Below, piece by piece: positions 1 to 64,000 of a stretch of 64,000 nt of DNA; the first letter of the stretch is position 1; each line of letters begins with the position of its first letter. Source of the stretch: Mycobacterium sherrisii (lineage in GTDB: Bacteria; Actinomycetota; Actinomycetes; Mycobacteriales; Mycobacteriaceae). Under the pieces are notes generated by a model. It did not search any database. It had not been told where the DNA came from and was given only the letters and a program-made list of their open reading frames with translations. Both the position numbers and the translations under genes were made by a program. The stretch spans positions 1 to 64,000 of the forward strand of contig NZ_LQPT01000082.1 in the NCBI RefSeq assembly GCF_002102355.1, written 5' to 3'.

Positions 1-1289
1 CCCCCCCACCACACCCACCCCAAACACATCGGTGCGGTACTCGACCGTGCCGACGATGCCGGCCGGGTCGCCGGTCGCGGTGTGGCGCTCGGTCAGCGAG
101 AAGGCGAGATCCATTCGCGCGGTGTGGGTGTCGAGCGGGACGGGGGTGGCGCGCACGTCGCCCAGTGCCAGTTCGGCGGGTTCGCTGCTCTGCCACCCCA
201 GCATCACTTGCACCAGCGGGTGGTGGGTGAGGCTGCGGTTGGGGTTGAGCCGCTCGACGAGGACCTCGAACGGGACGTCCTGATGGTCGTAGGCGGCGAG
301 GCTGCGCTGGCGAACCTGGGCCAGCAGCTCTGCGACGGTCGGATTACCGCTGGTGTCCACGCGCAGCACCAACGTGTTGACGAAGAAGCCGATGACGTCG
401 TCGAGGGCCGGGTCGCGACGCCCTGCGATCGGGAAGCCCACTGCCACATCGGAACTGGAGCTCAATGCGGACAGTAGCACCGCCAGTGCGGCCTGAACCA
501 CCATGAAGCTGCTCGCGTGGTGTTCACGCGCGAAGTCGCGTACCTGCCGCTGCAACTCGGCCGGCCACTCGATGGCCAGCCTGGCGCCCCGTTGATCGGC
601 CACCGGCGGGTAGGGGCGATCGGTGGGCAACTCAATACGCTCCGGCAGGCCCGCCAGCGCGTCGCGCCAGTAGGCGAGTTGTCCGGCGATTGGGCTGCCG
701 GCATCCTCCAGGTCGCCGAACGCCGTCTGCTGCCACAGCGTGTAATCGGCGTACTGCACCGGGAGTGCGGGCCACCGGGGTGGGTGTCCGGCGCGGCGGG
801 CGGTGTAGGCCTGGCTCAGGTCGCGAACCAATGGGGCGATGGATCCGCCGTCGCCGGCGATGTGGTGCACCACGCCCACCAACACATGTTCGGCGTCGCG
901 GCACCGGAACAAAGTTGCCCGCATCGGGAGCTCGTTGGCCAGGTCGAAGGGATGTGCCACCGCGGCGTCGATCGCCGCCTGCAGCCGGCCCGGCGTCCAG
1001 TCCCGCGAATCGACGATGCGCCAGTCGAATTCGGCTTGGTCGGCGGGTATCACCAGTTGTTCCGGTACGCCCTCCGGCGCCGGAAACACCGTTCGCAGAC
1101 TTTCGTGTCGTGCCACCACGTCGCGCAGTGCGGCGGCCAGTGCGTCGGCGTCGAGGAGTCCGGACAGCCGCAACGCGACAGCCATGTTGTAGACGGGGGA
1201 GGGACCATGCAGCTGATCGAGGAACCACAGCCGCGACTGGGCGAACGACAACGGCACCACCGCGGGCCTTTCGACGGGCATCACCGGTG
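1..1289 (-). other. NRPS module 4: partial C4
   Basis: An LCL-type condensation domain with HHIAGDGGS in place of the usual HHxxxDGWS. It closely resembles C2 as far as EYRTDVF, near position 22. Beyond that the translation becomes FGVGVVGG where C2 reads FDPASIET, and the underlying 28 bases are only A and C. The last codons should not be trusted. Confidence 0.75.
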
Positions 1290-4200
1290 CGCGCGGGCCG
1301 GCCGAGTTGCCAAGGTGCGGGGCCAGCTGGGCGACGGTCGGCGCGTCGAACAGCGTGCCGACCCGGAGGTCGGCGTGCAGCGCCGTGTTGATCGCCGCGA
1401 TCGCGCGCATCGCCGCCAGCGAATCGCCGCCCAAGTCGAAGAACGAATCGTCAACTCCGATTCGCTTGGCGCCCAGCACCTGACCGTAGATACCGGCCAG
1501 AATTTCCTCGACCGCCGTGGTGGGCGCCCGGTAGCGGTCGATGTCGTGGCAGTCCGGTGCCGGCAGGGCGCGGGTGTCCAGCTTGCCGTTGACCGTCACG
1601 GGCAGTGCGTCGATCACCAGCACCGCCGCGGGCACCATGTAGGGCGGCAGTTGTTCGGCGAGCCGGGCCCGCAGCAGGACCGGGTCGGCGGTCCCCGTGA
1701 CGTACCCGACCAGGCGTCTGGTGCCCGGCTGATCCTCGCGGACGACCACCGCCGCTTGCTGCACGCCCGGTAATCCCGTGAGCGCCGAACGTATTTCGCC
1801 GAGCTCGATACGGTAGCCGCGGATCTTGACCTGTTCGTCGGCGCGGCCGATGTACTGCAGCTGCCCGTCGGGGCCCCAGCGCACCAGGTCGCCGGTGCGA
1901 TACATCCGCTTCTCGGGGGCGTTCGGGCCGGTGAACGGGCACGCCACGAATCGCGACGCCGTCAGCCCGGCTCGCCGCCAATAGCCACATCCCACGCCGT
2001 GTCCGGACAGATACAGCTCGCCGACCACACCGACCGGCACCGGACGCAACCAGGTGTCGAGGACGAAGAAGGCCGCCCCCGGGACCGGCGAACCAATCGG
2101 TATCACAACGTCATTCGGCGAGAGCGGTACGCTCTTGGATGCCCACATCGTCGTCTCGGTGGGGCCGTAGACGTTGATCATGGTCCGGCCGGGCGCCCAG
2201 CGCTGAACCACCTCGGGCGGGCACGGCTCGGCGCCCATCACCAACGCGGTCGATTCCAGCCCGTCGACGGGCAGCGCCGCCACGGCCGACGGGGTTTGGG
2301 TGAGCACCGTTACCTGCTCGCCGACGATCAGGTCGCGGAAGTCCGCGGGTGAGCGGGTCAGCGGTTCGGGCACCACGACCAGCCGTCCGCCGTGCAGCAG
2401 GGCACCCCAGATCTCCCACACCGAAAAGTCGAACGCGTAGGAGTGGAACTGCGTCCATACCTGCTTCGGCGTCAGCGGTACACCGACGTCTAGCCGGTCG
2501 AACAGCTGGACGACGTTACGGTGGTTTACCGCAACGCCTTTGGGCACCCCGGTGGTGCCCGAGGTGTAGATGATGTGGGCGATATCGTCGGGCGCCGGGC
2601 CGGTCGGCGCGACGGCAGGTTGGATGACGACGGCCGGGTCGTCGATGACGACGACCGTCACGCCGTGCCCGTCGAGCCGCGAGCGCAGTTCTGTGGTGGT
2701 CAGGGCGGCGATCGGGCCGGCATCGGCCAGCATGAACTCGATCCGCGCCGCGGGGTGCGCCGGGTCGATGGGCAGATAGGCCGCGCCGGTCTTCAACACC
2801 GCCAGGATCGCGACGATCGCTTCGCCCGACCGCGAAAACAGCAGTGCCACCGACTCTCCCGGGCGGGCGCCCCGCCCGGCAAGCAGCTGCGCCATCCGGT
2901 TGGCCGCCTCGTCCAGCTCCCGGTACGTCATGGCATGGCCGGCAAAACTCACCGCGACGGCATCGGGGGCGCGTCCGACCTGCGCGGCGAACAACACGGG
3001 AATCGATGCGGCGATCGGCTGCCGGGTCAATGCCGGACGGTTGCCGACCCTGTCGAGATACATCTGCTCGTCGACGTCGAGGAGATCCATCAACGACAGG
3101 CGACGGACGGGTTCGGTCGCGGCGGCGGCCAGCACCCGTTGGAAGCGCCGCAGCAGCGTCTGGATGCTTTCGGCGGTGAACACCCCGGCGTCGTACTCGA
3201 GACGAACCCCGAGTTCGTCGCCCGGCATCACCTGCAGCGTCAGGGGATAGTGATTGTGCTCCCGGGCGGTGTACTCGATGACGGCCAACCCGCTGACCCC
3301 GAACAGGGCGGGATCGACCGGGTAGTTCTCGTAGACGAACAGGGTGTCGAAGAGTTGGTCGTGTCCGGTGGCACGGTGAATGTCGGGCAGCGCCAAGTGC
3401 TGGTGCTCGAGGATGTGGTTGTTGGCCCGGTGCAACTGCTCGAGCAGGTCGGCGGTGGTCGTAGCCGTGGTGATGGTGGCCCGGACCGGCACCGTGTTGA
3501 TGAGCAGTCCCACCATCGACTCGGCGCCGGCCAGTTCGACCGGGCGGCCGGACACCGCGGTCCCGAATGCGACGTCCTGCTGACCGGTCAGCCACGTCAG
3601 CAGTTGCGCCCATCCCGCCTGCAACACGGTGTTGACGGTCGTGTGTCGGGCGCGCGCCAGCTCCGTCACGGCGCGCGTCGTCGCGGCCGGGATCTTGGCG
3701 GCGGCCACCTCGCGGGGGCCCAGCCCGAGTCGACCCGGCGGGCCGACCAGGGTCGGTGTGTGGAACCCGGCAAACATTCCGCGCCAGGCGGTTTCGGCGC
3801 TGTCGCGGTCCTGGTCGGCCAGCCAGGTCACGAACCGGCGGTAGGGCGGGGGTGCGGGAAGCCGTTGCCCGTGATAGCTGGTGAAGATCTCTTGCAACAA
3901 CAGCGGCAGCGACCAGCCGTCGAGCACGATGTGATGGTTGGTCAGCACGAACCGGTGCCGGTCTTCGGCGGTGCGGATCAACGCCACCCGGAACGCCGGC
4001 GGCTCGGTCAGGTCGCAGACCGCCGCGCGTTCGGCGCCGCAGACCCGCTGGATGTGCTCGTCGGCACCCACGGGGTCGACCCCGGTGAAATCCAGGTATT
4101 GCCACGGCAGTACGGGATCAGCGGGGATCACCTGTACCGGTGCGTCGAACTCCGGGCAGAACCGGGCGGCCAGGTGGGGGTGGCGGGTGATCACGGTATC

Positions 4201-7200
4201 GACGGCGCGGCGCAACCGGGCGGGGTCCAGCGCACCGGCGATGCTGATGTCCAGCTGGACGGCGTATAGCTCGCTGTCGCGATAGGTGTTGGCGTGGAAC
4301 AGAAGTCCCTGCTGCAGCGGAGTCAGCGGCAGGATGTCGGCGATCCGGTCGGCCTGGCACAGGTCGTCGATCTGCTGCTGGGTGAGCTGCGCCGGCGCGA
4401 TGTCCGACGGGGTCAGGCCGCCGCCACCGCGATCGACGTGGGTGCAGATGCCGGCGAGCGCCTCGAACCACAGCCGGCTCAATTGGGTCACCTGCCCGAC
4501 GTCGAGCGCCGACGTCGCCCACGTCCAGTCGGCGTGCAGCTGCGGGCCGGCGTCGGTGTCGACCGCTCCGGCATTGAGTTCGACGGTGTGGCTCAACGGC
4601 ATTGGGATTGCCGAGCAGGCGGCGGCCAGCGACAGGCCATCCGGGCCGATGCGCCACAGGTCACCCGAGTGCTGGCCGGCGCCGGCGCCGAGCCGTCCGA
4701 GGTAGTTGAATCCGATCACGGGTTCGGGGCCGGCCAGGTCCACGTCGGGGTTGAGGTAGCGCAGCAGCCCGTAGGTCAAGACGTCCGGCAGGGCGCGCAG
4801 CTGCTCTTTGGCGTTCTTGAGCAGCGCGCCCAGCGCGACGTCACCGGCACACACCTGCGGCCAGGACAGCCCACCGAGCGCCAACGACACCGGGTATTTG
4901 GTCGTGAACCAGCCCACGGTGCGGGACAAGTCGATGTCGTCGGCCAGATGGTCGTGACGGCCGTGGCCCTCCACCTCGATGCCGATGGGTGCGGTGCCGG
5001 CGGCCAGGAATTCGGCGCAGGCCAAGCCGAACGCGATCAGCAGAATGTCCTGCACCCCGGCGTGGAATGCGGCCGGAACTTCGCCCAGTAACCGCCGGGT
5101 GATCTCGGTGTCCAGGGTCGCCGACAGCCGCCCGGCCGTGCCGTAGGTGTCCAGCTCCGGGTTCGGAGCAGTCAGGGAGACCGGGGTCGCGGCCACCTGC
5201 CGCCACGCCTCGGTGTGTGCCGTGACCTCTGGTCTGCAAGCCCAGTCGTCGAGCCGCGTCGCCCACCGGGCGAAGGACGTCCCGGTCGCAGGCAACGCCA
5301 CTTCGTGCCCGCTGCGGTGCTGTGCCCAGGCAAGGTTGATGTCTTCCAACAGGATTCGCCAGGACACTCCGTCGACGGCCAGATGGTGCACGATGAGCAC
5401 CAGCTGGGAGGTGGTCGTCACCCATAGCGCGCTCAGCATTCTGCCGGCGGCCGGACTCAGTCGGGCCCTGGCGCGAAGGACGGTGTCGTCGGACAGCTCG
5501 GCGACGGTATCCAGGCAGCCGCGCGCGTCCAGGCCGGGCTTGGGAACCCAGAGCGACCAATTGCCAACATCGTCACCGTCGACGCGCAGCCGCAGCATCG
5601 CGTGCCGATCGATCAGTGCCTGCAACAGCACCACCACGTCGACCTCGCTCACCGTGGCAGGCGCCTGCACCACGACGGTCTGGTTGAACTGCTCGACGTC
5701 CCCGGCGACGTCGGCCAACCAGCGGACGATCGGGGTCGCCGGCAGCTCGCCGGTCCCCTCGTCTACGAGGCCCTCCGCATCCGTTGCCACACTGGCGACC
5801 CGGGCCAGCCGGGCCACGGTCTGCTCGACGAAAACGTCACGGGGACGGCACAATACGCCGGCCGTGCGGGCCCGGGACACCACCTGCATGGACAGGATGC
5901 TGTCGCCGCCGAGGTCGAAGAACGACTCGTCGACGCCGACCCGCTCAAGCCCCAACACTTGGGCATACACCCCGGCCAGAATCTCCTCGACCGCGTCGGC
6001 CGGGGCGCGGTACCGCTCCGTGCCGTGGTACTCGGGCTCGGGCAGGGTGCGGGCGTCGAGCTTACCGTTGACCGTCATCGGCACGGCATCGATTGCCACC
6101 ACCGCCGCGGGCACCATGTACGGCGGCAGCCGGTCGGCCAGCGCCGCGCGGGCCTGGGTGGGGTCGGCGCTACCGGTGATGTAGCCAACGAGGTGCTTTA
6201 CCCCGGGCCGGTCCTCGCGAGCGATGACGACCGCCTGCTGCACTCCCGCCAAACCTGCCAGCGCAGAACGTATTTCGCCGAGCTCGATTCGATACCCGCG
6301 GATCTTGACCTGTTCGTCGGCGCGGCCGAGATAATCGAGTTGCCCGTCCGGCCGCCACCGGACCAGGTCGCCGGTGCGGTACATGCGAGCGCCGGGAGCA
6401 CCGAACGGGCAGGCCATGAACCGCGATGCCGTCAGGCTCGGGCGGTTGACGTATCCGCACCCCACCCCGCGCCCGGCCAGATACAGCTCGCCGACGACTC
6501 CAAGCGGCACCGGTCGCAACCACTCATCGAGCACGAAGAAGGCCGCCCCCGTGACCGGCGAACCAATCGGCGGGACGCCCGAACCCGGTGCGAGGGGGGC
6601 ACTCTTGGACAACCACATGGTCGTCTCGGTCGGGCCGTAGACGTTGATCATCACCCGCTCGCGCGCCCATTGATCCACGAGTTCGGCGGGGCAGGGCTCG
6701 GCGCCGATCACCAACGTCGGCGACGCCAAGCCCAGCGGGTCGAGCATGGCCACCGCCGACGGTGTCTGGGTGAGGACGGTCACCCGTTCGGCGAGCAGCA
6801 GGGCACGCAGGTCGTCCGGGGAGCCGGCAACGGACTCGTGCACCACCACCAGGCGACCGCCGTGCAGCAGGGCGCCCCAGATCTCCCACACGGAGAAGTC
6901 GAACGCATACGAATGACACTGCGTCCACACCTGTTCGGGGGACAGGTCGAAACCCACGTCCAGTGCATCGAACAGTTGGGTCACGTTGTGGTGCGTGACG
7001 GCAACGCCTTTGGGTAGGCCGGTGGTGCCCGAGGTGTAGATGATGTGCGCGACATCGCTGGGGTCCGGCCCCACCGGTGCAATGTCGGGCTGGTCGTCGA
7101 TGCGGGGGTCGTCGATATCGATGACCGGCAAGCGGCACCCGGCGAACCGTGACCGCAGCTCCGTGGTGGTCAGCGCCGCGACGGGGGCGGCATCGGAAAC

Positions 7201-10200
7201 CATGAACTCGATCCGCGCCGGCGGGTGGGCGGGGTCGATCGGCAGGTACGCCGCTCCCGCCTTGAGTACCGCCAAGATCGCAATGACTGCCTCGGCCGAA
7301 CGCGAAAACAGCAGCGCCACCGACTGTCCCGGTCCGGCGCCTTCGGACACCAAGAGATGGGACAGCCGGTTGGCGGCCACGTCCACCGCGCGATAGGTCA
7401 TCGACCGTCCCTCGAAGGTCACCGCCACGGCGTCGGGGGTGCGGGCGACTTGGGCGGCCCACAATGCCGGGATGGTCGCCGGGTTTACTTGCCGGGTCAG
7501 GACGGCACGGTTGCCGATCTCAAAGAGGCGGGCGTGCTCGTCGGGCCTCAGAAGTTGCAACGACGAAAGTCTTTGCTTCCGTGTAGTGGTCATCGCGACC
7601 AACACTCGCTGCAGGCGCCCGACCAGGGTCTCGATGGACGCCGGGTCGAACACGTCGGTCCGGTACTCCACCGTCCCGCGCAGCCCTGCAGGCTCACCCG
7701 TCGCGGTGAAATGCTCCGTGATGGAGAACGCCAAATCAGTTCGCGCGGTGTGGGTGTCGATGGCGAGCGGGACCGCCTGCACGTCGCCCAACGTCAGCTC
7801 ACCGGGTTCGGCATTCTGCCAGCCGAGCAGCACCTGCACCAGCGGGTGATGGCTCAAAGACCGGGTCGGATTAAGCCGCTCCACCAGGACCTCGAACGGT
7901 ACGTCCTGGTGTTCGTAGGCGGCGAGGCTGCGCCGGCGAACCTGGTCTAGCACGTCGGCCAGCGTCGGGTTTCCCGCCAGGTCGACACGCAAGACCAGGG
8001 TGTTGACGAAGAATCCGACCAGCTCGTCCAATGCCGGATCGCGTCGCCCGGCAATCGGGAACCCCACGGCCACTTCGGAACTCGCGGTCACCGCGGACAG
8101 CAGGATCGCCAGTGCCGCCTGGACGACCATGAAGCTGGTCGCGTTGTGCTCGCGGGCCGCGTCGCGAATGCGCTGCTGCAGCTCGGCCGGCCAGTCGATG
8201 GCCAGGCTCGCGCCGCGCTGATCGGCGACCACCGGGTAGGGCCGGTCCGTCGGCAGCGGCAAGACCTCGGGCATCCCGGCCAGGGCGTCTTCCCAGTAGG
8301 CCAGCTGGGCTGCGATAGCGCTGGCGGGGTCGTCCAACTCGCCGAATTGTGCTCGCTGCCAGAGGGTGTAGTCGACATACTGCACCGGCAGGTCGTCCCA
8401 CTGCGGCGCCAGGCCGGTTCGCCGAGCCGTGTATGCCTCGCCCAAATCGCGCAGTAACGGGGCTACCGACCAACCGTCGGCCGCGATGTGGTGCACCACG
8501 CCGACCAACACGTGCTCGGTGTCGTCGAGCCGGAAAAGTCTGGCCCGCAACGGAATATCATGGGTCGGGTCAAACGCGTAGCGGGCGGCGGCGGTGATCG
8601 CTTCGTCCAGTCGGTCGGCGCTCCACTCGACGGCATCGACCGCCCGCCAAGGCAACTCGACCCGATCGGCGGGCAGCACGACCTGTCGCGGGGTTCCGCC
8701 GGGAGCCGGGAACACCGTGCGCAGGCTCTCGTGGCGGGCCACCACATCGGCGAGTGCGGCGGTCAGGGCGTCGACGTCGAGCCGGCCGGTCAGCCGCAAT
8801 CCGACCGCGATGTTGTAGACCGGTGACGGTCCCTGCAACTGACCCAGGAACCACAGGCGGGATTGCGCGAACGACAACGGCACCAGCGCCGGGCGCGGCA
8901 TCGCCGTCAGGGGTTCGGATCGCTGTTCGCCGCGGACGATATGGGGCGCCAGCGCGGCGACGGTGGGAGCCTCGAACAGTGTCCGCACCGAAAGATCGCT
9001 GCTCAAAACGGTATTGATCGCGGCGATCACCCGCATCGCCGAGAGCGAATCGCCGCCCAGATCGAAGAAAGAATCGTCAGCGCCGATCCTTGGCACCCCG
9101 AGGACCTGTGCGTAGATCCCGGCCAGGATCTCCTCGACCGCGGTGCCGGGAGCGAGGTAGCGGTCGGTGTCGCGGTATTCGGGGGCGGGCAACGCGTGGG
9201 TGTCGAGTTTTCCGTTGACCGTCAACGGCATCGAGTCGAGGGCCACGATGGCCGCGGGCACCATGTGGGCAGGCAGTCGTTCGGCCAGCGCCCCGCGCAG
9301 TGCGCCCGGATCGGCGCGGCCGGTGACGTAGCCGATGAGGCGACTGTCTCCCGGCCGGTCCTCTCGTCGCACCACGGCGGCCTGCTCGACTCCCGCCAGT
9401 TCCGTTAGCGCAGAGCGTATCTCGCCGAGCTCGATGCGGTACCCGCGGATCTTGACCTGGTCGTCGGAGCGCCCGAGGTACTCCAGCTGTCCGCCGCTGT
9501 TCCAGCGCACCAGGTCTCCAGTGCGATACATGCGTTGGCCGGGGGCGTCCGGGCACGCCACGAATCGCGTGGCCGTCAACCCGGGCCTTCCCACGTATCC
9601 GCAGCCGACACCGCGCCCGGTCACGTACAACTCACCGACCACTCCGGCCGGCACCTGGCGCAGCCAATCGTCGAGCACGAGGAACGCGGCACTGGGCACG
9701 GGCGAGCCGATCGGAGCCGTCCCGCCTACCGTCAGGGGTGCGCTCTTGGCCACGTACATCGTGGTCTCGGTGGGCCCGTAAACGTTGAGCATCACCCGTC
9801 CCGGCGCCCACCGGTCCACCACCGCGGCGGGGCACGCTTCGCCGCCGATCAGCAGTGCCGCCGGGCCCACCGCCGCCGGCGACAGCGCCGCGACCGCCGA
9901 CGGGGTCTGGGTCAGCAGCGTGACGCGCTCCCTGACCAGCAGCGCCTGAAACTCCTCGGGGGCGGCGGCCACCGACTCGGGCACCACCACCAGCCGCCCG
10001 CCGAGCAGCAGCGCGCCCCAGATCTCCCACGCCGAGAAGTCGAACGCGTAGGAGTGGCACTGGCTCCACACCTGCGCGGGTGGGAGTCCGGCGGTCAGCG
10101 ACTCCAGCAACTGGGTGATGTTGTGGTGGGTAATGGCCACACCCTTGGGCACGCCGGTAGTGCCCGAGGTGTAGATGACGTGGGCGAGGTCGTCGGGGGC

Positions 10201-11979
10201 GGGCCACTGCGGGGCGGTGTCGGGTTGGGCGGCGATGCGTGGATCGTCGGCCGTGATGACTCGCACGCCAACATATCCGTCAAACCGATCGGCTAACGCG
10301 CCGGTAGTCACCACCGCGGTCGCCGCCGCGTCGGCGAGCATGAACTCGATGCGCGCATCCGGGTGTGTCGGGTCGACCGGCAGGTAGGCCGCCCCGGATT
10401 TCAGCACCGCCAGGATCGCGACGATCGCGTCGACCGACCTCGGAAACATCAGTGCGACAACGTGTCCGGGGCCTGCGCCGGCTCCGGCGAGAAGATGGGC
10501 CAGCCGGTTGGCGGCCTGGTCGAGTTCGCGGTAGGTCACCGAACGTTCCGGGCTGGTCACCGCGACCGCGTCGGGCGTGCGGGCGACTTGTGCGGCGAAC
10601 AACTCCGGCACGGACGTGCGAACCGCGGGCCGGTCGAGGATGTCCCGATTGCCCCAACGATCCAACACAGCACGCTCGTCGGCGCCGACCAACTCGACAG
10701 ACGCCAAGTCGCGTCCCGGGTCCGCCGTCATCGCCGCCAACAGCCGATGTAGCCGGTCCGTCAATTCCGCGACGTCGAAGTCCGAATACGGTTGTCCGGC
10801 ACCGGCGGTGGTGAGGAACTGTTCGTCGCCCACGCCGACGAAGAACAGCCCGAAGTGGCCTATCGGCCCGAAACTGGTGTAAGTGGCGGTCGCCGGGATG
10901 CCGCCCAGGTTCAGGGTGAGCCGAGACGGAATGAAATTGACGACGACGCGGTTTCCGCCCTGCCCGCTGCTGCGGATACCGCCGTCGCCGGCGAGCGTAT
11001 GCACCGGAAATCTCTGATGGCGCAACGCGTCTCGAGTCTGCGTGTCGACGTGTCGACAAAATTCGGCGACCGTCGTGCGCGCCGTCGTCTGCAGCACGAG
11101 CGGCACCACGCCGGCTACCATCCCGGGCAGCGACTTCGACTCCGGATGCACTCGCCTGCTGACCGGAAAGTCCAGCGCCACCTCCGAACCGCCGGTGCAT
11201 CCGCGCACCAGCAGCGCGCACGCGGCCGTGAGCACCGAGGAGCGCCGGACCCCCAGCTGCTTGGACAGCGACTTGATTCGGCCGACCACCGACGGATCCA
11301 ACCGAACGGGCGGGGACGGCTGCGACGAATCCGGTCGGGCCGCACCGCGGGGGTGCTCCGGTGGGGGCGCCGACGGCAGGTGGCTGCCCCAGTAGGCCTG
11401 GTCGGCCAGATAATCCGCGGATGCCTCGTACTCCAGTTCGCTGCGCACGAGGTCACGTAGCGAGCCGAAAAACGCGGGCGACGGTGGCGTACCGGAAATA
11501 ATTGCGGAATAGATGGCCGCAATCCGGCGTCCAACCAGCGCAATGCCCAAGCCGTCCAAAATTATGTGGTGGCAACACGTAAACCAGTAATATTCATCGT
11601 GTTTCGTGCGGAAAAGCGCGAATTTGAGTAACTGCCCGGTGAGCGGCATCGGTGCGCTTTGCATCGACGACGCGATGGCACGGGCTTGTTGTTCGGGGTC
11701 CGGCGAGTCGCGTAAGTCATGGCACGCCAGCTCGAAATCCGGGTGTTCGGTTACCTTTTGGAAGACTTGACCGTCGACCTCGAAGAACACGGCCCGGGCC
11801 GCCTCCGCCTCTTGAAGCGCTTTGCTGATGGCCTGCTGAAGCAAATCTGAGTCGACCGCGCCGGCGATTCTGACGAATAGACCGAGTTGCCAGTCGGTGC
11901 CAGCGTCGCCCGTTTCTTGCGCGAGCCAAATGTCCAATTGCCGGCGCGTCAGCGGCAGGACACTGGCGTCAAGTTCCAT
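1..11979 (-). CDS. Non-ribosomal peptide synthetase, modules 1-3 and start of module 4 (3' end outside window)
   Basis: One uninterrupted frame of 3,993 codons runs from an ATG at 11979 off the left edge. Domains in order: a first condensation domain (HHIILDG at about residues 137-143), A1, PCP1 (LGGDSL, Ser978), C2, A2, PCP2 (Ser2027), an epimerization domain (HHLAVDG and a C-terminal GFNYLGR motif), C3, A3, PCP3 (Ser3520) and a truncated C4. It should assemble a peptide with a D residue at position 2. Because synthesis starts with a C domain, the first amino acid is probably acylated, giving a lipopeptide; this is inferred. Aligning the adenylation domains with GrsA by eye gives pocket residues DFWTLGVMYK (A1) and DFWTVGVMWK (A2 and A3). 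I do not assign substrates or product. No MbtH, thioesterase or export gene is visible in the window. The start is ATG after TAAGGG; an ATG two bases upstream is in another frame and stops at once. Confidence 0.93.
1290..4440 (-). other. NRPS module 3: C3-A3-PCP3
   Basis: C3 follows the E domain and opens with [15 protein letters not shown], as expected for a DCL-type condensation domain; it carries [10 protein letters not shown]3 spans about 3010-1570, and its pocket residues read the same as those of A2. The PCP3 serine is at 1420-1422. No E domain follows, because a new C domain ([11 protein letters not shown]) begins near 1280. Confidence 0.85.
4440..8920 (-). other. NRPS module 2: C2-A2-PCP2-E
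   Basis: C2 has an LCL-type opening ([11 protein letters not shown]). A2 spans about 7490-6050. The PCP2 serine is at 5899-5901 and sits in LGGDSILSM, the variant usual before E domains. The E domain spans about 5760-4470, with [10 protein letters not shown] and an EGHGRHD segment followed by [11 protein letters not shown]. This module should deliver a D residue to C3. Boundaries are estimated from motifs. Confidence 0.85.
8921..11979 (-). other. NRPS module 1: C1-A1-PCP1
   Basis: The opening C domain begins [17 protein letters not shown], which resembles the C domains that start other mycobacterial NRPSs and differs from the [11 protein letters not shown] openings of C2 and C4. A1 spans about 10620-9190, with [15 protein letters not shown] and NGKLD core motifs. 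The PCP1 phosphopantetheine serine codon is at 9046-9048. There is no epimerization domain, so residue 1 should stay L unless the substrate is already D. Boundaries are estimated from motifs. Confidence 0.85.
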
Positions 11980-12372
11980 CCATCGCCCTTACCGAAAGGT
12001 TTACGCAATAACGGCCTTATGTTGGACCGAGTTGGGTTTTCTCCGTGGCCGCACGCCGGCGTGTCGCCCTTCCGGGCGGCGTTGGTTGGCGTCCACGCTT
12101 TGTAACTCACCGATGCTCCCCACACGTCTAATCGACATGAGTGGAACAAACCCTAGTAGACACAACCCGGCACGAACAGAGGTTTTGGCAAAGTTCCTGA
12201 AGTTAGCTGGCCGTTAGTCAGGAATTCGGCGGGCCCCCGCACGCGCAAATCGAAAATGCAAGTGCAGCAACGGATTTGCGGTGGACCGGAGGCTCGCGCG
12301 AATCAGCGCCCACGCTACCGCGTGCCGAACCCGGGCGCTACTCGACAGCGCGGACCGGCCCCAAAAGTGAGC
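11980..12372. other. Intergenic region upstream of the NRPS
   Basis: This gap lies between the NRPS start and the 3' end of ami1. Both genes read leftward, so it should hold the NRPS promoter and the end of ami1 transcription. It is more AT-rich than its surroundings at about 12000-12220. I see no gene with convincing coding character and no clear terminator hairpin or sigma-factor box. Confidence 0.5.
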
Positions 12373-13146
12373 TCAGCGGGCCTGACCCTGGGTGGCCAGG
12401 AACCCCGCGACGCCGCGGACCAGCGCGTCGGCGTATTTCTGGCGGCCTTCGGGTGACTCCATCAGCCCCGAATCGACCGGGTTCTTCATGTTGCCGCACT
12501 CGACCAGGATCGCGGGGTATTGCGCCAGGTTGAGACCGGTCAGGTCGGATCGCCCGTACAGCCCGTTCTGGCCGATGTAGGTGGCCGGCGGGATGCCGGA
12601 GGCCTGCATCTGGTCGCGCACGATGCGTGCGTACTGCACCGACGGTCCCGCTTGCACCTGGTTGAGCGGCGGGGCCGAGTAGTTGACGTGGAATCCCCGG
12701 CCGGACGGTGGGCCGCCGTCGGCGTGGATGCTCAAGATCGCATTGGGGCGCAGCGAGTTGGCCACGTTGGCGCGCTCATCGATACAGGGCCCCAGCCCGG
12801 TGTCGTTACCGCGCGACAGCGCGGTCCGCACACCCAACGCGCTTAGCGCCGCGCGCACCCGCAGCGCGGTGTCCCAGGTGAAGGTGTGTTCCGGATAGCC
12901 GCTGTTGGTCGCGGTTCCGCTGGTCTGGCAGTCCTTGGTGCCGCCGCGGCCGGTCGTCACCTGCCGGCTGATGGAGGCGTCGTTGGCGCCGTTGTGGCCG
13001 GGGTCGATGAAGACGACCATGCCCGCGATGCTCGACGGGACCCCCCACGCAGGCGGGGTCGCGGCCGGCGTGACCGCTGTCGACGCAGCAATCACCGCCC
13101 CGATGACGAACTTGACTCCGACACGCCTGCTCACTCGTAGATGCAC
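12373..13146 (-). CDS. ami1: N-acetylmuramoyl-L-alanine amidase, Ami1 (Rv3717) type
   Basis: A secreted zinc amidase of the Amidase_3 family that cuts the bond between N-acetylmuramic acid and L-alanine in peptidoglycan, with a role in daughter-cell separation. The 257-residue product has an N-terminal hydrophobic export segment (about residues 10-35), then the catalytic domain. Visible metal and catalytic motifs are FIDPGHNG (His), YPEHTFTW (Glu), SIHADGG (His) and VECGNMKN (catalytic Glu). The closing FLATQGQAR is as I recall it from M. tuberculosis Rv3717. The start used is GTG at 13146; a second in-frame GTG at 13134 is equally possible. It is divergent from the ebfC-recR pair, as in M. 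tuberculosis. Confidence 0.95.
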
Positions 13147-13244
13147 GGCGCAAAGGTAACGTCGCGCGGTCTACGCTGGGTGTTTCGAATCGCCAGACAT
13201 CCACAGGCGAAACCAACTCGAGACCAAGATGCGAGGGGATTGTC

Positions 13245-13613
13245 ATGCAACCCGGTGGCGACATGTCGGCGCTGCTCGCCCAGGCGCAGCAGATGCAACA
13301 AAAGCTGATGGAGGCCCAGCAACAGCTCGCGAACGCCGAAATCCACGGCAAGGCCGGTGGCGGCCTGGTCGAAGCCATCGTCAAGGGCAGTGGCGAGGTC
13401 GTCGCGGTCAAGATCGACCCCTCGGTCGTCGACCCCTCCGACGTCGAGACCTTGCAGGATCTGATCGTCGGCGCCATGACCGACGCCTCCAAGCAGGTCA
13501 CCAAACTGGCCCAGGAGCAACTGGGGTCGCTGACCGCGGGCCTGAGCGCACCACCCAACCCGGCCGGCCCGGCGGCCCCACCGGCGCCGCCGATGCAAAT
13601 GCCGGGGCTCTGA
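13245..13613 (+). CDS. YbaB/EbfC-family nucleoid-associated protein
   Basis: A small DNA-binding protein of the YbaB/EbfC family (122 aa), almost always encoded directly before recR; family members form dimers that coat DNA. The N-terminal half is a long Gln-rich helix ([19 protein letters not shown]), followed by the beta-sheet core with [19 protein letters not shown]. The C-terminus is Pro/Ala-rich. The ATG follows a GAGGGG ribosome site by a normal distance. recR starts 13 bases after the stop, so the two are co-transcribed. Confidence 0.93.
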
Positions 13614-13626
13614 CCCACCCGCCGAC

Positions 13627-14238
13627 ATGTTTGAGGGACCCGTCCAGGATTTGATCGACGAGCTCGGCAAGCTGCCGGGCATCGGGCCAAAGAGCGCGCA
13701 ACGCATCGCTTTTCATTTGCTGTCGGTCGAACCGCCGGACATCGACCGACTGACCGCCGTGTTGGCGAAGGTCCGCGACGGTGTGCGATTCTGCGCGGTG
13801 TGCGGCAACGTCTCCGACGACGAGCGCTGCCGAATCTGCGCCGACCCCCGCCGGGACGGCTCCCAGGTGTGTGTCGTCGAGGAACCCAAGGACGTCCAGG
13901 CCGTCGAGCGCACCCGGGAGTTCCGCGGCCGGTATCACGTCCTGGGTGGCGCGCTTGACCCGTTGTCCGGGGTGGGCCCCGATCAGCTGCGGATCCGCGA
14001 GCTGCTCGGCCGCATCGGCGAGCGGGTGGACGGTGTCGATATCACCGAGGTGATCATCGCGACCGACCCGAACACCGAGGGCGAAGCGACGGCCACCTAC
14101 CTGGTCCGGGTGCTGCGCGACATCCCAGGGCTGACCGTGACGCGCATCGCGTCCGGGTTGCCGATGGGCGGGGACTTGGAGTTCGCCGACGAGCTGACGC
14201 TGGGCCGGGCGCTCACCGGCCGCCGCTCGATGGTCTGA
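13627..14238 (+). CDS. recR: Recombination protein RecR
   Basis: RecR acts with RecF/RecO in loading RecA at single-stranded gaps. The 203-residue length is normal. In order: an N-terminal helix-hairpin-helix ([19 protein letters not shown]), a four-Cys zinc finger (CAVCGN then CRICAD), and a Toprim domain with VVEEPKDV and [13 protein letters not shown]. The C-terminus carries the Walker B-like [11 protein letters not shown] segment. It follows the YbaB/EbfC gene in one transcription unit. Confidence 0.97.
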
Positions 14239-14256
14239 CCAGCGTGCGCGGGGCGG

Positions 14257-14661
14257 TCACGCCTTGCTCAGCTGGAACTGTCTGGTGACGACCCGGCACG
14301 GCTCGGCGCCGCACTCGGGCGTCGTCGTGTCGCCCTCCCCGGCCAAGGTCACCGCATCAAAGCTGTAGTTGACCGCCGCGGGGGCCGATGCGCCGTTGGG
14401 GCACGGCACCGGAGCCGTCCCGCGGTGCGTCCATCGGCCATTGGCCAGTTGGAACTCCCAGCTGATGACGAACGTCCCGCCATCCTGTGAGGTCGCCAGG
14501 GTGCAGTCCGATCCGCACGCGACGAAAAGCCACGCGGTCGGTTTGTCGCTACCCGCGTAGAGCACGTTGTACCGGCCATTCAAGACTTCCGGGTCGGCGT
14601 GCGCCGGTGCCGCCAGCGCGATGAGCAGTGCGGCCACCCCAGCCGGCGTCCGGGCCCGCAC
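14257..14661 (-). CDS. Small secreted Cys-containing protein, function unknown
   Basis: The 134-residue product has a clear signal peptide (hydrophobic residues 8-20, likely cleavage after PAHA). The mature part is a small beta-rich domain with CGSDC, a single mid-domain Cys, and CGAEPC near the end, suggesting disulfides outside the cell. I do not recognise a family. GTG at 14661 starts one base after the gatD stop, so it is the last gene of the murT-gatD transcription unit. That placement suggests an envelope role, which is inference only. Confidence 0.8.
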   Translation of the reverse strand: MRARTPAGVAALLIALAAPAHADPEVLNGRYNVLYAGSDKPTAWLFVACGSDCTLATSQDGGTFVISWEFQLANGRWTHRGTAPVPCPNGASAPAAVNYSFDAVTLAGEGDTTTPECGAEPCRVVTRQFQLSKA

Positions 14662-14662
14662 G

Positions 14663-15370
14663 TCAGCGTGCCGCCAGTCGTTCGCGGCGCAGCTGCTCCA
14701 CCTCGGGCAGCTGCAATGGCGCCAGCTCGCCCACTACCCTGCCCAGCAACAGGTCGGCCAGTTCCGGGTTGCGGGCCAGGCAGGGCCCGTGCATGTAGGT
14801 GGCTACGACGCCGCCCTGGACCACGCCGTCGAAACCGTCGCCGAGGCGATTGCCCGCGCCCTTGGCGACCGCGCCCAGCGGCGCGGCAGCGGGACCCAAG
14901 ACCGTGCCCCCGCGATGGTTCTCGAAGCCGGTCAGCGGTTGGGTCAGACCGGCCAGCAGCGGCTTGCTCACCACCTCACCGATCGTGCGTTCCGGCTGGG
15001 GCGCGGTGGTCGCATCCAGGATGCCCACGCCGTCGACGCGTTCCCCGGACGACGTCTCGTACCAGTGGCCGAGCACCTGGACGGCCGCGCAGATCGCCAG
15101 GACCGGCGCGCCCCGCTCCGCGGCACGCTGCAGGCCCGGGTAGCGCAGCAGATGCCGGGTGGCCAGCCGCTGCGCGTAGTCTTCGGCGCCGCCCAGCGTG
15201 TACAGGTCCAGCGAGTCGGGCACCGGGTCGTCCAGGGTGATTTCCACGATCTCGGCGGCGATGTCGCGCATGCGCAGCCGTTGGCGGAGCACGACCGCGT
15301 TGCCGCCATCGCCGTAGGTGCCCATCACGTCGGGAAGCACCAGTCCGATCCGGATCGCCGAGTCACCCAT
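14663..15370 (-). CDS. gatD: GatD, glutamine amidotransferase subunit of the lipid II amidating complex
   Basis: Class I (triad) glutaminase of the CobB/CobQ-like type. It supplies ammonia to MurT, which amidates D-Glu of the peptidoglycan stem to D-iGln. The 235-residue protein has the catalytic Cys in VLAICAAVQVLG and the partner His in the C-terminal TYMHGPCLA. The ATG at 15370 overlaps the murT stop by 8 bases, giving tight translational coupling of the two subunits. Corresponds to Rv3713 (formerly cobQ2). Confidence 0.95.
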   Translation of the reverse strand: MGDSAIRIGLVLPDVMGTYGDGGNAVVLRQRLRMRDIAAEIVEITLDDPVPDSLDLYTLGGAEDYAQRLATRHLLRYPGLQRAAERGAPVLAICAAVQVLGHWYETSSGERVDGVGILDATTAPQPERTIGEVVSKPLLAGLTQPLTGFENHRGGTVLGPAAAPLGAVAKGAGNRLGDGFDGVVQGGVVATYMHGPCLARNPELADLLLGRVVGELAPLQLPEVEQLRRERLAAR

Positions 15371-16715
15371 GGCGCGCCAGCCTGCGTTGCAGCTGCAAGA
15401 ACGCGGTGTAGTTGGCGACGACCTCCACCCGGCCGGGCGGGCACGACGCGATGGCCGCAACCATGTCGTGCACCAGGGTGTGCTCGACGCCGGCGTACCC
15501 CAGCCGCACCGCCAGGTCGGTGCCCCGCTCACCGGACGCGACGACGGCTGACTGCTGGCGCTGCTGTTCCTCGCCGGATTCGCCTCGTGACGCACGAGGA
15601 TCACCGGCGCGCTGCTGTTCCTCGCCGGACTCGCCTCGTGACGCACGAGGCTCACCCGCGAGATGCTCGAAGCGCACGTCCCACAGCCAGGACAGGTCCT
15701 CGCCATCGGGCACCTGCCCGTTGACCGCGATGACCACCCCGGCCGCCTGTTTGTCCACCATCGACAGCGCTTCCTGCCACCCGGCCGGGTTCTTGGCCAG
15801 CAGAATGCGTGCGTCGTGCGCCCCGATGCGCACGGTCCGGTACCGTCCCGCGACCTCGTCCACGCCCGATACCGCCGCGATGGCCTTGGCGGGGTCGGCT
15901 CCCAGCGCGACGGCGGCGGCGACGGCCTGGGCGGCGTTACCCCTGTTCACCGCGCCAGGTAAGGCCAAATGCATAGGCAGTGCCAGCCCGTCGGGGCCGT
16001 GCAGCATGTCCCCGTCGGCGGGGCCGAACCACCAGTGCGGGCTGGGGCGCTTGAAGTCGGCGCCGGTGCTGTACCAGTGGCCCGCTTTAGAAGTGGGGTC
16101 GCGGACGATCACCTCGCCGCTGCGTGGGCAGCTGACGGAGTCGTTCGCCCAGGCGCCGCCGGCGGCCACCCACACCACGTTCGGGCTGTCGTAGGCCGCC
16201 GACGTCATCAGCACGTCGTCGCAGTTGGCGACGATCACCGCGTTGGGGTGGCGGGCCAGCCCGGCGCGCAGCGTGCGTTCGATCACGTTGATTTCGCCGA
16301 CCCGGTCCAGCTGATCGCGAGACAGGTTGAGCAGCACGATGACGTTGGGCTCGACGGCGTCGGACACGTGCGGCACGTGCATCTCGTCGACTTCCAGGGC
16401 GGCCAGCCCGGCGCTGCGGTCGGCGGCCAGGGCGGCGATCAGGCCGGCGTCCATGTTCGCACCCTCGGCGTTGGTGGCGACCGAGCCGAGCGTGCTCAGC
16501 GCGGCCGCGGTCATTCGGGTGGTCGTCGACTTGCCGTTGGTGCCGGTGATGATGACCGTGCGCCGTCCGGCGCCGAGCTGCCGCAGGATTGAGCGGTCCA
16601 GGGTCATCGCGACGAGGCCGCCGATCATCGCCCCGGCCCCGCGCCCGGTGACGCGCGATGCCCAGCGCGCGCTCGCGCCGGCGGCGAGGGCGAGACGTGC
16701 GCGGGTCGTGACCAC
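15363..16715 (-). CDS. murT: MurT, Mur-ligase-like subunit of the lipid II amidating complex, with an internal repeat insertion
   Basis: The ATP-dependent partner of GatD. The N-terminal half is a Mur ligase central domain with P-loop TGTNGKSTT (about residues 58-66), followed by the DUF1727 C-terminal domain. At 450 residues it is about 35 longer than M. tuberculosis Rv3712 as I remember it. The excess is explained by two tandem copies of a 17-residue block containing PRASRGESGEEQQR, in the C-terminal part after FEHLAG. The frame stays open and the conserved end (VEVVANYTAFLQLQRRL) is intact, so the enzyme is probably functional and the repeat an exposed loop. GTG start at 16715. Confidence 0.93.
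   Translation of the reverse strand: MVTTRARLALAAGASARWASRVTGRGAGAMIGGLVAMTLDRSILRQLGAGRRTVIITGTNGKSTTTRMTAAALSTLGSVATNAEGANMDAGLIAALAADRSAGLAALEVDEMHVPHVSDAVEPNVIVLLNLSRDQLDRVGEINVIERTLRAGLARHPNAVIVANCDDVLMTSAAYDSPNVVWVAAGGAWANDSVSCPRSGEVIVRDPTSKAGHWYSTGADFKRPSPHWWFGPADGDMLHGPDGLALPMHLALPGAVNRGNAAQAVAAAVALGADPAKAIAAVSGVDEVAGRYRTVRIGAHDARILLAKNPAGWQEALSMVDKQAAGVVIAVNGQVPDGEDLSWLWDVRFEHLAGEPRASRGESGEEQQRAGDPRASRGESGEEQQRQQSAVVASGERGTDLAVRLGYAGVEHTLVHDMVAAIASCPPGRVEVVANYTAFLQLQRRLARHG
15558..15659. repeat. Two tandem 51-bp repeats inside murT
   Basis: Copies at 15558-15608 and 15609-15659 differ at only a few bases. Each carries the palindrome CCTCGTGACGCACGAGG, a 6-bp-arm hairpin. 51 bp is a multiple of three, so the reading frame is preserved. 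It looks like a MIRU-type element that moved into, or expanded within, the gene. Confidence 0.85.
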
Positions 16716-16722
16716 CCGCGCA

Positions 16723-16825
16723 GTTTAAGGGCGATCGCAAGCGCGGCGCTTTTTGCCGGGTGAAGCGGGTCGCCCTCATGCGTTTCAAGGGCGATCGCAA
16801 GCGCGGCGCTTTTGCCGGGTGGGTT
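16723..16825. repeat. Tandem MIRU-like repeat between murT and dnaQ (period 60 bp)
   Basis: About 1.7 copies of a 60-bp unit. GCGATCGCAAGCGCGGCGC occurs at 16731-16749 and again at 16791-16809, each followed by a T-run and GCCGGGTG. The first copy ends in GAAGCGGGTCGCCC. The unit shares its core (GCGATCGC, AGCGCGGCG, GAAGCGGGTCGC) with the 57-bp repeat in leuA. The copies differ in T-run length (5 versus 4), as expected of a slippage-prone repeat. Confidence 0.8.
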
Positions 16826-16886
16826 AACCGCCGACACGGCGACGCAACGACCGGGCGATGTCGGTCAGACGTGCCATTCTCAGTCC

Positions 16887-17888
16887 ATGAGCCCTACGAA
16901 TCCGGCTCCCTGGGGACGGCCGGCGAGCGATCCAGAGGCGGGTTGGGCCGTCATCGACGTCGAGACCTCCGGGTTCCGGCCCGGTCAGGCGCGGATCATC
17001 AGCCTCGCGGTGCTCGGCCTCGACGCGAAAGGCCGCATCGAGCATTCAGTCGTGAGCCTGCTCAACCCCGGCGTCGACCCCGGTCCCACCCACGTGCATG
17101 GGCTGACCGCCGCCATGCTCGAGGACCAGCCTCAGTTCGGCGACATCATCGGTGACGTCATCGATGTCGTGCGCGGTCGCACGCTGGTGGCGCACAACGT
17201 GGCGTTTGACTACGCGTTCCTGGCCGCCGAGGCCGAGCTGACGGGCGCCGAGCTTCCCGTCGACACCGTCATGTGCACGGTCGAGCTGGCCCGCCGCCTC
17301 GATCTCGGTCTGGACAATCTGCGGTTGGAGACGCTGGCCACGCACTGGGGCGTGACCCAGCAGCGTCCACACGACGCTTTCGACGACGCGCTGGTCTTGA
17401 CAAGGGTGCTGGGAGCCGCGCTCGATCGGGCCCGTGAACACGACATCTGGCTGCCCGTGCACCCCGTCACCCGGCGCCGGTGGCCCAACGGCCGGGTCAC
17501 CCACGATGAGCTGCGGCCGTTGAAGGCGCTGGCGTCCCGGCTGCCCTGCCCGTATCTCAACCCGGGCCCGTACGTTCGGGGCCGGCCGCTGGTGCAGGGC
17601 ATGCGGGTGGCGCTGGCGGCCGAGGTGCGCCACACCCACGAAGAGCTCGTCGAACGAATCCTGCATGCCGGTCTGGCCTACACCGATGTCGTCGACCGCG
17701 AGACGTCGCTGGTGGTGTGCAACGAGGCCGCGCCCGAGCAGGGCAAGGGCTTTCAGGCCCGGCAGCTGGGCGTACCGACGGTGTCCGACGCGCAGTTCAT
17801 GGCGGGGGTGAACTCGGTGATCGGCGGCACCAGCATGGAGGAATTCGTCGACGCATCCCGGGTCGACGATCAGCTCGCCCTGTTCTAG
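16887..17888 (+). CDS. dnaQ: DnaQ-like 3'-5' exonuclease with BRCT domain
   Basis: DEDD-family exonuclease related to the polymerase III epsilon subunit (M. tuberculosis Rv3711c). The 333-residue protein has Exo I AVIDVETSGF (about residues 22-31), Exo II LVAHNVAFDYAFL, and Exo III HDAFDDALVL with the catalytic His. Residues from about 230 form a BRCT-like domain (RGRPLVQGMRVALAAEV ... LVVCNEAAPEQGKG). The last five residues, QLALF, resemble the sliding-clamp binding consensus QL(S/D)LF. Start ATG at 16887, just downstream of the MIRU-like repeat. Convergent with leuA. Confidence 0.9.
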   Translation: MSPTNPAPWGRPASDPEAGWAVIDVETSGFRPGQARIISLAVLGLDAKGRIEHSVVSLLNPGVDPGPTHVHGLTAAMLEDQPQFGDIIGDVIDVVRGRTLVAHNVAFDYAFLAAEAELTGAELPVDTVMCTVELARRLDLGLDNLRLETLATHWGVTQQRPHDAFDDALVLTRVLGAALDRAREHDIWLPVHPVTRRRWPNGRVTHDELRPLKALASRLPCPYLNPGPYVRGRPLVQGMRVALAAEVRHTHEELVERILHAGLAYTDVVDRETSLVVCNEAAPEQGKGFQARQLGVPTVSDAQFMAGVNSVIGGTSMEEFVDASRVDDQLALF

Positions 17889-17898
17889 ACACGAACCG

Positions 17899-17930
17899 GC
17901 CTTCCCGCCGAACGTAGCCGGCGGGAAGGC
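17899..17930. terminator. Bidirectional terminator hairpin between dnaQ and leuA
   Basis: Perfect 12-bp inverted repeat, GCCTTCCCGCCG at 17899-17910 and its complement at 17919-17930, with an 8-base loop. It starts 10 bases after the dnaQ stop, in the gap between two convergent genes. There is no strong T-tract, as is common for mycobacterial terminators. Confidence 0.8.
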
Positions 17931-18012
17931 GCGAAGTCGTTGCGGCAGCAGGTTGTTTATCGGCCAGCGGCAGACGCGCCTGGCCGCCGACCCGATCCGG
18001 CAGACGGCGGCG

Positions 18013-19923
<1,911 letters not shown>

Positions 19924-19937
19924 TCAGAAAGGGACTT

Positions 19938-19980
19938 CAGACCGGCGCATCGCGAACACCCGCGACGGGAAGCCGGTCTG
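19938..19980 (-). promoter_or_regulatory. Hairpin between the leader peptide and leuA, candidate attenuator element
   Basis: A 9-bp inverted repeat, CAGACCGGC at 19938-19946 and GCCGGTCTG at 19972-19980, begins 3 bases after the leader peptide stop and ends 33 bases before the leuA start. In a translation-dependent attenuator, ribosome position on the leucine codons would decide whether this stem forms. I did not model competing structures. Confidence 0.5.
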
Positions 19981-19982
19981 GA

Positions 19983-20024
19983 TCAGACCCCGCCGCGGCG
20001 TCCGAGAAGGAGCACCCGCTGCAC
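19983..20024 (-). CDS. Leucine-rich leader peptide upstream of leuA (leuL-like)
   Basis: A 13-codon frame encoding MQRVLLLGRRGGV (GTG start), with three consecutive leucine codons CTC CTT CTC. It lies 77 bases ahead of leuA on the same strand. A -10-like TAGAGT at 20032-20037 ends 7 bases before this GTG, so the transcript would be leaderless, a normal arrangement in mycobacteria. Leader peptides with runs of the regulated amino acid followed by a stem-loop are the hallmark of amino-acid attenuation, as known for leuA leaders in other actinobacteria. In-frame GTG codons at 20033 and 20015 are alternatives. Confidence 0.55.
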   Translation of the reverse strand: MQRVLLLGRRGGV

Positions 20025-20031
20025 GCTCTGC

Positions 20032-20037
20032 ACTCTA
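20032..20037 (-). promoter_or_regulatory. Candidate -10 element of the leuA leader transcript
   Basis: TAGAGT on the minus strand fits the TANNNT pattern of mycobacterial SigA -10 boxes and is placed 7 bases before a GTG, as in leaderless transcripts. The -35 region (TTCGTC at 17-bp spacing) matches poorly. Confidence 0.4.
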
Positions 20038-20202
20038 CCGCGACCGGCGGCCGGGACGAAACTGAGCCGAAACCGTGCGGACCGAGAAGCAAAACCGCAG
20101 GTCGTAGCGGTCGCTGGCGGGTCATTAAACGAGATGCGCCGCCACGTATTCTGAGGTGAACTTAAACCACGTCTGTGGGCGGGAAGGGCAGGCAGGAAAA
20201 CA

Positions 20203-21468
20203 GTGGCGCTCGTCGTACAAAAGTACGGCGGATCCTCGGTGGCCGACGCCGACCGAATCCGCCGCGTCGCGGAACGCATCGTCGAGACCAAAAAGCAGGG
20301 CAACGACGTCGTCGTGGTGGTCTCGGCGATGGGCGATACCACCGATGACCTGCTCGATCTCGCACAGCAGGTGTGCCCGGTGCCGCCCGCCCGCGAGCTG
20401 GACATGCTGCTGACCGCCGGGGAACGCATCTCTAATGCGCTGGTGGCGATGGCCGTCGAATCGCTCGGCGCCCGCGCCCGATCGTTCACCGGGTCGCAGG
20501 CCGGCGTCATCACCACAGGCACGCACGGCAACGCCAAGATCATCGACGTGACGCCGACGCGGCTGCAATCCGCGCTCGAGCAGGGCGACGTCGTGCTGGT
20601 CGCCGGCTTCCAGGGCGTCAGCCAGGACAGTCGCGACGTGACCACCTTGGGCCGCGGTGGCTCGGACACCACCGCCGTCGCGCTGGCCGCCGCGCTGGGC
20701 GCCGACGTCTGCGAGATCTACACCGACGTGGACGGCATTTTCAGCGCGGACCCGCGGATCGTGCCGAATGCCCGCAAGCTCGACACGGTGACCTTCGAGG
20801 AAATGCTCGAAATGGCCGCCTGCGGCGCCAAGGTGCTGATGCTGCGCTGCGTGGAGTACGCCCGTCGTTACAACCTTCCGGTGCACGTCCGGTCCTCGTA
20901 CTCGGACAAGCCAGGCACCGTCGTCGTCGGATCGATCAAGGACATAGAGATGGAAAGCCCCCTGCTGACCGGCGTTGCGCACGACCGCAGCGAAGCCAAA
21001 GTGACCATTGTCGGGATCCCGGACATTCCGGGCTACGCGGCCAGTGTGTTCCGCGCCGTCGCCGACGCCGACGTGAACATCGACATGGTGTTGCAGAACG
21101 TCTCCAAGGTCGAGGACGGCAAGACCGACATCACGTTCACCTGCTCGCGCGACAGCGGGCCCACCGCCGTGGCCAAGTTGGATGCGCTCAAGGAGGAGAT
21201 CGGGTTCACCCAGCTGCTCTACGACGACCACATCGGCAAGGTCTCGCTGATCGGGGCAGGCATGCGCAGTCATCCCGGAGTCACGGCCACGTTCTGTGAG
21301 GCGCTGGCCAAGGTCGGCGTCAACATCGAGTTGATCTCCACCTCAGAAATCCGCATCTCGGTGCTGTGCCGCGACACCGAACTAGACAAGGCCGTCGTTG
21401 CGTTACATGAGGCGTTCGGGTTGGGCGGCGACGAGGAGGCCACGGTGTATGCGGGGACGGGTCGATAG
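20203..21468 (+). CDS. ask: Aspartokinase (alpha subunit; full-length Ask)
   Basis: Phosphorylates aspartate, the entry step to lysine/diaminopimelate, threonine and methionine. The 421-residue protein has the N-terminal kinase domain ([11 protein letters not shown], then [18 protein letters not shown] and [10 protein letters not shown]) and two C-terminal ACT domains that bind feedback inhibitors. GTG start at 20203. An internal start near codon 250 probably yields the separate beta subunit. The stop is immediately followed by the asd ATG, giving one operon. Divergent from leuA. Confidence 0.97.
20950..21468 (+). other. Internal translation start producing the Ask beta subunit
   Basis: AAGGA at 20938-20942 lies 7 bases before an in-frame ATG opening [18 protein letters not shown]. 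In corynebacteria and mycobacteria an in-frame start at this place yields the regulatory beta chain (172 aa, two ACT domains) that pairs with the full alpha chain as alpha2-beta2. The ribosome site here supports the same arrangement. Confidence 0.7.
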
Positions 21469-22503
<1,035 letters not shown>

Positions 22504-22509
22504 TCCGCC

Positions 22510-23640
22510 GTGAGCGGCGGTCGATTCGCGCTGCTCGGTGTGCTGTGGTTGGTTGTCGCGCAATCGGTTTGGTCCGCGCATGCCGACCCGCCGGCGCCGG
22601 CTCCCGGGCCCATCGTGCACACCCTGGCGCCGGGTCAAGTGTTGCGGCTCGGACCCACCGCCGGAACAGGCACTCCCACAAAGGATTACGGAATAGGTGC
22701 GACGGATCTCTGCGAGTTCCTGGAGTTTCCTACCGAACTGCTCCAGGTGTGCGGCGACAGCTTCGCCGGCCAGGGGGTGGGGTTCGGCGGCTGGTACTCG
22801 CCGATCGCGTTGCACGTAGACACCGCCTCGATCAACGATCCCGCAGGCGTGCGGTATACCGGTGTCACCGGGATCGGCAAGCCGCTGCTGGCCGATCCCA
22901 CGCCCGCCGGTGATTCGCAGCTCCCGGCCGGTGTGGTGGAGATCAACCGGCGCAATTACTTGATGGTCACGACGACAAAGGATCTCAACCCGCAGAATTC
23001 GCGGTTGGTGGCCGCCGAACCGGCGCACGCGGGCTGGCGGACCGTCGCCGGATCGAAGCGGGACGGGTCCTATCAGGGTGGCTCGCAGACACAGATCAGC
23101 GGCTACTACGACCCCATCCCGACGCCCGACTCGCCCAGCGGGTGGGTGTACATCGTCACCAACAGCTTTACCCGCAGTCAGCCCGTCCTACTGTATCGCG
23201 TTGCGCCACAGAATTTTACGGACCGGTCTCGATGGCAAGGCTGGGCGGGCGGGCCGGGTGGGGGCTGGAACAAGCGGCCGACGCCGTTATGGTCGGACAT
23301 GATCGGCGAGATGTGTGTTCGACAGGTCGACGGCAAGACGGTGCTGTCCTACTTCAACGCCAGCAACGGCAACATGGAGGTTCGGGTCGCCAACGACCCG
23401 ACGTCGCTGGGCGATGCACCGGTGACCACCGTGGTGCAGCATGACGAGTGGCCCGAACCGGCGGAAAGCCTTCCGCCACCGGAGGATAACCGGCTTGCGC
23501 AACCGTATGGCGGTTACATCTCGCCCGGCTCCACGCTGGACGAGCTACGAATCTTCGTCAGCCAGTGGGACACCCGCGCCCGGGTGGCCGCGCCGTACCG
23601 GGTGATTCAGTTCGCGGTCAACCCGTTCAAACCCGATTGA
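22510..23640 (+). CDS. Secreted DUF4185-domain protein (Rv3707c homologue)
   Basis: The 376-residue product has a signal peptide (hydrophobic residues 6-20, likely cleavage after SAHA), then one long domain of the DUF4185 type, a beta-propeller-like fold related to glycosidases. Visible repeats of the fold include QTQISGYYDP, VYIVTNSF and LRIFVSQWDTRA. GTG start 6 bases after asd, so it is the third gene of the ask-asd unit, as in M. tuberculosis. Substrate and role are unknown. Confidence 0.85.
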   Translation: MSGGRFALLGVLWLVVAQSVWSAHADPPAPAPGPIVHTLAPGQVLRLGPTAGTGTPTKDYGIGATDLCEFLEFPTELLQVCGDSFAGQGVGFGGWYSPIALHVDTASINDPAGVRYTGVTGIGKPLLADPTPAGDSQLPAGVVEINRRNYLMVTTTKDLNPQNSRLVAAEPAHAGWRTVAGSKRDGSYQGGSQTQISGYYDPIPTPDSPSGWVYIVTNSFTRSQPVLLYRVAPQNFTDRSRWQGWAGGPGGGWNKRPTPLWSDMIGEMCVRQVDGKTVLSYFNASNGNMEVRVANDPTSLGDAPVTTVVQHDEWPEPAESLPPPEDNRLAQPYGGYISPGSTLDELRIFVSQWDTRARVAAPYRVIQFAVNPFKPD

Positions 23641-24110
23641 GACGGCCGCTCACCCGCACGGCGCGTATGCCAACGTCCGGAGGCAACTGCGTCACGGCGG
23701 CCTTGCCCGCTGACGGCCTACGCAGGTGATGCCCCGTGGGGTCGATCCCAGCCCGCCGCCGCGTTCGCCACCGTGGGGACCGTCTAGACGAATCCGCCCT
23801 CAGGTCCCAGCAACCCAGAATCCATGACAGAAGCATTTGCCATAGATACCGGCTGGCGTTTCACCGCTATCGCGACACACCGTGTGACGCCATCGCCAAG
23901 CGGAGTCTTCGGCGGTTTCGGGATCGTACCCGGGCGTGCCGGCTAACCTCGGATTCCGCTCCGCAGTTTTGCTGTCATCAACGCAGCGCAACGAATTGCC
24001 GAGCCCGCTCCGCGGGGCGATTTCGCAGGTGAGGCAGGGTTTTTGGCTCACAGCTGCTTCATAAGTAGCGCATAGCCATAACTATTGTTTACCCCCGCAT
24101 CATGTGTCTC
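23641..24110. other. 470-bp gap between the DUF4185 gene and the first His-rich gene
   Basis: The left half is G+C-rich with no gene I can support. The right end (24050-24100) is AT-rich, as expected of a promoter for the gene at 24111. The only coding candidate is a minus-strand Cys-rich frame, listed separately with low confidence. Confidence 0.5.
23800..24051 (-). CDS. Possible small Cys-rich protein, uncertain
   Basis: An 83-codon ATG-started frame with six Cys, grouped as CLTC, RC, VC and CFC, and an ending TPAGIYGKCFCHGFWVAGT that reads like a folded small domain rather than noise. Third-position G+C is high in the first half but falls in the second. No ribosome site or signal peptide is evident. 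It may be a real small gene, a decayed fragment or chance. Confidence 0.3.
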   Translation of the reverse strand: MSQKPCLTCEIAPRSGLGNSLRCVDDSKTAERNPRLAGTPGYDPETAEDSAWRWRHTVCRDSGETPAGIYGKCFCHGFWVAGT

Positions 24111-24497
24111 ATGAGTGAAACATCTGAAACCCCCACAACGCGGTCCGCGACCGCAACCGCACCGGTCCCGGCAGAGCCGGTGGTGCATCGGCCCGCCAGG
24201 GTCTTTCAAGCGGCGGCTTGGGTCGCCATCGTTGCCGGAACCGTGTTCATCATCGCGGTCATCTTCTTCACCGGCTTCTTGCTGGGTAGGTCGACCGGAC
24301 ACCACCACGGCCACCATCACCACCACAAGCACCACGCGATGGTTCACCCGCACCGCTGGGGTGGCCCCGGCGGTCCGGGCGGCGGCCCCATCGGCGGGCC
24401 CGGCGCCAACCAACCCGGCGGACCTGGCTCGGTAGCTCCGGGCGCGCCCGGACCCAGCCAGATTCCGTCGTCGGTCGCACCGTCTCGTACGCCATAG
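24111..24497 (+). CDS. Single-pass membrane protein with His-rich and Gly/Pro-rich tail (Rv3705A/Rv3706c family)
   Basis: The 128-residue product has a short acidic/Thr-rich N-terminus, one transmembrane segment (VAIVAGTVFIIAVIFFTGFLL, about residues 41-61), then a His cluster containing GHHHGHHHHHKHH and a Gly/Pro-rich tail. The His cluster could bind metal ions next to the membrane; this is inference. Start taken at ATG 24111 (MSETSE), matching the MSETPE start of its paralogue at 24714; an ATG 9 bases upstream is also in frame. AT-rich sequence upstream probably holds the promoter. Confidence 0.75.
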   Translation: MSETSETPTTRSATATAPVPAEPVVHRPARVFQAAAWVAIVAGTVFIIAVIFFTGFLLGRSTGHHHGHHHHHKHHAMVHPHRWGGPGGPGGGPIGGPGANQPGGPGSVAPGAPGPSQIPSSVAPSRTP

Positions 24498-24585
24498 CCG
24501 CTGTGGGACGTCGACACATCTCAATCCATCAGATGGTCACGGGGTAAAAGGAGGACCCCGGGGGGCCACCAAAATCGAACACGTA

Positions 24586-24616
24586 GTAGCCCGGCGCCCT
24601 CAGAGCGCCGGGCTAC
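24586..24616 (+). terminator. Terminator hairpin after the first His-rich gene
   Basis: Perfect 12-bp inverted repeat, GTAGCCCGGCGC at 24586-24597 and GCGCCGGGCTAC at 24605-24616, with a 7-base loop. It lies 88 bases after the stop, in the gap before the second paralogue. No T-tract. Confidence 0.8.
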
Positions 24617-24713
24617 CCGCGTTTCGGCCATCGGGTGCACATAATTCGAATTCACAGCGACTTTGTCGTCGGGATTGGTTGCGGCGACGACATTCCAGGG
24701 CAGGATTCAGGGT

Positions 24714-25145
24714 ATGAGTGAAACACCTGAACGCGGGATACAGCCGGCTGTCGATACCGCTCCACCCCCACCACCGCCGCGGGCCAAGCCACCCAGGCTC
24801 TATGCGGCCGCAGCGTGGGTGGTCATCGTCGCCGGGATCGTCTTCATCCTCTCGGTGGTCTTCTTCTCCGGCGCCGTGATCTTCGGCTATCACCACCATC
24901 GTTGCCACCATCACGGCGTGATGTTCAAGCCGGGCGGCCCCGGCGCTCCGGGGCCCTGGCAGTACGGCGGACCGGGTGCCCCGGGCGCTTATCCGGGTAG
25001 TCCGTACGGTCCCGGCTCCGCGGCCGGTCCATTCGGACCGGGCGGACCGGGCGGCCCGATTGCCGGGCCCAGTGGCCCGGGCGGTCCGGCACCGGCCACC
25101 AGCACGGTGGCGCCGGCGCCGCCGCCGCCGGGACCGCGTCCGTAG
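24714..25145 (+). CDS. Second single-pass membrane protein with His cluster and Gly/Pro-rich tail
   Basis: A 143-residue paralogue of the gene at 24111, with the same layout: MSETPE start, Pro-rich cytosolic stretch, one transmembrane segment (WVVIVAGIVFILSVVFFSG), a His/Cys cluster YHHHRCHHHGVM, and a tail of Gly-Pro-rich repeats (PGGPGAPGPWQYGGPGAPG). Here the His cluster includes a Cys. It has its own terminator after it. The two likely correspond to M. tuberculosis Rv3705A and Rv3706c and arose by tandem duplication. Function unknown. Confidence 0.75.
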   Translation: MSETPERGIQPAVDTAPPPPPPRAKPPRLYAAAAWVVIVAGIVFILSVVFFSGAVIFGYHHHRCHHHGVMFKPGGPGAPGPWQYGGPGAPGAYPGSPYGPGSAAGPFGPGGPGGPIAGPSGPGGPAPATSTVAPAPPPPGPRP

Positions 25146-25164
25146 TCTCGATTCAAAGGCGCTG

Positions 25165-25197
25165 ACGACCCGGCGCTCTCAGGCGGTGCCGGGTCGT
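25165..25197 (+). terminator. Terminator hairpin before the catalase gene
   Basis: 10-bp inverted repeat, ACGACCCGGC at 25165-25174 and GCCGGGTCGT at 25188-25197, starting 19 bases after the preceding stop. Confidence 0.75.
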
Positions 25198-25257
25198 GGT
25201 CCTTAGAGTGAAAGTTCTTGACACCGATTCGTATTCGCGTTGGCTGGGTACACACGG

Positions 25258-25274
25258 CACTGCCCTAGGCAGTG
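25258..25274. promoter_or_regulatory. Palindrome in the catalase leader, candidate operator
   Basis: CACTGCC-CTA-GGCAGTG, a perfect 7-bp-arm palindrome 41 bases before the catalase ATG. Upstream lie a TTGACA at 25218-25223 and a SigF-like GGGTA at 25246-25250. Its position suits a repressor site, but no binding protein is indicated by the sequence. Confidence 0.45.
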
Positions 25275-25315
25275 AATCAGCCGCGTCCGACGAGGAGATG
25301 ACGAGGAGATCTACG

Positions 25316-26758
25316 ATGACGGAGCGCTTCACCACGACGGATGCGGGGATCCCTGCGCCCAGCGACGAGCAGTCGCTGACGATCGGCCCCGACGGCCCGA
25401 TTCTGCTGCAGGACCACTACCTGATCGAGCAGATGGCGCAATTCAACCGGGAGCGCATCCCGGAACGCCAACCGCACGCGAAGGGCGGTGGCGCTTTTGG
25501 TCAGTTCGAAGTGACCAACGACGTCAGTCAGTACACCCGGGCCGCGGTGTTCCAGCCCGGTACCGAAACCGAGATGCTGGCCAGGTTTTCGACGGTGGCC
25601 GGTGAGCGCGGCAGCCCGGACACCTGGCGGGACCCGCGCGGCTTCGCGTTGAAGTTTTATACGTCCGAAGGCAATTTCGACATGGTGGGCAACAACACGC
25701 CCGTCTTCTTCATGCGTGATCCGCTGAAGTTCCAGCACTTCATCCGGTCTCAAAAGCGGATGCAGGCAACCAATTTGCGCGACCACAACATGCAATGGGA
25801 CTTCTGGAGTTTGTCGCCGGAATCCGCGCACCAGGTGACGTGGTTGATGGGCGACCGCGGCATTCCCAAGACGTGGCGCAACATGAACGGCTACAGCAGC
25901 CACACCTACAGCTGGATCAACGCCGCCGGTGAAATCTTCTGGGTGAAATATCACTTCATCACCGACCAGGGGATCGAGTTCCTCACGCAGGAGGATGCCG
26001 ACCGGTTGGCCGGCGAGGACGGCGATTACCACCAGCGCGACCTCTACGACGCGATCGAGCGGGGTGACTATCCCAGCTGGACGCTCAAGATGCAGATCAT
26101 GCCGTACGAGGAGGCGAAGAATTACCGGTTCAACCCGTTCGATCTGACGAAAGTGTGGCCGCACGGCGACTATCCGCTGATCGACGTCGGCAAGATGACG
26201 CTGAACCGCAACGTCACCGACTACCACACCGAAATCGAGCAGGCGGCGTTCGGGCCGAACAACACCGTGCCCGGCACCGGGCTGAGCCCGGACAAGATGT
26301 TGCAGGCGCGGGGCTTCTCCTACTCCGACGCACACCGCGCCCGACTGGGTGCCAACTATCGGCAAATCCCCGTAAACGAACCCCGGGTGGAGGTCAACAG
26401 CTACTCCAAAGACGGTGCGATGCGTATTAAGAACGTCACCGATCCGGTGTATGCGCCCAATTCCTACGGCGGCCCGCACGCGGATCCGGCGCGCGCCGCC
26501 GAGGTGCGCTGGCATGCCGACGGCCAGATGATCCGGGCGGCTTACACGTTGCACGCCGAGGACGACGACTGGAGCCAGGCGGGCACCATGGTTCGCGAGG
26601 TCCTCGACGACGCCGCACGGGAGCGCTTGGTGCACAACATCATTGGGCATGTTTGCAAAGGTGTTCGGGAGCCGGTGCTCTCCCGCGTCTTCGAGTACTG
26701 GCGCAACGTCGACCCCGATCTCGGCAAAAAGGTGGAGGAAGGGGTTCGGGGCCGATAG
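25316..26758 (+). CDS. Monofunctional haem catalase
   Basis: Dismutates hydrogen peroxide. At 480 residues it is a small-subunit (clade 3-like) catalase. Visible features are the distal His in [15 protein letters not shown] (about residue 54), the distal Asn region [13 protein letters not shown], and the proximal Tyr in [15 protein letters not shown]. tuberculosis has only the unrelated KatG, so this is one of the insertions relative to that genome. Start ATG 25316 chosen from a good ribosome site (GAGGAG) and the normal [11 protein letters not shown] catalase opening. Neighbouring ergothioneine genes suggest an oxidative-defence block, though the catalase is transcribed separately. Confidence 0.95.
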
Positions 26759-26814
26759 CCCACCCGGGTGACGTAGGTGCACGAGTCGGCGTCAGCCTGG
26801 CATGATCGGACCTC

Positions 26815-27459
26815 ATGATGCGGATCCCCGCCATGGCGGTGAGTGCCGGTCTGGCGCTGAGCTGTTCCATCCCGACCGCGTCCGCCCATCCCTCCGATCC
26901 CGGGGTCGTCTCGTATGCGGTCCTCGGTAAAGGGTCGGTCGGCAACGTCGTCGGCGGCCCGATGGGGTGGGAGTCGGTATTCACCGAGCCGTTCCAGGGC
27001 TACTTCGTCGATCTGCCCGACTGCAACAACTGGGCCGACATCGGCCTGCCCGAGGTGTTCAACGATCCCGACTTGGCATCGTTCAACGGGGCCGTCACGC
27101 AGACGTCGGCCACCGACCAGACCCATCTGGTGAAACAGGCGGTAGGGGTGTTCGCCACTACCGACGCCGCGGACCGCGCCTTCCACCGCGTGGTCGACCG
27201 AACCGGCGGCTGCTCGGGGCAGACCACCGCGATGCATCTGGACAATGGGCAAACGCAGGTGTGGTCGTTCGTCGGGGCGCCCGCCACCGCCGCCGACGCC
27301 AACTGGACCAAGCAGGAGGCGGGCACCGATCGACGCTGCTTCAATCAAACCCGGTTGCGGGAAAACGTGGTGTTGCAGGCCAAGGTTTGCCAGTCTGGCA
27401 ACGCGGGGCCGGCGGTCAACGTGCTGGCCGGAGCCATGCAGAACGCGCTGGGCCAGTAG
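26815..27459 (+). CDS. Secreted PknH_C-like sensor-domain protein (Rv3705c homologue)
   Basis: The 214-residue protein starts with a signal peptide (hydrophobic residues 6-20; a Cys in LALSCS could be a lipobox variant, but the fit is poor). The mature domain resembles the extracellular PknH_C domain: paired Cys residues, QAVGVFATTDAADRAFHRVV, and an ending with conserved C and N residues. Such domains bind unknown ligands. Two adjacent ATG codons (26815, 26818) could start it. It lies 158 bases ahead of egtA on the same strand. Confidence 0.75.
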   Translation: MMRIPAMAVSAGLALSCSIPTASAHPSDPGVVSYAVLGKGSVGNVVGGPMGWESVFTEPFQGYFVDLPDCNNWADIGLPEVFNDPDLASFNGAVTQTSATDQTHLVKQAVGVFATTDAADRAFHRVVDRTGGCSGQTTAMHLDNGQTQVWSFVGAPATAADANWTKQEAGTDRRCFNQTRLRENVVLQAKVCQSGNAGPAVNVLAGAMQNALGQ

Positions 27460-27617
27460 CGGGTGAAGTCGAGTGTTCATCCCAGCCGGGCCGTCCCGAC
27501 CAGCGCGGACAGGAATATGTCGGAGCGATCTGGAAGATGAACTGATGGCGGTTATCGTTCCGATAGCCGTCCAACATGACGCTCGGCGCGCCTGGTCGGG
27601 CCCGGAGGGATCGTGAT

Positions 27618-28907
27618 ATGACGCTCGCCGCTATCACCGCCGCGGCCTCGCACCTCGACATTGCCCGGCCGGCCGAATCCGAGTTGACCTCCTCCGAGGA
27701 GGCCGCCCAGTACATCGCCGACGGTTGCCTGGTCGACGGCCCGGCGCAACGGGTCGGGCTGGAGATGGAGGGGCACTGCTTCGACCCGGTTGACCCGCAC
27801 CGCCGGCCGGGCTGGGACGAGATCACCGGGGTCATCGACGCGCTGTCGCCGCTGCCCGGCGGTAGCGCGGTCACGGTGGAGCCCGGTGGCGCGATCGAAC
27901 TGTCCGGCCGGCCGGAGGACGGCGTGCTGACCGCCATCGAGGCGATGCACAACGACCAGAGCGTGTTGCGTCAGACCCTGGCCGAGCAGGGTCTGGGACT
28001 GGTCTTCTTAGGCACCGATCCGCTGCGGCCACCCCGGCGCATCAACCCGGGCGCGCGCTACCGCGCAATGGAAGAGTTTTTCGCCGCCGGCCAGTCCCCC
28101 GAGGCGGGCGCCGCGATGATGACGTCGACGGCCTCGGTTCAGGTCAACGTGGATGCCGGGCCGCAGACCGATTGGGCGGCCCGGGTGCGGCTGGCCCACG
28201 CCCTGGGACCCACCATGATCGCAATCACCGCCAACTCCCCGATGCTCGGCGGTGAATTCACCGGTTGGCAGTCCAGCCGCCAGCGGGTGTGGGGTCAGAT
28301 GGACTCGGCGCGCTGCGGCCCCATCCTGGGCGCCAGTGGGGACGATCCGGGCGCCGACTGGGCCCGCTACGCGCTCAAGGCGCCGGTGATGATGGTGCAC
28401 AACCCCGAGGCCGTCCCGCTGACTCACTACGTGTCCTTCGCCGACTGGGCCGACGGCTCGGCGCGGCTGTGCGACCGCCGTCCCACCCTCGCCGACCTCG
28501 ACTATCACCTCACCACGCTGTTCCCGCCGGTGCGTCCCAGACAATGGCTGGAGATCCGCTATTTGGACAGCACACCAGATCAGTACTGGCCCGCCATTGC
28601 CTTCACGCTGACTACCCTGCTCGACGACCCCGCCGCCGCCGACGCCGCCGCTGCGGCCGTCGAACCGGTGGCCACCGCCTGGGACAACGCCGCCCGACTC
28701 GGTCTGGCCGATCGGCGGCTGCATGCGGCGGCCTTGTCGTGCGTGGCCATCGCTGCCGACAGGGCACCGGCCGGCCTCACCGACGCGATGCAGCAGCTGA
28801 TCGCCAACGTCGAACGAGCGCGATGTCCCGGCGACGGCTTCTGCGATCAGGTCATCGACAACGGCATCGCGGCCACGGTGTCGCAGCTGGCGCAAGGGGA
28901 GTTGTGA
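27618..28907 (+). CDS. egtA: Glutamate-cysteine ligase EgtA
   Basis: Makes gamma-glutamyl-cysteine, the sulfur donor for ergothioneine. The 429-residue protein has the GCS2 fold: [11 protein letters not shown] near the N-terminus and [11 protein letters not shown] with metal/substrate-binding acidic residues. ATG 27618 was chosen because GGAGGGA lies 7 bases upstream and MTLAAITAA matches M. tuberculosis EgtA as I recall it; an ATG 14 codons upstream is less likely. First gene of egtABCDE; its stop overlaps the egtB GTG by 4 bases. Confidence 0.96.
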
Positions 28908-30214
28908 CTTCGCGACAACGAATCGCCGACGATCTCGAGCGGGCGCGGGCGCGTACGTTGCGGCTGGTCGATTTCGACGACGACGAACTTCACCGCCAGT
29001 ACGACTCGTTGATGAGCCCGCTGGTGTGGGATCTCGCGCACATCGGCCAGCAAGAGGAGCTGTGGCTGTTGCGCGGCGGCGACCCGGCTCGCCCCGGCAT
29101 GCTCGACCCGGCGGTGGAGGGTCTCTACGACGCCTTCGTGCACCCGCGCGCCAGCCGCGTCGACTTGCCGCTGCTCTCGCCCAAACAAGCTCGATCATAT
29201 TGCCGCACAGTGCGTTCCGCGGTGCTTGATGCGCTGGACGCACTGCCCGATGAACCGGGCGCTGACCGTGCGGCCTTCGCTTACGGGATGATCGTCAGCC
29301 ACGAACACCAACACGACGAAACGATGCTGCAGGCGTTGAACCTGCGCACCGGCAGTCCGCTGCTGCGTGCTTCAACCAGTTTGCCAGTCGGCCGCGCGGG
29401 CGTGGCCGGGACGTCGGTGCTGGTGCCCGGCGGGCCGTTCGTGCTCGGCGTCGACGCCGGCAGCGAACCGTTCTCGTTGGACAACGAACGCCCCGCCCAT
29501 GTCGTCGACGTGCCGTCGTTCCGGATCGGCCGGGTCCCGGTCACCAACGGCGAATGGCAACACTTCATCGACGCCGGTGGCTACCGCGATCCCCGCTGGT
29601 GGTCACCGCGCGGGTGGGAGCACCGGGCGAGCGCCGGTCTTGCCGCACCGCAGTTCTGGGCCCCCGACGGCCGCACCCGCACCCGGTTCGGCTACATCGA
29701 GGAGATCCCGCCCGACGAGCCGGTGCAGCATGTCACCTATTTCGAGGCCGAGGCCTACGCCGCCTGGGCCGGTGCCCGGTTGCCCAGCGAAATCGAATGG
29801 GAGAAGGCCTGCGCGTGGGATCCCGCGACCGGGACCCGGCGCCGCTACCCGTGGGGATGGGTCGAGCCGTCAAGCGAACTCGCCAACCTGGGCGGAGCCG
29901 CGCTGCGCCCCGCACCGGTGGGCGCCTACCCGGCCGGCGCCTCGGCCTACGGCGTCGAGCAGATGCTCGGCGACGTCTGGGAGTGGACCACCTCGCCGCT
30001 GCGGCCGTGGCCCGGTTTCGCGCCGATGATCTACGAGCGCTACTCGCAGCCGTTCTTCGACGGTGACTACCGGATCCTGCGCGGCGGATCATGGGCCGTG
30101 GCGGCCGACATCCTGCGGCCCAGCTTCCGCAATTGGGACCACCCGATCCGCCGGCAGATCTTTTCCGGGGTGCGGCTGGCATGGGATGTTCCCGACGCGG
30201 GAGACCGGACCTGA
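28904..30214 (+). CDS. egtB: Ergothioneine sulfoxide synthase EgtB
   Basis: Non-haem iron enzyme that joins gamma-glutamyl-cysteine to hercynine with oxygen. The 436-residue protein has an N-terminal DinB-like domain supplying the iron-binding His residues: His46 in [11 protein letters not shown], and His133/His137 in SHEHQHDET. The C-terminal half is a formylglycine-generating-enzyme-like domain (from about residue 170, with [19 protein letters not shown]). GTG start overlaps egtA by 4 bases (GTGA); the stop overlaps the egtC ATG by 1 base. Confidence 0.97.
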
Positions 30215-30930
30215 TGTGTCGCCACCTCGGCTGGCTCGGCGCCGACGTCAGCGTGTCGGCGCTGGTGCTGGATCCACCATTCGGACTGCGGGTGCAGTCC
30301 TACGCGCCGCGCCGCCAAAAGCACGGCCTGCTGAACGCCGACGGTTGGGGCGTCGGGTTTTTCGACCGTTCCGTCGACGGCGTCGTCGTGCCGCGACGCT
30401 GGCGCAGCGCGGCTCCGCTGTGGGGCGACACCTCGTTCGACTCGGTCGCGCCGGCGCTGCGCAGCGGCTGCGTAGTGGCCGCGGTGCGCTCGGCGACGGT
30501 GGGCATGCCGATCGAAGTGAGCGCCACCGCGCCGTTCACCGACGGGCAATGGTTGTTGTCGCACAACGGCGTCGTCGACCGCACTGTGCTGCCGTTGACG
30601 GCCACCGCCGAATCCGTATGTGACAGCGCGATGTTGGCGGCCACCATCTTCGCGCTGGGACTGGACGCGCTGGGTGCGACGATCGCGCAGATCGGCGCGC
30701 TGGACCCCAACGCCCGGCTCAACATTCTGGCGGCCAACGGTTCTCGCATGCTGGCCACCGCCTGGGGTGACACCCTGTCCATCCTGCGCCGTGACGACGG
30801 CGTAGTGCTGGCCAGCGAGCCCTACGACGACGACTCGGATTGGGAGGACGTCCCCGATCACCATCTGGTCGAAGTCAGCGCGCAAGGCGTGACGCTGACC
30901 CCGCTGGACGAGCCGAAAGGATCTCGATGA
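30214..30930 (+). CDS. egtC: Gamma-glutamyl hydrolase EgtC
   Basis: Class II glutamine-amidotransferase-like enzyme that removes glutamate from the EgtB product. The 238-residue protein begins MCRHLGW, so Cys2 becomes the N-terminal nucleophile after Met removal. [13 protein letters not shown] and LLSHNGVVD are the usual Ntn glutaminase motifs. Its stop overlaps the egtD start (ATGA). Confidence 0.96.
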
Positions 30931-31892
30931 CGCTGTCGCTGTCCAACCACCTGGCCGCCGACTCGGCGTATCACGCGCTACGCCGTGACGTTTTCGACGG
31001 CCTGCGACGCACACCGAAGTCGTTGCCGCCCAAGTGGTTTTACGACTCGGTGGGCAGCGACCTGTTCGACCAGATCACCCGGCTGCCGGAGTACTACCCC
31101 ACCCGCGCGGAGGCGGAGATCCTGCGCTCCCGGTCCGCGGAAATCGCGGCGACCAGCGCGGCTGACACCCTGGTCGAACTGGGCAGCGGAACGTCGGAGA
31201 AGACGCGGCTGTTGCTGGACGCGCTGCACCAGCGCGCAGCGTTGCGCCGGTTTGTGCCGTTCGACGTCGATGCCGGCATGTTGGCGACCGCCGCCACCGC
31301 CATCCAACAGGAATACCCCGGTGTCGAAATCAAGGCCGTGTGCGGCGATTTCGAGGAGCACCTCGGCGAGATCCCGGCCGGCGGCCGGCGGCTGTTCGTG
31401 TTCCTCGGATCGACGATCGGCAACCTCACCCCGGGGCCGCGCGCCGAGTTTCTCACCACCCTGGCCGCGGTGATGCAGCCCGGCGACACCTTGCTGCTGG
31501 GCACCGATCTGGTCAAGGACACCGGCCGGTTGCTGCGCGCCTACGACGACGCCGCGGGCGTGACGGCCCGGTTCAACCGCAATGTGCTCGCCGTGGTCAA
31601 CCGGGAACTGGATGCGGATTTCGACGTCGCCGCCTTCGAGCATGTGGCGCGGTGGAACGTCGAGGAGGAACGCATCGAGATGTGGCTGCGGACCGACCGA
31701 TCCCAGCGGGTCCGGATCGGGGCCCTCGATTTGACCGTCGAGTTCGGTGCCGGCGAGGAGATGTTGACCGAGGTGTCGAGCAAGTTTCGGCCCGAAGGGG
31801 TGAGCTCGGAACTGGCCGCCGCGGGACTGCGCCGCCTTCGGTGGTGGACCGACGCCGCCGGCGACTTCGGGTTGTCGTTAGCGGCTAAATGA
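30927..31892 (+). CDS. egtD: L-histidine N-alpha-methyltransferase EgtD
   Basis: Trimethylates histidine to hercynine using S-adenosylmethionine. 321 residues, which I recall as the M. tuberculosis length. The SAM site [15 protein letters not shown] (about residues 83-97), the Asp-containing PFDVDAGML and the [11 protein letters not shown] segment typical of the DUF2260 methyltransferases are visible. ATGA overlaps at both ends link it to egtC and egtE. Confidence 0.97.
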
Positions 31893-33034
31893 ACGAGGCT
31901 GCGTCGCTGGCCGACCGCTGGCGGGCGGCCCGGCCCCCGGCAGCCGGTCTGCATCTGGACAGCGCCGCCAGCTCGCGGCAAAGTTTCGCCGCCATCGACG
32001 CCGCCGCGCAGCACGCCCGGCACGAGGCGGAGGTCGGCGCATACGTGGCAGCGCAGGCCGCGGCACCCACCCTGGACGCGGGGCGCGCCGCACTTGCCGC
32101 GCTGACCGGAATGGCCGACGCCGACGTCGTCTACACCACCGGTTCGCTGAACGCGCTGGATCTGCTGCTCGGGAGCTGGCCCACCGAGCGCCGAACCCTG
32201 GCTTGCCTGCCGGGCGAATACGGGCCCAACCTCGCGGTGATGGCGGCCCACGGGTTCGACCGACGGCTGCTGCCGACGCTCGAGGATGGCCGCCTCGCGC
32301 TCGACGACGCGGCGTTCGCCCTCGAGACCGACCCGCCCGATTTCGTCCACCTGACTCCGGTAGCCAGCCACAGCGGTGTGGTGCAACCGATTTCGATGGT
32401 GGTGCAGCTGTGCCGCGACCTGGGTCTGCCGCTGGTCATCGACGCCGCGCAGGCGCTGGGTCAGGTGGACTGCGCGGTCGGGGCCGACGTGATGTACTCG
32501 TCGTCGCGCAAGTGGATGGCCGGCCCGCGCGGCGTGGGTTTCCTGGCCATCCGGGCGGACCTGACGCAGCGGCTCCGGCCCCGGTTGCCGGTGCCGACAT
32601 GGTCCGAACCGGTCTCGGTGGCTCAGCAACTCGAATTCGGTGAAGCCAATATCGCTGCCCGCGTGGGTTTTTCGGTGGCACTCGGTGAGTATCTGGCGTT
32701 CGGGCCGGCGGCGGTGCGGGCGCGGCTGGTCGACGTCGGCCGGATCAGCCGCAGCACCCTGGCCGATGTGCCGGGGTGGGCGGTGGTCGAAGAACTCGAA
32801 GAGCCCAGCGCGATAACAACTTTGACGCCCACCGACGGCGCCGACCCGCAGGAGGTGCGGGACTGGCTGCTCATCGAACGGCGGATCCTGTGCACCTTTG
32901 CGGGTCTTCCGCGCGCGCCGCTGGCCATGACGGCGCCGGTGTTACGGATCTCTCCGCATGCCGACACCACCGCGGCGGACCTGGAAACCTTCGCCGAGGC
33001 GTTGATCGCCGCGACCGCCGCCACCAGCGCCTAG
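31889..33034 (+). CDS. egtE: PLP-dependent C-S lyase EgtE
   Basis: Class V aminotransferase fold; cleaves the sulfoxide intermediate to give ergothioneine. The 381-residue protein has the PLP-contacting segment [12 protein letters not shown] (Asp) and the Schiff-base Lys in [16 protein letters not shown] overlaps the egtD stop by 4 bases. It is the last gene of the operon; no strong hairpin follows. Confidence 0.96.
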
Positions 33035-33115
33035 CCCGGATCGATCCCGACGCGAAAGCCGTGCACAGAACCGTTGGGCCAGGTGGGATCGCGTGCCTAA
33101 AGCAGCAACTCACGC

Positions 33116-34603
33116 TCAGCTCGGCCAGGTGTGGACCGGTTCGTTGGCGTGCATGTGGTCGCAGTACCGGCGCAGCATCTCGGCGAGCGCGGCGGGTCGG
33201 GTCATACCGCCGTCTTCCAGCGCCTGCACCGTAGCGACCTGCCAGGTGGCGCCGTTGCGGCCGGCCTTGGCGCGGCCCTCGATCACCCCGAGGAACCGCT
33301 CCCGCACTTCGGCGTCCACACCCCAGCGCCGCAATCCTTCGTGGGCGATCGGCAACAGCGTGTCGAGCACCAAGTCGGCGGCGGCCACCTCGCCCAGATC
33401 GGGCCAGTGCAGCCGGGCGCCGATCCCGTGCCGTGCCGCGGCAAGAAAATTGCCATGTGCCGCAGGGAAACTCATCTTCGTCCAGAGCGGGTTCTCGTCT
33501 TCGGAGAGCGTGCGCAGGGTGCCGTAGTAGAACGCGGAATTGGCCAGCATGTCGACGACCGTGGGACCGGCCGGCAGTACCCGATTCTCCAGCCGCAGGT
33601 GCGGGCGCGCGGCTCCGTCCACCTCCAAGACGTCGTACACCGGCCGGTTCCACCGGTACACGGTGCCGTTGTGCAGGCGCAGTTCGGGCAGCGCGGGCAC
33701 TCGCCCGGCGGCCAACTCGGCGACCGGATCCTCGTCGGACAACTCCGGGAGCAGCGAGGGGAAGTAGCGGATGTTCTCCTTGAACAGATCCAGGATCGAG
33801 GTGATCCACCGTTCGCCGAACCACACTCGGGGCCGAACGCCCTGCACCTTGAGTTCCTCCGGCCGGGTGTCGGTGGACTGGGCGAACACCTCGATGCGGG
33901 TTTCCGACCAGAGTTGATGACCGAAGAAGTATGGCGAGTTGGCGGCCAGCGCCAGCTGCGGACCGGCCATCACTTGCGCCGCATTCCAGTTAGGCGCGAA
34001 CTCCTCTGGCGCCACTTGCAAGTGCAATTGCATACTGGTGCAAGCTGATTCGGGGGCAATGGTGGCGGCTTCCCAGCTCAATGGCTCCGGACCGGAGATG
34101 CGGATCGGGATGTCCTCGCCGCGCGCACGGAAGATGGAATCGTTGAGTGCGGCGTACCTGGTCGACTCGCTCATCCAGCCGTCACGCGATAGATGCTCGG
34201 GCATCAGGGTGGGCAGAATGCCGATCATCACGATGCGGGTGCCGTCGGATCCGGCTTTGGTCTGTGCCTCGTTGAGGCTGGCGCGCACCTCGGTCTCGAG
34301 ATCGAGGACGGTGTGTCCGGGCAGCGGGCGGGGCGGCACGTTGAATTCGATGTTGTAGGCGCCCAATTCCCGCTGATATGCCGGATCCGCTATGGCGTCC
34401 AGCACGTGCCGGTTCGACATGGCGGGCTGATAGTCGCCGTCGACAAGGTTGCATTCGATTTCCATTCCGGTGAGCGGCCGGTCGGAGTCGAAACGCGACT
34501 GGGTGAGCATTGTCTCGAAGACGTCCAGACAAAGCTGCACCTTGCGCCGGTACTCCCGCCGTTGTGCGCGGTCATACGTGGTGCGCTTGACCTCTTCGCC
34601 CAC
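33116..34603 (-). CDS. Glutamate-cysteine-ligase-like protein (GCS2 family, Rv3698 homologue)
   Basis: The product of about 495 residues has the acidic metal/substrate site of the GCS2 ligases: GMEIECNLVDGDYQPAM, then ELGAYNIEFNVPPR and ESACTSMQLHLQV. The middle part has an LRLENRVLPAGPT segment. It is distinct from EgtA and belongs to a paralogous actinobacterial group whose substrate is not established. Start taken at GTG 34603 (GEEVKRTTYDRAQRR), where the family similarity begins; an in-frame start at 34639 would add 12 residues. It converges on the egt operon and diverges from glpK. Confidence 0.85.
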   Translation of the reverse strand: MGEEVKRTTYDRAQRREYRRKVQLCLDVFETMLTQSRFDSDRPLTGMEIECNLVDGDYQPAMSNRHVLDAIADPAYQRELGAYNIEFNVPPRPLPGHTVLDLETEVRASLNEAQTKAGSDGTRIVMIGILPTLMPEHLSRDGWMSESTRYAALNDSIFRARGEDIPIRISGPEPLSWEAATIAPESACTSMQLHLQVAPEEFAPNWNAAQVMAGPQLALAANSPYFFGHQLWSETRIEVFAQSTDTRPEELKVQGVRPRVWFGERWITSILDLFKENIRYFPSLLPELSDEDPVAELAAGRVPALPELRLHNGTVYRWNRPVYDVLEVDGAARPHLRLENRVLPAGPTVVDMLANSAFYYGTLRTLSEDENPLWTKMSFPAAHGNFLAAARHGIGARLHWPDLGEVAAADLVLDTLLPIAHEGLRRWGVDAEVRERFLGVIEGRAKAGRNGATWQVATVQALEDGGMTRPAALAEMLRRYCDHMHANEPVHTWPS

Positions 34604-34777
34604 ATCGCCGATGCAACAGGGTTGCCGACGGGAACGCAAGAGCGGCGCGCCCGGCGCCGCGATCCGACTCGAGCCGCACGTCGGCTTGGCGAGGCCGATT
34701 AGCTGCGGATCTGGTGGGACCGTGGCCCATCATGGACGATGGCAGGACGTGTCAGAGTTCACGACGAAGGAGAGCAG

Positions 34778-36295
34778 GTGGCTGAGTTCGTCGCAGCTAT
34801 TGACCAAGGCACCACCAGCACCCGTTGCATGATCTTCGATCACGGCGGCGCCGAGGTCGCCCGTCACCAACTCGAGCACGACCAGGTGTTGCCGCGGGCC
34901 GGCTGGGTCGAGCACAATCCGGTCGAGATCTGGGAACGCACCGCATCGGTGTTGATGTCGGTACTGAACACCTCGAAATTATCGGCGAAAGATATTGCGG
35001 CGCTGGGCATCACCAACCAACGCGAGACGACGCTGGTCTGGGACAAACGCACCGGGCGGCCGTACTACAACGCCATCGTCTGGCAGGACACCCGGACCGA
35101 CCGGATCGCGTCGGCGCTGCAGCGCGACGGCCGCGGCGACGTGATCCGGCAGAAAGCGGGCCTGCCCCCGGCCACCTATTTTTCCGGCGGCAAGCTGCAA
35201 TGGATTCTTCAGAACGTCGACGGGGTGCGTGCGGCGGCCGAGAACGGTGACGCGTTGTTCGGCACCGCGGACAGCTGGGTGCTGTGGAATCTGACCGGCG
35301 GGCCGCGGGGCGGGGTGCACGTCACCGACGTCACCAACGCGAGCCGCACCATGCTGATGGATCTCGAGACGCTGGACTGGGACGACGAGCTGTTGTCGTT
35401 CTTCTCCATTCCGCGCGCGATGCTGCCCCCGATCGCGCCCTCGTCACCGACGCAGCCCTACGGCGTGACGTTGGGCGACGGGCCGATCGGCGCCGAGGTG
35501 CCGATCACCGGGATGCTCGGTGACCAGCACGCCGCGATGGTCGGGCAGGTGTGCTTGTCGGCTGGGGAAGCGAAAAACACCTACGGCACCGGGAATTTCC
35601 TGTTGCTTAATACCGGCGAGACGATCGTGCGGTCCGACAATGGTCTGCTGACCACGGTCTGCTATCAGTTCGGCGACGCCAAACCCGTCTACGCGTTGGA
35701 GGGGTCGATCGCGGTGACCGGCTCGGCGGTGCAGTGGCTGCGCGACCAGTTGGGCATCATCAGCGGTGCCGCGCAGAGCGAATCGCTGGCCCGCGAGGTC
35801 CCCGACAACGGCGGGGTGTATTTCGTCCCGGCGTTTTCGGGGCTGTTCGCCCCGTATTGGCGATCGGATGCGCGCGGCGCGATCGTCGGCCTGTCGCGCT
35901 ACAACACCAACGCGCATCTGGCCCGCGCCACGCTGGAGGCGATCTGCTATCAGAGCCGCGATGTGGTCGACGCGATGGAAGCGGATTCCGGTGTGCGCCT
36001 TGAGGTTTTGAAGGTCGATGGCGGCATCACGCAAAACGAGCTGTGCATGCAGATCCAGGCCGACGTGCTGGGTGTCGACGTGGTGCGCCCGGTGGTCGCC
36101 GAGACCACCGCGCTGGGCGCCGCCTATGCGGCGGGCCTGGCGGTGGGTTTCTGGGCCGATCCGTCCGACCTGCGGGCCAATTGGCAGGAGGACAAACGGT
36201 GGACGCCGGCATGGAATGACGATCAGCGCGCGCAGGGGTATGCGGGTTGGCGAAAGGCGGTGCAGCGCACCCTGGACTGGGTCGACGTGTCCTAG
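34778..36295 (+). CDS. glpK: Glycerol kinase
   Basis: Phosphorylates glycerol to glycerol 3-phosphate. The 505-residue FGGY-family kinase shows [11 protein letters not shown] (phosphate-binding loop), [34 protein letters not shown] and [16 protein letters not shown] at 34778 was chosen because AAGGAGAG lies at the right distance; an ATG 13 codons upstream has no ribosome site. A strong terminator hairpin follows. Confidence 0.97.
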
Positions 36296-36298
36296 CCG

Positions 36299-36329
36299 GG
36301 TGTCCGCCGGCTCCGAGCCGGCGGACACC
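36299..36329. terminator. Bidirectional terminator between glpK and padR
   Basis: Nearly perfect inverted repeat with 13 to 15-bp arms, GGTGTCCGCCGGCTC at 36299-36313 and its complement at 36315-36329, starting 4 bases after the glpK stop. It lies between convergent genes. Confidence 0.85.
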
Positions 36330-36340
36330 GGGGGTAGGGG

Positions 36341-37099
36341 TCAGTCCTCGCCGAGAATGCCGTAGATCTCCCGCCGGGCGGTGTTGAGAATCTCGATGAT
36401 GCGCTGCTGCTGCTCGGCGGTGGCGGTGTGGGCGGATTGCGCGACCGCGCCGCACAACTGACCGACGGCCGCGCGTAGATTCAGCTGACCCGGATCCGCA
36501 CCCTCGGCGATCTCGTCCCACGGTGGGGTTGCGATCTTCTCGGCCGCCGCCCGTCCTTCCTCCGTCAGCTCGAACAGCTTTTTGCTGCCGTCGGTTTGGT
36601 TCGCGGTGACCAGTCCTTCGTCATCCAGCAGTTGCAGCGTCGGGTACACCGACCCGGGGCTGGGCTTCCAGATTCCGTTGCTGCGTTCGGCGATCTGCTG
36701 AATCATCTCGTAGCCGTGCATGGGCCGCTCGGCCAGCAGCGTCAGGATGGCGGCCCGGACGTCGCCGCGTCGTCCGCGGCCACCGCCACGGCGAAATCCG
36801 CCGCGTCGTCCGCCGGGGCCGAACCCGAAGCCCGGCCCGAAGCCCGGTCCGAAGGCGGGGCCGAACCCGGCACCGAAGCCGGGACCGAAGCCGCCGTCGC
36901 CGGCGTGCTCGCGCAGGTTGTCGAAGAATTCCCGGCGACCCTGCCGCCGGGCCAGGTGCAACGCGCGCCGGCCAGCGCGGCCGGTGGGTGCACCCAGTCC
37001 CGTCACGGGCCCGAGAGTGGGTCCGTGGTGACCGGGGCCGAAGCCGAATTTGTGGTGACCGGGGAATGGGTGGTCATCGGGGGTGAATGGAGTGTTCAT
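36341..37099 (-). CDS. PadR-family transcriptional regulator with a Gly/Phe-rich N-terminal region
   Basis: The 252-residue protein has two parts. Residues 1-110 are low-complexity: a His/Pro stretch, a basic patch, then FGPGFGAGFGPAFGPGFG and a GRRGGFRRGGGRGRRG block. Residues about 112-195 form the PadR winged helix (AAILTLLAERPMHGYEMIQ, then GSVYPTLQLLDDEGLV), followed by a helical tail likely used for dimers. ATG at 37099. An AT-rich palindrome lies about 65 bases upstream, suggesting autoregulation. No obvious target gene is adjacent. Confidence 0.9.
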   Translation of the reverse strand: MNTPFTPDDHPFPGHHKFGFGPGHHGPTLGPVTGLGAPTGRAGRRALHLARRQGRREFFDNLREHAGDGGFGPGFGAGFGPAFGPGFGPGFGFGPGGRRGGFRRGGGRGRRGDVRAAILTLLAERPMHGYEMIQQIAERSNGIWKPSPGSVYPTLQLLDDEGLVTANQTDGSKKLFELTEEGRAAAEKIATPPWDEIAEGADPGQLNLRAAVGQLCGAVAQSAHTATAEQQQRIIEILNTARREIYGILGED

Positions 37100-37162
37100 A
37101 GTTTGGTCCTCAATGTTTTCGGGGGAGGCGCTTTCCGCGCGCTCCGTGCTCACGTGAATATC

Positions 37163-37174
37163 ACGATATATCGT
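37163..37174. promoter_or_regulatory. Palindromic operator candidate upstream of the PadR gene
   Basis: ACGATATATCGT, a perfect 12-base palindrome, followed 8 bases later by a related half-site TCGTGAT. It lies in a short AT-rich island in otherwise G+C-rich DNA, between the PadR gene and the divergent membrane gene. This resembles AT-rich dyads bound by PadR-type repressors. Confidence 0.6.
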
Positions 37175-37249
37175 AACCGGTCGTGATGCAACGGTCCGTC
37201 TCGACAGCGCCTCGTTTGTGCCCGCCGGGGGACGGGTACGGACTCCCGG

Positions 37250-37639
37250 ATGAATGCAAAGAACTCCGACGTGAGGTTCGGCCGCACCGGAGGGACGACC
37301 CAGGATCCGGGGCGCGAGGGCGGCCCGGACCGTCCCGTGCGGACGTGGGTGAACTGGGGGTTGGCGTTCTCGACGGTCCCCGCCGCCGCGATCGTCATGC
37401 TTTTCGCGCTCGGCGCGGTGATGAGCACCGACGGGTGCACCCAACGCACCTGTCCGAACCTGGGTCGCGGCGGAATCGACTTCGGGGTTGCGTTTTACGG
37501 GGCGCCGCTGGTTGCCTTCGTAGTCATCCTGGTGTCGTTTTTCACCGCCAAACACCGCGGCGGGATTGCGGTGCCCCTGGTCGGCTGGGCGCTGTTGGTC
37601 GCCGACGTCGCGCTGATGGCGGCCGCGGTCGCGCACTAG
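37250..37639 (+). CDS. Three-pass membrane protein, function unknown
   Basis: The 129-residue protein has a polar N-terminus, then three hydrophobic segments (about residues 40-62, 80-102 and 105-128). Two Cys in STDGCTQRTC lie in the loop after the first segment and could form a disulfide on the outside. It is divergent from the PadR gene and shares the region with the palindrome, so it could be a PadR target. No family recognised. Confidence 0.7.
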   Translation: MNAKNSDVRFGRTGGTTQDPGREGGPDRPVRTWVNWGLAFSTVPAAAIVMLFALGAVMSTDGCTQRTCPNLGRGGIDFGVAFYGAPLVAFVVILVSFFTAKHRGGIAVPLVGWALLVADVALMAAAVAH

Positions 37640-37651
37640 CGCAGCGCCGCG

Positions 37652-38533
37652 TCAGGACGGCGGCGAGAAGCCGCCGGGTCGTTGTTCCTGCGGCTGCGCG
37701 ACCTGCGGTGCCGGCTGGGACGCGGCCGGCCCGGGGTACGGGGGTGCCGGCGCCCAAGGACCGGGCGGCGAGCCCGCCGGCCCGGGTGGCATCGCGGGCC
37801 GCAGCCGCGCCAGCTCGCGGCGGTGCCGTTCGGCCAGGACGGCGGCCAGAACCAGCTCCGGTGGGGCGCCGGGCGGCGGTGGTGGTGCGATGCGCGACAC
37901 CACGTCTCCGGCGATCCGATACGACATCTGTAGCCGTAGCTGCGGTTCGAGTCGCGATGCGCGAGAAAGGAATTGGCGTGCCAGTTCGGCTCGACCGGCG
38001 TCGAGGTTGGACAGTTGCAACGACGCGGCCCACCACGCCAAGGACGGCGGCATAGCGGGCGGCGGTGCGAGCCGCGGTCCGCGCTCACTGACGACCACGG
38101 TGCCGGCGAAGATGTCACCGATCCGCTTGGCCTTGGACGACAGGATGCTTGAGATCACCGCGGGGCTGCCGGCGAGCATCCAGATCTCCACCAGTGCTGC
38201 CAACGCGCGAAAGAGCGCCTGCCGGAACCGTTCCGGGCCGCCGTCGTCGGACACGACGCGCAGCCCCATGATGACCTTGCCGACCGACCTTCCGCGAGTC
38301 GCCGTTTCGAACACCATCGGGTATCCGACCAGCACCACCACGGTGAAGATGATCAGGATGGCGGCGCTGAGCGCGCCGTCGAACTGGGTCAGGGTGGCCG
38401 CCCACAGCATCAGCCCGATCACATAGAGAAGGAACACCATGATGATGTCGATCAGTGCGCTCAATGCGCGCACCGGCAACTGGGCGATCTGCACATCGAG
38501 CACCACCGCGTCCCCGGTCACCACCTCCGACAT
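37652..38533 (-). CDS. RDD-family membrane protein (Rv3695 homologue)
   Basis: The 293-residue protein has the RDD signature region: VRALSALIDIIMVFLL with the conserved Arg and Asp at the first membrane segment, further hydrophobic segments to about residue 90, then RGRSVGKVIMGLRVV. The second half is soluble, with an amphipathic helical part and a Pro-rich C-terminus. Start ATG 38533 (MSEVVTGDAVVLDVQ). Divergent from the SpoIIM gene; both belong to the MoxR-associated cluster conserved in mycobacteria. Confidence 0.9.
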   Translation of the reverse strand: MSEVVTGDAVVLDVQIAQLPVRALSALIDIIMVFLLYVIGLMLWAATLTQFDGALSAAILIIFTVVVLVGYPMVFETATRGRSVGKVIMGLRVVSDDGGPERFRQALFRALAALVEIWMLAGSPAVISSILSSKAKRIGDIFAGTVVVSERGPRLAPPPAMPPSLAWWAASLQLSNLDAGRAELARQFLSRASRLEPQLRLQMSYRIAGDVVSRIAPPPPPGAPPELVLAAVLAERHRRELARLRPAMPPGPAGSPPGPWAPAPPYPGPAASQPAPQVAQPQEQRPGGFSPPS

Positions 38534-38610
38534 AACTCCGAACGGTACAGGTCGTCCGCGTCTGACCGGCCGGCCTCGGCTATCCGGCAACTGCGATTAG
38601 GCTGCCCAAG

Positions 38611-39612
38611 GTGGACGTCGACGCATTCGTGCTGGCCCATCGCGGCACCTGGGACCGGCTCGACCAACTGATCAAGAGGCGCAGATCGCTGACGGGCGCG
38701 GAAGTCGACGAGCTCGTCGAGCTGTATCAGCGAGTCTCGACCCATCTGTCGATGTTGCGGTCGGCCAGCACGCTCGGATCGGATTCGCTGACGATCGGTC
38801 GGCTGTCCAGCCTGATCGCCCGGGCCCGCTCGGCGGTGACGGGCGCGCATGCGCCGGTGACCAGCGCGTTCGCCCGGTTCTGGACGGTGTCATTCCCGGT
38901 CGTCGCCTACCGCGGCTGGCGCTGGTGGGTGGGCACCGCCGCGGCGTTCTTCGCGGTCGCGGCGATCATCGCGGTGTGGGTGGCTACCAACCCCGAGGTG
39001 CAGTCGGCGATCGGAACCCCAAGCGACATCGACCAATTGGTGAACCACGACGTCGCCTCCTACTACAGCGAACACCCGGCCGCGGCGTTCGCGTTGCAAG
39101 TCTGGGTGAACAACTCCTGGGTGTCCGCGCAGTGCATCGCGTTCGCGGTACTGCTGGGTCTACCGATCCCGATCGTGCTGTTCCAGAACGCCGCGAACCT
39201 GGGGCTGATCGCGGGCTTGATGTTTCACGCGGGCAAGGGCGCCATCTTGTTGGGCCTGCTGATTCCGCACGGACTGTTGGAGCTGACCGCGGTGTTTCTC
39301 GCCGGGTCGGCGGGAATGCGACTGGGCTGGTCGGTGATTGCGCCGGGTGACCGCCCCCGCGGGCAGGTCCTGGCCGAGCAGGGTCGGGCCGTGGTGTCGG
39401 TCGCGGTGGGACTGGTCGGCGTGCTGTTGGTCTCGGGTCTGATCGAGGCTCTCGTGACACCGTCACCGCTGCCGACGGTCGTCCGCATCGGCATCGGGAT
39501 CGGCGCCGAGGCGGCGTTTCTGTCGTATGTCATCTATTTCGGGCGTCGCGCCGCGAGAGCGGGGGAGACGGGTGACATCGACGATGCCCCCGACGTCGTC
39601 CCGACGAGCTGA
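38611..39612 (+). CDS. SpoIIM/DUF95-family membrane protein (Rv3694c homologue)
   Basis: The 333-residue integral membrane protein has a soluble helical N-terminus (about 100 residues), then five or so membrane segments. The SpoIIM motifs NNSWVSAQCIAFAVLLG and IPHGLLELTAVFLAGSAG are clear. The family takes its name from the sporulation protein of Bacillus, but in actinobacteria it accompanies DUF58/MoxR/RDD proteins and has no sporulation role. GTG start. It ends 3 bases before the convergent DUF58 stop. Confidence 0.92.
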   Translation: MDVDAFVLAHRGTWDRLDQLIKRRRSLTGAEVDELVELYQRVSTHLSMLRSASTLGSDSLTIGRLSSLIARARSAVTGAHAPVTSAFARFWTVSFPVVAYRGWRWWVGTAAAFFAVAAIIAVWVATNPEVQSAIGTPSDIDQLVNHDVASYYSEHPAAAFALQVWVNNSWVSAQCIAFAVLLGLPIPIVLFQNAANLGLIAGLMFHAGKGAILLGLLIPHGLLELTAVFLAGSAGMRLGWSVIAPGDRPRGQVLAEQGRAVVSVAVGLVGVLLVSGLIEALVTPSPLPTVVRIGIGIGAEAAFLSYVIYFGRRAARAGETGDIDDAPDVVPTS

Positions 39613-39615
39613 CTT

Positions 39616-40950
39616 CTACAGGCGCCCTGTCGCCTTCATCGCCAGATAGCGGTCGGCCAGCGTGGGCGCCAGTTCGGTGGGCGGCGCGTCGACCACTTCC
39701 ACCCCGATCTGGCGCAACCGGGTTGCGATGGCACGGCGGTCGTTGCGGGATTTCTCCGCGGCCCCCGCGTCGTACACGGCGGCGGCATCCGAACGCCCGG
39801 TAGCCATTTGGTCGACCCGCGGATCGGAGGCGGCGGCGATGAGCAGATGGTGCTTAGCCGACAGCTGCGGCAGCACCGGCAGCAGACCCTCGTCGAGCGC
39901 GCTGGCGTTGAAGTCGGTCAGCAACACCACCAGTGCGCGTCGGCGGATGCGCCGGGTAATGGCCGCAACCATTGCGCGCCAATCGGATTCGACGAGCGTC
40001 GGCTGCAGCGGAGCCATGGCGTCGACGAATTGGGCGAGCACCTCGGTGCGCGATGCGCCGAACACGCCGGCTCGGCTCACCCGGTCGTGAGCCAGGAAGT
40101 CGACGTGGTCGCCGGCCCGGGATGCCAGCGCGGCCAACAGCAGCGCCGCATCCATCGACCAGTCGAGCCGTGGCCATCCCGCGGGGTCGGCCCCCGGACC
40201 AGAAGAGGTCGGGTCGACGCCGACCCGACCCGCTGCCATGCGCCCGGTGTCGAGCACGATCACCACCCGACGGTCGCGCTCGGGGCGCCAAGTGCGGACC
40301 ATCACGTCGGCGCGTCGCGCCGACGCCCGCCAGTCGATCGAGCGCACATCGTCGCCCACGACATATTCGCGCAGCGAATCGAATTCGGTGCCCTGCCCGC
40401 GGATCAGGGTGGGCAGCAGCCCGTCGATCTCGCGCAGTTTGGCCAGTCGCGACGGCAGGTGTTTGCGCGATAGGAACGGGGGCAGCACCCGGACCTGCCC
40501 GGGCACCGGCCGCGACGACTGCCGCCCGGCCAGCCCGAGCGGGCCGATGGATCGGGCCGTGACGACGGCCGCGCGTTGATCGCAGCGCCGCACCGGTCGC
40601 AGTTGGGTCTGGATCCGCTGGTCTTGGCCGGGCCTGATTTTTACCGGGTGGATGCGGGGCGTGGCGCGCGCACTGGGTGACCAGGCGTCGCGCACCTGCC
40701 CGCGAAAGCGGCGTGTCCCGTCGTTGTGAATTTCCAGAGTCACGTCGACCGGCTGGCCAAGACGGGCCGAGCTGTCCGGTGATCGGATGTAGCGCAGCCG
40801 CCGGGGGCTCGCCGCCAGGGCGATATCGATCGCCACCGCCATCGCCAGTGCCGCCAGCAATACTTCGAAAACTCTTGCCGGCCAAGGGGAAAGCGCGATC
40901 GGTATGACGCCCAACAGCGCCACCAGGCCGGTGCGTCCGGTCAGGATCAC
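39616..40950 (-). CDS. DUF58-domain protein (Rv3693 homologue)
   Basis: The 444-residue protein has two N-terminal membrane segments (about residues 8-50), a beta-sandwich part, then the DUF58 domain with GTEFDSLREYVVGDDVRSIDWRASAR and a von Willebrand A-like C-terminal half (VVIVLDTGRM, containing a partial MIDAS motif). DUF58 proteins are usual partners of MoxR ATPases. The GTG start overlaps the moxR2 stop by one base. Confidence 0.92.
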   Translation of the reverse strand: MILTGRTGLVALLGVIPIALSPWPARVFEVLLAALAMAVAIDIALAASPRRLRYIRSPDSSARLGQPVDVTLEIHNDGTRRFRGQVRDAWSPSARATPRIHPVKIRPGQDQRIQTQLRPVRRCDQRAAVVTARSIGPLGLAGRQSSRPVPGQVRVLPPFLSRKHLPSRLAKLREIDGLLPTLIRGQGTEFDSLREYVVGDDVRSIDWRASARRADVMVRTWRPERDRRVVIVLDTGRMAAGRVGVDPTSSGPGADPAGWPRLDWSMDAALLLAALASRAGDHVDFLAHDRVSRAGVFGASRTEVLAQFVDAMAPLQPTLVESDWRAMVAAITRRIRRRALVVLLTDFNASALDEGLLPVLPQLSAKHHLLIAAASDPRVDQMATGRSDAAAVYDAGAAEKSRNDRRAIATRLRQIGVEVVDAPPTELAPTLADRYLAMKATGRL

Positions 40951-41927
40951 TAGCGGGGCACCGGAACCGACGCCAAGATTCCGTCGAGCACGCCGTCGGG
41001 CGTGGCTCCCTCGAGCTCGGCCTCGGGGCGCAGCATCACCCGGTGCCGCAGCGTCGGCCGGGCCATCGCCTTGACGTCATCGGGGGTGACGTAGTTACGC
41101 CCGGACAGCCATGCCCAGGAGCGGGCCGTGCCCAGCAGGGCGGTGGCCCCGCGCGGCGAGACGCCGAGTTGCAGTGCGGGGGAGGACCGGGTGGCGCCGA
41201 CGATGTCGACGATATAGCCCAACACCTCGTCGGCGATGAGAACTTGTTGCACCGCTTGCCGACCGGCCGCCAGCTCGGCGGGTCCGGCCACCGGTTTGAT
41301 GGCCGACAGGTCGCGGGGATCGAAGCCGTGTGCGTGCCGGTTGAGAATAGCGATCTCGGCGTCTCGCGGCGGCAATGTCACGTTCAGTTTGAGCAGGAAA
41401 CGGTCGAGCTGGGCCTCCGGCAGCTGGTAGGTGCCCTCGTATTCGACGGGGTTCTGGGTAGCCGCGACGATGAATGGGTCTGGTAATGCCCGGGATTCAC
41501 CTTCCACGCTGACCTGACGCTCCTCCATCGCTTCGAGCAGTGCGGCCTGGGTTTTGGGCGGGGTGCGGTTGATCTCGTCCGCCAACAGCAGGTTGGTGAA
41601 CACCGGTCCCGGGCGAAACACGAATGCGGCGGTGCGGGCGTCGTAGACCAGGGAGCCGGTAACATCACCGGGCATCAGATCGGGAGTGAACTGCACCCGT
41701 TTGAACTCCAACTGCAGTGCCGCGGACAGGGCGCGGACCAGAAGCGTTTTGGCCACTCCCGGAACACCTTCCAGCAGCACATGCCCGCGGCACAGCAACG
41801 CGATCACCAGGCCGCTGATCACTCCTTCTTGTCCCACAACGGCTTTGGCGAGCTCGCCGCGCAGTGCCAGCAGGGCATCTCGCGCGGAGTCGGTGGTGGA
41901 GGTTTGAGCGATCGGAGATTGCGTCAC
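40950..41927 (-). CDS. moxR2: MoxR-family AAA+ ATPase
   Basis: Chaperone-like ATPase thought to act on VWA/DUF58 partners. The 325-residue protein has Walker A EGVPGVAKT, Walker B LLADEINRTPPKTQ, the sensor 1 region VAATQNPVEYEGTY and the C-terminal lid with GVSPRGATALL. GTG start at 41927 overlaps the stop of the upstream DUF4350 gene (GTGA). Corresponds to Rv3692. Confidence 0.95.
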   Translation of the reverse strand: MTQSPIAQTSTTDSARDALLALRGELAKAVVGQEGVISGLVIALLCRGHVLLEGVPGVAKTLLVRALSAALQLEFKRVQFTPDLMPGDVTGSLVYDARTAAFVFRPGPVFTNLLLADEINRTPPKTQAALLEAMEERQVSVEGESRALPDPFIVAATQNPVEYEGTYQLPEAQLDRFLLKLNVTLPPRDAEIAILNRHAHGFDPRDLSAIKPVAGPAELAAGRQAVQQVLIADEVLGYIVDIVGATRSSPALQLGVSPRGATALLGTARSWAWLSGRNYVTPDDVKAMARPTLRHRVMLRPEAELEGATPDGVLDGILASVPVPR

Positions 41928-43072
41928 GAGGTGGTGACCTGCCTTTCGATTTCGTCGAGCGCGCGGGCGAGGTTGAGCAAGTCGTTGTCGGTGCCCGGCG
42001 GCGGGCCGAACAAGTGGTACGAAACCAATCCCGGGTCGAGGCCGGTGCGTTGGGCGACGGTCAGCACCATCGCCTGCGGGTGCGCGCCGGGCCCCAGACC
42101 CAGCCGGGGCGCCAGCCGCTGCAAGGTCGCGGTGCGCAGCGCGGCGGCGGCGCGGTCGTGAGCCCGGCGCGAGCGATACAGCCGGCCGCGGCCCTCGACC
42201 GTCTCCGACGCGCGCACTACCACGGGCAGATCCTCGGCCACCAGCGGGCCGGGACGACGGCCCTTCCACAACGCGACCAGCAGCACGACCAGCCACAGTT
42301 GCCAGACGATCCACGTCACATTGTCCGGAATCAGGTCGAGAATCGATGCGGGAGAAGATGTTTCGCCCTCGGCGTGGTGCGGCGCGTACCAGATGAGGCG
42401 GGGCCGGTCGCCCGCGAGATTCATCGCCAGCGCGGCGTTCCCCGCGTGCAGCAGACCGTCGTTGGTCATGAAGTCGCTGCTGCCGACCGCGGTGACGGTA
42501 CGCCCGCCGTCCCGGAACCGAATCAGCGCCCCGTCATAGCAGCGGGTCATCGTCCGTCCGTCCTTGGCCTCGAAGGTGTCGCTCGGTCCAAAGCGTACCG
42601 ATCCGGCCCGAACCGCCTCGCGCAGCGTGCAATCCGGATCGACGTCGAAGGCGGCAGAACTCGAGATGCGGATGCCGGGCAGCAGGGCGGCACGGGTGCG
42701 GGCGGTCGGTTCGACCAGCAACAGATCACCGGGCACATCGGCCAGGCGCTGCAATTGTTGGTCGTTGGTGAGGTACTGGCTTTGGGCCACCAGGATCAGC
42801 GTGTGGGAGCGAGCCGCTTTCTCGACGTCACCGAGGTTCTCGGCGACGATGACCTCTACGCCGCCGTTGCGCAGCAACGCCGCCAGCGCGTGGGCGCCGT
42901 CGGTTGCGGTGGACTCCGGATCCATGCGTGGGCCCGGCCGCGGCGCCGTCAGGTAGGCGCCGATCCAGGCGATGAGCCCGAGCGCGACCAGCGTGAGCGC
43001 CACCCACCGCCACGAGCGCCAGCGTCCGGTCCCGGCCTGGGCGGCCGGAGCGGGCATCGAGTCCGTGGCCAT
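41924..43072 (-). CDS. DUF4350-domain membrane protein (Rv3691 homologue)
   Basis: The 382-residue protein has one N-terminal membrane segment (WVALTLVALGLIAWIGAYL), an exported DUF4350 domain (STATDGAHALAALLRNGGVEV), a second membrane segment near residue 260 (WIVWQLWLVVLLVALW) and a cytosolic tail rich in Arg. Four- and one-base overlaps with its neighbours show that it belongs to the moxR2 operon. Exact role unknown. Confidence 0.9.
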   Translation of the reverse strand: MATDSMPAPAAQAGTGRWRSWRWVALTLVALGLIAWIGAYLTAPRPGPRMDPESTATDGAHALAALLRNGGVEVIVAENLGDVEKAARSHTLILVAQSQYLTNDQQLQRLADVPGDLLLVEPTARTRAALLPGIRISSSAAFDVDPDCTLREAVRAGSVRFGPSDTFEAKDGRTMTRCYDGALIRFRDGGRTVTAVGSSDFMTNDGLLHAGNAALAMNLAGDRPRLIWYAPHHAEGETSSPASILDLIPDNVTWIVWQLWLVVLLVALWKGRRPGPLVAEDLPVVVRASETVEGRGRLYRSRRAHDRAAAALRTATLQRLAPRLGLGPGAHPQAMVLTVAQRTGLDPGLVSYHLFGPPPGTDNDLLNLARALDEIERQVTTS

Positions 43073-43725
43073 CACCGCACCTCGGCCCAGGAACCGGCCG
43101 GCACAGCGTGGCCCGCGGTCGGCGCGGCGGCGGGTGCCCTCGTGCGCAGATGATCGTCGAGGTCGACGATCATCCGGTAGGCGTCCTGGGTTCCCGGTAC
43201 TTCGCCGTAGGTCACGTCGTTGAACGCCGTTGCCGCCTGGGCCAATTCGTCGGTCAGGTGCGGCAGCACCGCGCCCGCGTCGCGGGCCAGTTCGTTGGCG
43301 GTGCGGCCCGGCACCGGGTTGAGCACACCAGTCTCTTCGAGTTGGCGTGCCACAGCACGTAACCGATGGCGAATGGCTGCGGTCCAATTGCCTTCCGCGG
43401 CATAGCGTTCCGCGGTATCGCGATGTTGGGCCGCGGTGAGCAGGGCGGCTTCGAACAGCTGGTAGTCGCCGTGCCGCCGGGTGCGCATGGTGCGCCGGGC
43501 GATGTGAACCGCGACCACCACCGCGACGGCGAGCAGGGTGAGCAGGACCGCGGTCGTCAGCCATCCGCCCGGTACCGACGCGGTTTTCTGCAGCAGCCGG
43601 TACAGCATTTCGTTGACCCAATCCAGAACCTGCTGGGTTGGCGACGCCTTGGCATAAATGGCCTTGTTCAGCTCGATCCCGGCAATCTGATGCGCGTCAT
43701 CGCGGTCGATGTCAATGGAAGGCAC
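43072..43725 (-). CDS. DUF4129-domain membrane protein (Rv3690 homologue)
   Basis: The 217-residue protein has one membrane segment (WLTTAVLLTLLAVAVVVAVHI, about residues 55-75) and a C-terminal DUF4129 domain with AIRHRLRAVARQLEETGVL and PGRTANELA. DUF4129 domains often accompany transglutaminase or MoxR modules. GTG start 18 bases after the upstream gene; the stop overlaps the next ATG by one base. Confidence 0.88.
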   Translation of the reverse strand: MPSIDIDRDDAHQIAGIELNKAIYAKASPTQQVLDWVNEMLYRLLQKTASVPGGWLTTAVLLTLLAVAVVVAVHIARRTMRTRRHGDYQLFEAALLTAAQHRDTAERYAAEGNWTAAIRHRLRAVARQLEETGVLNPVPGRTANELARDAGAVLPHLTDELAQAATAFNDVTYGEVPGTQDAYRMIVDLDDHLRTRAPAAAPTAGHAVPAGSWAEVR

Positions 43726-43743
43726 TGTCAGCCGATTCTTCGC

Positions 43744-44991
43744 TCAGCCGTTGACGGGCCGGGTCAGCCAGAGGTTGTCGGTCGAGGCGGCCGCATAGCG
43801 GCCGCCCGCGGCGCCGGACTGTAGCACCAGGTCGAAAGCCTCGGCGCGGATGCGGCGGTCGGTGTAGAGCAACACGATGACACCGGCATTGAACGGCGCC
43901 GTGATGATCTGGCCGATCGCCGAACCGATGGAGGTGATCACCGTGCCCAGCAACAAGATCCCGGTGGAAGGCATCCCGGCCATTATGACCTGGCCCACGA
44001 TGCTGAACGGAGCCCCGATCGCGCCGGAGACCACACCCGCCACGATGAACGTCAGCACCCGAATGCCCAGGACTCGCCAGAACCCGTGCCGAAGCAGCGC
44101 AAAGGATCTGGTGATCGCGTCCAGCACCGGCAGCCGCTCCAACACGATCAGCACGGGTGCGAACAACACCACCATGTACAGGTAGACCATCAACGCGAAC
44201 ACCGCAAAGACGAGCGGGACGCCCAGCAGCACGGCCACGGCTCCGTTACCGATCGCCGCGATCACCGCGATGACGACGGCCGCCAGCCCGAACAGCACCG
44301 CCACGGCGGCAGCCTCCAGCAGCGCCAGGCCGAGCAGCGGCAGCAACCGCCCGCGGATCTTGAGCCACGTTTCACCGATGGTGATCGTCGAACCGAACAC
44401 CGCGCGGCCGACGATAACGGTGAGCATGCCGGATAGCAGCATGCCGCCCAACCACGTGACCAGCAGGCCCGCGCCGGCCGAGCCCAACCAGGCGCCGAAG
44501 ACCCCCCAGTTCACCTCGCCGGATTCGTCGCCGGAGAAGTTACCGAACGCGGCGATCGGCCCGACCGTGGCGATCAGCGAAATGATCTGCATGACCACAA
44601 CGACGATCGCGGTCAGTCCCAGGGTGGCCTTGGGGTTGGTGCGGATATAGCCGACCGCCCCGTTGAAGATGTCGCTGAGGGTTAACGGCCGCAGCGGAAT
44701 GATGCCGGGTTTGATCGCCCCCGGTGGCGGTGGGGGCGCGCCGTACGGCGCGCCGTACCCGGATGGGGGTCCGTAGCCCGGCGGCGGACCGTAACCGGGG
44801 GGCGCTGCGTAGCCCGGCGGCGGGCCGTAACCAGGAGGTGGACCGTAGCCGGGGGGCGGCCCGTAGCCGGGGGGCGGCCCGTAACCAGGTGCGGGACCGT
44901 AGGCGGGCGTCCCGTACGCCGGCGGATAGCCGGCTGGTGGGGGCCCGCCCGGCGGGGGAGCGGCCGGATAGCCAGGCGGCGGCGTGCTCAC
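43744..44991 (-). CDS. Multi-pass membrane protein with Pro-Gly-Tyr-rich N-terminus (Rv3689 homologue)
   Basis: The 415-residue protein opens with about 85 residues of repeating PPPGYG units, then the conserved IIPLRPLTLSDIFNGAVGYIR segment and about six membrane helices, ending in a short soluble tail. It resembles the glycerophosphoryl diester phosphodiesterase membrane-domain family but has no catalytic domain. GTG at 44991 is the best start in this frame. A 10 to 13-residue frame, MTYDYGCWTW, overlaps it by 4 bases and may be a leader or the mark of a frameshift. First gene of the moxR2 operon. Confidence 0.85.
   Translation of the reverse strand: MSTPPPGYPAAPPPGGPPPAGYPPAYGTPAYGPAPGYGPPPGYGPPPGYGPPPGYGPPPGYAAPPGYGPPPGYGPPSGYGAPYGAPPPPPGAIKPGIIPLRPLTLSDIFNGAVGYIRTNPKATLGLTAIVVVVMQIISLIATVGPIAAFGNFSGDESGEVNWGVFGAWLGSAGAGLLVTWLGGMLLSGMLTVIVGRAVFGSTITIGETWLKIRGRLLPLLGLALLEAAAVAVLFGLAAVVIAVIAAIGNGAVAVLLGVPLVFAVFALMVYLYMVVLFAPVLIVLERLPVLDAITRSFALLRHGFWRVLGIRVLTFIVAGVVSGAIGAPFSIVGQVIMAGMPSTGILLLGTVITSIGSAIGQIITAPFNAGVIVLLYTDRRIRAEAFDLVLQSGAAGGRYAAASTDNLWLTRPVNG
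44750..44905. repeat. Tandem 18-bp repeats encoding PPPGYG units
   Basis: Imperfect repeats of about 18 bp (CCGTAGCCGGGGGGCGG and variants) in the 5' part of the Rv3689-like gene; adjacent near-identical copies begin at 44843 and 44861. The period is a multiple of three, so copy-number change alters only tail length. Confidence 0.75.
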
Positions 44992-45120
44992 CAGGTCCAG
45001 CAGCCGTAGTCGTAGGTCATGGGGTCCATCCTGTCGGCGCTCAGGGCTTTTCTCAATCATCCCGAGTTTTGCGTGCCGCACCCACCGGCCTGCCCCGTCG
45101 GGACGCGTAGCGTTTCCGTC

Positions 45121-45585
45121 ATGGCGGAACTCAAAGCCCGGATCCGGGCGGATCTGACCGGGGCGATGAAGGCCCAGGATAAGTTGCGGACCGCGACGCT
45201 GCGCATGTTGCTGGCCGCGGTCCAGACCGAGGAAGTGTCCGGCAAGCAGTCCCGGGAACTCACCGACGACGAAATCATCAAAGTGCTGGCCCGGGAATCC
45301 CGCAAGCGCGGCGAAGCCGCCGAGATTTACACCCAGAATGGCCGCGGTGAACTCGCGGCCGCGGAGCACGCCGAAGCGCGCATCATCGACGAATACCTAC
45401 CCACCCCGCTCACCGACGCGGAGTTAGCCGACGTGGCGGACACCGCCATCGCCCAAGTTGCTGAGGCCATCGGCGAGCGTCCCGGCATGAAACAGATGGG
45501 CCAGGTCATGAAGGCCGCCACTGCGATCGCGGCCGGAAAGGCCGACGGCGCCCGGCTTTCCGCGGCGGTCAAAGAGCGGCTGTAG
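45121..45585 (+). CDS. YqeY/GatB-domain protein (Rv3688c homologue)
   Basis: The 154-residue protein is the stand-alone YqeY type, related to the tail domain of GatB. It shows AELKARIRADLTGAMKAQDK, an RKRGEAAEIY segment, DEYLPTPLTDAEL and PGMKQMGQVMKA. It may bind tRNA, but its role is not established. Divergent from the moxR2 operon. Confidence 0.93.
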   Translation: MAELKARIRADLTGAMKAQDKLRTATLRMLLAAVQTEEVSGKQSRELTDDEIIKVLARESRKRGEAAEIYTQNGRGELAAAEHAEARIIDEYLPTPLTDAELADVADTAIAQVAEAIGERPGMKQMGQVMKAATAIAAGKADGARLSAAVKERL

Positions 45586-45600
45586 TCGCGCCGCCACCCC

Positions 45601-45625
45601 TGTTTGTTCGTGCCCGCGCGGGGTA
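45601..45625 (+). promoter_or_regulatory. SigF-type promoter candidate before the LLM oxidoreductase
   Basis: TGTTT at 45601-45605, 15-base spacer, GGGTA at 45621-45625. The mycobacterial SigF consensus is GGTTT-N15-17-GGGTA. The -10 ends 11 bases before the ATG at 45637, giving a very short leader. Confidence 0.5.
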
Positions 45626-45636
45626 CCCGGATCGTC

Positions 45637-46623
45637 ATGACCAGGTTCGGCTACACCTTGATGACCGAGCAGAACGGGCCCAAAGATCTTGTGCAGTTTG
45701 CTGTTTCAGCCGAGGAACGCGGGTTCGACTTCGAGGTCTGCAGCGATCACTTCTCTCCCTGGCTGACATCGCAGGGGCACGCGCCCAACGCGTGGGCGGT
45801 GTTGGGCGCGGTCGCGCACGCGACCCAACGGGTGGGGCTCTACACCTACGTCACCTGCCCGACGATGCGGTACCACCCGGCGATCGTTGCCCAGCAGGCC
45901 GCCACCGTACAGATTTTGGCCGACGGGCGATTCACGCTCGGGTTGGGCAGCGGGGAAAACCTCAACGAACATGTCGTCGGCAAGGGCTGGCCGACCATCG
46001 AGCGGCGTCACGACATGCTGCGTGAGGCCATCAAAATCATCCGTGAGTTGTTCGGCGGTCGGCTGGTCGACTGGCGCGGCGAGTACTTCCAGGTGGATTC
46101 CGCTCGCCTGTGGGACCTGCCCGACGTCCCGGTCGGCCTCGGCGTCGCGATGAGCGGTGCCAAGAGTGTCGAGAAATTGTCCAAGCTCGCCGACCATCTG
46201 ATCGCGGTCCAGCCCGACAAGGATTTGGTGGACTCCTGGCATGCGGCCCGCCAGGCCGCCAACGGGACCGAAGGCGGGCGCGTGGTCGGGCAGATCCCAG
46301 TGTGCTGGGACCCCGACCGCGGCGCGGCCATCGAACGTGCGCACGACCAATTCCGCTGGTTCGGTGGCGGGTGGGCGGTCAACGCCGACCTGCCGACGCC
46401 GGCCGGGTTTGCCGGGGCCACCCAGTTCGTGCGCCCCGAGGACGTCGCCGAAAGCATTCCCTGCGGGCCTGACCTCGACGCGATCGTGGAGGCCGTGCGG
46501 CCCTATTGGGAAGCCGGCTTCACCGACATCGCGCTGATTCAGATCGGCGGACAGACACAAGAGCTGTTTTTGAAGGAAGCAGCAGAACCCCTGCTCAGCG
46601 CGCTGCGGGCAGCGGCGCCGTAG
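45637..46623 (+). CDS. F420-dependent LLM-class oxidoreductase
   Basis: The 328-residue luciferase-like TIM-barrel protein shows the group pattern FGYTLMTEQNGPKDLVQFA, CSDHFSPWL and GLGSGENLNEHVVG, typical of F420-using oxidoreductases related to F420-dependent glucose-6-phosphate dehydrogenase. Substrate unknown. ATG 45637 fits the family start (MTRFGYTL). It is preceded by a SigF-type promoter and followed, with small gaps, by two further small genes, suggesting a stress-induced unit. Confidence 0.9.
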   Translation: MTRFGYTLMTEQNGPKDLVQFAVSAEERGFDFEVCSDHFSPWLTSQGHAPNAWAVLGAVAHATQRVGLYTYVTCPTMRYHPAIVAQQAATVQILADGRFTLGLGSGENLNEHVVGKGWPTIERRHDMLREAIKIIRELFGGRLVDWRGEYFQVDSARLWDLPDVPVGLGVAMSGAKSVEKLSKLADHLIAVQPDKDLVDSWHAARQAANGTEGGRVVGQIPVCWDPDRGAAIERAHDQFRWFGGGWAVNADLPTPAGFAGATQFVRPEDVAESIPCGPDLDAIVEAVRPYWEAGFTDIALIQIGGQTQELFLKEAAEPLLSALRAAAP

Positions 46624-46664
46624 CCGCACGTTTCGAAGCTTCGGCAGGGCAACGGGAGGTGACC

Positions 46665-47060
46665 ATGACCGATCAACCCGGCAACACAACCACGGCACTG
46701 GTGAACGGACTCGGCGGGGCCAGTCTGGGCCTGGGTCTCACCGAGATCCTGGCGCCCGGCAAGGTCGCCGCGCTCGCGGGCGTGGACGACACCCCAGGCG
46801 CCCGGCGCGTCATCCGGGCGCTCGGGGTGCGCGAATGCGGCCATGGGGCCGCGTTATTGGGCGGACCGAAATCGATGGTGTGGACCCGGGTGGCGGGCGA
46901 TGTGCTGGATGTGGCGGCACTGGCCGTGGGGGTGGCCCGGCGCAAGCCCGGGCAGCGGCGGCGCGGAACCATCGCCGGCATAGCACTTTCGGGTATCGGC
47001 GCCCTGGACCTGTATGCGGCGCTACGTACCACACGCAACGGCGCGCACGGCGCCGCATAA
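46665..47060 (+). CDS. Small membrane-associated protein, function unknown
   Basis: The 131-residue protein has Gly/Ala/Leu-rich hydrophobic stretches near residues 11-37, 60-75 and 85-120, and a motif RVIRALGVRECGHGAALL. That motif resembles a domain found at the N-terminus of some cyclase/dehydrase-type proteins, here alone. ATG preceded by a good ribosome site (GGGAGG). It sits between the LLM oxidoreductase and the PfpI gene. Confidence 0.75.
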   Translation: MTDQPGNTTTALVNGLGGASLGLGLTEILAPGKVAALAGVDDTPGARRVIRALGVRECGHGAALLGGPKSMVWTRVAGDVLDVAALAVGVARRKPGQRRRGTIAGIALSGIGALDLYAALRTTRNGAHGAA

Positions 47061-47088
47061 CGGGCCGGATAACGGTGAAGGAGAAATA

Positions 47089-47643
47089 ATGGCAAACCAA
47101 TTGCAAGGCAAGACGATCGCGTTTCTGGCCGCCGACGGGGTGGAGAAGGTCGAGCTCGAGCAACCCCGTGCGGCGCTGGAGCAGGCGGGCGCCCGCACCG
47201 AACTGCTCTCCCTGAAAACCGGCGAGATCCAGGCGCGTGAACACGATCTCGAACCCGCCGGGCAATTCACCGTCGACCGCGCGGTCGCGGATGCCTCGGT
47301 GGACGAGTTCGACGGACTCGTGCTGCCCGGGGGCACCGTCAATCCCGACAAGCTGCGCAAGGACGACACCGCGGTCGCCTTCGTCCGCGACTTCGTCGGA
47401 TCGGGAAAGCCGGTCGCGGCGATCTGTCACGGACCATGGACCCTGGTGGAGGCCGACGTGGTGGAGGGGCGCACCCTGACGTCATACCCCAGCATCCGCA
47501 CCGACCTTCGCAATGCGGGCGCGGACGTCGTCGACAAGGAGGTCGTGGTGGACGGCAATTTGATCACCAGCCGCTCGCCGTCCGATTTGCAGGCATTTTG
47601 CTCGGCCATTATCGAGCGGTTCGCGCACGCGACAACGGGATAG
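47089..47643 (+). CDS. DJ-1/PfpI-family protein (general stress protein 18 / YhbO type)
   Basis: The 184-residue protein has KTIAFLAADGVEKVELEQP, FDGLVLPGGTVNPD (Gly-rich turn with acidic residue) and the nucleophile elbow VAAICHGPWTL with the catalytic Cys followed by His. Members are associated with protection against carbonyl or thermal stress. ATG follows GAAGGAG. The LLM and 46665 genes precede it closely. Confidence 0.92.
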   Translation: MANQLQGKTIAFLAADGVEKVELEQPRAALEQAGARTELLSLKTGEIQAREHDLEPAGQFTVDRAVADASVDEFDGLVLPGGTVNPDKLRKDDTAVAFVRDFVGSGKPVAAICHGPWTLVEADVVEGRTLTSYPSIRTDLRNAGADVVDKEVVVDGNLITSRSPSDLQAFCSAIIERFAHATTG

Positions 47644-47740
47644 GTCCTGGGCAGCGGGTTGCTGGTTTCAACGCTTTCGTTGTGGGCATTAATCACAACA
47701 CGCCGTGATAGCCACGGCGATCAGCGTGAAAGGGCCACCG

Positions 47741-48433
47741 TTGACAAGCACGTACCCCGTTGTTTCCGATGTTTCGGTTGACCCCGCGGTGTATAAGCCA
47801 CAAGACGACTCCCGATTGCTGGTCCGCGCTATGCAATACAGCGGACTGATTCCCGGTCGGCGGGTATTGGATCTGTGTACCGGTAGCGGATTTGTTGCGA
47901 TCGCGGCGGCCGAAATGGGTTGCGCGAGTGTCACTGCCTTCGACATCTGTCCGCACGCGGTGCATTCGACCCGCGGCAATGCGACGGTGGCGGGTGTCGA
48001 CATCGACGTCCGGGAAGGGTCGTGGATTGCCGCGTTGCGGTGCGAACCCTTTGAGGTGGTGGTGTCGAACCCGCCGTACGTGCCGACCCCTCCGGAACAG
48101 GACATCGACACGGTCGCACCGGGCGTCGGGCCCTCCTGGGCGTGGAATGCCGGTACCGACGGGCGGCGGGTGCTTGATCCGCTGTGCGCCTCGGCGACGA
48201 ATTTGCTCAGCCGCGGTGGCTCGCTGTTGCTTGTACAGTCGGCATTGGCCGGCCCGCACCGGTCGCTGGATTGCTTACGGTCGACCGGGTTGCAAGCCGA
48301 TATCGTTGCCTGCGAGCGCATTCCGTTCGGCCCGGTGCTGTCGGCGCGGGCGGGCTGGCTCGAGCAGATCGGCCTCATACCGCGAGGCTGCCGGGAAGAG
48401 GAGTTGGTCGTGATCCGGGCGGACAAGCCGTGA
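47741..48433 (+). CDS. HemK2/MTQ2-like S-adenosylmethionine methyltransferase
   Basis: The 230-residue protein has motif I VLDLCTGSGFVAIAAAE, the acidic residue in TAFDICPHAV, and motif IV VSNPPYVP, diagnostic of enzymes that methylate glutamine or other amide nitrogens. It resembles the MTQ2/HemK2 group more than PrmC. TTG 47741 is chosen because AAAGGG lies 8 bases upstream; an in-frame GTG at 47705 would add 12 residues. The stop overlaps the CDGSH gene start (GTGA), so the two are co-translated. The substrate is unknown; a neighbouring protein is a reasonable guess. Confidence 0.85.
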   Translation: MTSTYPVVSDVSVDPAVYKPQDDSRLLVRAMQYSGLIPGRRVLDLCTGSGFVAIAAAEMGCASVTAFDICPHAVHSTRGNATVAGVDIDVREGSWIAALRCEPFEVVVSNPPYVPTPPEQDIDTVAPGVGPSWAWNAGTDGRRVLDPLCASATNLLSRGGSLLLVQSALAGPHRSLDCLRSTGLQADIVACERIPFGPVLSARAGWLEQIGLIPRGCREEELVVIRADKP

Positions 48434-48639
48434 GCGGAACCCGGGTGCGGGTGGTGCCAAAGGGCCCGATCCTGGTGTCGGGTCCGGCCCGCATCGAGAT
48501 AGACGGCGGTGGTGTCGTCGAGTCCGACCGATTCATGGTCGCCATCTGTACCTGCAGCCGCAGCAAGGAATATCCGTTGTGCGACACCAGCCACCGCCGG
48601 TGCCGACGTGTCGAGAGCATCGCCCCGAAACCTAACTGA
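48430..48639 (+). CDS. CDGSH-type [2Fe-2S] iron-sulfur protein
   Basis: A 69-residue single-motif protein with CTCSRSKEYPLCDTSH, i.e. C-x-C-x2-S-x3-P-x-C-D-x2-H; the three Cys and one His bind a redox-active [2Fe-2S] cluster. The Gly of the usual CDGSH is Thr here. GTG start inside the methyltransferase stop. Its end overlaps by 8 bases with the end of the convergent haem-oxygenase-like gene. It probably moves electrons or clusters for that enzyme; this is inferred from gene order only. Confidence 0.9.
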   Translation: MSGTRVRVVPKGPILVSGPARIEIDGGGVVESDRFMVAICTCSRSKEYPLCDTSHRRCRRVESIAPKPN

Positions 48640-49627
48640 GCGGCCGGCGCAGCGAACTTTGTCCTTGCGTCCACGACGACATGATGTGGTCCGCCAGGCG
48701 GTCCTCGACCGCCGCGAAGGCCCGCATCCCGAACACGATGTCGCGGTCCAGCTTTGGCTCGCGTGCCACCAGGTCGGCGACCACATCGTGGCGCACGACC
48801 TGTTCGTGCACGGCGTCGGCCTCGACGTGTTCGCGGTAGAAGATGACACAGGCTTCCGGCGCCCCCATCCGCTCAAGCGCCTGGACCATGCGTCGCGAAC
48901 CGGGCGACGAGGTTATCTCGGTGGCGGTGAAATGCCCGATGGCCGCGCCGCGCAGCCAGCGATGCAACCCGAACAGCGACATCAAATTCACTGCGGCGAG
49001 CGCTTCGGCCGGAACGTAGTCGAGGTAGCTCAGATAGGTCGCATCCAGATCGGCCGCCTCCAACAGGTTGGCGAACAGCTGCTGGTGCACCCGGGCACCC
49101 TGTCCGGCGCCGTACTCGTCGAACTCGACCGCCACGAATGCCGCCTTGGCGCCGCCGGTCAGCCGCGGAATGGCCCACGCATGCGGGTCGCCCTCTTTGA
49201 GGTGGTACGTCGACCGATGCACAAAGTATTCGCGCATCTGCTCCCAGGTTCCGGTGTCACGCAGGTAGTAGGACGGCCCGGTCCCCTCGATGGGTTCGAT
49301 CGAGATCGCCTCCATCTCCTCGGCCGCCGTGCGGTCGATGGGCCCGACGTCGCGACGCACGCCCGCCAGGAACGCCCGTTCGAGTTCGGCGCGCAGGTGC
49401 AACAGGTCGGGGTTCCACTCCCAGGTTGGGTCCACCCCGGCGAAACCGCGGTAGTGCAGCTCGTAGCACATGCACAGGGCGAGCTGCAGGTCCAGGCCGT
49501 AGGGGTCGGAGTCGCGGACCGACGCACTCACCCGGGCGAGATGGTCACCGGAGGGTGGGCCGGTCAAGGCGCGGCGCACGGCCGTCGACAACGGTCCGTG
49601 TGCTGCGGGAAGGGCTGGTTCGAGCAT
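48632..49627 (-). CDS. Iron-containing redox enzyme, haem-oxygenase-like di-iron (HDO) fold
   Basis: The product of about 331 residues matches the Haem_oxygenas_2 / iron-containing redox enzyme group: long helices with candidate metal ligands in YELHYRGF, EMEAISIEPIEG, VEFDEYGAG and FYREHVEADAVHEQ. Members characterised elsewhere are di-iron oxidases acting on amino acids or fatty acids. Start ATG 49627 (MLEPALPAAHG); a GTG 15 bases upstream is possible, and longer frames lack family character. It converges on the CDGSH and methyltransferase genes, a combination I believe recurs in actinobacteria. Confidence 0.85.
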   Translation of the reverse strand: MLEPALPAAHGPLSTAVRRALTGPPSGDHLARVSASVRDSDPYGLDLQLALCMCYELHYRGFAGVDPTWEWNPDLLHLRAELERAFLAGVRRDVGPIDRTAAEEMEAISIEPIEGTGPSYYLRDTGTWEQMREYFVHRSTYHLKEGDPHAWAIPRLTGGAKAAFVAVEFDEYGAGQGARVHQQLFANLLEAADLDATYLSYLDYVPAEALAAVNLMSLFGLHRWLRGAAIGHFTATEITSSPGSRRMVQALERMGAPEACVIFYREHVEADAVHEQVVRHDVVADLVAREPKLDRDIVFGMRAFAAVEDRLADHIMSSWTQGQSSLRRPLS

Positions 49628-49715
49628 GATCGCGCTGGTCACGTTGCAGGTGATACCACGATCGGCATACCCGCAAACGGTGGTGGCGGCCTTGGGTTGG
49701 CGCGCCGCGTGCTGA

Positions 49716-51929
49716 TCAGCGGCCACCGGACCAGTCGTCGGCCGCGTCGGGCGCTGCCGGTAACCGGAAGGTGATCTCGACGGTGGTGCCGGTGGGGCTG
49801 CTGTCGATGGTCAGCGCATCGCTCATCGCCCTCATCAGCACCAACCCCCGCCCGCTGTTGCCCGGGTTGAGTGCCGGGGTCTTCCAGGAGCCGTGGTCTA
49901 CGACCCGCGCCCGGATTTCGCCGTCGACGGTCTCGACCTGCAACAGTGTGGTGCCCAGGCCGTGGCCGCGGTAGGCATGTTCGACGCAGTTGGTGCACGC
50001 CTCGTTGACGACCAGCACGATGTCGTCGATCAACTCGCGCGGTACGTCGGCGCCCCGCAGCCAGTCAGCCAGCCGATGCCGGATGGTGGCCAATTCGTCT
50101 GCGATGGCGTGCGTTTCGATACGCAGCGGTGCCTGCTGGTGCCGGTAGATCACCATCGCCACGTCGTCGTCATACCCGGCCGGGGGAGCCAGTCGGCGCA
50201 GCACGGCGTCCGCGACGGCGTCTAACGGCAGTGTTCCGGTCTCCACCAAAACGGCGGCGGCGCGCGTGATTCCATCGTCGATGGACTCGTGCTTGCGCTC
50301 GACCAACCCGTCGGTGAATACGAGCAGGGTCGAACCCGAGGACAGTCGCCGGGAAATCTGCGGGCGCGGCCCGTCGCGCCGCACCGCGAGCGGAACCGAC
50401 CGGGCGTCGTTGAGCACCGAGGTGCCCGACGGGCTGGCGAGCACCGCGGGCATGTGGCCGGCGTTGCTGTACTCCATCACTCCGGTGTCAGTGTCCAGGA
50501 TCGCCAGAAAGACGGTGGTGCAGTAGGCACTTGGAATCAGCGAGGCCGCCAGGTCGAGCTGCTCGAGCAGCAACGCCGGTTGCGCACCGTTGATCAACAG
50601 TGCCCGCGCCGAACTGCGCAACTGGCCCATGATTGCGGCAGCGGGCAGACCGCGACCCACACAGTCGCCGACGACGATGCCGATGCGGTGCTCGCCGATT
50701 GGCAGCACGTCATACCAGTCGCCGCCGATCTCCAACGGCGGGACCGCCGGTTCGTAACGCATCGCAAACCCCGGCGGCGGTTGCATCGGCGGCAACAGTG
50801 CGCGCTGCAACGTCAGCGACGTCTCGCGCGCACTCTCGAACTGCCGGACATGCTGCATGGCCAGGCTGAGGTGACCGATCAGCACCGTCACCAGGAGGCG
50901 ATCCTCCGCGCTCACCCACCGTGGCGCGCCCAACTCCAACCACAGGGCGAGGTCTCCCTTGCCGGACAGCACCGCGACCAACCCGTGTGCCTTGCCGGGC
51001 TTACTGGGCTGTTCGACGGTCTTCGCGGTCAACGGTAGTTGGTGGCGGGCCTCCTGAAAGGTGTTGCGCAGCCAGGGCTCCAGGGCACGCCACGTCGTTT
51101 CGGCGGGTTCACCGGCCACCTGGACGGTGGGCTCACCGTCGCCGGCCGGCCAGGTCACCGCGATGACGCGCTGGACGCCGATGGCGCCGCGGCATTCGTC
51201 GAGGGTGATCGACAGCAGTTCGGAGACGCTCTTGGCGACGGCCACGGCGGTGGCCAACCGCAGCACGGCGCTTTCCCGCGCCGCGAAGGCGCGTTCGGCG
51301 GTGACGTCGCGGATCGTGCCCACGTACATCTCGTGCTCGGAACCGCTCTCCTTGACGACGTTGATGCTCACCATCACCCAGGCGAGTTGCCCGTCCCGAT
51401 GCCGCACCGGCGTCTCGTACTGAGCGATACCGTCGGCACGTACCCGCGACTGTTGTTCGCGTGCAGTCTTTTTGTCGACCACCCAGGGGTGCGGCCACCG
51501 ATAGGGTAATCCCTCGTGCGGATAGCCGAGGATCTCCACGAAGGCATTGTTGATCTCGATGATCGACCCTTCGTGGTCGGCGACGAAGAACCCCTCCTGC
51601 AACGAATTCACCAGGGCGGTGCGGAATTTGTCCCGGTCGGCGAGAACGTCGGCGCGGGCACGTTGTTCGGCGTACCGCTTGGTGCCCTCGAGGAAGCCGC
51701 GCGTCGCGACGTCGAGCGGGGCCAGCGTCTGCAACAGGAACTCCAACGCGATGGGTGCGTCGAGAACGAGTCGAACGTGATGCTCGACGATGTCGAGCAT
51801 GCTGATCCGCTCCTGCAGCGCGCGGCGCCCGAGCTCGTGACCCACCGCAAGGGTGTCCTCGTCGCGGGCCGCCACGTAGGCGCGCAGCGCCGCGTCGTAC
51901 TGGGCGTGGAACTCGTCTGCAGCAGTCAT
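49716..51929 (-). CDS. Multidomain PP2C (SpoIIE) phosphatase with PAS, GAF and RsbW-like kinase domains
   Basis: The 737-residue protein has, in order: an RsbU-type N-terminal helical domain (1-85), a PAS domain (about 100-215, with FFVADHEGSIIEINNAF), a GAF-like domain (about 225-365), the SpoIIE phosphatase (about 385-600, GGDWYDV, VGDCVGRGLPAA and GYDDDVAMVIYR with metal-binding Asp residues), and a HATPase domain (about 610-730, NEACTNCVEHAY and NSGRGLVLMRAM). It thus joins RsbU-like phosphatase and RsbW-like anti-sigma kinase, like M. tuberculosis Rv1364c but without that protein's C-terminal STAS domain. The nearby RsfB could be its STAS partner. Last gene of the stressosome operon; ATG overlaps the preceding stop. 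Confidence 0.9.
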   Translation of the reverse strand: MTAADEFHAQYDAALRAYVAARDEDTLAVGHELGRRALQERISMLDIVEHHVRLVLDAPIALEFLLQTLAPLDVATRGFLEGTKRYAEQRARADVLADRDKFRTALVNSLQEGFFVADHEGSIIEINNAFVEILGYPHEGLPYRWPHPWVVDKKTAREQQSRVRADGIAQYETPVRHRDGQLAWVMVSINVVKESGSEHEMYVGTIRDVTAERAFAARESAVLRLATAVAVAKSVSELLSITLDECRGAIGVQRVIAVTWPAGDGEPTVQVAGEPAETTWRALEPWLRNTFQEARHQLPLTAKTVEQPSKPGKAHGLVAVLSGKGDLALWLELGAPRWVSAEDRLLVTVLIGHLSLAMQHVRQFESARETSLTLQRALLPPMQPPPGFAMRYEPAVPPLEIGGDWYDVLPIGEHRIGIVVGDCVGRGLPAAAIMGQLRSSARALLINGAQPALLLEQLDLAASLIPSAYCTTVFLAILDTDTGVMEYSNAGHMPAVLASPSGTSVLNDARSVPLAVRRDGPRPQISRRLSSGSTLLVFTDGLVERKHESIDDGITRAAAVLVETGTLPLDAVADAVLRRLAPPAGYDDDVAMVIYRHQQAPLRIETHAIADELATIRHRLADWLRGADVPRELIDDIVLVVNEACTNCVEHAYRGHGLGTTLLQVETVDGEIRARVVDHGSWKTPALNPGNSGRGLVLMRAMSDALTIDSSPTGTTVEITFRLPAAPDAADDWSGGR

Positions 51930-52552
51930 GTCGGGGCCCCCCGGTGCCGCGCGGCGAGCACCATCGCGTCGTCGGTTTCCTTGGCGTGTTTGCCCAATAT
52001 GTGATCGGTGATCACCGTCGCCGGGGCGGCGAAGTCGATACGATCCAGGTGATCCTCGGCGATACCGTCGCTGGCGATCACGATCAAGTCGCCAACCCGC
52101 ATCGAAACCACTTGAGCGGGACGGATTTCCGGAATGCGGTAGCCGACGATACCGGCGGCCAGACGCGCGCTGGACCGGATGTGCACGCCGGTCGCATCCT
52201 TGGAGACGAGGTTGGCGCGGACGTTGCCCACCCCCGTCCAGGTCAGTGTGTTGGCGGCGAAGTCCACCCGTGCCAGTGTCATCGCGACGCCCCTGGTCCC
52301 GCCCAGCACGCGGTGGCAGAGCTGGACCAGCACCTCGAGGCGCTCGCCGGCCGCCTGCTGCACCGTTTCGACGGCGCGAGTCGCGGCGGTTGCGGCGGCA
52401 GGCCCGTGACCGAGACCGTCGACCACACCGAACAGCGCGGCGCTATCGTCGATGCCGAGCGCGATTTTCCGGTCACCGCTGGTGTTTTCGCCCGGAAGGG
52501 GGCGCCCGGCATTCGCCCACTCGATTGGGCCCAGTCGGCCGTTCTCACGCAC
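51926..52552 (-). CDS. RsbX-like PP2C (SpoIIE) serine phosphatase
   Basis: The 208-residue single-domain phosphatase has ALFGVVDGLGHGPAAATAA and the C-terminal DLIVIASDGIAED with metal-binding Asp residues. In Bacillus, RsbX resets the stressosome by removing phosphate from RsbR and RsbS; its size and place in the operon suit that role. GTG start overlaps the rsbT stop by 8 bases; the stop overlaps the next ATG. Confidence 0.85.
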   Translation of the reverse strand: MRENGRLGPIEWANAGRPLPGENTSGDRKIALGIDDSAALFGVVDGLGHGPAAATAATRAVETVQQAAGERLEVLVQLCHRVLGGTRGVAMTLARVDFAANTLTWTGVGNVRANLVSKDATGVHIRSSARLAAGIVGYRIPEIRPAQVVSMRVGDLIVIASDGIAEDHLDRIDFAAPATVITDHILGKHAKETDDAMVLAARHRGAPT

Positions 52553-52991
52553 TGCCGGGAACCCACTTCCACATCTCGATAACCGTTCCCTTGCCCAGCG
52601 CGGATTCGACGATCAGCCGATCCATCAGACGGCGGGCCCCGGGCAGTCCCATGCCCAGGCCGCGGCCCGTCGAATACCCATCTTCCATTGCGCGTTCGAC
52701 GTCGACGATGCCCGGCCCGTCGTCCTCGGCGCGGACCACCAGCGCCGCACGGTTTTCCCGCTCGGCGACCATGACCCGCACGGCGCCGCGACCGGCGTAG
52801 CTGGTGATGTTGCGCGCGATTTCGGAGATCGCGGTCGCGATCATGGTGACGTCGGTCAGCGAGAAGCCGAGGTCCAGGGCGAGCTGATGACCGGCCTTGC
52901 GGGCGTCGACAATGTCGTCGGGGTTGTTGATGGCGACGACCACAATGTCGGGGTCACCCGCCACCGTCGCGCCCGATCGTTGATTTGCCAA
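52545..52991 (-). CDS. rsbT: RsbT-like serine/threonine kinase (stressosome switch)
   Basis: The 148-residue GHKL-type kinase has an N-box TAISEIARNITSYAG, a G1 box EDDGPGI and a G2 box RGLGMGLPGARRLMD. In the stressosome it phosphorylates RsbR and RsbS, then leaves to activate an RsbU phosphatase. The ATG at 52991 overlaps the rsbS gene by 38 bases; an in-frame GTG at 52964 would reduce this to 11. Confidence 0.92.
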   Translation of the reverse strand: MANQRSGATVAGDPDIVVVAINNPDDIVDARKAGHQLALDLGFSLTDVTMIATAISEIARNITSYAGRGAVRVMVAERENRAALVVRAEDDGPGIVDVERAMEDGYSTGRGLGMGLPGARRLMDRLIVESALGKGTVIEMWKWVPGSA

Positions 52992-53343
52992 GTCCGCGTT
53001 GGCGATTCAAGAGGGCAAGACCCTCTTCGAGGTCTAGGGCGGTGTTCATGTCGTCGAAGGTCAGGCCCAGCTGGACCATCGCGAACGCGACCTCGGGCGA
53101 CAGGCCCACGATGACGGTTTCGGCGCCGCGCAGCCGGGTCATGTGGGCGATGGTGCGTAGCGAGCGCGCGGCGAAGGAATCCATCACGTCGATGGCGGTG
53201 ACGTCGACCACGATGCCCTGCGCGCGGAACCGGCCGACCCGTTCCATCAGATCTTCCCGCAGTTTTTCGGTATCGGAGTCGGACAGGGCGGCCTGGACCG
53301 TGGCGATGAGGATCGAGCCCTGCTTCAGGATGGGTACTGGCAT
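52954..53343 (-). CDS. rsbS: RsbS-like STAS protein (stressosome scaffold)
   Basis: A 129-residue single STAS domain starting MPVPILKQGSILIAT, as in other RsbS proteins, with the phosphorylatable Ser56 in DVMDSFAAR. It forms the icosahedral core with RsbR and holds RsbT. ATG start 22 bases after rsbR. Confidence 0.92.
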   Translation of the reverse strand: MPVPILKQGSILIATVQAALSDSDTEKLREDLMERVGRFRAQGIVVDVTAIDVMDSFAARSLRTIAHMTRLRGAETVIVGLSPEVAFAMVQLGLTFDDMNTALDLEEGLALLNRQRGLGKSTIGRDGGG

Positions 53344-53365
53344 GTGGCGCCCGCGTCAGTCATGG

Positions 53366-54247
53366 TCACCCGGGCTGCTCGCCGGTGCGCGTGACCTCGT
53401 AGCCGAGCAAACGCTCGGCCTCTTCGATACCACCCTGCAGGTCGCCGACGGCATTCATCTTCGATAGATCCAGACCGATCGTCACCAGAGTCAGCGCAAT
53501 CTCCGAGGACAGACCGGTGATGATCACGCTGGCACCCATCAGGCCGGAGGCGTCGACCGTCTGCACCAGGTGATTCGCCACGGTGGAATCGATGGTGGGC
53601 ACACCGGTGATGTCGATGACGACCACTTTCGCGCGGTTGGCGCGGATGGCGCGCAGCAGCTGCTCGGTGACTTGGCGGGCGCGCTGGCTGTCCAGCACCC
53701 CGATGATCGGCAGAATCAGCAACTGTTCGCGCACCTGCAGCACCGGGGTCGACAGCTCGCGGATCGCCTCCTGCTGCTGGCGGATGATGCGCTCGCGTTC
53801 CTGGACGAAGGACACGGCCACGGTGTTGGCGATGCGGTTGGCCGCCGGTTCGTAGGCGTCCAGGACGCGGTTGAGCATCTCGAAGTCGGTTTGATACTTC
53901 TCGAACAGCGAGCGCGCGAGCACGTCGCGCAGCAGCAGCACGATGCCGACGACCTCGTCGGTTTCCACCCCGCGCGGAATGATGCGCTCGGAAAGGTCGC
54001 GTGCATAGGCCTGCAGCGCCTCGACGCTACCGGTTTCGAGCACCTCGACGTAATTGTCGTAGACCGCGGTCGCTTCGGAGAACAGCTCTTCGGGCGTCAT
54101 CGCGGTGAGCAATTCGGCCTCGGTGATCCGGCGGGCCCATTCCTCACGCAGCACGGTACGGTTCTGTCGCAAATGCTGCACTAGCTGCGGTAGCAGACCT
54201 TCGCTGGAGATGCCGACGGCCGTGCCGGTGCTGCTGGAATCTGACAT
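53366..54247 (-). CDS. rsbR: RsbR-like stressosome protein
   Basis: The 293-residue protein has an N-terminal all-helical sensor domain of the RsbRD type (about 1-160; no haem or flavin signature seen), a linker helix RERIIRQQQEAIRELSTPV and a C-terminal STAS domain (about 165-285). In PTIDSTVANH, Ser221 occupies the place of the first phospho-threonine of Bacillus RsbR; Thr244 in ITGLSSE is at or near the second. First gene of rsbR-rsbS-rsbT-rsbX-phosphatase/kinase, divergent from rsfB. M. tuberculosis has no such operon here; M. marinum is known to have a stressosome. Confidence 0.92.
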   Translation of the reverse strand: MSDSSSTGTAVGISSEGLLPQLVQHLRQNRTVLREEWARRITEAELLTAMTPEELFSEATAVYDNYVEVLETGSVEALQAYARDLSERIIPRGVETDEVVGIVLLLRDVLARSLFEKYQTDFEMLNRVLDAYEPAANRIANTVAVSFVQERERIIRQQQEAIRELSTPVLQVREQLLILPIIGVLDSQRARQVTEQLLRAIRANRAKVVVIDITGVPTIDSTVANHLVQTVDASGLMGASVIITGLSSEIALTLVTIGLDLSKMNAVGDLQGGIEEAERLLGYEVTRTGEQPG

Positions 54248-54405
54248 CTGGCCTCCCGAGTGCCGCGACGCGTCCGCAGTGCGCAGGTTCTAGGGGGAGA
54301 CTAGCCTGGTTTGACGCGAGGGAGGTGTTGAGGGCATCTTCTTCTCGCAGTTCGTACGGCAGGTTAGGCTTGCACCACAGTTAAGACCCGGACGAAGGAT
54401 CGCCA

Positions 54406-54774
54406 TTGTCAGCTCCTGATTCGATTACCACGTTGGTTGCGGACCACGATGGGGTGTCTGTGGTCAGTGTCAGCGGTGAGATCGATTTGGTCACCGCGCC
54501 TGCCCTGGAGCAAGCCATCAGTGCGGTTGTTGCTGAAGGGCCGACAGCGCTGGTCATCGATTTGTCCGCAGTGGAGTTTCTCGGCTCGGTGGGGCTGAAG
54601 ATCCTGGCGGCGACCTACGAGAAGCTCGGCAAGTCCGCGGAGTTCGGGGTGGTCGCTCGGGGTCCGGCCACCCGGCGCCCGATTCACCTGACCGGTCTGG
54701 ACAAGACGTTCCCGCTGTACCCGACGCTGGACGACGCGTTGACGGCCGTGCGGGACGGCAAACTCAACCACTGA
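54406..54774 (+). CDS. rsfB: Anti-anti-sigma factor RsfB (Rv3687c homologue)
   Basis: A 122-residue STAS protein that binds the anti-sigma factor RsbW/UsfX and so releases SigF. It shows SVSGEIDLVTAPALE and VIDLSAVEFLGSVGLKIL, with the candidate phosphorylation serine in LGSVG. The start is TTG: MSAPDSIT matches M. tuberculosis RsfB as I recall it, and GAAGGA lies 8 bases upstream. It faces the stressosome operon across a 158-base gap, so both may share regulation. Confidence 0.93.
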   Translation: MSAPDSITTLVADHDGVSVVSVSGEIDLVTAPALEQAISAVVAEGPTALVIDLSAVEFLGSVGLKILAATYEKLGKSAEFGVVARGPATRRPIHLTGLDKTFPLYPTLDDALTAVRDGKLNH

Positions 54775-54831
54775 CCGCAACCCGCGCGCGTCGGGGGGCT
54801 AGTTTCGACAGACGCGTCCTCGTCGGGTGCG

Positions 54832-55353
54832 ATGATCAGCGACATGGATGTCGACCACCCGGAAGACGACCAGCGGTGGGATCGGGAGAGGCGCGGCGAG
54901 ACCGAGACCGAGCGGCTGGACCGCAACTGGAACAGCCTGCTGCAGGAACTTCGCGTCGTACAGACCGGCGTGCAGCTGCTCACCGGGTTCCTGTTGACGC
55001 TGCCTTTCCAACAGCGGTTCGACGTTCTCGATCCGCCGATGCGGATCACCTATTTGGCGACGGTCGGGTGTTCGGTGGCCGCGACGGTGCTGCTGATCGC
55101 GCCGGTCGGTATCCACCGGCTGTTGTTCCGGCGGCATCGCCTGCGAGTGCTGGTGTCGGCGGCGCACCGCTGTGCATATGCCGGGTTGGCGCTGCTCGGG
55201 TCGGCGCTGACCGGGGTGACGGTCATCGTCTTCGTCACGGTGGCGGGGACCGCCGCGGGGTTGATCGCCGGGGCGTGCGCGCTGGTGATGTTCGCGTGCT
55301 TTTGGTGGTTGCTGCCGCTGGCGTTGCGCACCCGCGGCGGCACGCGATCATGA
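54832..55353 (+). CDS. DUF6328-family four-pass membrane protein
   Basis: The 173-residue protein has a charged N-terminus, then ELRVVQTGVQLLTGFLLTLPF, the conserved start of this family, with a Gln/Thr/Gly membrane face, and three further membrane segments. Function unknown. ATG at 54832, with a second in-frame ATG four codons later. It lies 57 bases after rsfB on the same strand and ends against the HAD gene. Confidence 0.85.
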   Translation: MISDMDVDHPEDDQRWDRERRGETETERLDRNWNSLLQELRVVQTGVQLLTGFLLTLPFQQRFDVLDPPMRITYLATVGCSVAATVLLIAPVGIHRLLFRRHRLRVLVSAAHRCAYAGLALLGSALTGVTVIVFVTVAGTAAGLIAGACALVMFACFWWLLPLALRTRGGTRS

Positions 55354-56028
55354 TCAGCCGCCGGACGCCAGGGCCGCGACTGGGCTGGCGTTCAGCCCCT
55401 TGAGCAGGTCCTGCGCATCGGCGTACACCGGCGAGGCCCCCGCGGCCGCCAACTCCTCTCGGGAGATGCCGCCGCTCAACACCCCGATGCAGGGCACGCC
55501 GGCGGCGCGAGCGGCCCGGGCATCCCAGACCGCGTCGCCGATGAAGACCGCGTGCTGTGCATCGACTCCGGCGCGGTCCAGCGCGACCTGGACGATGCCG
55601 GGCTCCGGCTTGGCGGTGTCGACGTCGCGCGACGACGTCGACGCGGAGATCACCTCGCCGCAGTCGAGCACCTTGCACAGCATCTCCAGTTCGTCATCGG
55701 GCGCCGAACTGGCCAGCACCACCTGCAATCCCAGGCCGGCGACCCGGCGAAGCAACTCCTGGGCACCCGGCAGGGCCGCCAGCAGCGGCGAGAGCGCTCG
55801 GTAGTGCTGGCTGTGCGCCTCGCTGAGCCGGTCTTGGACCTCCTCGGGTGCGTTGTCGGAAAGAGTTCGGACCAGTGTCGAGCCGTCCATGCCGATGCAA
55901 CGGTGGATGTGCCAGGCGGGCACCGCGATGTCCTCGGCGGCAAAGGCTCGTTGCCACGCATAGACGTGCAGGTAGTTGGAGTCGACCAGGGTTCCGTCGA
56001 CGTCGAACAGGACAGCGGGAGCGTTCAT
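55354..56028 (-). CDS. HAD-superfamily phosphatase (beta-phosphoglucomutase-like)
   Basis: The 224-residue protein has motif I LFDVDGTLVDSNYLH (nucleophile Asp), motif II VVLASSAPDDE, motif III Lys in DTAKPEPGI and motif IV FIGDAVWDARAA. The alpha-helical cap follows motif I. The substrate cannot be read from sequence. ATG 56028 is the only start that keeps the family N-terminus. Confidence 0.92.
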   Translation of the reverse strand: MNAPAVLFDVDGTLVDSNYLHVYAWQRAFAAEDIAVPAWHIHRCIGMDGSTLVRTLSDNAPEEVQDRLSEAHSQHYRALSPLLAALPGAQELLRRVAGLGLQVVLASSAPDDELEMLCKVLDCGEVISASTSSRDVDTAKPEPGIVQVALDRAGVDAQHAVFIGDAVWDARAARAAGVPCIGVLSGGISREELAAAGASPVYADAQDLLKGLNASPVAALASGG

Positions 56029-56053
56029 CGGTGCGGGATACCCGTCCCGCGGT

Positions 56054-56079
56054 CGTTTGACCCCTCTGGTGGGCGGGTA
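56054..56079 (+). promoter_or_regulatory. SigF-type promoter candidate before the UsfY-like gene
   Basis: CGTTT at 56054-56058, 16-base spacer, GGGTA at 56075-56079. One mismatch to GGTTT-N15-17-GGGTA. It lies 75 bases before the GTG at 56155. Confidence 0.6.
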
Positions 56080-56154
56080 GCCGAAGTGAGGTCTGCCCGA
56101 CGCGGTCTCGACGAAAATGCTTGGCGAATAACGTGTTTCGCGAGGAGTCTGATT

Positions 56155-56454
56155 GTGAGTTACCCGGTTGATCACGAACGTACGACGCGGCGGCACGCCG
56201 GTGAGACGCTGAAGAATCCCGCGAACGCACCCGGCGTGGCCGCGATGGTGCTCGCAGTGGCGGCCCTGACCTTCGGTCTGTACGAGTTTGCCGCCCGCCA
56301 AGTGGGCGAGGGTCTGGTCGCGGTCGTCCTGGCGCTGGTTCTGGGTGCGTTTGGCGCGGTGTGGCTGGCTCGCACCCACCGAAAAGTGCGGGAGGCCGAA
56401 CGGCATCTGTCTGCCTTGGCGGCCGACGAGCCGCCGCCCCCGCCAACGAGCTGA
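56155..56454 (+). CDS. usfY: UsfY-like small membrane protein
   Basis: The 99-residue protein opens YPVDHERTTRRHAGETLKNP, the pattern of mycobacterial UsfY proteins encoded next to usfX-sigF, followed by two membrane segments (about residues 30-47 and 53-72) and a short charged tail with a Pro run. GTG start with GAGGAG 8 bases upstream. A SigF-type promoter precedes it, consistent with membership in the SigF regulon. Function unknown. Confidence 0.75.
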   Translation: MSYPVDHERTTRRHAGETLKNPANAPGVAAMVLAVAALTFGLYEFAARQVGEGLVAVVLALVLGAFGAVWLARTHRKVREAERHLSALAADEPPPPPTS

Positions 56455-56592
56455 CTGCTCGCTGCGGCCTGTCGTGCCGGGAATTTTGTTGCGACTGATC
56501 CGTGTGGAGACCGCGCGAACGGGGTACCGACAGTGCCACGGGGGAGGACACGGACGTGCGTCATCCCGCCGCCGAGGCAGAAAGGTACGCCC

Positions 56593-56886
56593 ATGAAGAC
56601 CGCAAGCGACTACGACGCGCGCCGCGTGACCGATCCACCTGAGCCGGCCGAGTTGCGTCAGCTGGATCCCGCACTGTCTGGGTCGGCGGCGGTGGTCGAC
56701 GAGGACCCTAACGATGTGCAGTTTTTCGAGCTGCCAGACGCGGACCTGTCCGGCGAAGAATTGGCCGTGACGGTGATTCCGCAGCAAGCAGACGAATTCA
56801 CCTGCACGAGTTGCTTCCTGGTGCAGCACCGCCACCGGATGCAGTTGTCCAGTACCGGACTGCCGATTTGCGCCGACTGCGCCTAA
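56593..56886 (+). CDS. DUF4193-family zinc-ribbon protein
   Basis: A 97-residue acidic protein with LSGEELAVTVIPQQADEFTC, CTSCFLV and CADCA: two Cys pairs that probably bind zinc. DUF4193 proteins are near-universal in actinobacteria and their role is unknown. This looks like an additional paralogue, since its M. tuberculosis counterpart lies elsewhere. ATG at 56593. Confidence 0.88.
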   Translation: MKTASDYDARRVTDPPEPAELRQLDPALSGSAAVVDEDPNDVQFFELPDADLSGEELAVTVIPQQADEFTCTSCFLVQHRHRMQLSSTGLPICADCA

Positions 56887-56908
56887 CGGGCGGGCCTACA
56901 CTCGAAGA

Positions 56909-57289
56909 ATGCGCGGCGTGTTGGTTTTTGACGGCCGGTGCGGGGTTTGCACCCGGGCGGTGAACGCTCTGGCGCGGTGAGATCGCACGGGCATGCTGTG
57001 CATCGAACCGATGCAGGCGCCGGGCATGGCGCAGCGGCTCGGTGTCACCGACGACCGAATGCTGAAATCGGCGTGGTGGGTCGATTCTTCCGGCGCGGTC
57101 TACGACGGCGCGCACGCCATGAACGCCGCACTGGCCGCGGCGCTGGGCACCCGCATCCCGCTGTGGATCTATCGCGTCCCCGGTGTCGGGGCGGTCCAAG
57201 ACGCCGTCTACCGCTGGGTTTCGACACACCGTTACCGATTCCCCGGTGCTATGCCGCTGTGCGAAGCCCAGCCCGAGCGGTGCGCTTAG
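56909..57289 (+). pseudogene. DCC/DUF393-family thiol-disulfide oxidoreductase interrupted by TGA
   Basis: The frame opens MRGVLVFDGRCGVCTRAVN with the family's D-G-x-C-x2-C motif, reaches a TGA at 56978-56980 (codon 24), and then continues in the same frame with RTGMLCIEPMQAPGMAQRL through SAWWVDSSGAVYDGA to a stop at 57287-57289. Both parts align in order with one DCC protein of about 126 residues. A single C-to-T change (CGA to TGA) would explain it. It may be a real nonsense mutation, a sequencing error or, less likely, read-through; the downstream part could also start at the ATG at 56993. Confidence 0.8.
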
Positions 57290-57339
57290 CCCTTGTCAGA
57301 CAATCACATTCGCGTTGCGCCCGGCCCAGCATGGGCTAT

Positions 57340-57918
57340 TCAATGTTGGGCCCATTCGCGCTCGCACACCCGGCATCCTCGGATGGCCGTCGACCAATCG
57401 GGTTCGCCCTCGGTCGGTTTACGAACCCGATGGGTAGCGTGGTCGCCGCAGCCGGGGCAGGTGCACTTCGCGCAGTAAGGCTCGACGGGTTGCGCGCGCA
57501 TCAGGTGCAGATTTTCGGTCCGGGAGTACGGCACGATCGCCAGCGCCGCGGGACAGGGGCCGGCGCGGGGGGTGTCGAACCACAACAACCCGCATACCAC
57601 CATCGTCACCGCACCGAAGATAGCCACGATGACCAAAGGAATGTTCCACGGCCAGTTCGGCGGGATCGGGCTGATTGCGAGAAAGAGCATCACCGCCGAG
57701 ACCAAAAAACTGGCAATGGTGACGGGCTTGACGAATCGGTAGCCGCCGACCTGAAGTGCTTCCCACACGTCGATTTCCTGACGGCGCTGAGCAATCTCTA
57801 AAAGCGTTGGATGGTAAGGGAATTCGCCGTCCGATGGCGCTGAATCGGGCGGCTTGACGGTGCGTTTGGGTAACCTGCGAATCTTTCGCGGTTCGTGATG
57901 CGGCCCCACCGGCGCCAT
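57340..57918 (-). CDS. Two-pass membrane protein with C-terminal Cys clusters
   Basis: The 192-residue protein has a basic N-terminus, membrane segments at about residues 62-85 and 90-113, and a C-terminal tail with YCAKCTCPGCGDH and GCRVCERE, likely one or two zinc sites. Start taken at ATG 57918, 11 bases after the stop of the RES gene; a longer form overlapping that gene is less likely. No family recognised. Confidence 0.7.
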   Translation of the reverse strand: MAPVGPHHEPRKIRRLPKRTVKPPDSAPSDGEFPYHPTLLEIAQRRQEIDVWEALQVGGYRFVKPVTIASFLVSAVMLFLAISPIPPNWPWNIPLVIVAIFGAVTMVVCGLLWFDTPRAGPCPAALAIVPYSRTENLHLMRAQPVEPYCAKCTCPGCGDHATHRVRKPTEGEPDWSTAIRGCRVCEREWAQH

Positions 57919-57929
57919 GCGCGCAAAGT

Positions 57930-58604
57930 CTAACGCTTGCGGCGCCGCCGCGGGGCGGGCTCCAAGTCCAGATGCCACTCGCTCGCCACGGTCAACAGGG
58001 AGACGGGCGGCGGGTCGGTCAGCGTCACCACATTGCCGGCCGGATGTGCATCACCGCGTCCTTCGAACAAGGCGACGCACGGTTTGCCGTCGAGGCTGGA
58101 CGGAAAGCGTACCGCCGCGACGCCGGTATCGAACAGGTCGCCCGCGATGGTCTGCGTCACGATGCGCCGGCGCGTCGTGATCTCATGTAGGTCAAGGTGT
58201 TTCAGCCCGTGACCGACCAACAGCGTCGCGTGCCGCTGCTCTATCTGATGCCGGGTCCGCGCTTTGGTCAGATCGACCACGGGCCCCTCGAGTTCCAGCT
58301 TCGCTCGCACCAGCACGTTCTCCTGTCGCCATTTCGCGGTCACCGGGGCGGTTGCGAAATCGGCGGCGGCCGCAGGTCCATAGCGTTCGACGTGGCGTTG
58401 GCGGGCGGCGACATTTGGCCGGAAGTCGGCCAGCACTTCGCGTAGGCAGGTCAACTCCGATTCCGCCAAATACAGTGTGCGGAACCGGTGTTCGATGTCG
58501 TCGAACCGGTGGCTGAACCCGTAGAGGTGCCGGGGCGCGAAGTCGAGCGGGCTGGCGTGGTAGCCGACTCGCCAGAGGAAGTTCTCACCGGCGCCGGGGC
58601 TCAC
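57930..58604 (-). CDS. RES-domain toxin (MbcT-like)
   Basis: The 224-residue protein has the RES fold signatures: WRVGYHASPLDFAPRHLYG near the N-terminus and RTLYLAESELTCLREVLADF with the conserved Tyr and Glu. RES toxins degrade NAD+ (MbcT of M. tuberculosis is an NAD+ phosphorylase). It is longer than MbcT, with an extra Arg/Lys-rich C-terminus. ATG start overlaps the antitoxin stop (ATGA), the normal antitoxin-first order. Confidence 0.85.
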   Translation of the reverse strand: MSPGAGENFLWRVGYHASPLDFAPRHLYGFSHRFDDIEHRFRTLYLAESELTCLREVLADFRPNVAARQRHVERYGPAAAADFATAPVTAKWRQENVLVRAKLELEGPVVDLTKARTRHQIEQRHATLLVGHGLKHLDLHEITTRRRIVTQTIAGDLFDTGVAAVRFPSSLDGKPCVALFEGRGDAHPAGNVVTLTDPPPVSLLTVASEWHLDLEPAPRRRRKR

Positions 58605-58996
58605 GCCTGAAAGCTAGCGACCTGCCGCGCCGCCTGCACCACCATGGTGAAGTCCTTCGTGTCGGTCGCGGCACCCAAAACCTCCACGGGAGCTTGGTCG
58701 TCCAGCCGCGTGTTCGTCCCGAACAACCACGCCCGCGCCGTCTTGTCGTCGTAGGCCTCGACGAGCATCCGCACCACTTTGTATCCCTCGCGAAGCCGTC
58801 GTTCGGTCATCCCGTGCGGCTCGGGACCGCCTGCTCGCGCGTACCGGCCGATCTGCCTGGCGTCGGCCAGCCCGGCTATCGCGGCGGCAACCCGCTGACC
58901 CACCGTGCCTTGCAGGTATGCCGCGATGTCGCCGATCGGACGCGACGACGCCTCGATATCGAGCTGCTGCGCCGCGGACACCGTCAGAACGGGCAT
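58601..58996 (-). CDS. MbcA/ParS/Xre-type antitoxin
   Basis: The 131-residue protein has a helical N-terminal part that could bind DNA (residues 20-60) and the C-terminal MbcA/ParS toxin-binding domain, with RRLREGYKVVRMLVEAYDDKTARAWLFGTNTRLDD followed by PVEVLGAATDTKDF. The pair should neutralise and autoregulate. A direct repeat about 65 bases upstream is a candidate operator. Confidence 0.85.
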   Translation of the reverse strand: MPVLTVSAAQQLDIEASSRPIGDIAAYLQGTVGQRVAAAIAGLADARQIGRYARAGGPEPHGMTERRLREGYKVVRMLVEAYDDKTARAWLFGTNTRLDDQAPVEVLGAATDTKDFTMVVQAARQVASFQA

Positions 58997-59060
58997 TGTG
59001 CGCCTCCACGATTCGGTCTGTCCAAGTACCTCAACTCGAGACTACCACCAAGCTGCAGGC

Positions 59061-59082
59061 AAACTACACCGGAAACTACACC
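59061..59082. promoter_or_regulatory. Direct repeats upstream of the RES/MbcA-type pair, candidate operator
   Basis: AAACTACACC occurs at 59061-59070 and 59073-59082, 12 bases apart, so the two copies face nearly the same side of the helix. They lie 65 bases before the antitoxin ATG, in a short AT-richer stretch. Confidence 0.5.
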
Positions 59083-59197
59083 AACAACGGCAGCGGTGTT
59101 CGGAGGCCAAGCGGCCAGGCAATCGGTGAAGTCTCGCGGTGCGCCAGGCCAGATTGCCTGACGCCGTCGAAAACCGGTTTACGAAACCAGTTCTGGG

Positions 59198-59271
<74 letters not shown>

Positions 59272-59331
59272 CTTGAAGCCTCGACAGCCTATCGCACCCG
59301 CCCGCCGACTCGCCAAACCGCAGGCCGGAAG

Positions 59332-60438
59332 CTAGATCCAGCTGCAGTCGCGCTCGAATTCGACCAGCGCCTGCGCCGCACCGGTCAGGTCGAGCCCCTG
59401 CTCGGCGACCCACTCATCGCTGAAGTAGGTGTCGGCGTAGCGGTCGCCGCCGTCGGCGATCAGGGTGACCACCGACCCACTGCGGCCCGCGGCGACCATC
59501 TCGGCCAGCAGCCCGAACGCGCCCCATAGGTTGGTGCCCGTCGACGGTCCCACCCGGCGGCCCAGCACCGCGCTGACGTGACGGGCCGCGGCGATCGACG
59601 CCGCGTCGGGCACCGCGACCATGCGGTCGACCACCTCGGGCAGAAACGACGGCTCGACCCGCGGCCGGCCGATGCCCTCGATCCGCGACGACGCCGCCAG
59701 CACCAGGTCGTAGCGCTGCTCGGCGTAGGCCGGAAAGAACGCGGAGTTCTCGGGGTCGACAACACACAGGCCGGTGGCGTGGCGCCGGTAGCGGATGTAG
59801 CGGCCAATCGTCGCACTGGTGCCGCCAGTGCCTGCCCCCACCACGATCCATGCGGGGATGGGGTGTTGCTCGTCGCGTAGTTGGGCGAATATCGACTCGG
59901 CGATGTTGTTGTTGCCGCGCCAGTCGGTGGCCCGCTCGGCGTTGGTGAACTGATCCATGTAATGGCCGCCGGTCTCCTGCGCCAGCCGCTGCGCCTGGGC
60001 GTAGACCTCGCTGGAGTTCTGTACGAAATAGCAACGGCCGCCTTGTGATTCGATCAACGCGACCTTCGCCGAACTGGTGGCGGCGGGGACCACGGCAACG
60101 AACTGAAGGCCCAGCAGCGACGCGAAGTACGCCTCGGATATCGCCGTGGACCCCGAGGACGCCTCCACGATCGTGGTGCCCTCGCTGATCCACCCACTGC
60201 ACAGGGCGTACAAGAACAGCGAGCGCGCCAGCCGGTGTTTGAGGCTGCCGGTGATGTGCGTGGACTCGTCTTTGAGGTACAGCGCAATGTCGAGATCCGT
60301 CGACCAAGCCGAGGGCAGCGGGTACCGCAGCAGGTGCGTGTCGGCGCTGCGACGGGCATCCGCCTCGATCAGCCGGATCGCGTTGTCGGTCCAGCTTCGC
60401 GAGGCGGGGCGGACCGCGGTCTCGGTCCGGGCGTTCAA
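59332..60438 (-). CDS. cds1: PLP-dependent cysteine desulfhydrase / cysteine-synthase-like protein Cds1
   Basis: The 368-residue fold-type II PLP enzyme has the Schiff-base Lys67 in [26 protein letters not shown], and the phosphate-binding [16 protein letters not shown]. Its M. tuberculosis counterpart Rv3684 (Cds1) releases H2S from cysteine. TTG start at 60438 overlaps the stop of the metallophosphoesterase gene by 4 bases, and no later plausible start keeps the N-terminal helix, so TTG is accepted. Co-transcribed with the two upstream genes. Confidence 0.9.
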
Positions 60439-61391
60439 CGCAGCGATGCCGCGGGCTGCGAGCGGCCCCGGTCGCTGCTGGAATCACGGCCCCCCATCGG
60501 CGCGGCGATCAGCGTCAGCAGGGTCGCTTCGGGCCGGCAGCAGAACCGCACCGGCGCGAACGGCGACGTGCCCAGCCCGGCCGAGACATGCAGCTGCATG
60601 TCCGCGCCCCAGCGCGACGGCCCTTTGGCCCGGGTGCGGTCCAGGCCGCAGTTGGTCACCAAGGCTCCGTAGAACGGCAGGCATAGTTGGCCGCCGTGTG
60701 TGTGCCCGGCCATCACCAGCTGGTAGCCATCCGCGGCGAACCGGTCCAGCACCCGTGGCTCCGGCGAATGCACCAGTCCTAGGCGCAGATTCGCCGCCGG
60801 ACTGGCCGGGCCCGCGATCGTCTCGTAGCGGTCGCGGTCGATGTGCGGGTCGTCCACCCCGGCCGCGGCGACGTGCAGGCCGGCCACCTCGAATTCGCGG
60901 CGGGTGTGGGTGAGGTCGAGCCAGCCTCGCTCGGTGAAGGCTGCGCGCAGATCCTGCCAGGGCAACGGCTCACCCTTTACCCGGTGCGACGGGTTGGTCA
61001 GGTAGTTCAGCGGATTCTTCAACCGCGGCCCGAAGTAGTCGTTGCTGCCGAAGACGAACACCCCGGGCCGCGACAGCAGATCCCCTAGGGCCTGGATGAC
61101 CGCGGGAACCGCTTTGGGGTGGGCCAGGTTGTCACCGGTGTTGACGACCAGGTCCGGCTCCCAGCCGGTCAGCTCCCGCAACCAGGCCTGCTTGCGGCGT
61201 TGGTTGGGCAGCATGTGCAGATCGCTGATGTGCAGTACCCGCAACGGTGTGGAGCCCGGGGACAGGACGGGCATGGTTATCTCGCGCAGGACGAAGGCAT
61301 TGCGCTCGACCGCGGCATAACCGACACCGGCGACGGCCGAACCCAGCGCGACGGCGCCGGTGCGAATGAGGGCGGGCACAACATCAGCCAT
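60435..61391 (-). CDS. Membrane-associated metallophosphoesterase (Rv3683 homologue)
   Basis: The 318-residue protein has an N-terminal hydrophobic segment (residues 8-27) and the calcineurin-type metal motifs [29 protein letters not shown] and [10 protein letters not shown]. It resembles YaeI-type phosphodiesterases, some of which act on lipid-linked substrates; the substrate is unknown here. It lies between ponA2 and cds1 with a 44-base gap and a 4-base overlap. Confidence 0.92.
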
Positions 61392-61435
61392 GCGGGCAGT
61401 TTACTGCCGGTCGCGGCCCAACAGCGCTCCCGCGG

Positions 61436-63862
61436 CTACGGAGGCGGTTGGCCGGGCGGCGGGGGCGGGGCGAGCAACGGAATGGTGATCGGCGGCAGGC
61501 CGGGGATCTCGACCACCTGGGAACCGACTGGCAACGGCGCGCCGTCCGGCGGTGGCGGCGGCGCCGGCGGAATGCCGTTGCTCACCTGGATCGTGATCAC
61601 CGAGCCGGGGATCGTGTTGCCCGACGGCGATGTCCCGACCACCTCCCCCAACTTCGCGCTGCTGTTGACGGAGTTGGTCTGGTCGGCCACCTGGAAGCCC
61701 GCGTCCTTGAGGCGGGTGCGGGCCGCATCAACGTCCATGCCGGCGACGCTGGGCACGCGTGAGCCCGGCGAGCCCTCTACGTAACGGGGATCGGTGGGGG
61801 GCAGTTTGACGTCGCCGAAATTCAGCGCGATCGGCTTCATCGCGGTGAACCAGGTGCGCGCCGGCTCGTTACCACCGTACAAGTCGCCCTCACCGCAATG
61901 GCGCAACGGCGACGAACACAGATCCGTCGGGTTGGGGGAGTCGTCGTAGATATAGTTAGCGGCCGCGTAGTGGCTGGTGAAGCCGACGAAACCGGACGAG
62001 CGGTGCGCCTCGGTGGTGCCCGTCTTGCCGGACACGGGCAGGTCCCAACCCGCGGCGCCGGCCGAGCCCGCCGCGGTGCCGCCGCCCGTAGCGTCCTTGC
62101 TCATCGCGTTGGCCAGCGTGTTCGCCAGCCCTTCGGGCACCACCTGGTCACAGGTTTCGGTGGTGACGGCGACCTCGTTGCCGTTGCGGTCGATCAGCTT
62201 GTCGATCGGGTTCGGCGGGCACCACACCCCGCCGGAGGCCAACGTGGCCGCGACGTTCGACAACTCCAACGCGTTGACCTCGATCGGGCCGAGCGTGAAC
62301 GAGCCGATGTTCTGCCGCTTGACGAAGTCGGCCAGGCTCTCGTTGCTGTCCCGGTTGTAATCGCGGGCGGTGCCGGGATCGGCGTAGGAGCGCAGTCCGA
62401 GCTTGATCGCCATGTCGACCGTGCGGGTCACGCCCACCTGCGAGATGAGTTTGGCGAACGCGGTGTTCGGCGAGGTGGCCAGCGCCTCGGTCACATTCAT
62501 CGAGCCGCGGTAGTTACCGGCGTTGACCACGCACCACGTGTCCTTGGGGCAGCCCTTCGCCCCACCGCTACCCAGGCCCTTGGCCTGGAATCGGGGCGGC
62601 ACGTCGAGGGTGGCGTTGATGCCCATCCCCATGTCCAGCGCCGCGGCGGTGGTGAAGATCTTGAACACCGACCCCGCCCCGTCGCCGACGAGCGAGAACG
62701 GTTGCGGCCGCATGGTCTGACCGGCGTCGACGTCCAGACCATAGGTGCGGTTGCTGGCCATGGCCATCACCTTGTGCGACGTCTTGCCGGGCTGGATCAC
62801 GCTCATCACGCTCGAGATGCCCGGCAGCGTCGGGCTGGCGAACTTGTCGATGGCCGCCTTGACCGGGTTCTGCACGTCCGGGTCCAGCGTTGTCCGGATC
62901 AGATAGCCGCCGCGGGCCACCTGTTCCTTACTGATGCCGGCGCGCGAGAGGTATTCCTGGACGTAATCGCAGAAGAAGGCACGGTCGCCGGCGGCGATGC
63001 AGCCGCGCGGCAGCTGGTTGGGCTGTGGCAAGACGCCCAGCGGTGTGGCCTTGGCGGCGCGCAACGCGTCGGCTTCCTGCGGGATGTTCTCGATCATCGT
63101 GTCGAGGACCAGGTTCCGCCGGGCCAGGGCGCCCTCGGGATTGGTGTAGGGGTTGAGCGCACTGGTGGACTGCACCATGCCCGCCAGCAGCGCCGCCTGC
63201 TGCCAGTTCAGATCCGAGGCATTGATGCCGAAGTAGGTCTGAGCCGCATCCTGCACGCCGAACGAGCCGTTGCCGAACGAGACGAGGTTGAGATACCGGG
63301 TCAGGATCTCTGGCTTGGTGAACGTCTTGTCGAGCGTGAGCGCCATCCGGATCTCGCGCAGCTTGCGCGCCGGGGTGGTCTCGACGGCCGCGCGTTTCTC
63401 CGCGTCGGTCTTGGCAGTCACCAAGAGTTGGTAGTTCTTGACGTACTGCTGCTCAATCGTGGAGCCACCGCGGGTGTCGACGTCGCCGGAGGCGTAGCCG
63501 GCCAACCCGGTCAGCGTGCCCTTCCAGTCGACGCCGTTGTGCTCGGCGAATCGCTTGTCCTCGATCGAGACGATGGCCAGCTTCATCGTGTTGGCGATCT
63601 TGTCGGTCGGCACCTCGAAACGACGCTGCTCATACAGCCACGCGATGGTGTTACCCTTCGCGTCGACCATCGTCGAGACGGCGGGTACCTGGCCCTCGAG
63701 GAGCTGGGCCGAACCGTTGGCGACGACCTCGGAGGCCCGGTTGGACATCAGTCCCAGCCCACCAGCCATCGGGAACATCAGTGCGGTGGCGACGATACTG
63801 GCCAGCAGACAGCATCCGGCCAGCTTGAGAATGGTGAGAGCTGCCGGTGGCCGGTCTGACAT
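61436..63862 (-). CDS. ponA2: Bifunctional penicillin-binding protein PonA2 with PASTA domain
   Basis: Class A PBP that polymerises and cross-links peptidoglycan. The 808-residue protein has one membrane anchor (about residues 12-38), a GT51 glycosyltransferase domain (VSIEDKRFAEHNGVDWKG with catalytic Glu, then GGSTIEQQYVKNYQ), a transpeptidase domain with SVFK, SPNTAFAKL and SGKTGTTEAHRSSGF, one PASTA domain (PSVAGMDVDAARTRLKDAGF) and a Pro-rich tail. Matches Rv3682 in layout and length. First gene of ponA2-metallophosphoesterase-cds1. Confidence 0.97.
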   Translation of the reverse strand: MSDRPPAALTILKLAGCCLLASIVATALMFPMAGGLGLMSNRASEVVANGSAQLLEGQVPAVSTMVDAKGNTIAWLYEQRRFEVPTDKIANTMKLAIVSIEDKRFAEHNGVDWKGTLTGLAGYASGDVDTRGGSTIEQQYVKNYQLLVTAKTDAEKRAAVETTPARKLREIRMALTLDKTFTKPEILTRYLNLVSFGNGSFGVQDAAQTYFGINASDLNWQQAALLAGMVQSTSALNPYTNPEGALARRNLVLDTMIENIPQEADALRAAKATPLGVLPQPNQLPRGCIAAGDRAFFCDYVQEYLSRAGISKEQVARGGYLIRTTLDPDVQNPVKAAIDKFASPTLPGISSVMSVIQPGKTSHKVMAMASNRTYGLDVDAGQTMRPQPFSLVGDGAGSVFKIFTTAAALDMGMGINATLDVPPRFQAKGLGSGGAKGCPKDTWCVVNAGNYRGSMNVTEALATSPNTAFAKLISQVGVTRTVDMAIKLGLRSYADPGTARDYNRDSNESLADFVKRQNIGSFTLGPIEVNALELSNVAATLASGGVWCPPNPIDKLIDRNGNEVAVTTETCDQVVPEGLANTLANAMSKDATGGGTAAGSAGAAGWDLPVSGKTGTTEAHRSSGFVGFTSHYAAANYIYDDSPNPTDLCSSPLRHCGEGDLYGGNEPARTWFTAMKPIALNFGDVKLPPTDPRYVEGSPGSRVPSVAGMDVDAARTRLKDAGFQVADQTNSVNSSAKLGEVVGTSPSGNTIPGSVITIQVSNGIPPAPPPPPDGAPLPVGSQVVEIPGLPPITIPLLAPPPPPGQPPP

Positions 63863-64000
63863 GCGTACAGGGTAACCGCCGTTTCTTAGCCGTCGCGTTC
63901 CGAATCCGCTGTGCGGATCGACAGGCCGTGAGCAGCGTCTTTGCCGTTGGTGCGCAGCCCGTTTTGCAATTGGTAGACATATCAGCTACTCAAATCGGGT
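63863..64000. other. Upstream region of ponA2 at the right edge
   Basis: AT-rich towards the right end. In M. tuberculosis the divergent neighbour of ponA2 is whiB4; its coding region would begin outside this window. I see no gene start inside it. Confidence 0.5.

Follow-up and report, generated by a model that had tools for sequence, protein, structure and literature searches.

We identify in Mycobacterium sherrisii a five-gene operon that is an orthologue of the already known, published mycobacterial stressosome operon, and that probably signals via the fusion protein RsbUW to the anti-anti-sigma factor RsfB and on to SigF. Comparison across relatives shows that some loci have no sensing part and yet retain the switch protein next to the sigma-factor regulator.

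Organization and components of the locus

In the window (the whole 64,000-nucleotide stretch of contig NZ_LQPT01000082.1 that was analyzed), rsbR (53366..54247), rsbS (52954..53343), rsbT (52545..52991), an rsbX-like gene (51926..52552), and rsbUW (49716..51929) lie on the reverse strand, divergent from rsfB (rsbV; 54406..54774) on the forward strand. An earlier, sequence-only reading had called this a five-gene stressosome operon divergent from a TTG-started rsfB; its open reading frames were found at the positions it gave, Pfam domains, nearest solved chains, and gene order agree with the assignment, and TTG is the rsfB start codon in 122 of 124 aligned loci. Its description of one overlapping operon holds for three of the four junctions (rsbT/rsbX, 8 bp; rsbX/rsbUW, 4 bp; rsbS/rsbT, 38 bp if the uncertain TTG start of rsbT is right, a GTG near 52964 being a possible alternative) but not for rsbR and rsbS, which are 22 bp apart. 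The window's arrangement, with the five genes in this order and rsfB divergent from them, recurs in 73 of the 80 named rsfB loci when 60% coverage is required and in 70 when 85% is required. The operon is also less unusual than the sequence-only reading implied: in the parts of Ramesh et al. 2021 available to us (PMC8115616), M. marinum and most slow-growing mycobacteria have the order rsbV–rsbR–rsbS–rsbT–rsbX–rsbUW, the M. tuberculosis complex being among the exceptions. A Haem_oxygenas_2 gene (48632..49726, reverse strand; start uncertain), which the sequence-only reading did not include, encodes an iron-containing redox enzyme, and its longest open reading frame shares 11 bp with the end of rsbUW; in this clade it may be co-transcribed with the operon as a sixth gene.

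RsbR and RsbS are STAS proteins (Pfam STAS, 6.2e-15 and 1.1e-14) related to solved stressosome scaffolds, with stressosome RsbR 9o3o (3.4e-30) and RsbS 6qcm (4.5e-26) as the nearest solved chains, both of which we take to be from Listeria. The N-terminal part of RsbR, the putative scaffold and sensor, resembles RsbRD_N at a score below the Pfam cut-off (20.4 bits versus 24.3). Phosphorylatable serines occupy the switch-site equivalents, at RsbR S187 and S221, where the unmutated structure chains carry threonine, and at RsbS S56. These are conserved in the aligned loci (S187 in 118/118, S221 in 117/118, and S56 in 117/117), as is the RsfB phospho-site S61 (125/125), although the loci behind these counts are not all distinct genomes, 20 of the 29 short loci L003 to L031 repeating a named locus. 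RsbR is the most conserved part of the operon, sensor half included, with 94 to 99% identity across 23 relatives; third codon positions agree at only 62 to 75% (five pairs), which rules out recent horizontal transfer as the source of this identity. The M. sherrisii genome has a single RsbR.

RsbT is a GHKL serine kinase and switch protein (HATPase_c, 8.7e-10) encoded adjoining rsbS, with intact N and G boxes (E57, N61, and D90 in 90/90 aligned loci; G111 in 89/89). The RsbX-like protein is a PP2C phosphatase of the SpoIIE family (1.2e-12) and a probable feedback phosphatase of RsbR and RsbS. RsbUW (737 aa) comprises RsbU_N (residues 10-75; 4e-12), PAS (about 100-213; PAS_9, 8.1e-9), a stretch given no domain (214-365), a SpoIIE phosphatase domain with metal-binding aspartates (413-597; 9.6e-39), and a HATPase kinase domain with E/N, DxG, and GxG motifs (610-720; HATPase_c_2, 2e-25); its best solved relative is M. 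tuberculosis Rv1364c (3ke6). All 38 aligned RsbUW proteins, among them three from RsbT-less loci, carry D404, D422, D540, D588, D589, E643, N647, and D678. Of the earlier PAS/GAF/SpoIIE/HATPase description, Pfam bears out all except GAF, a label without sequence support, since the GAF model matches only 1 of 38 orthologues (E 0.0046). RsbU_N, the RsbT-docking domain, was absent from that description.

The rsbR-rsfB intergenic region (54248..54405) contains two conserved TANNNT-like elements, assigned by eye, TAGTCT towards rsbR and TAGGCT towards rsfB. A SigF-like -35/-10 pair was matched in none of 101 intergenic regions (81 distinct), and a SigF-autoregulated divergent promoter is rejected on this pattern.

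Co-occurrence of RsbT and RsbU_N

In 396 genomes sampled from the genus, each of the 138 RsbT orthologues comes from a genome that also carries RsbU_N; in 136 cases the two are on the same contig and strand (the other two are split over contigs), and the median distance is 652 bp. All 131 RsbS orthologues are likewise in RsbT genomes, and seven genomes retain RsbT and RsbU_N with RsbS absent, so that retention of RsbT does not require the scaffold. Sixteen loci have the RsbUW core without RsbT, the phosphatase–kinase core still divergent beside rsfB; RsbU_N is absent from four of these, lower-scoring in 11, and undiminished in one, with three of the 11 weaker domains (one clade, 48.5 to 53.2 bits) overlapping the low end of the RsbT-bearing genomes (G392, 47.3; the window, 50.6; G112, 52.9). 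This set includes L161, whose best match covers only 56% of the core, and excludes genome G089 because its contig (L168) ends inside rsbX. On a core tree of 46 rows, a hand-chosen subset of loci without L168 and L121 (no core), the RsbT-less loci correspond to at least four changes; the tree counts changes rather than losses, so the RsbU_N state in RsbT-less clades could partly be older, and the independent evidence amounts to about four events.

Wherever a fetched locus contains both the RsbUW core and rsfB, the two are divergent neighbors, whether or not rsbR, rsbS, rsbT, and rsbX are present (L168 is a cut contig without rsfB). The co-occurrence and the RsbT-less loci are new relative to the published operon. 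Together, the co-occurrence and the weakening or disappearance of RsbU_N without RsbT support RsbT acting through RsbUW on RsfB, and with the constant RsbUW-rsfB neighborhood they favor the path from stressosome through RsbUW and RsfB to SigF that the sequence-only reading had suggested. The same path has been proposed for M. marinum, as far as the text available to us goes (PMC8115616).

Candidate RsfB kinases and alternative outputs

The components of SigF partner switching are present together in the M. sherrisii genome, with sigF and an overlapping usfX-like gene (L150) together with an RsfB antagonist carrying the conserved serine. We take the L150 gene to be the putative usfX from gene order. 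The HATPase match of its product spans only residues 32-82 (27.8 bits), and the protein has arginine where kinases have the N-box asparagine; the intact kinase domain of RsbUW thus appears the likeliest RsfB kinase.

It is rather unlikely, but deserves consideration, that RsbUW is an RsfB phosphatase only, with another kinase acting and the HATPase domain a relic or an anti-sigma factor. The HATPase is the fastest-diverging RsbUW domain (median identity 64%, versus 81% for SpoIIE), the M. sherrisii genome encodes four further HATPase proteins that resemble RsbW2 and might each act as a kinase on RsfB, and a separate RsbW2 does the job in M. smegmatis, according to the portion of that study consulted (PMC7693655). 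Nonetheless, E643, N647, and D678 are retained in 93 of 93 aligned loci and G693 in 92 of 93, and RsbW2-like and RsbT proteins coexist, about 33 kb apart, in only three of the 53 genomes that match RsbW2 strongly (E <= 2e-45), the other 50 having no RsbT orthologue. The query for this search was the L136 protein only, its M. smegmatis likeness being judged from gene order and size; among the six loci fetched for this comparison, an RsbW2-like gene adjoins an rsfB-like gene in L132, L133, L135, L136, and L137, and not in L134. M. sherrisii has no RsbW2 orthologue, its best match being 38%. Because strong-RsbW2 genomes mostly lack the stressosome unit, M. smegmatis RsfB results should not be transferred unchecked to slow growers.

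A real stressosome acting mainly on a target other than RsfB and SigF, with rsfB a mere neighbor, is improbable. Candidate targets exist, in that the M. sherrisii genome encodes two sigma factors scoring above the NCBIfam cut-off for the SigBFG family, an Rv1364c-like protein, and several more proteins of RsbW-like or STAS type, and elsewhere different outputs are under the control of RsbT and RsbU N-domains, as described in the part of that report seen (PMC12143880). The unbroken association of the RsbUW core with rsfB argues against such a target, as do the persistence of rsfB at loci that have lost most or all of the operon (L103, L106, and L109, the last being M. simiae JAL-560) and, in the available portion of the M. 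smegmatis study, the role of RsfB as main SigF antagonist (PMC7693655).

The window's RsbU_N is eight residues shorter than in aligned relatives and scores 50.6 bits (PF08673), the second-lowest of the 138 genomes with RsbT, whose median is 69.2; weaker docking of RsbT is therefore possible in M. sherrisii. That the operon is being disabled, as in several relatives (M. simiae JAL-560, without it, and an M. genavense draft with reading-frame breaks in rsbR and rsbS), is nevertheless improbable, as all reading frames and tested catalytic residues are intact and the gap is in frame, apparently in a turn between helices by alignment with B. subtilis RsbU.

Proposed pathway and known systems

The preferred path through RsbUW to RsfB and SigF builds on the observed order of the genes, their domains, catalytic residues, phospho-sites, and conservation, and the co-occurrence of RsbT with RsbU_N. 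All contacts between the proteins, the two activities of RsbUW on RsfB, and whether there is a stimulus and of what kind are inferred. The RsbR and RsbS scaffold would hold the kinase RsbT, which on stress would phosphorylate RsbS (S56) and RsbR (S187/S221) and then leave. Released RsbT would dock on RsbU_N of RsbUW and switch on the SpoIIE phosphatase, RsfB would be dephosphorylated at S61, and free RsfB would take the anti-sigma factor UsfX off SigF. At rest, the HATPase domain of the same chain would likely re-phosphorylate RsfB, and RsbX would reset RsbR and RsbS.

More tentatively, and with somewhat less than even confidence, the mycobacterial stressosome may be a detachable input module. 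Its core would be a bifunctional RsfB kinase/phosphatase, RsbUW, beside rsfB, with RsbT reaching it only via RsbU_N, a domain that would degenerate or be excised on RsbT loss, and the unit would replace RsbW2/RsfR at rsfB. Upstream of this core, a single RsbR with a sensor domain almost frozen genus-wide would read one invariant internal signal rather than diverse environmental cues. The system itself is ordinary and of moderate interest as a natural dissection of the stressosome pathway; the near-invariant sensor and the natural loci without RsbT, RsbS/RsbR, or RsbU_N are ready variants for testing the stressosome signal and the RsfB-phosphorylation enzymes in slow growers.

The M. marinum operon was reportedly also the subject of Pettersson et al. 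2013, cited by Ramesh et al. 2021. In the portions of the latter available (PMC8115616), the M. marinum stressosome has the same components and proposed sigma-F path as that of M. sherrisii, with RsbR of 298 aa and RsbS of 129 aa (293 and 129 aa in M. sherrisii); RsbR, RsbS, and RsbT interact, and the abstract reports foci, support for a megadalton assembly being indirect. The shorter M. sherrisii RsbU_N is relative to aligned proteins that do not include that of M. marinum. The Bacillus/Listeria RsbRSTX-RsbU-RsbV-RsbW-SigB system shares the RsbR/RsbS STAS scaffold, RsbT, RsbX, RsbU_N, and an RsbV-like RsfB, but in M. sherrisii RsbU is fused to PAS and an RsbW-like kinase domain, the RsbR switch sites are serine rather than threonine, there is one RsbR in the genome, and the anti-sigma and kinase roles appear to be divided between two proteins. 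In M. smegmatis, RsfB phosphorylation is similarly controlled from genes beside rsfB, although the kinase RsbW2 and the two-component phosphatase RsfR replace RsbT-gated RsbUW and there is no stressosome, as stated in the sections seen (PMC7693655, PMC10950880). Rv1364c resembles RsbUW in having SpoIIE and HATPase in one chain; it has a STAS domain, according to the literature as partly consulted, whereas RsbUW lacks STAS and carries RsbU_N.

Organization and distribution of the stressosome operon

The sequence-only reading had described a stressosome operon divergent from a TTG-started rsfB, and this proved right: the open reading frames lie where it placed them, and their Pfam domains agree. 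The minus strand carries rsbR (53366-54247; STAS), rsbS (52954-53343; STAS), rsbT (52545-52991; TTG start, HATPase), an rsbX-like gene (51926-52552; SpoIIE) and rsbUW (49716-51929; RsbU_N, PAS, SpoIIE and HATPase_c_2), and rsfB (STAS) starts with TTG at 54406 on the plus strand. Solved stressosome chains match residues 25-286 of 293 in RsbR and 1-117 of 129 in RsbS. For RsbUW, the earlier PAS, SpoIIE and HATPase assignments stand, but the GAF label is without sequence support (a match in one of 38 orthologues), and the RsbU_N domain had been overlooked. A profile of the 38 orthologues also finds the B. subtilis RsbU N-domains (1w53, E 0.00085), and the best solved relative is Rv1364c, across the SpoIIE-HATPase part. 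The window's RsbU_N is 8 residues short versus aligned relatives, with the gap in frame, and scores 50.6 bits versus a median of 69.2 among RsbT-bearing genomes.

The closest named RsfB proteins, among the best 80 of 129 relatives, include those of M. ahvazicum and M. triplex; because only these 80 were kept, the named sample leans to close kin. We take the window's mycobacterium to belong to the slow-growing M. simiae complex. All five genes occur in the same order and orientation in 73 of the 80 named loci at a 60% coverage threshold, and in 70 at 85%; the 73 include an M. genavense draft (L038) in which rsbR and rsbS are each broken over two reading frames (8569-9796), which may be sequencing error. 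Three of the seven remaining loci at the 60% threshold are interrupted by contig ends (L054, L070, L088), and the other four look like natural deletions, falling between rsfB and a Haem_oxygenas_2 gene. L103 and L109 (M. simiae JAL-560; 1-700) have no operon genes beside rsfB, L106 keeps a scar, an rsbUW kinase-domain fragment (9600-9900), as its sole operon remnant, and L110 retains rsbUW alone.

The rsbR-rsfB gap is divergent throughout and spans 151-230 bp (100 loci), with two conserved TANNNT-like candidate elements; M. simiae, which has lost the operon, still has such an element facing rsfB. A SigF-like -35/-10 promoter pattern matched none of 101 gap regions (81 distinct). Downstream, the longest open reading frame of the Haem_oxygenas_2 gene (48632-49726; an iron-containing redox enzyme) shares 11 bp with the end of rsbUW. 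Both genes lie on one strand in 75 loci, with the Haem_oxygenas_2 gene no more than 104 bp behind rsbUW in 69 of them and 1.1-1.8 kb away in six; 17 further loci with rsbUW have no Haem_oxygenas_2 match. The gene is possibly a sixth member of the operon.

The operon is already published as a system. Ramesh et al. 2021 (PMC8115616), who cite Pettersson et al. 2013 as a source, describe rsbV, rsbR, rsbS, rsbT, rsbX and rsbUW as present in slow growers, the exceptions being the M. tuberculosis complex, M. leprae, M. lepromatosis, M. ulcerans and the terrae and triviale clades. In M. marinum they found that RsbR, RsbS and RsbT interact (with co-localised foci, according to the abstract), and they propose for it the same path to sigma-F, which the authors regard as still to be shown in other species.

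Co-occurrence of RsbT and RsbU_N

Among 396 genomes of the genus, RsbU_N is present in 151, RsbT in 141 (138 orthologues at ≥65% identity and three distant, 38-42%) and RsbS in 134 (131 orthologues at ≥74%, and distant ones in the same three genomes as the distant RsbT). All 138 genomes with an RsbT orthologue have RsbU_N, 136 of them on the same contig and strand, and all 131 with an RsbS orthologue have RsbT. Seven genomes have RsbT without RsbS (G068, G125, G170, G182, G207, G231, G260); their rsbT lies ≤200 bp from RsbU_N, and a search of its surroundings showed no rsbR, rsbS or rsbX apart from an rsbR remnant in L158.

Conversely, 13 genomes have RsbU_N without RsbT, or 12 once G089, where a contig end cuts the locus, is set aside. 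Four further loci (L123, L124, L126, L127) have the RsbUW phosphatase-kinase core without any RsbU_N; in L124 the linker directly follows the first 11 RsbUW residues. On a tree of 46 cores, the 16 RsbT-less rows imply at least four changes, but the tree does not show which way these changes went. RsbU_N scores 55.4-67.5 bits in six RsbT-without-RsbS genomes (cores 57-59% identical to the window's) and 35.6-53.2 bits in nine RsbT-less genomes (56-61%), and is weaker in two more (E 7.1e-6 and 4.4e-5). L110 is the exception, RsbT-less with RsbU_N at 64.2 bits; with RsbUW 74% identical to the window's, it looks like a recent loss.

This pattern is as would be expected if RsbU_N serves RsbT, on comparative evidence from about four events that falls short of proof. 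In B. subtilis, RsbU is switched on when RsbT imposes order on the linker that follows the RsbU N-domain (PMC12143880). The proposed path from the stressosome through RsbUW and RsfB to SigF gains support from the comparison and is probably how the window's operon works; our confidence is slightly lowered because the score ranges touch over all genomes, three RsbT-bearing ones, the window's included, having ≤53.2 bits. The co-occurrence and the RsbT-without-RsbS variants are additions of the present analysis.

Three genomes carry a second, divergent RsbR-RsbS-RsbT-RsbX set (L171 from ~7708, L172 from ~3235, L173 from ~7679; RsbS 37-41% and RsbT 39-40% identical), with no RsbUW or rsfB match within the fetched stretch.

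The kinase acting on RsfB

In M. smegmatis, RsbW2 is described as the sole RsfB kinase among RsbW proteins, RsbW1 does not phosphorylate RsfB, and RsfR accounts for its dephosphorylation (PMC7693655, PMC10950880). The window's genome has no RsbW2 orthologue (best match 38%). Its sigF overlaps a usfX-like gene (L150), the product of which matches HATPase only partially (residues 32-82; 27.8 bits versus a cut-off of 27.4) and, read directly, has Arg at the N-box Asn position of GHKL kinases. RsbUW E643, N647 and D678 are kept in all 93 aligned loci, and we infer that its kinase domain fills the role of RsbW2 on RsfB here, an assignment added by the present analysis. The RsfB kinase might instead be one of four other HATPase proteins in this genome.

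Strong RsbW2 matches (E ≤ 2e-45, counted by hand irrespective of rsfB adjacency) occur in 53 of the 396 genomes. Just three of the 53 (G066, G269, G366) also have an RsbT orthologue, ~33 kb away, and G157 combines a strong match with a distant RsbT; this pattern can also stem from shared ancestry.

Besides the usfX-linked sigF, the window's genome has a second SigB/F/G-type sigma factor above the family cut-off (L151; contig C84, 32659-33336). At 86047-88425 of contig C81, an RsfA-like STAS gene adjoins a 673-aa frame that matches both kinase and STAS, and the pair is arranged like Rv1365c/Rv1364c.

Conservation of RsbR

RsbR is nearly frozen across relatives. In comparisons with seven stressosome loci from distant relatives (L112-L114, L118-L120, L122), the window's RsbR is ≥94% identical in its N-terminal half (median 96%) and ≥98% in its STAS half; the corresponding medians are 77% for RsbT, 62% for RsfB and 53% for the RsbUW kinase domain. 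Among named loci (74 loci), the N-terminal half is ≥92% identical. No second RsbR was found in the window's genome; in a review, the N-domains of the B. subtilis RsbR paralogues are called non-conserved (PMC7522486). The conservation is an addition of the present analysis, a literature search mostly short of full texts having found no publication on it. Recent transfer is ruled out by an rsbR third-codon-position identity of 62-75% in five pairs tested, which therefore points to selection on the protein.
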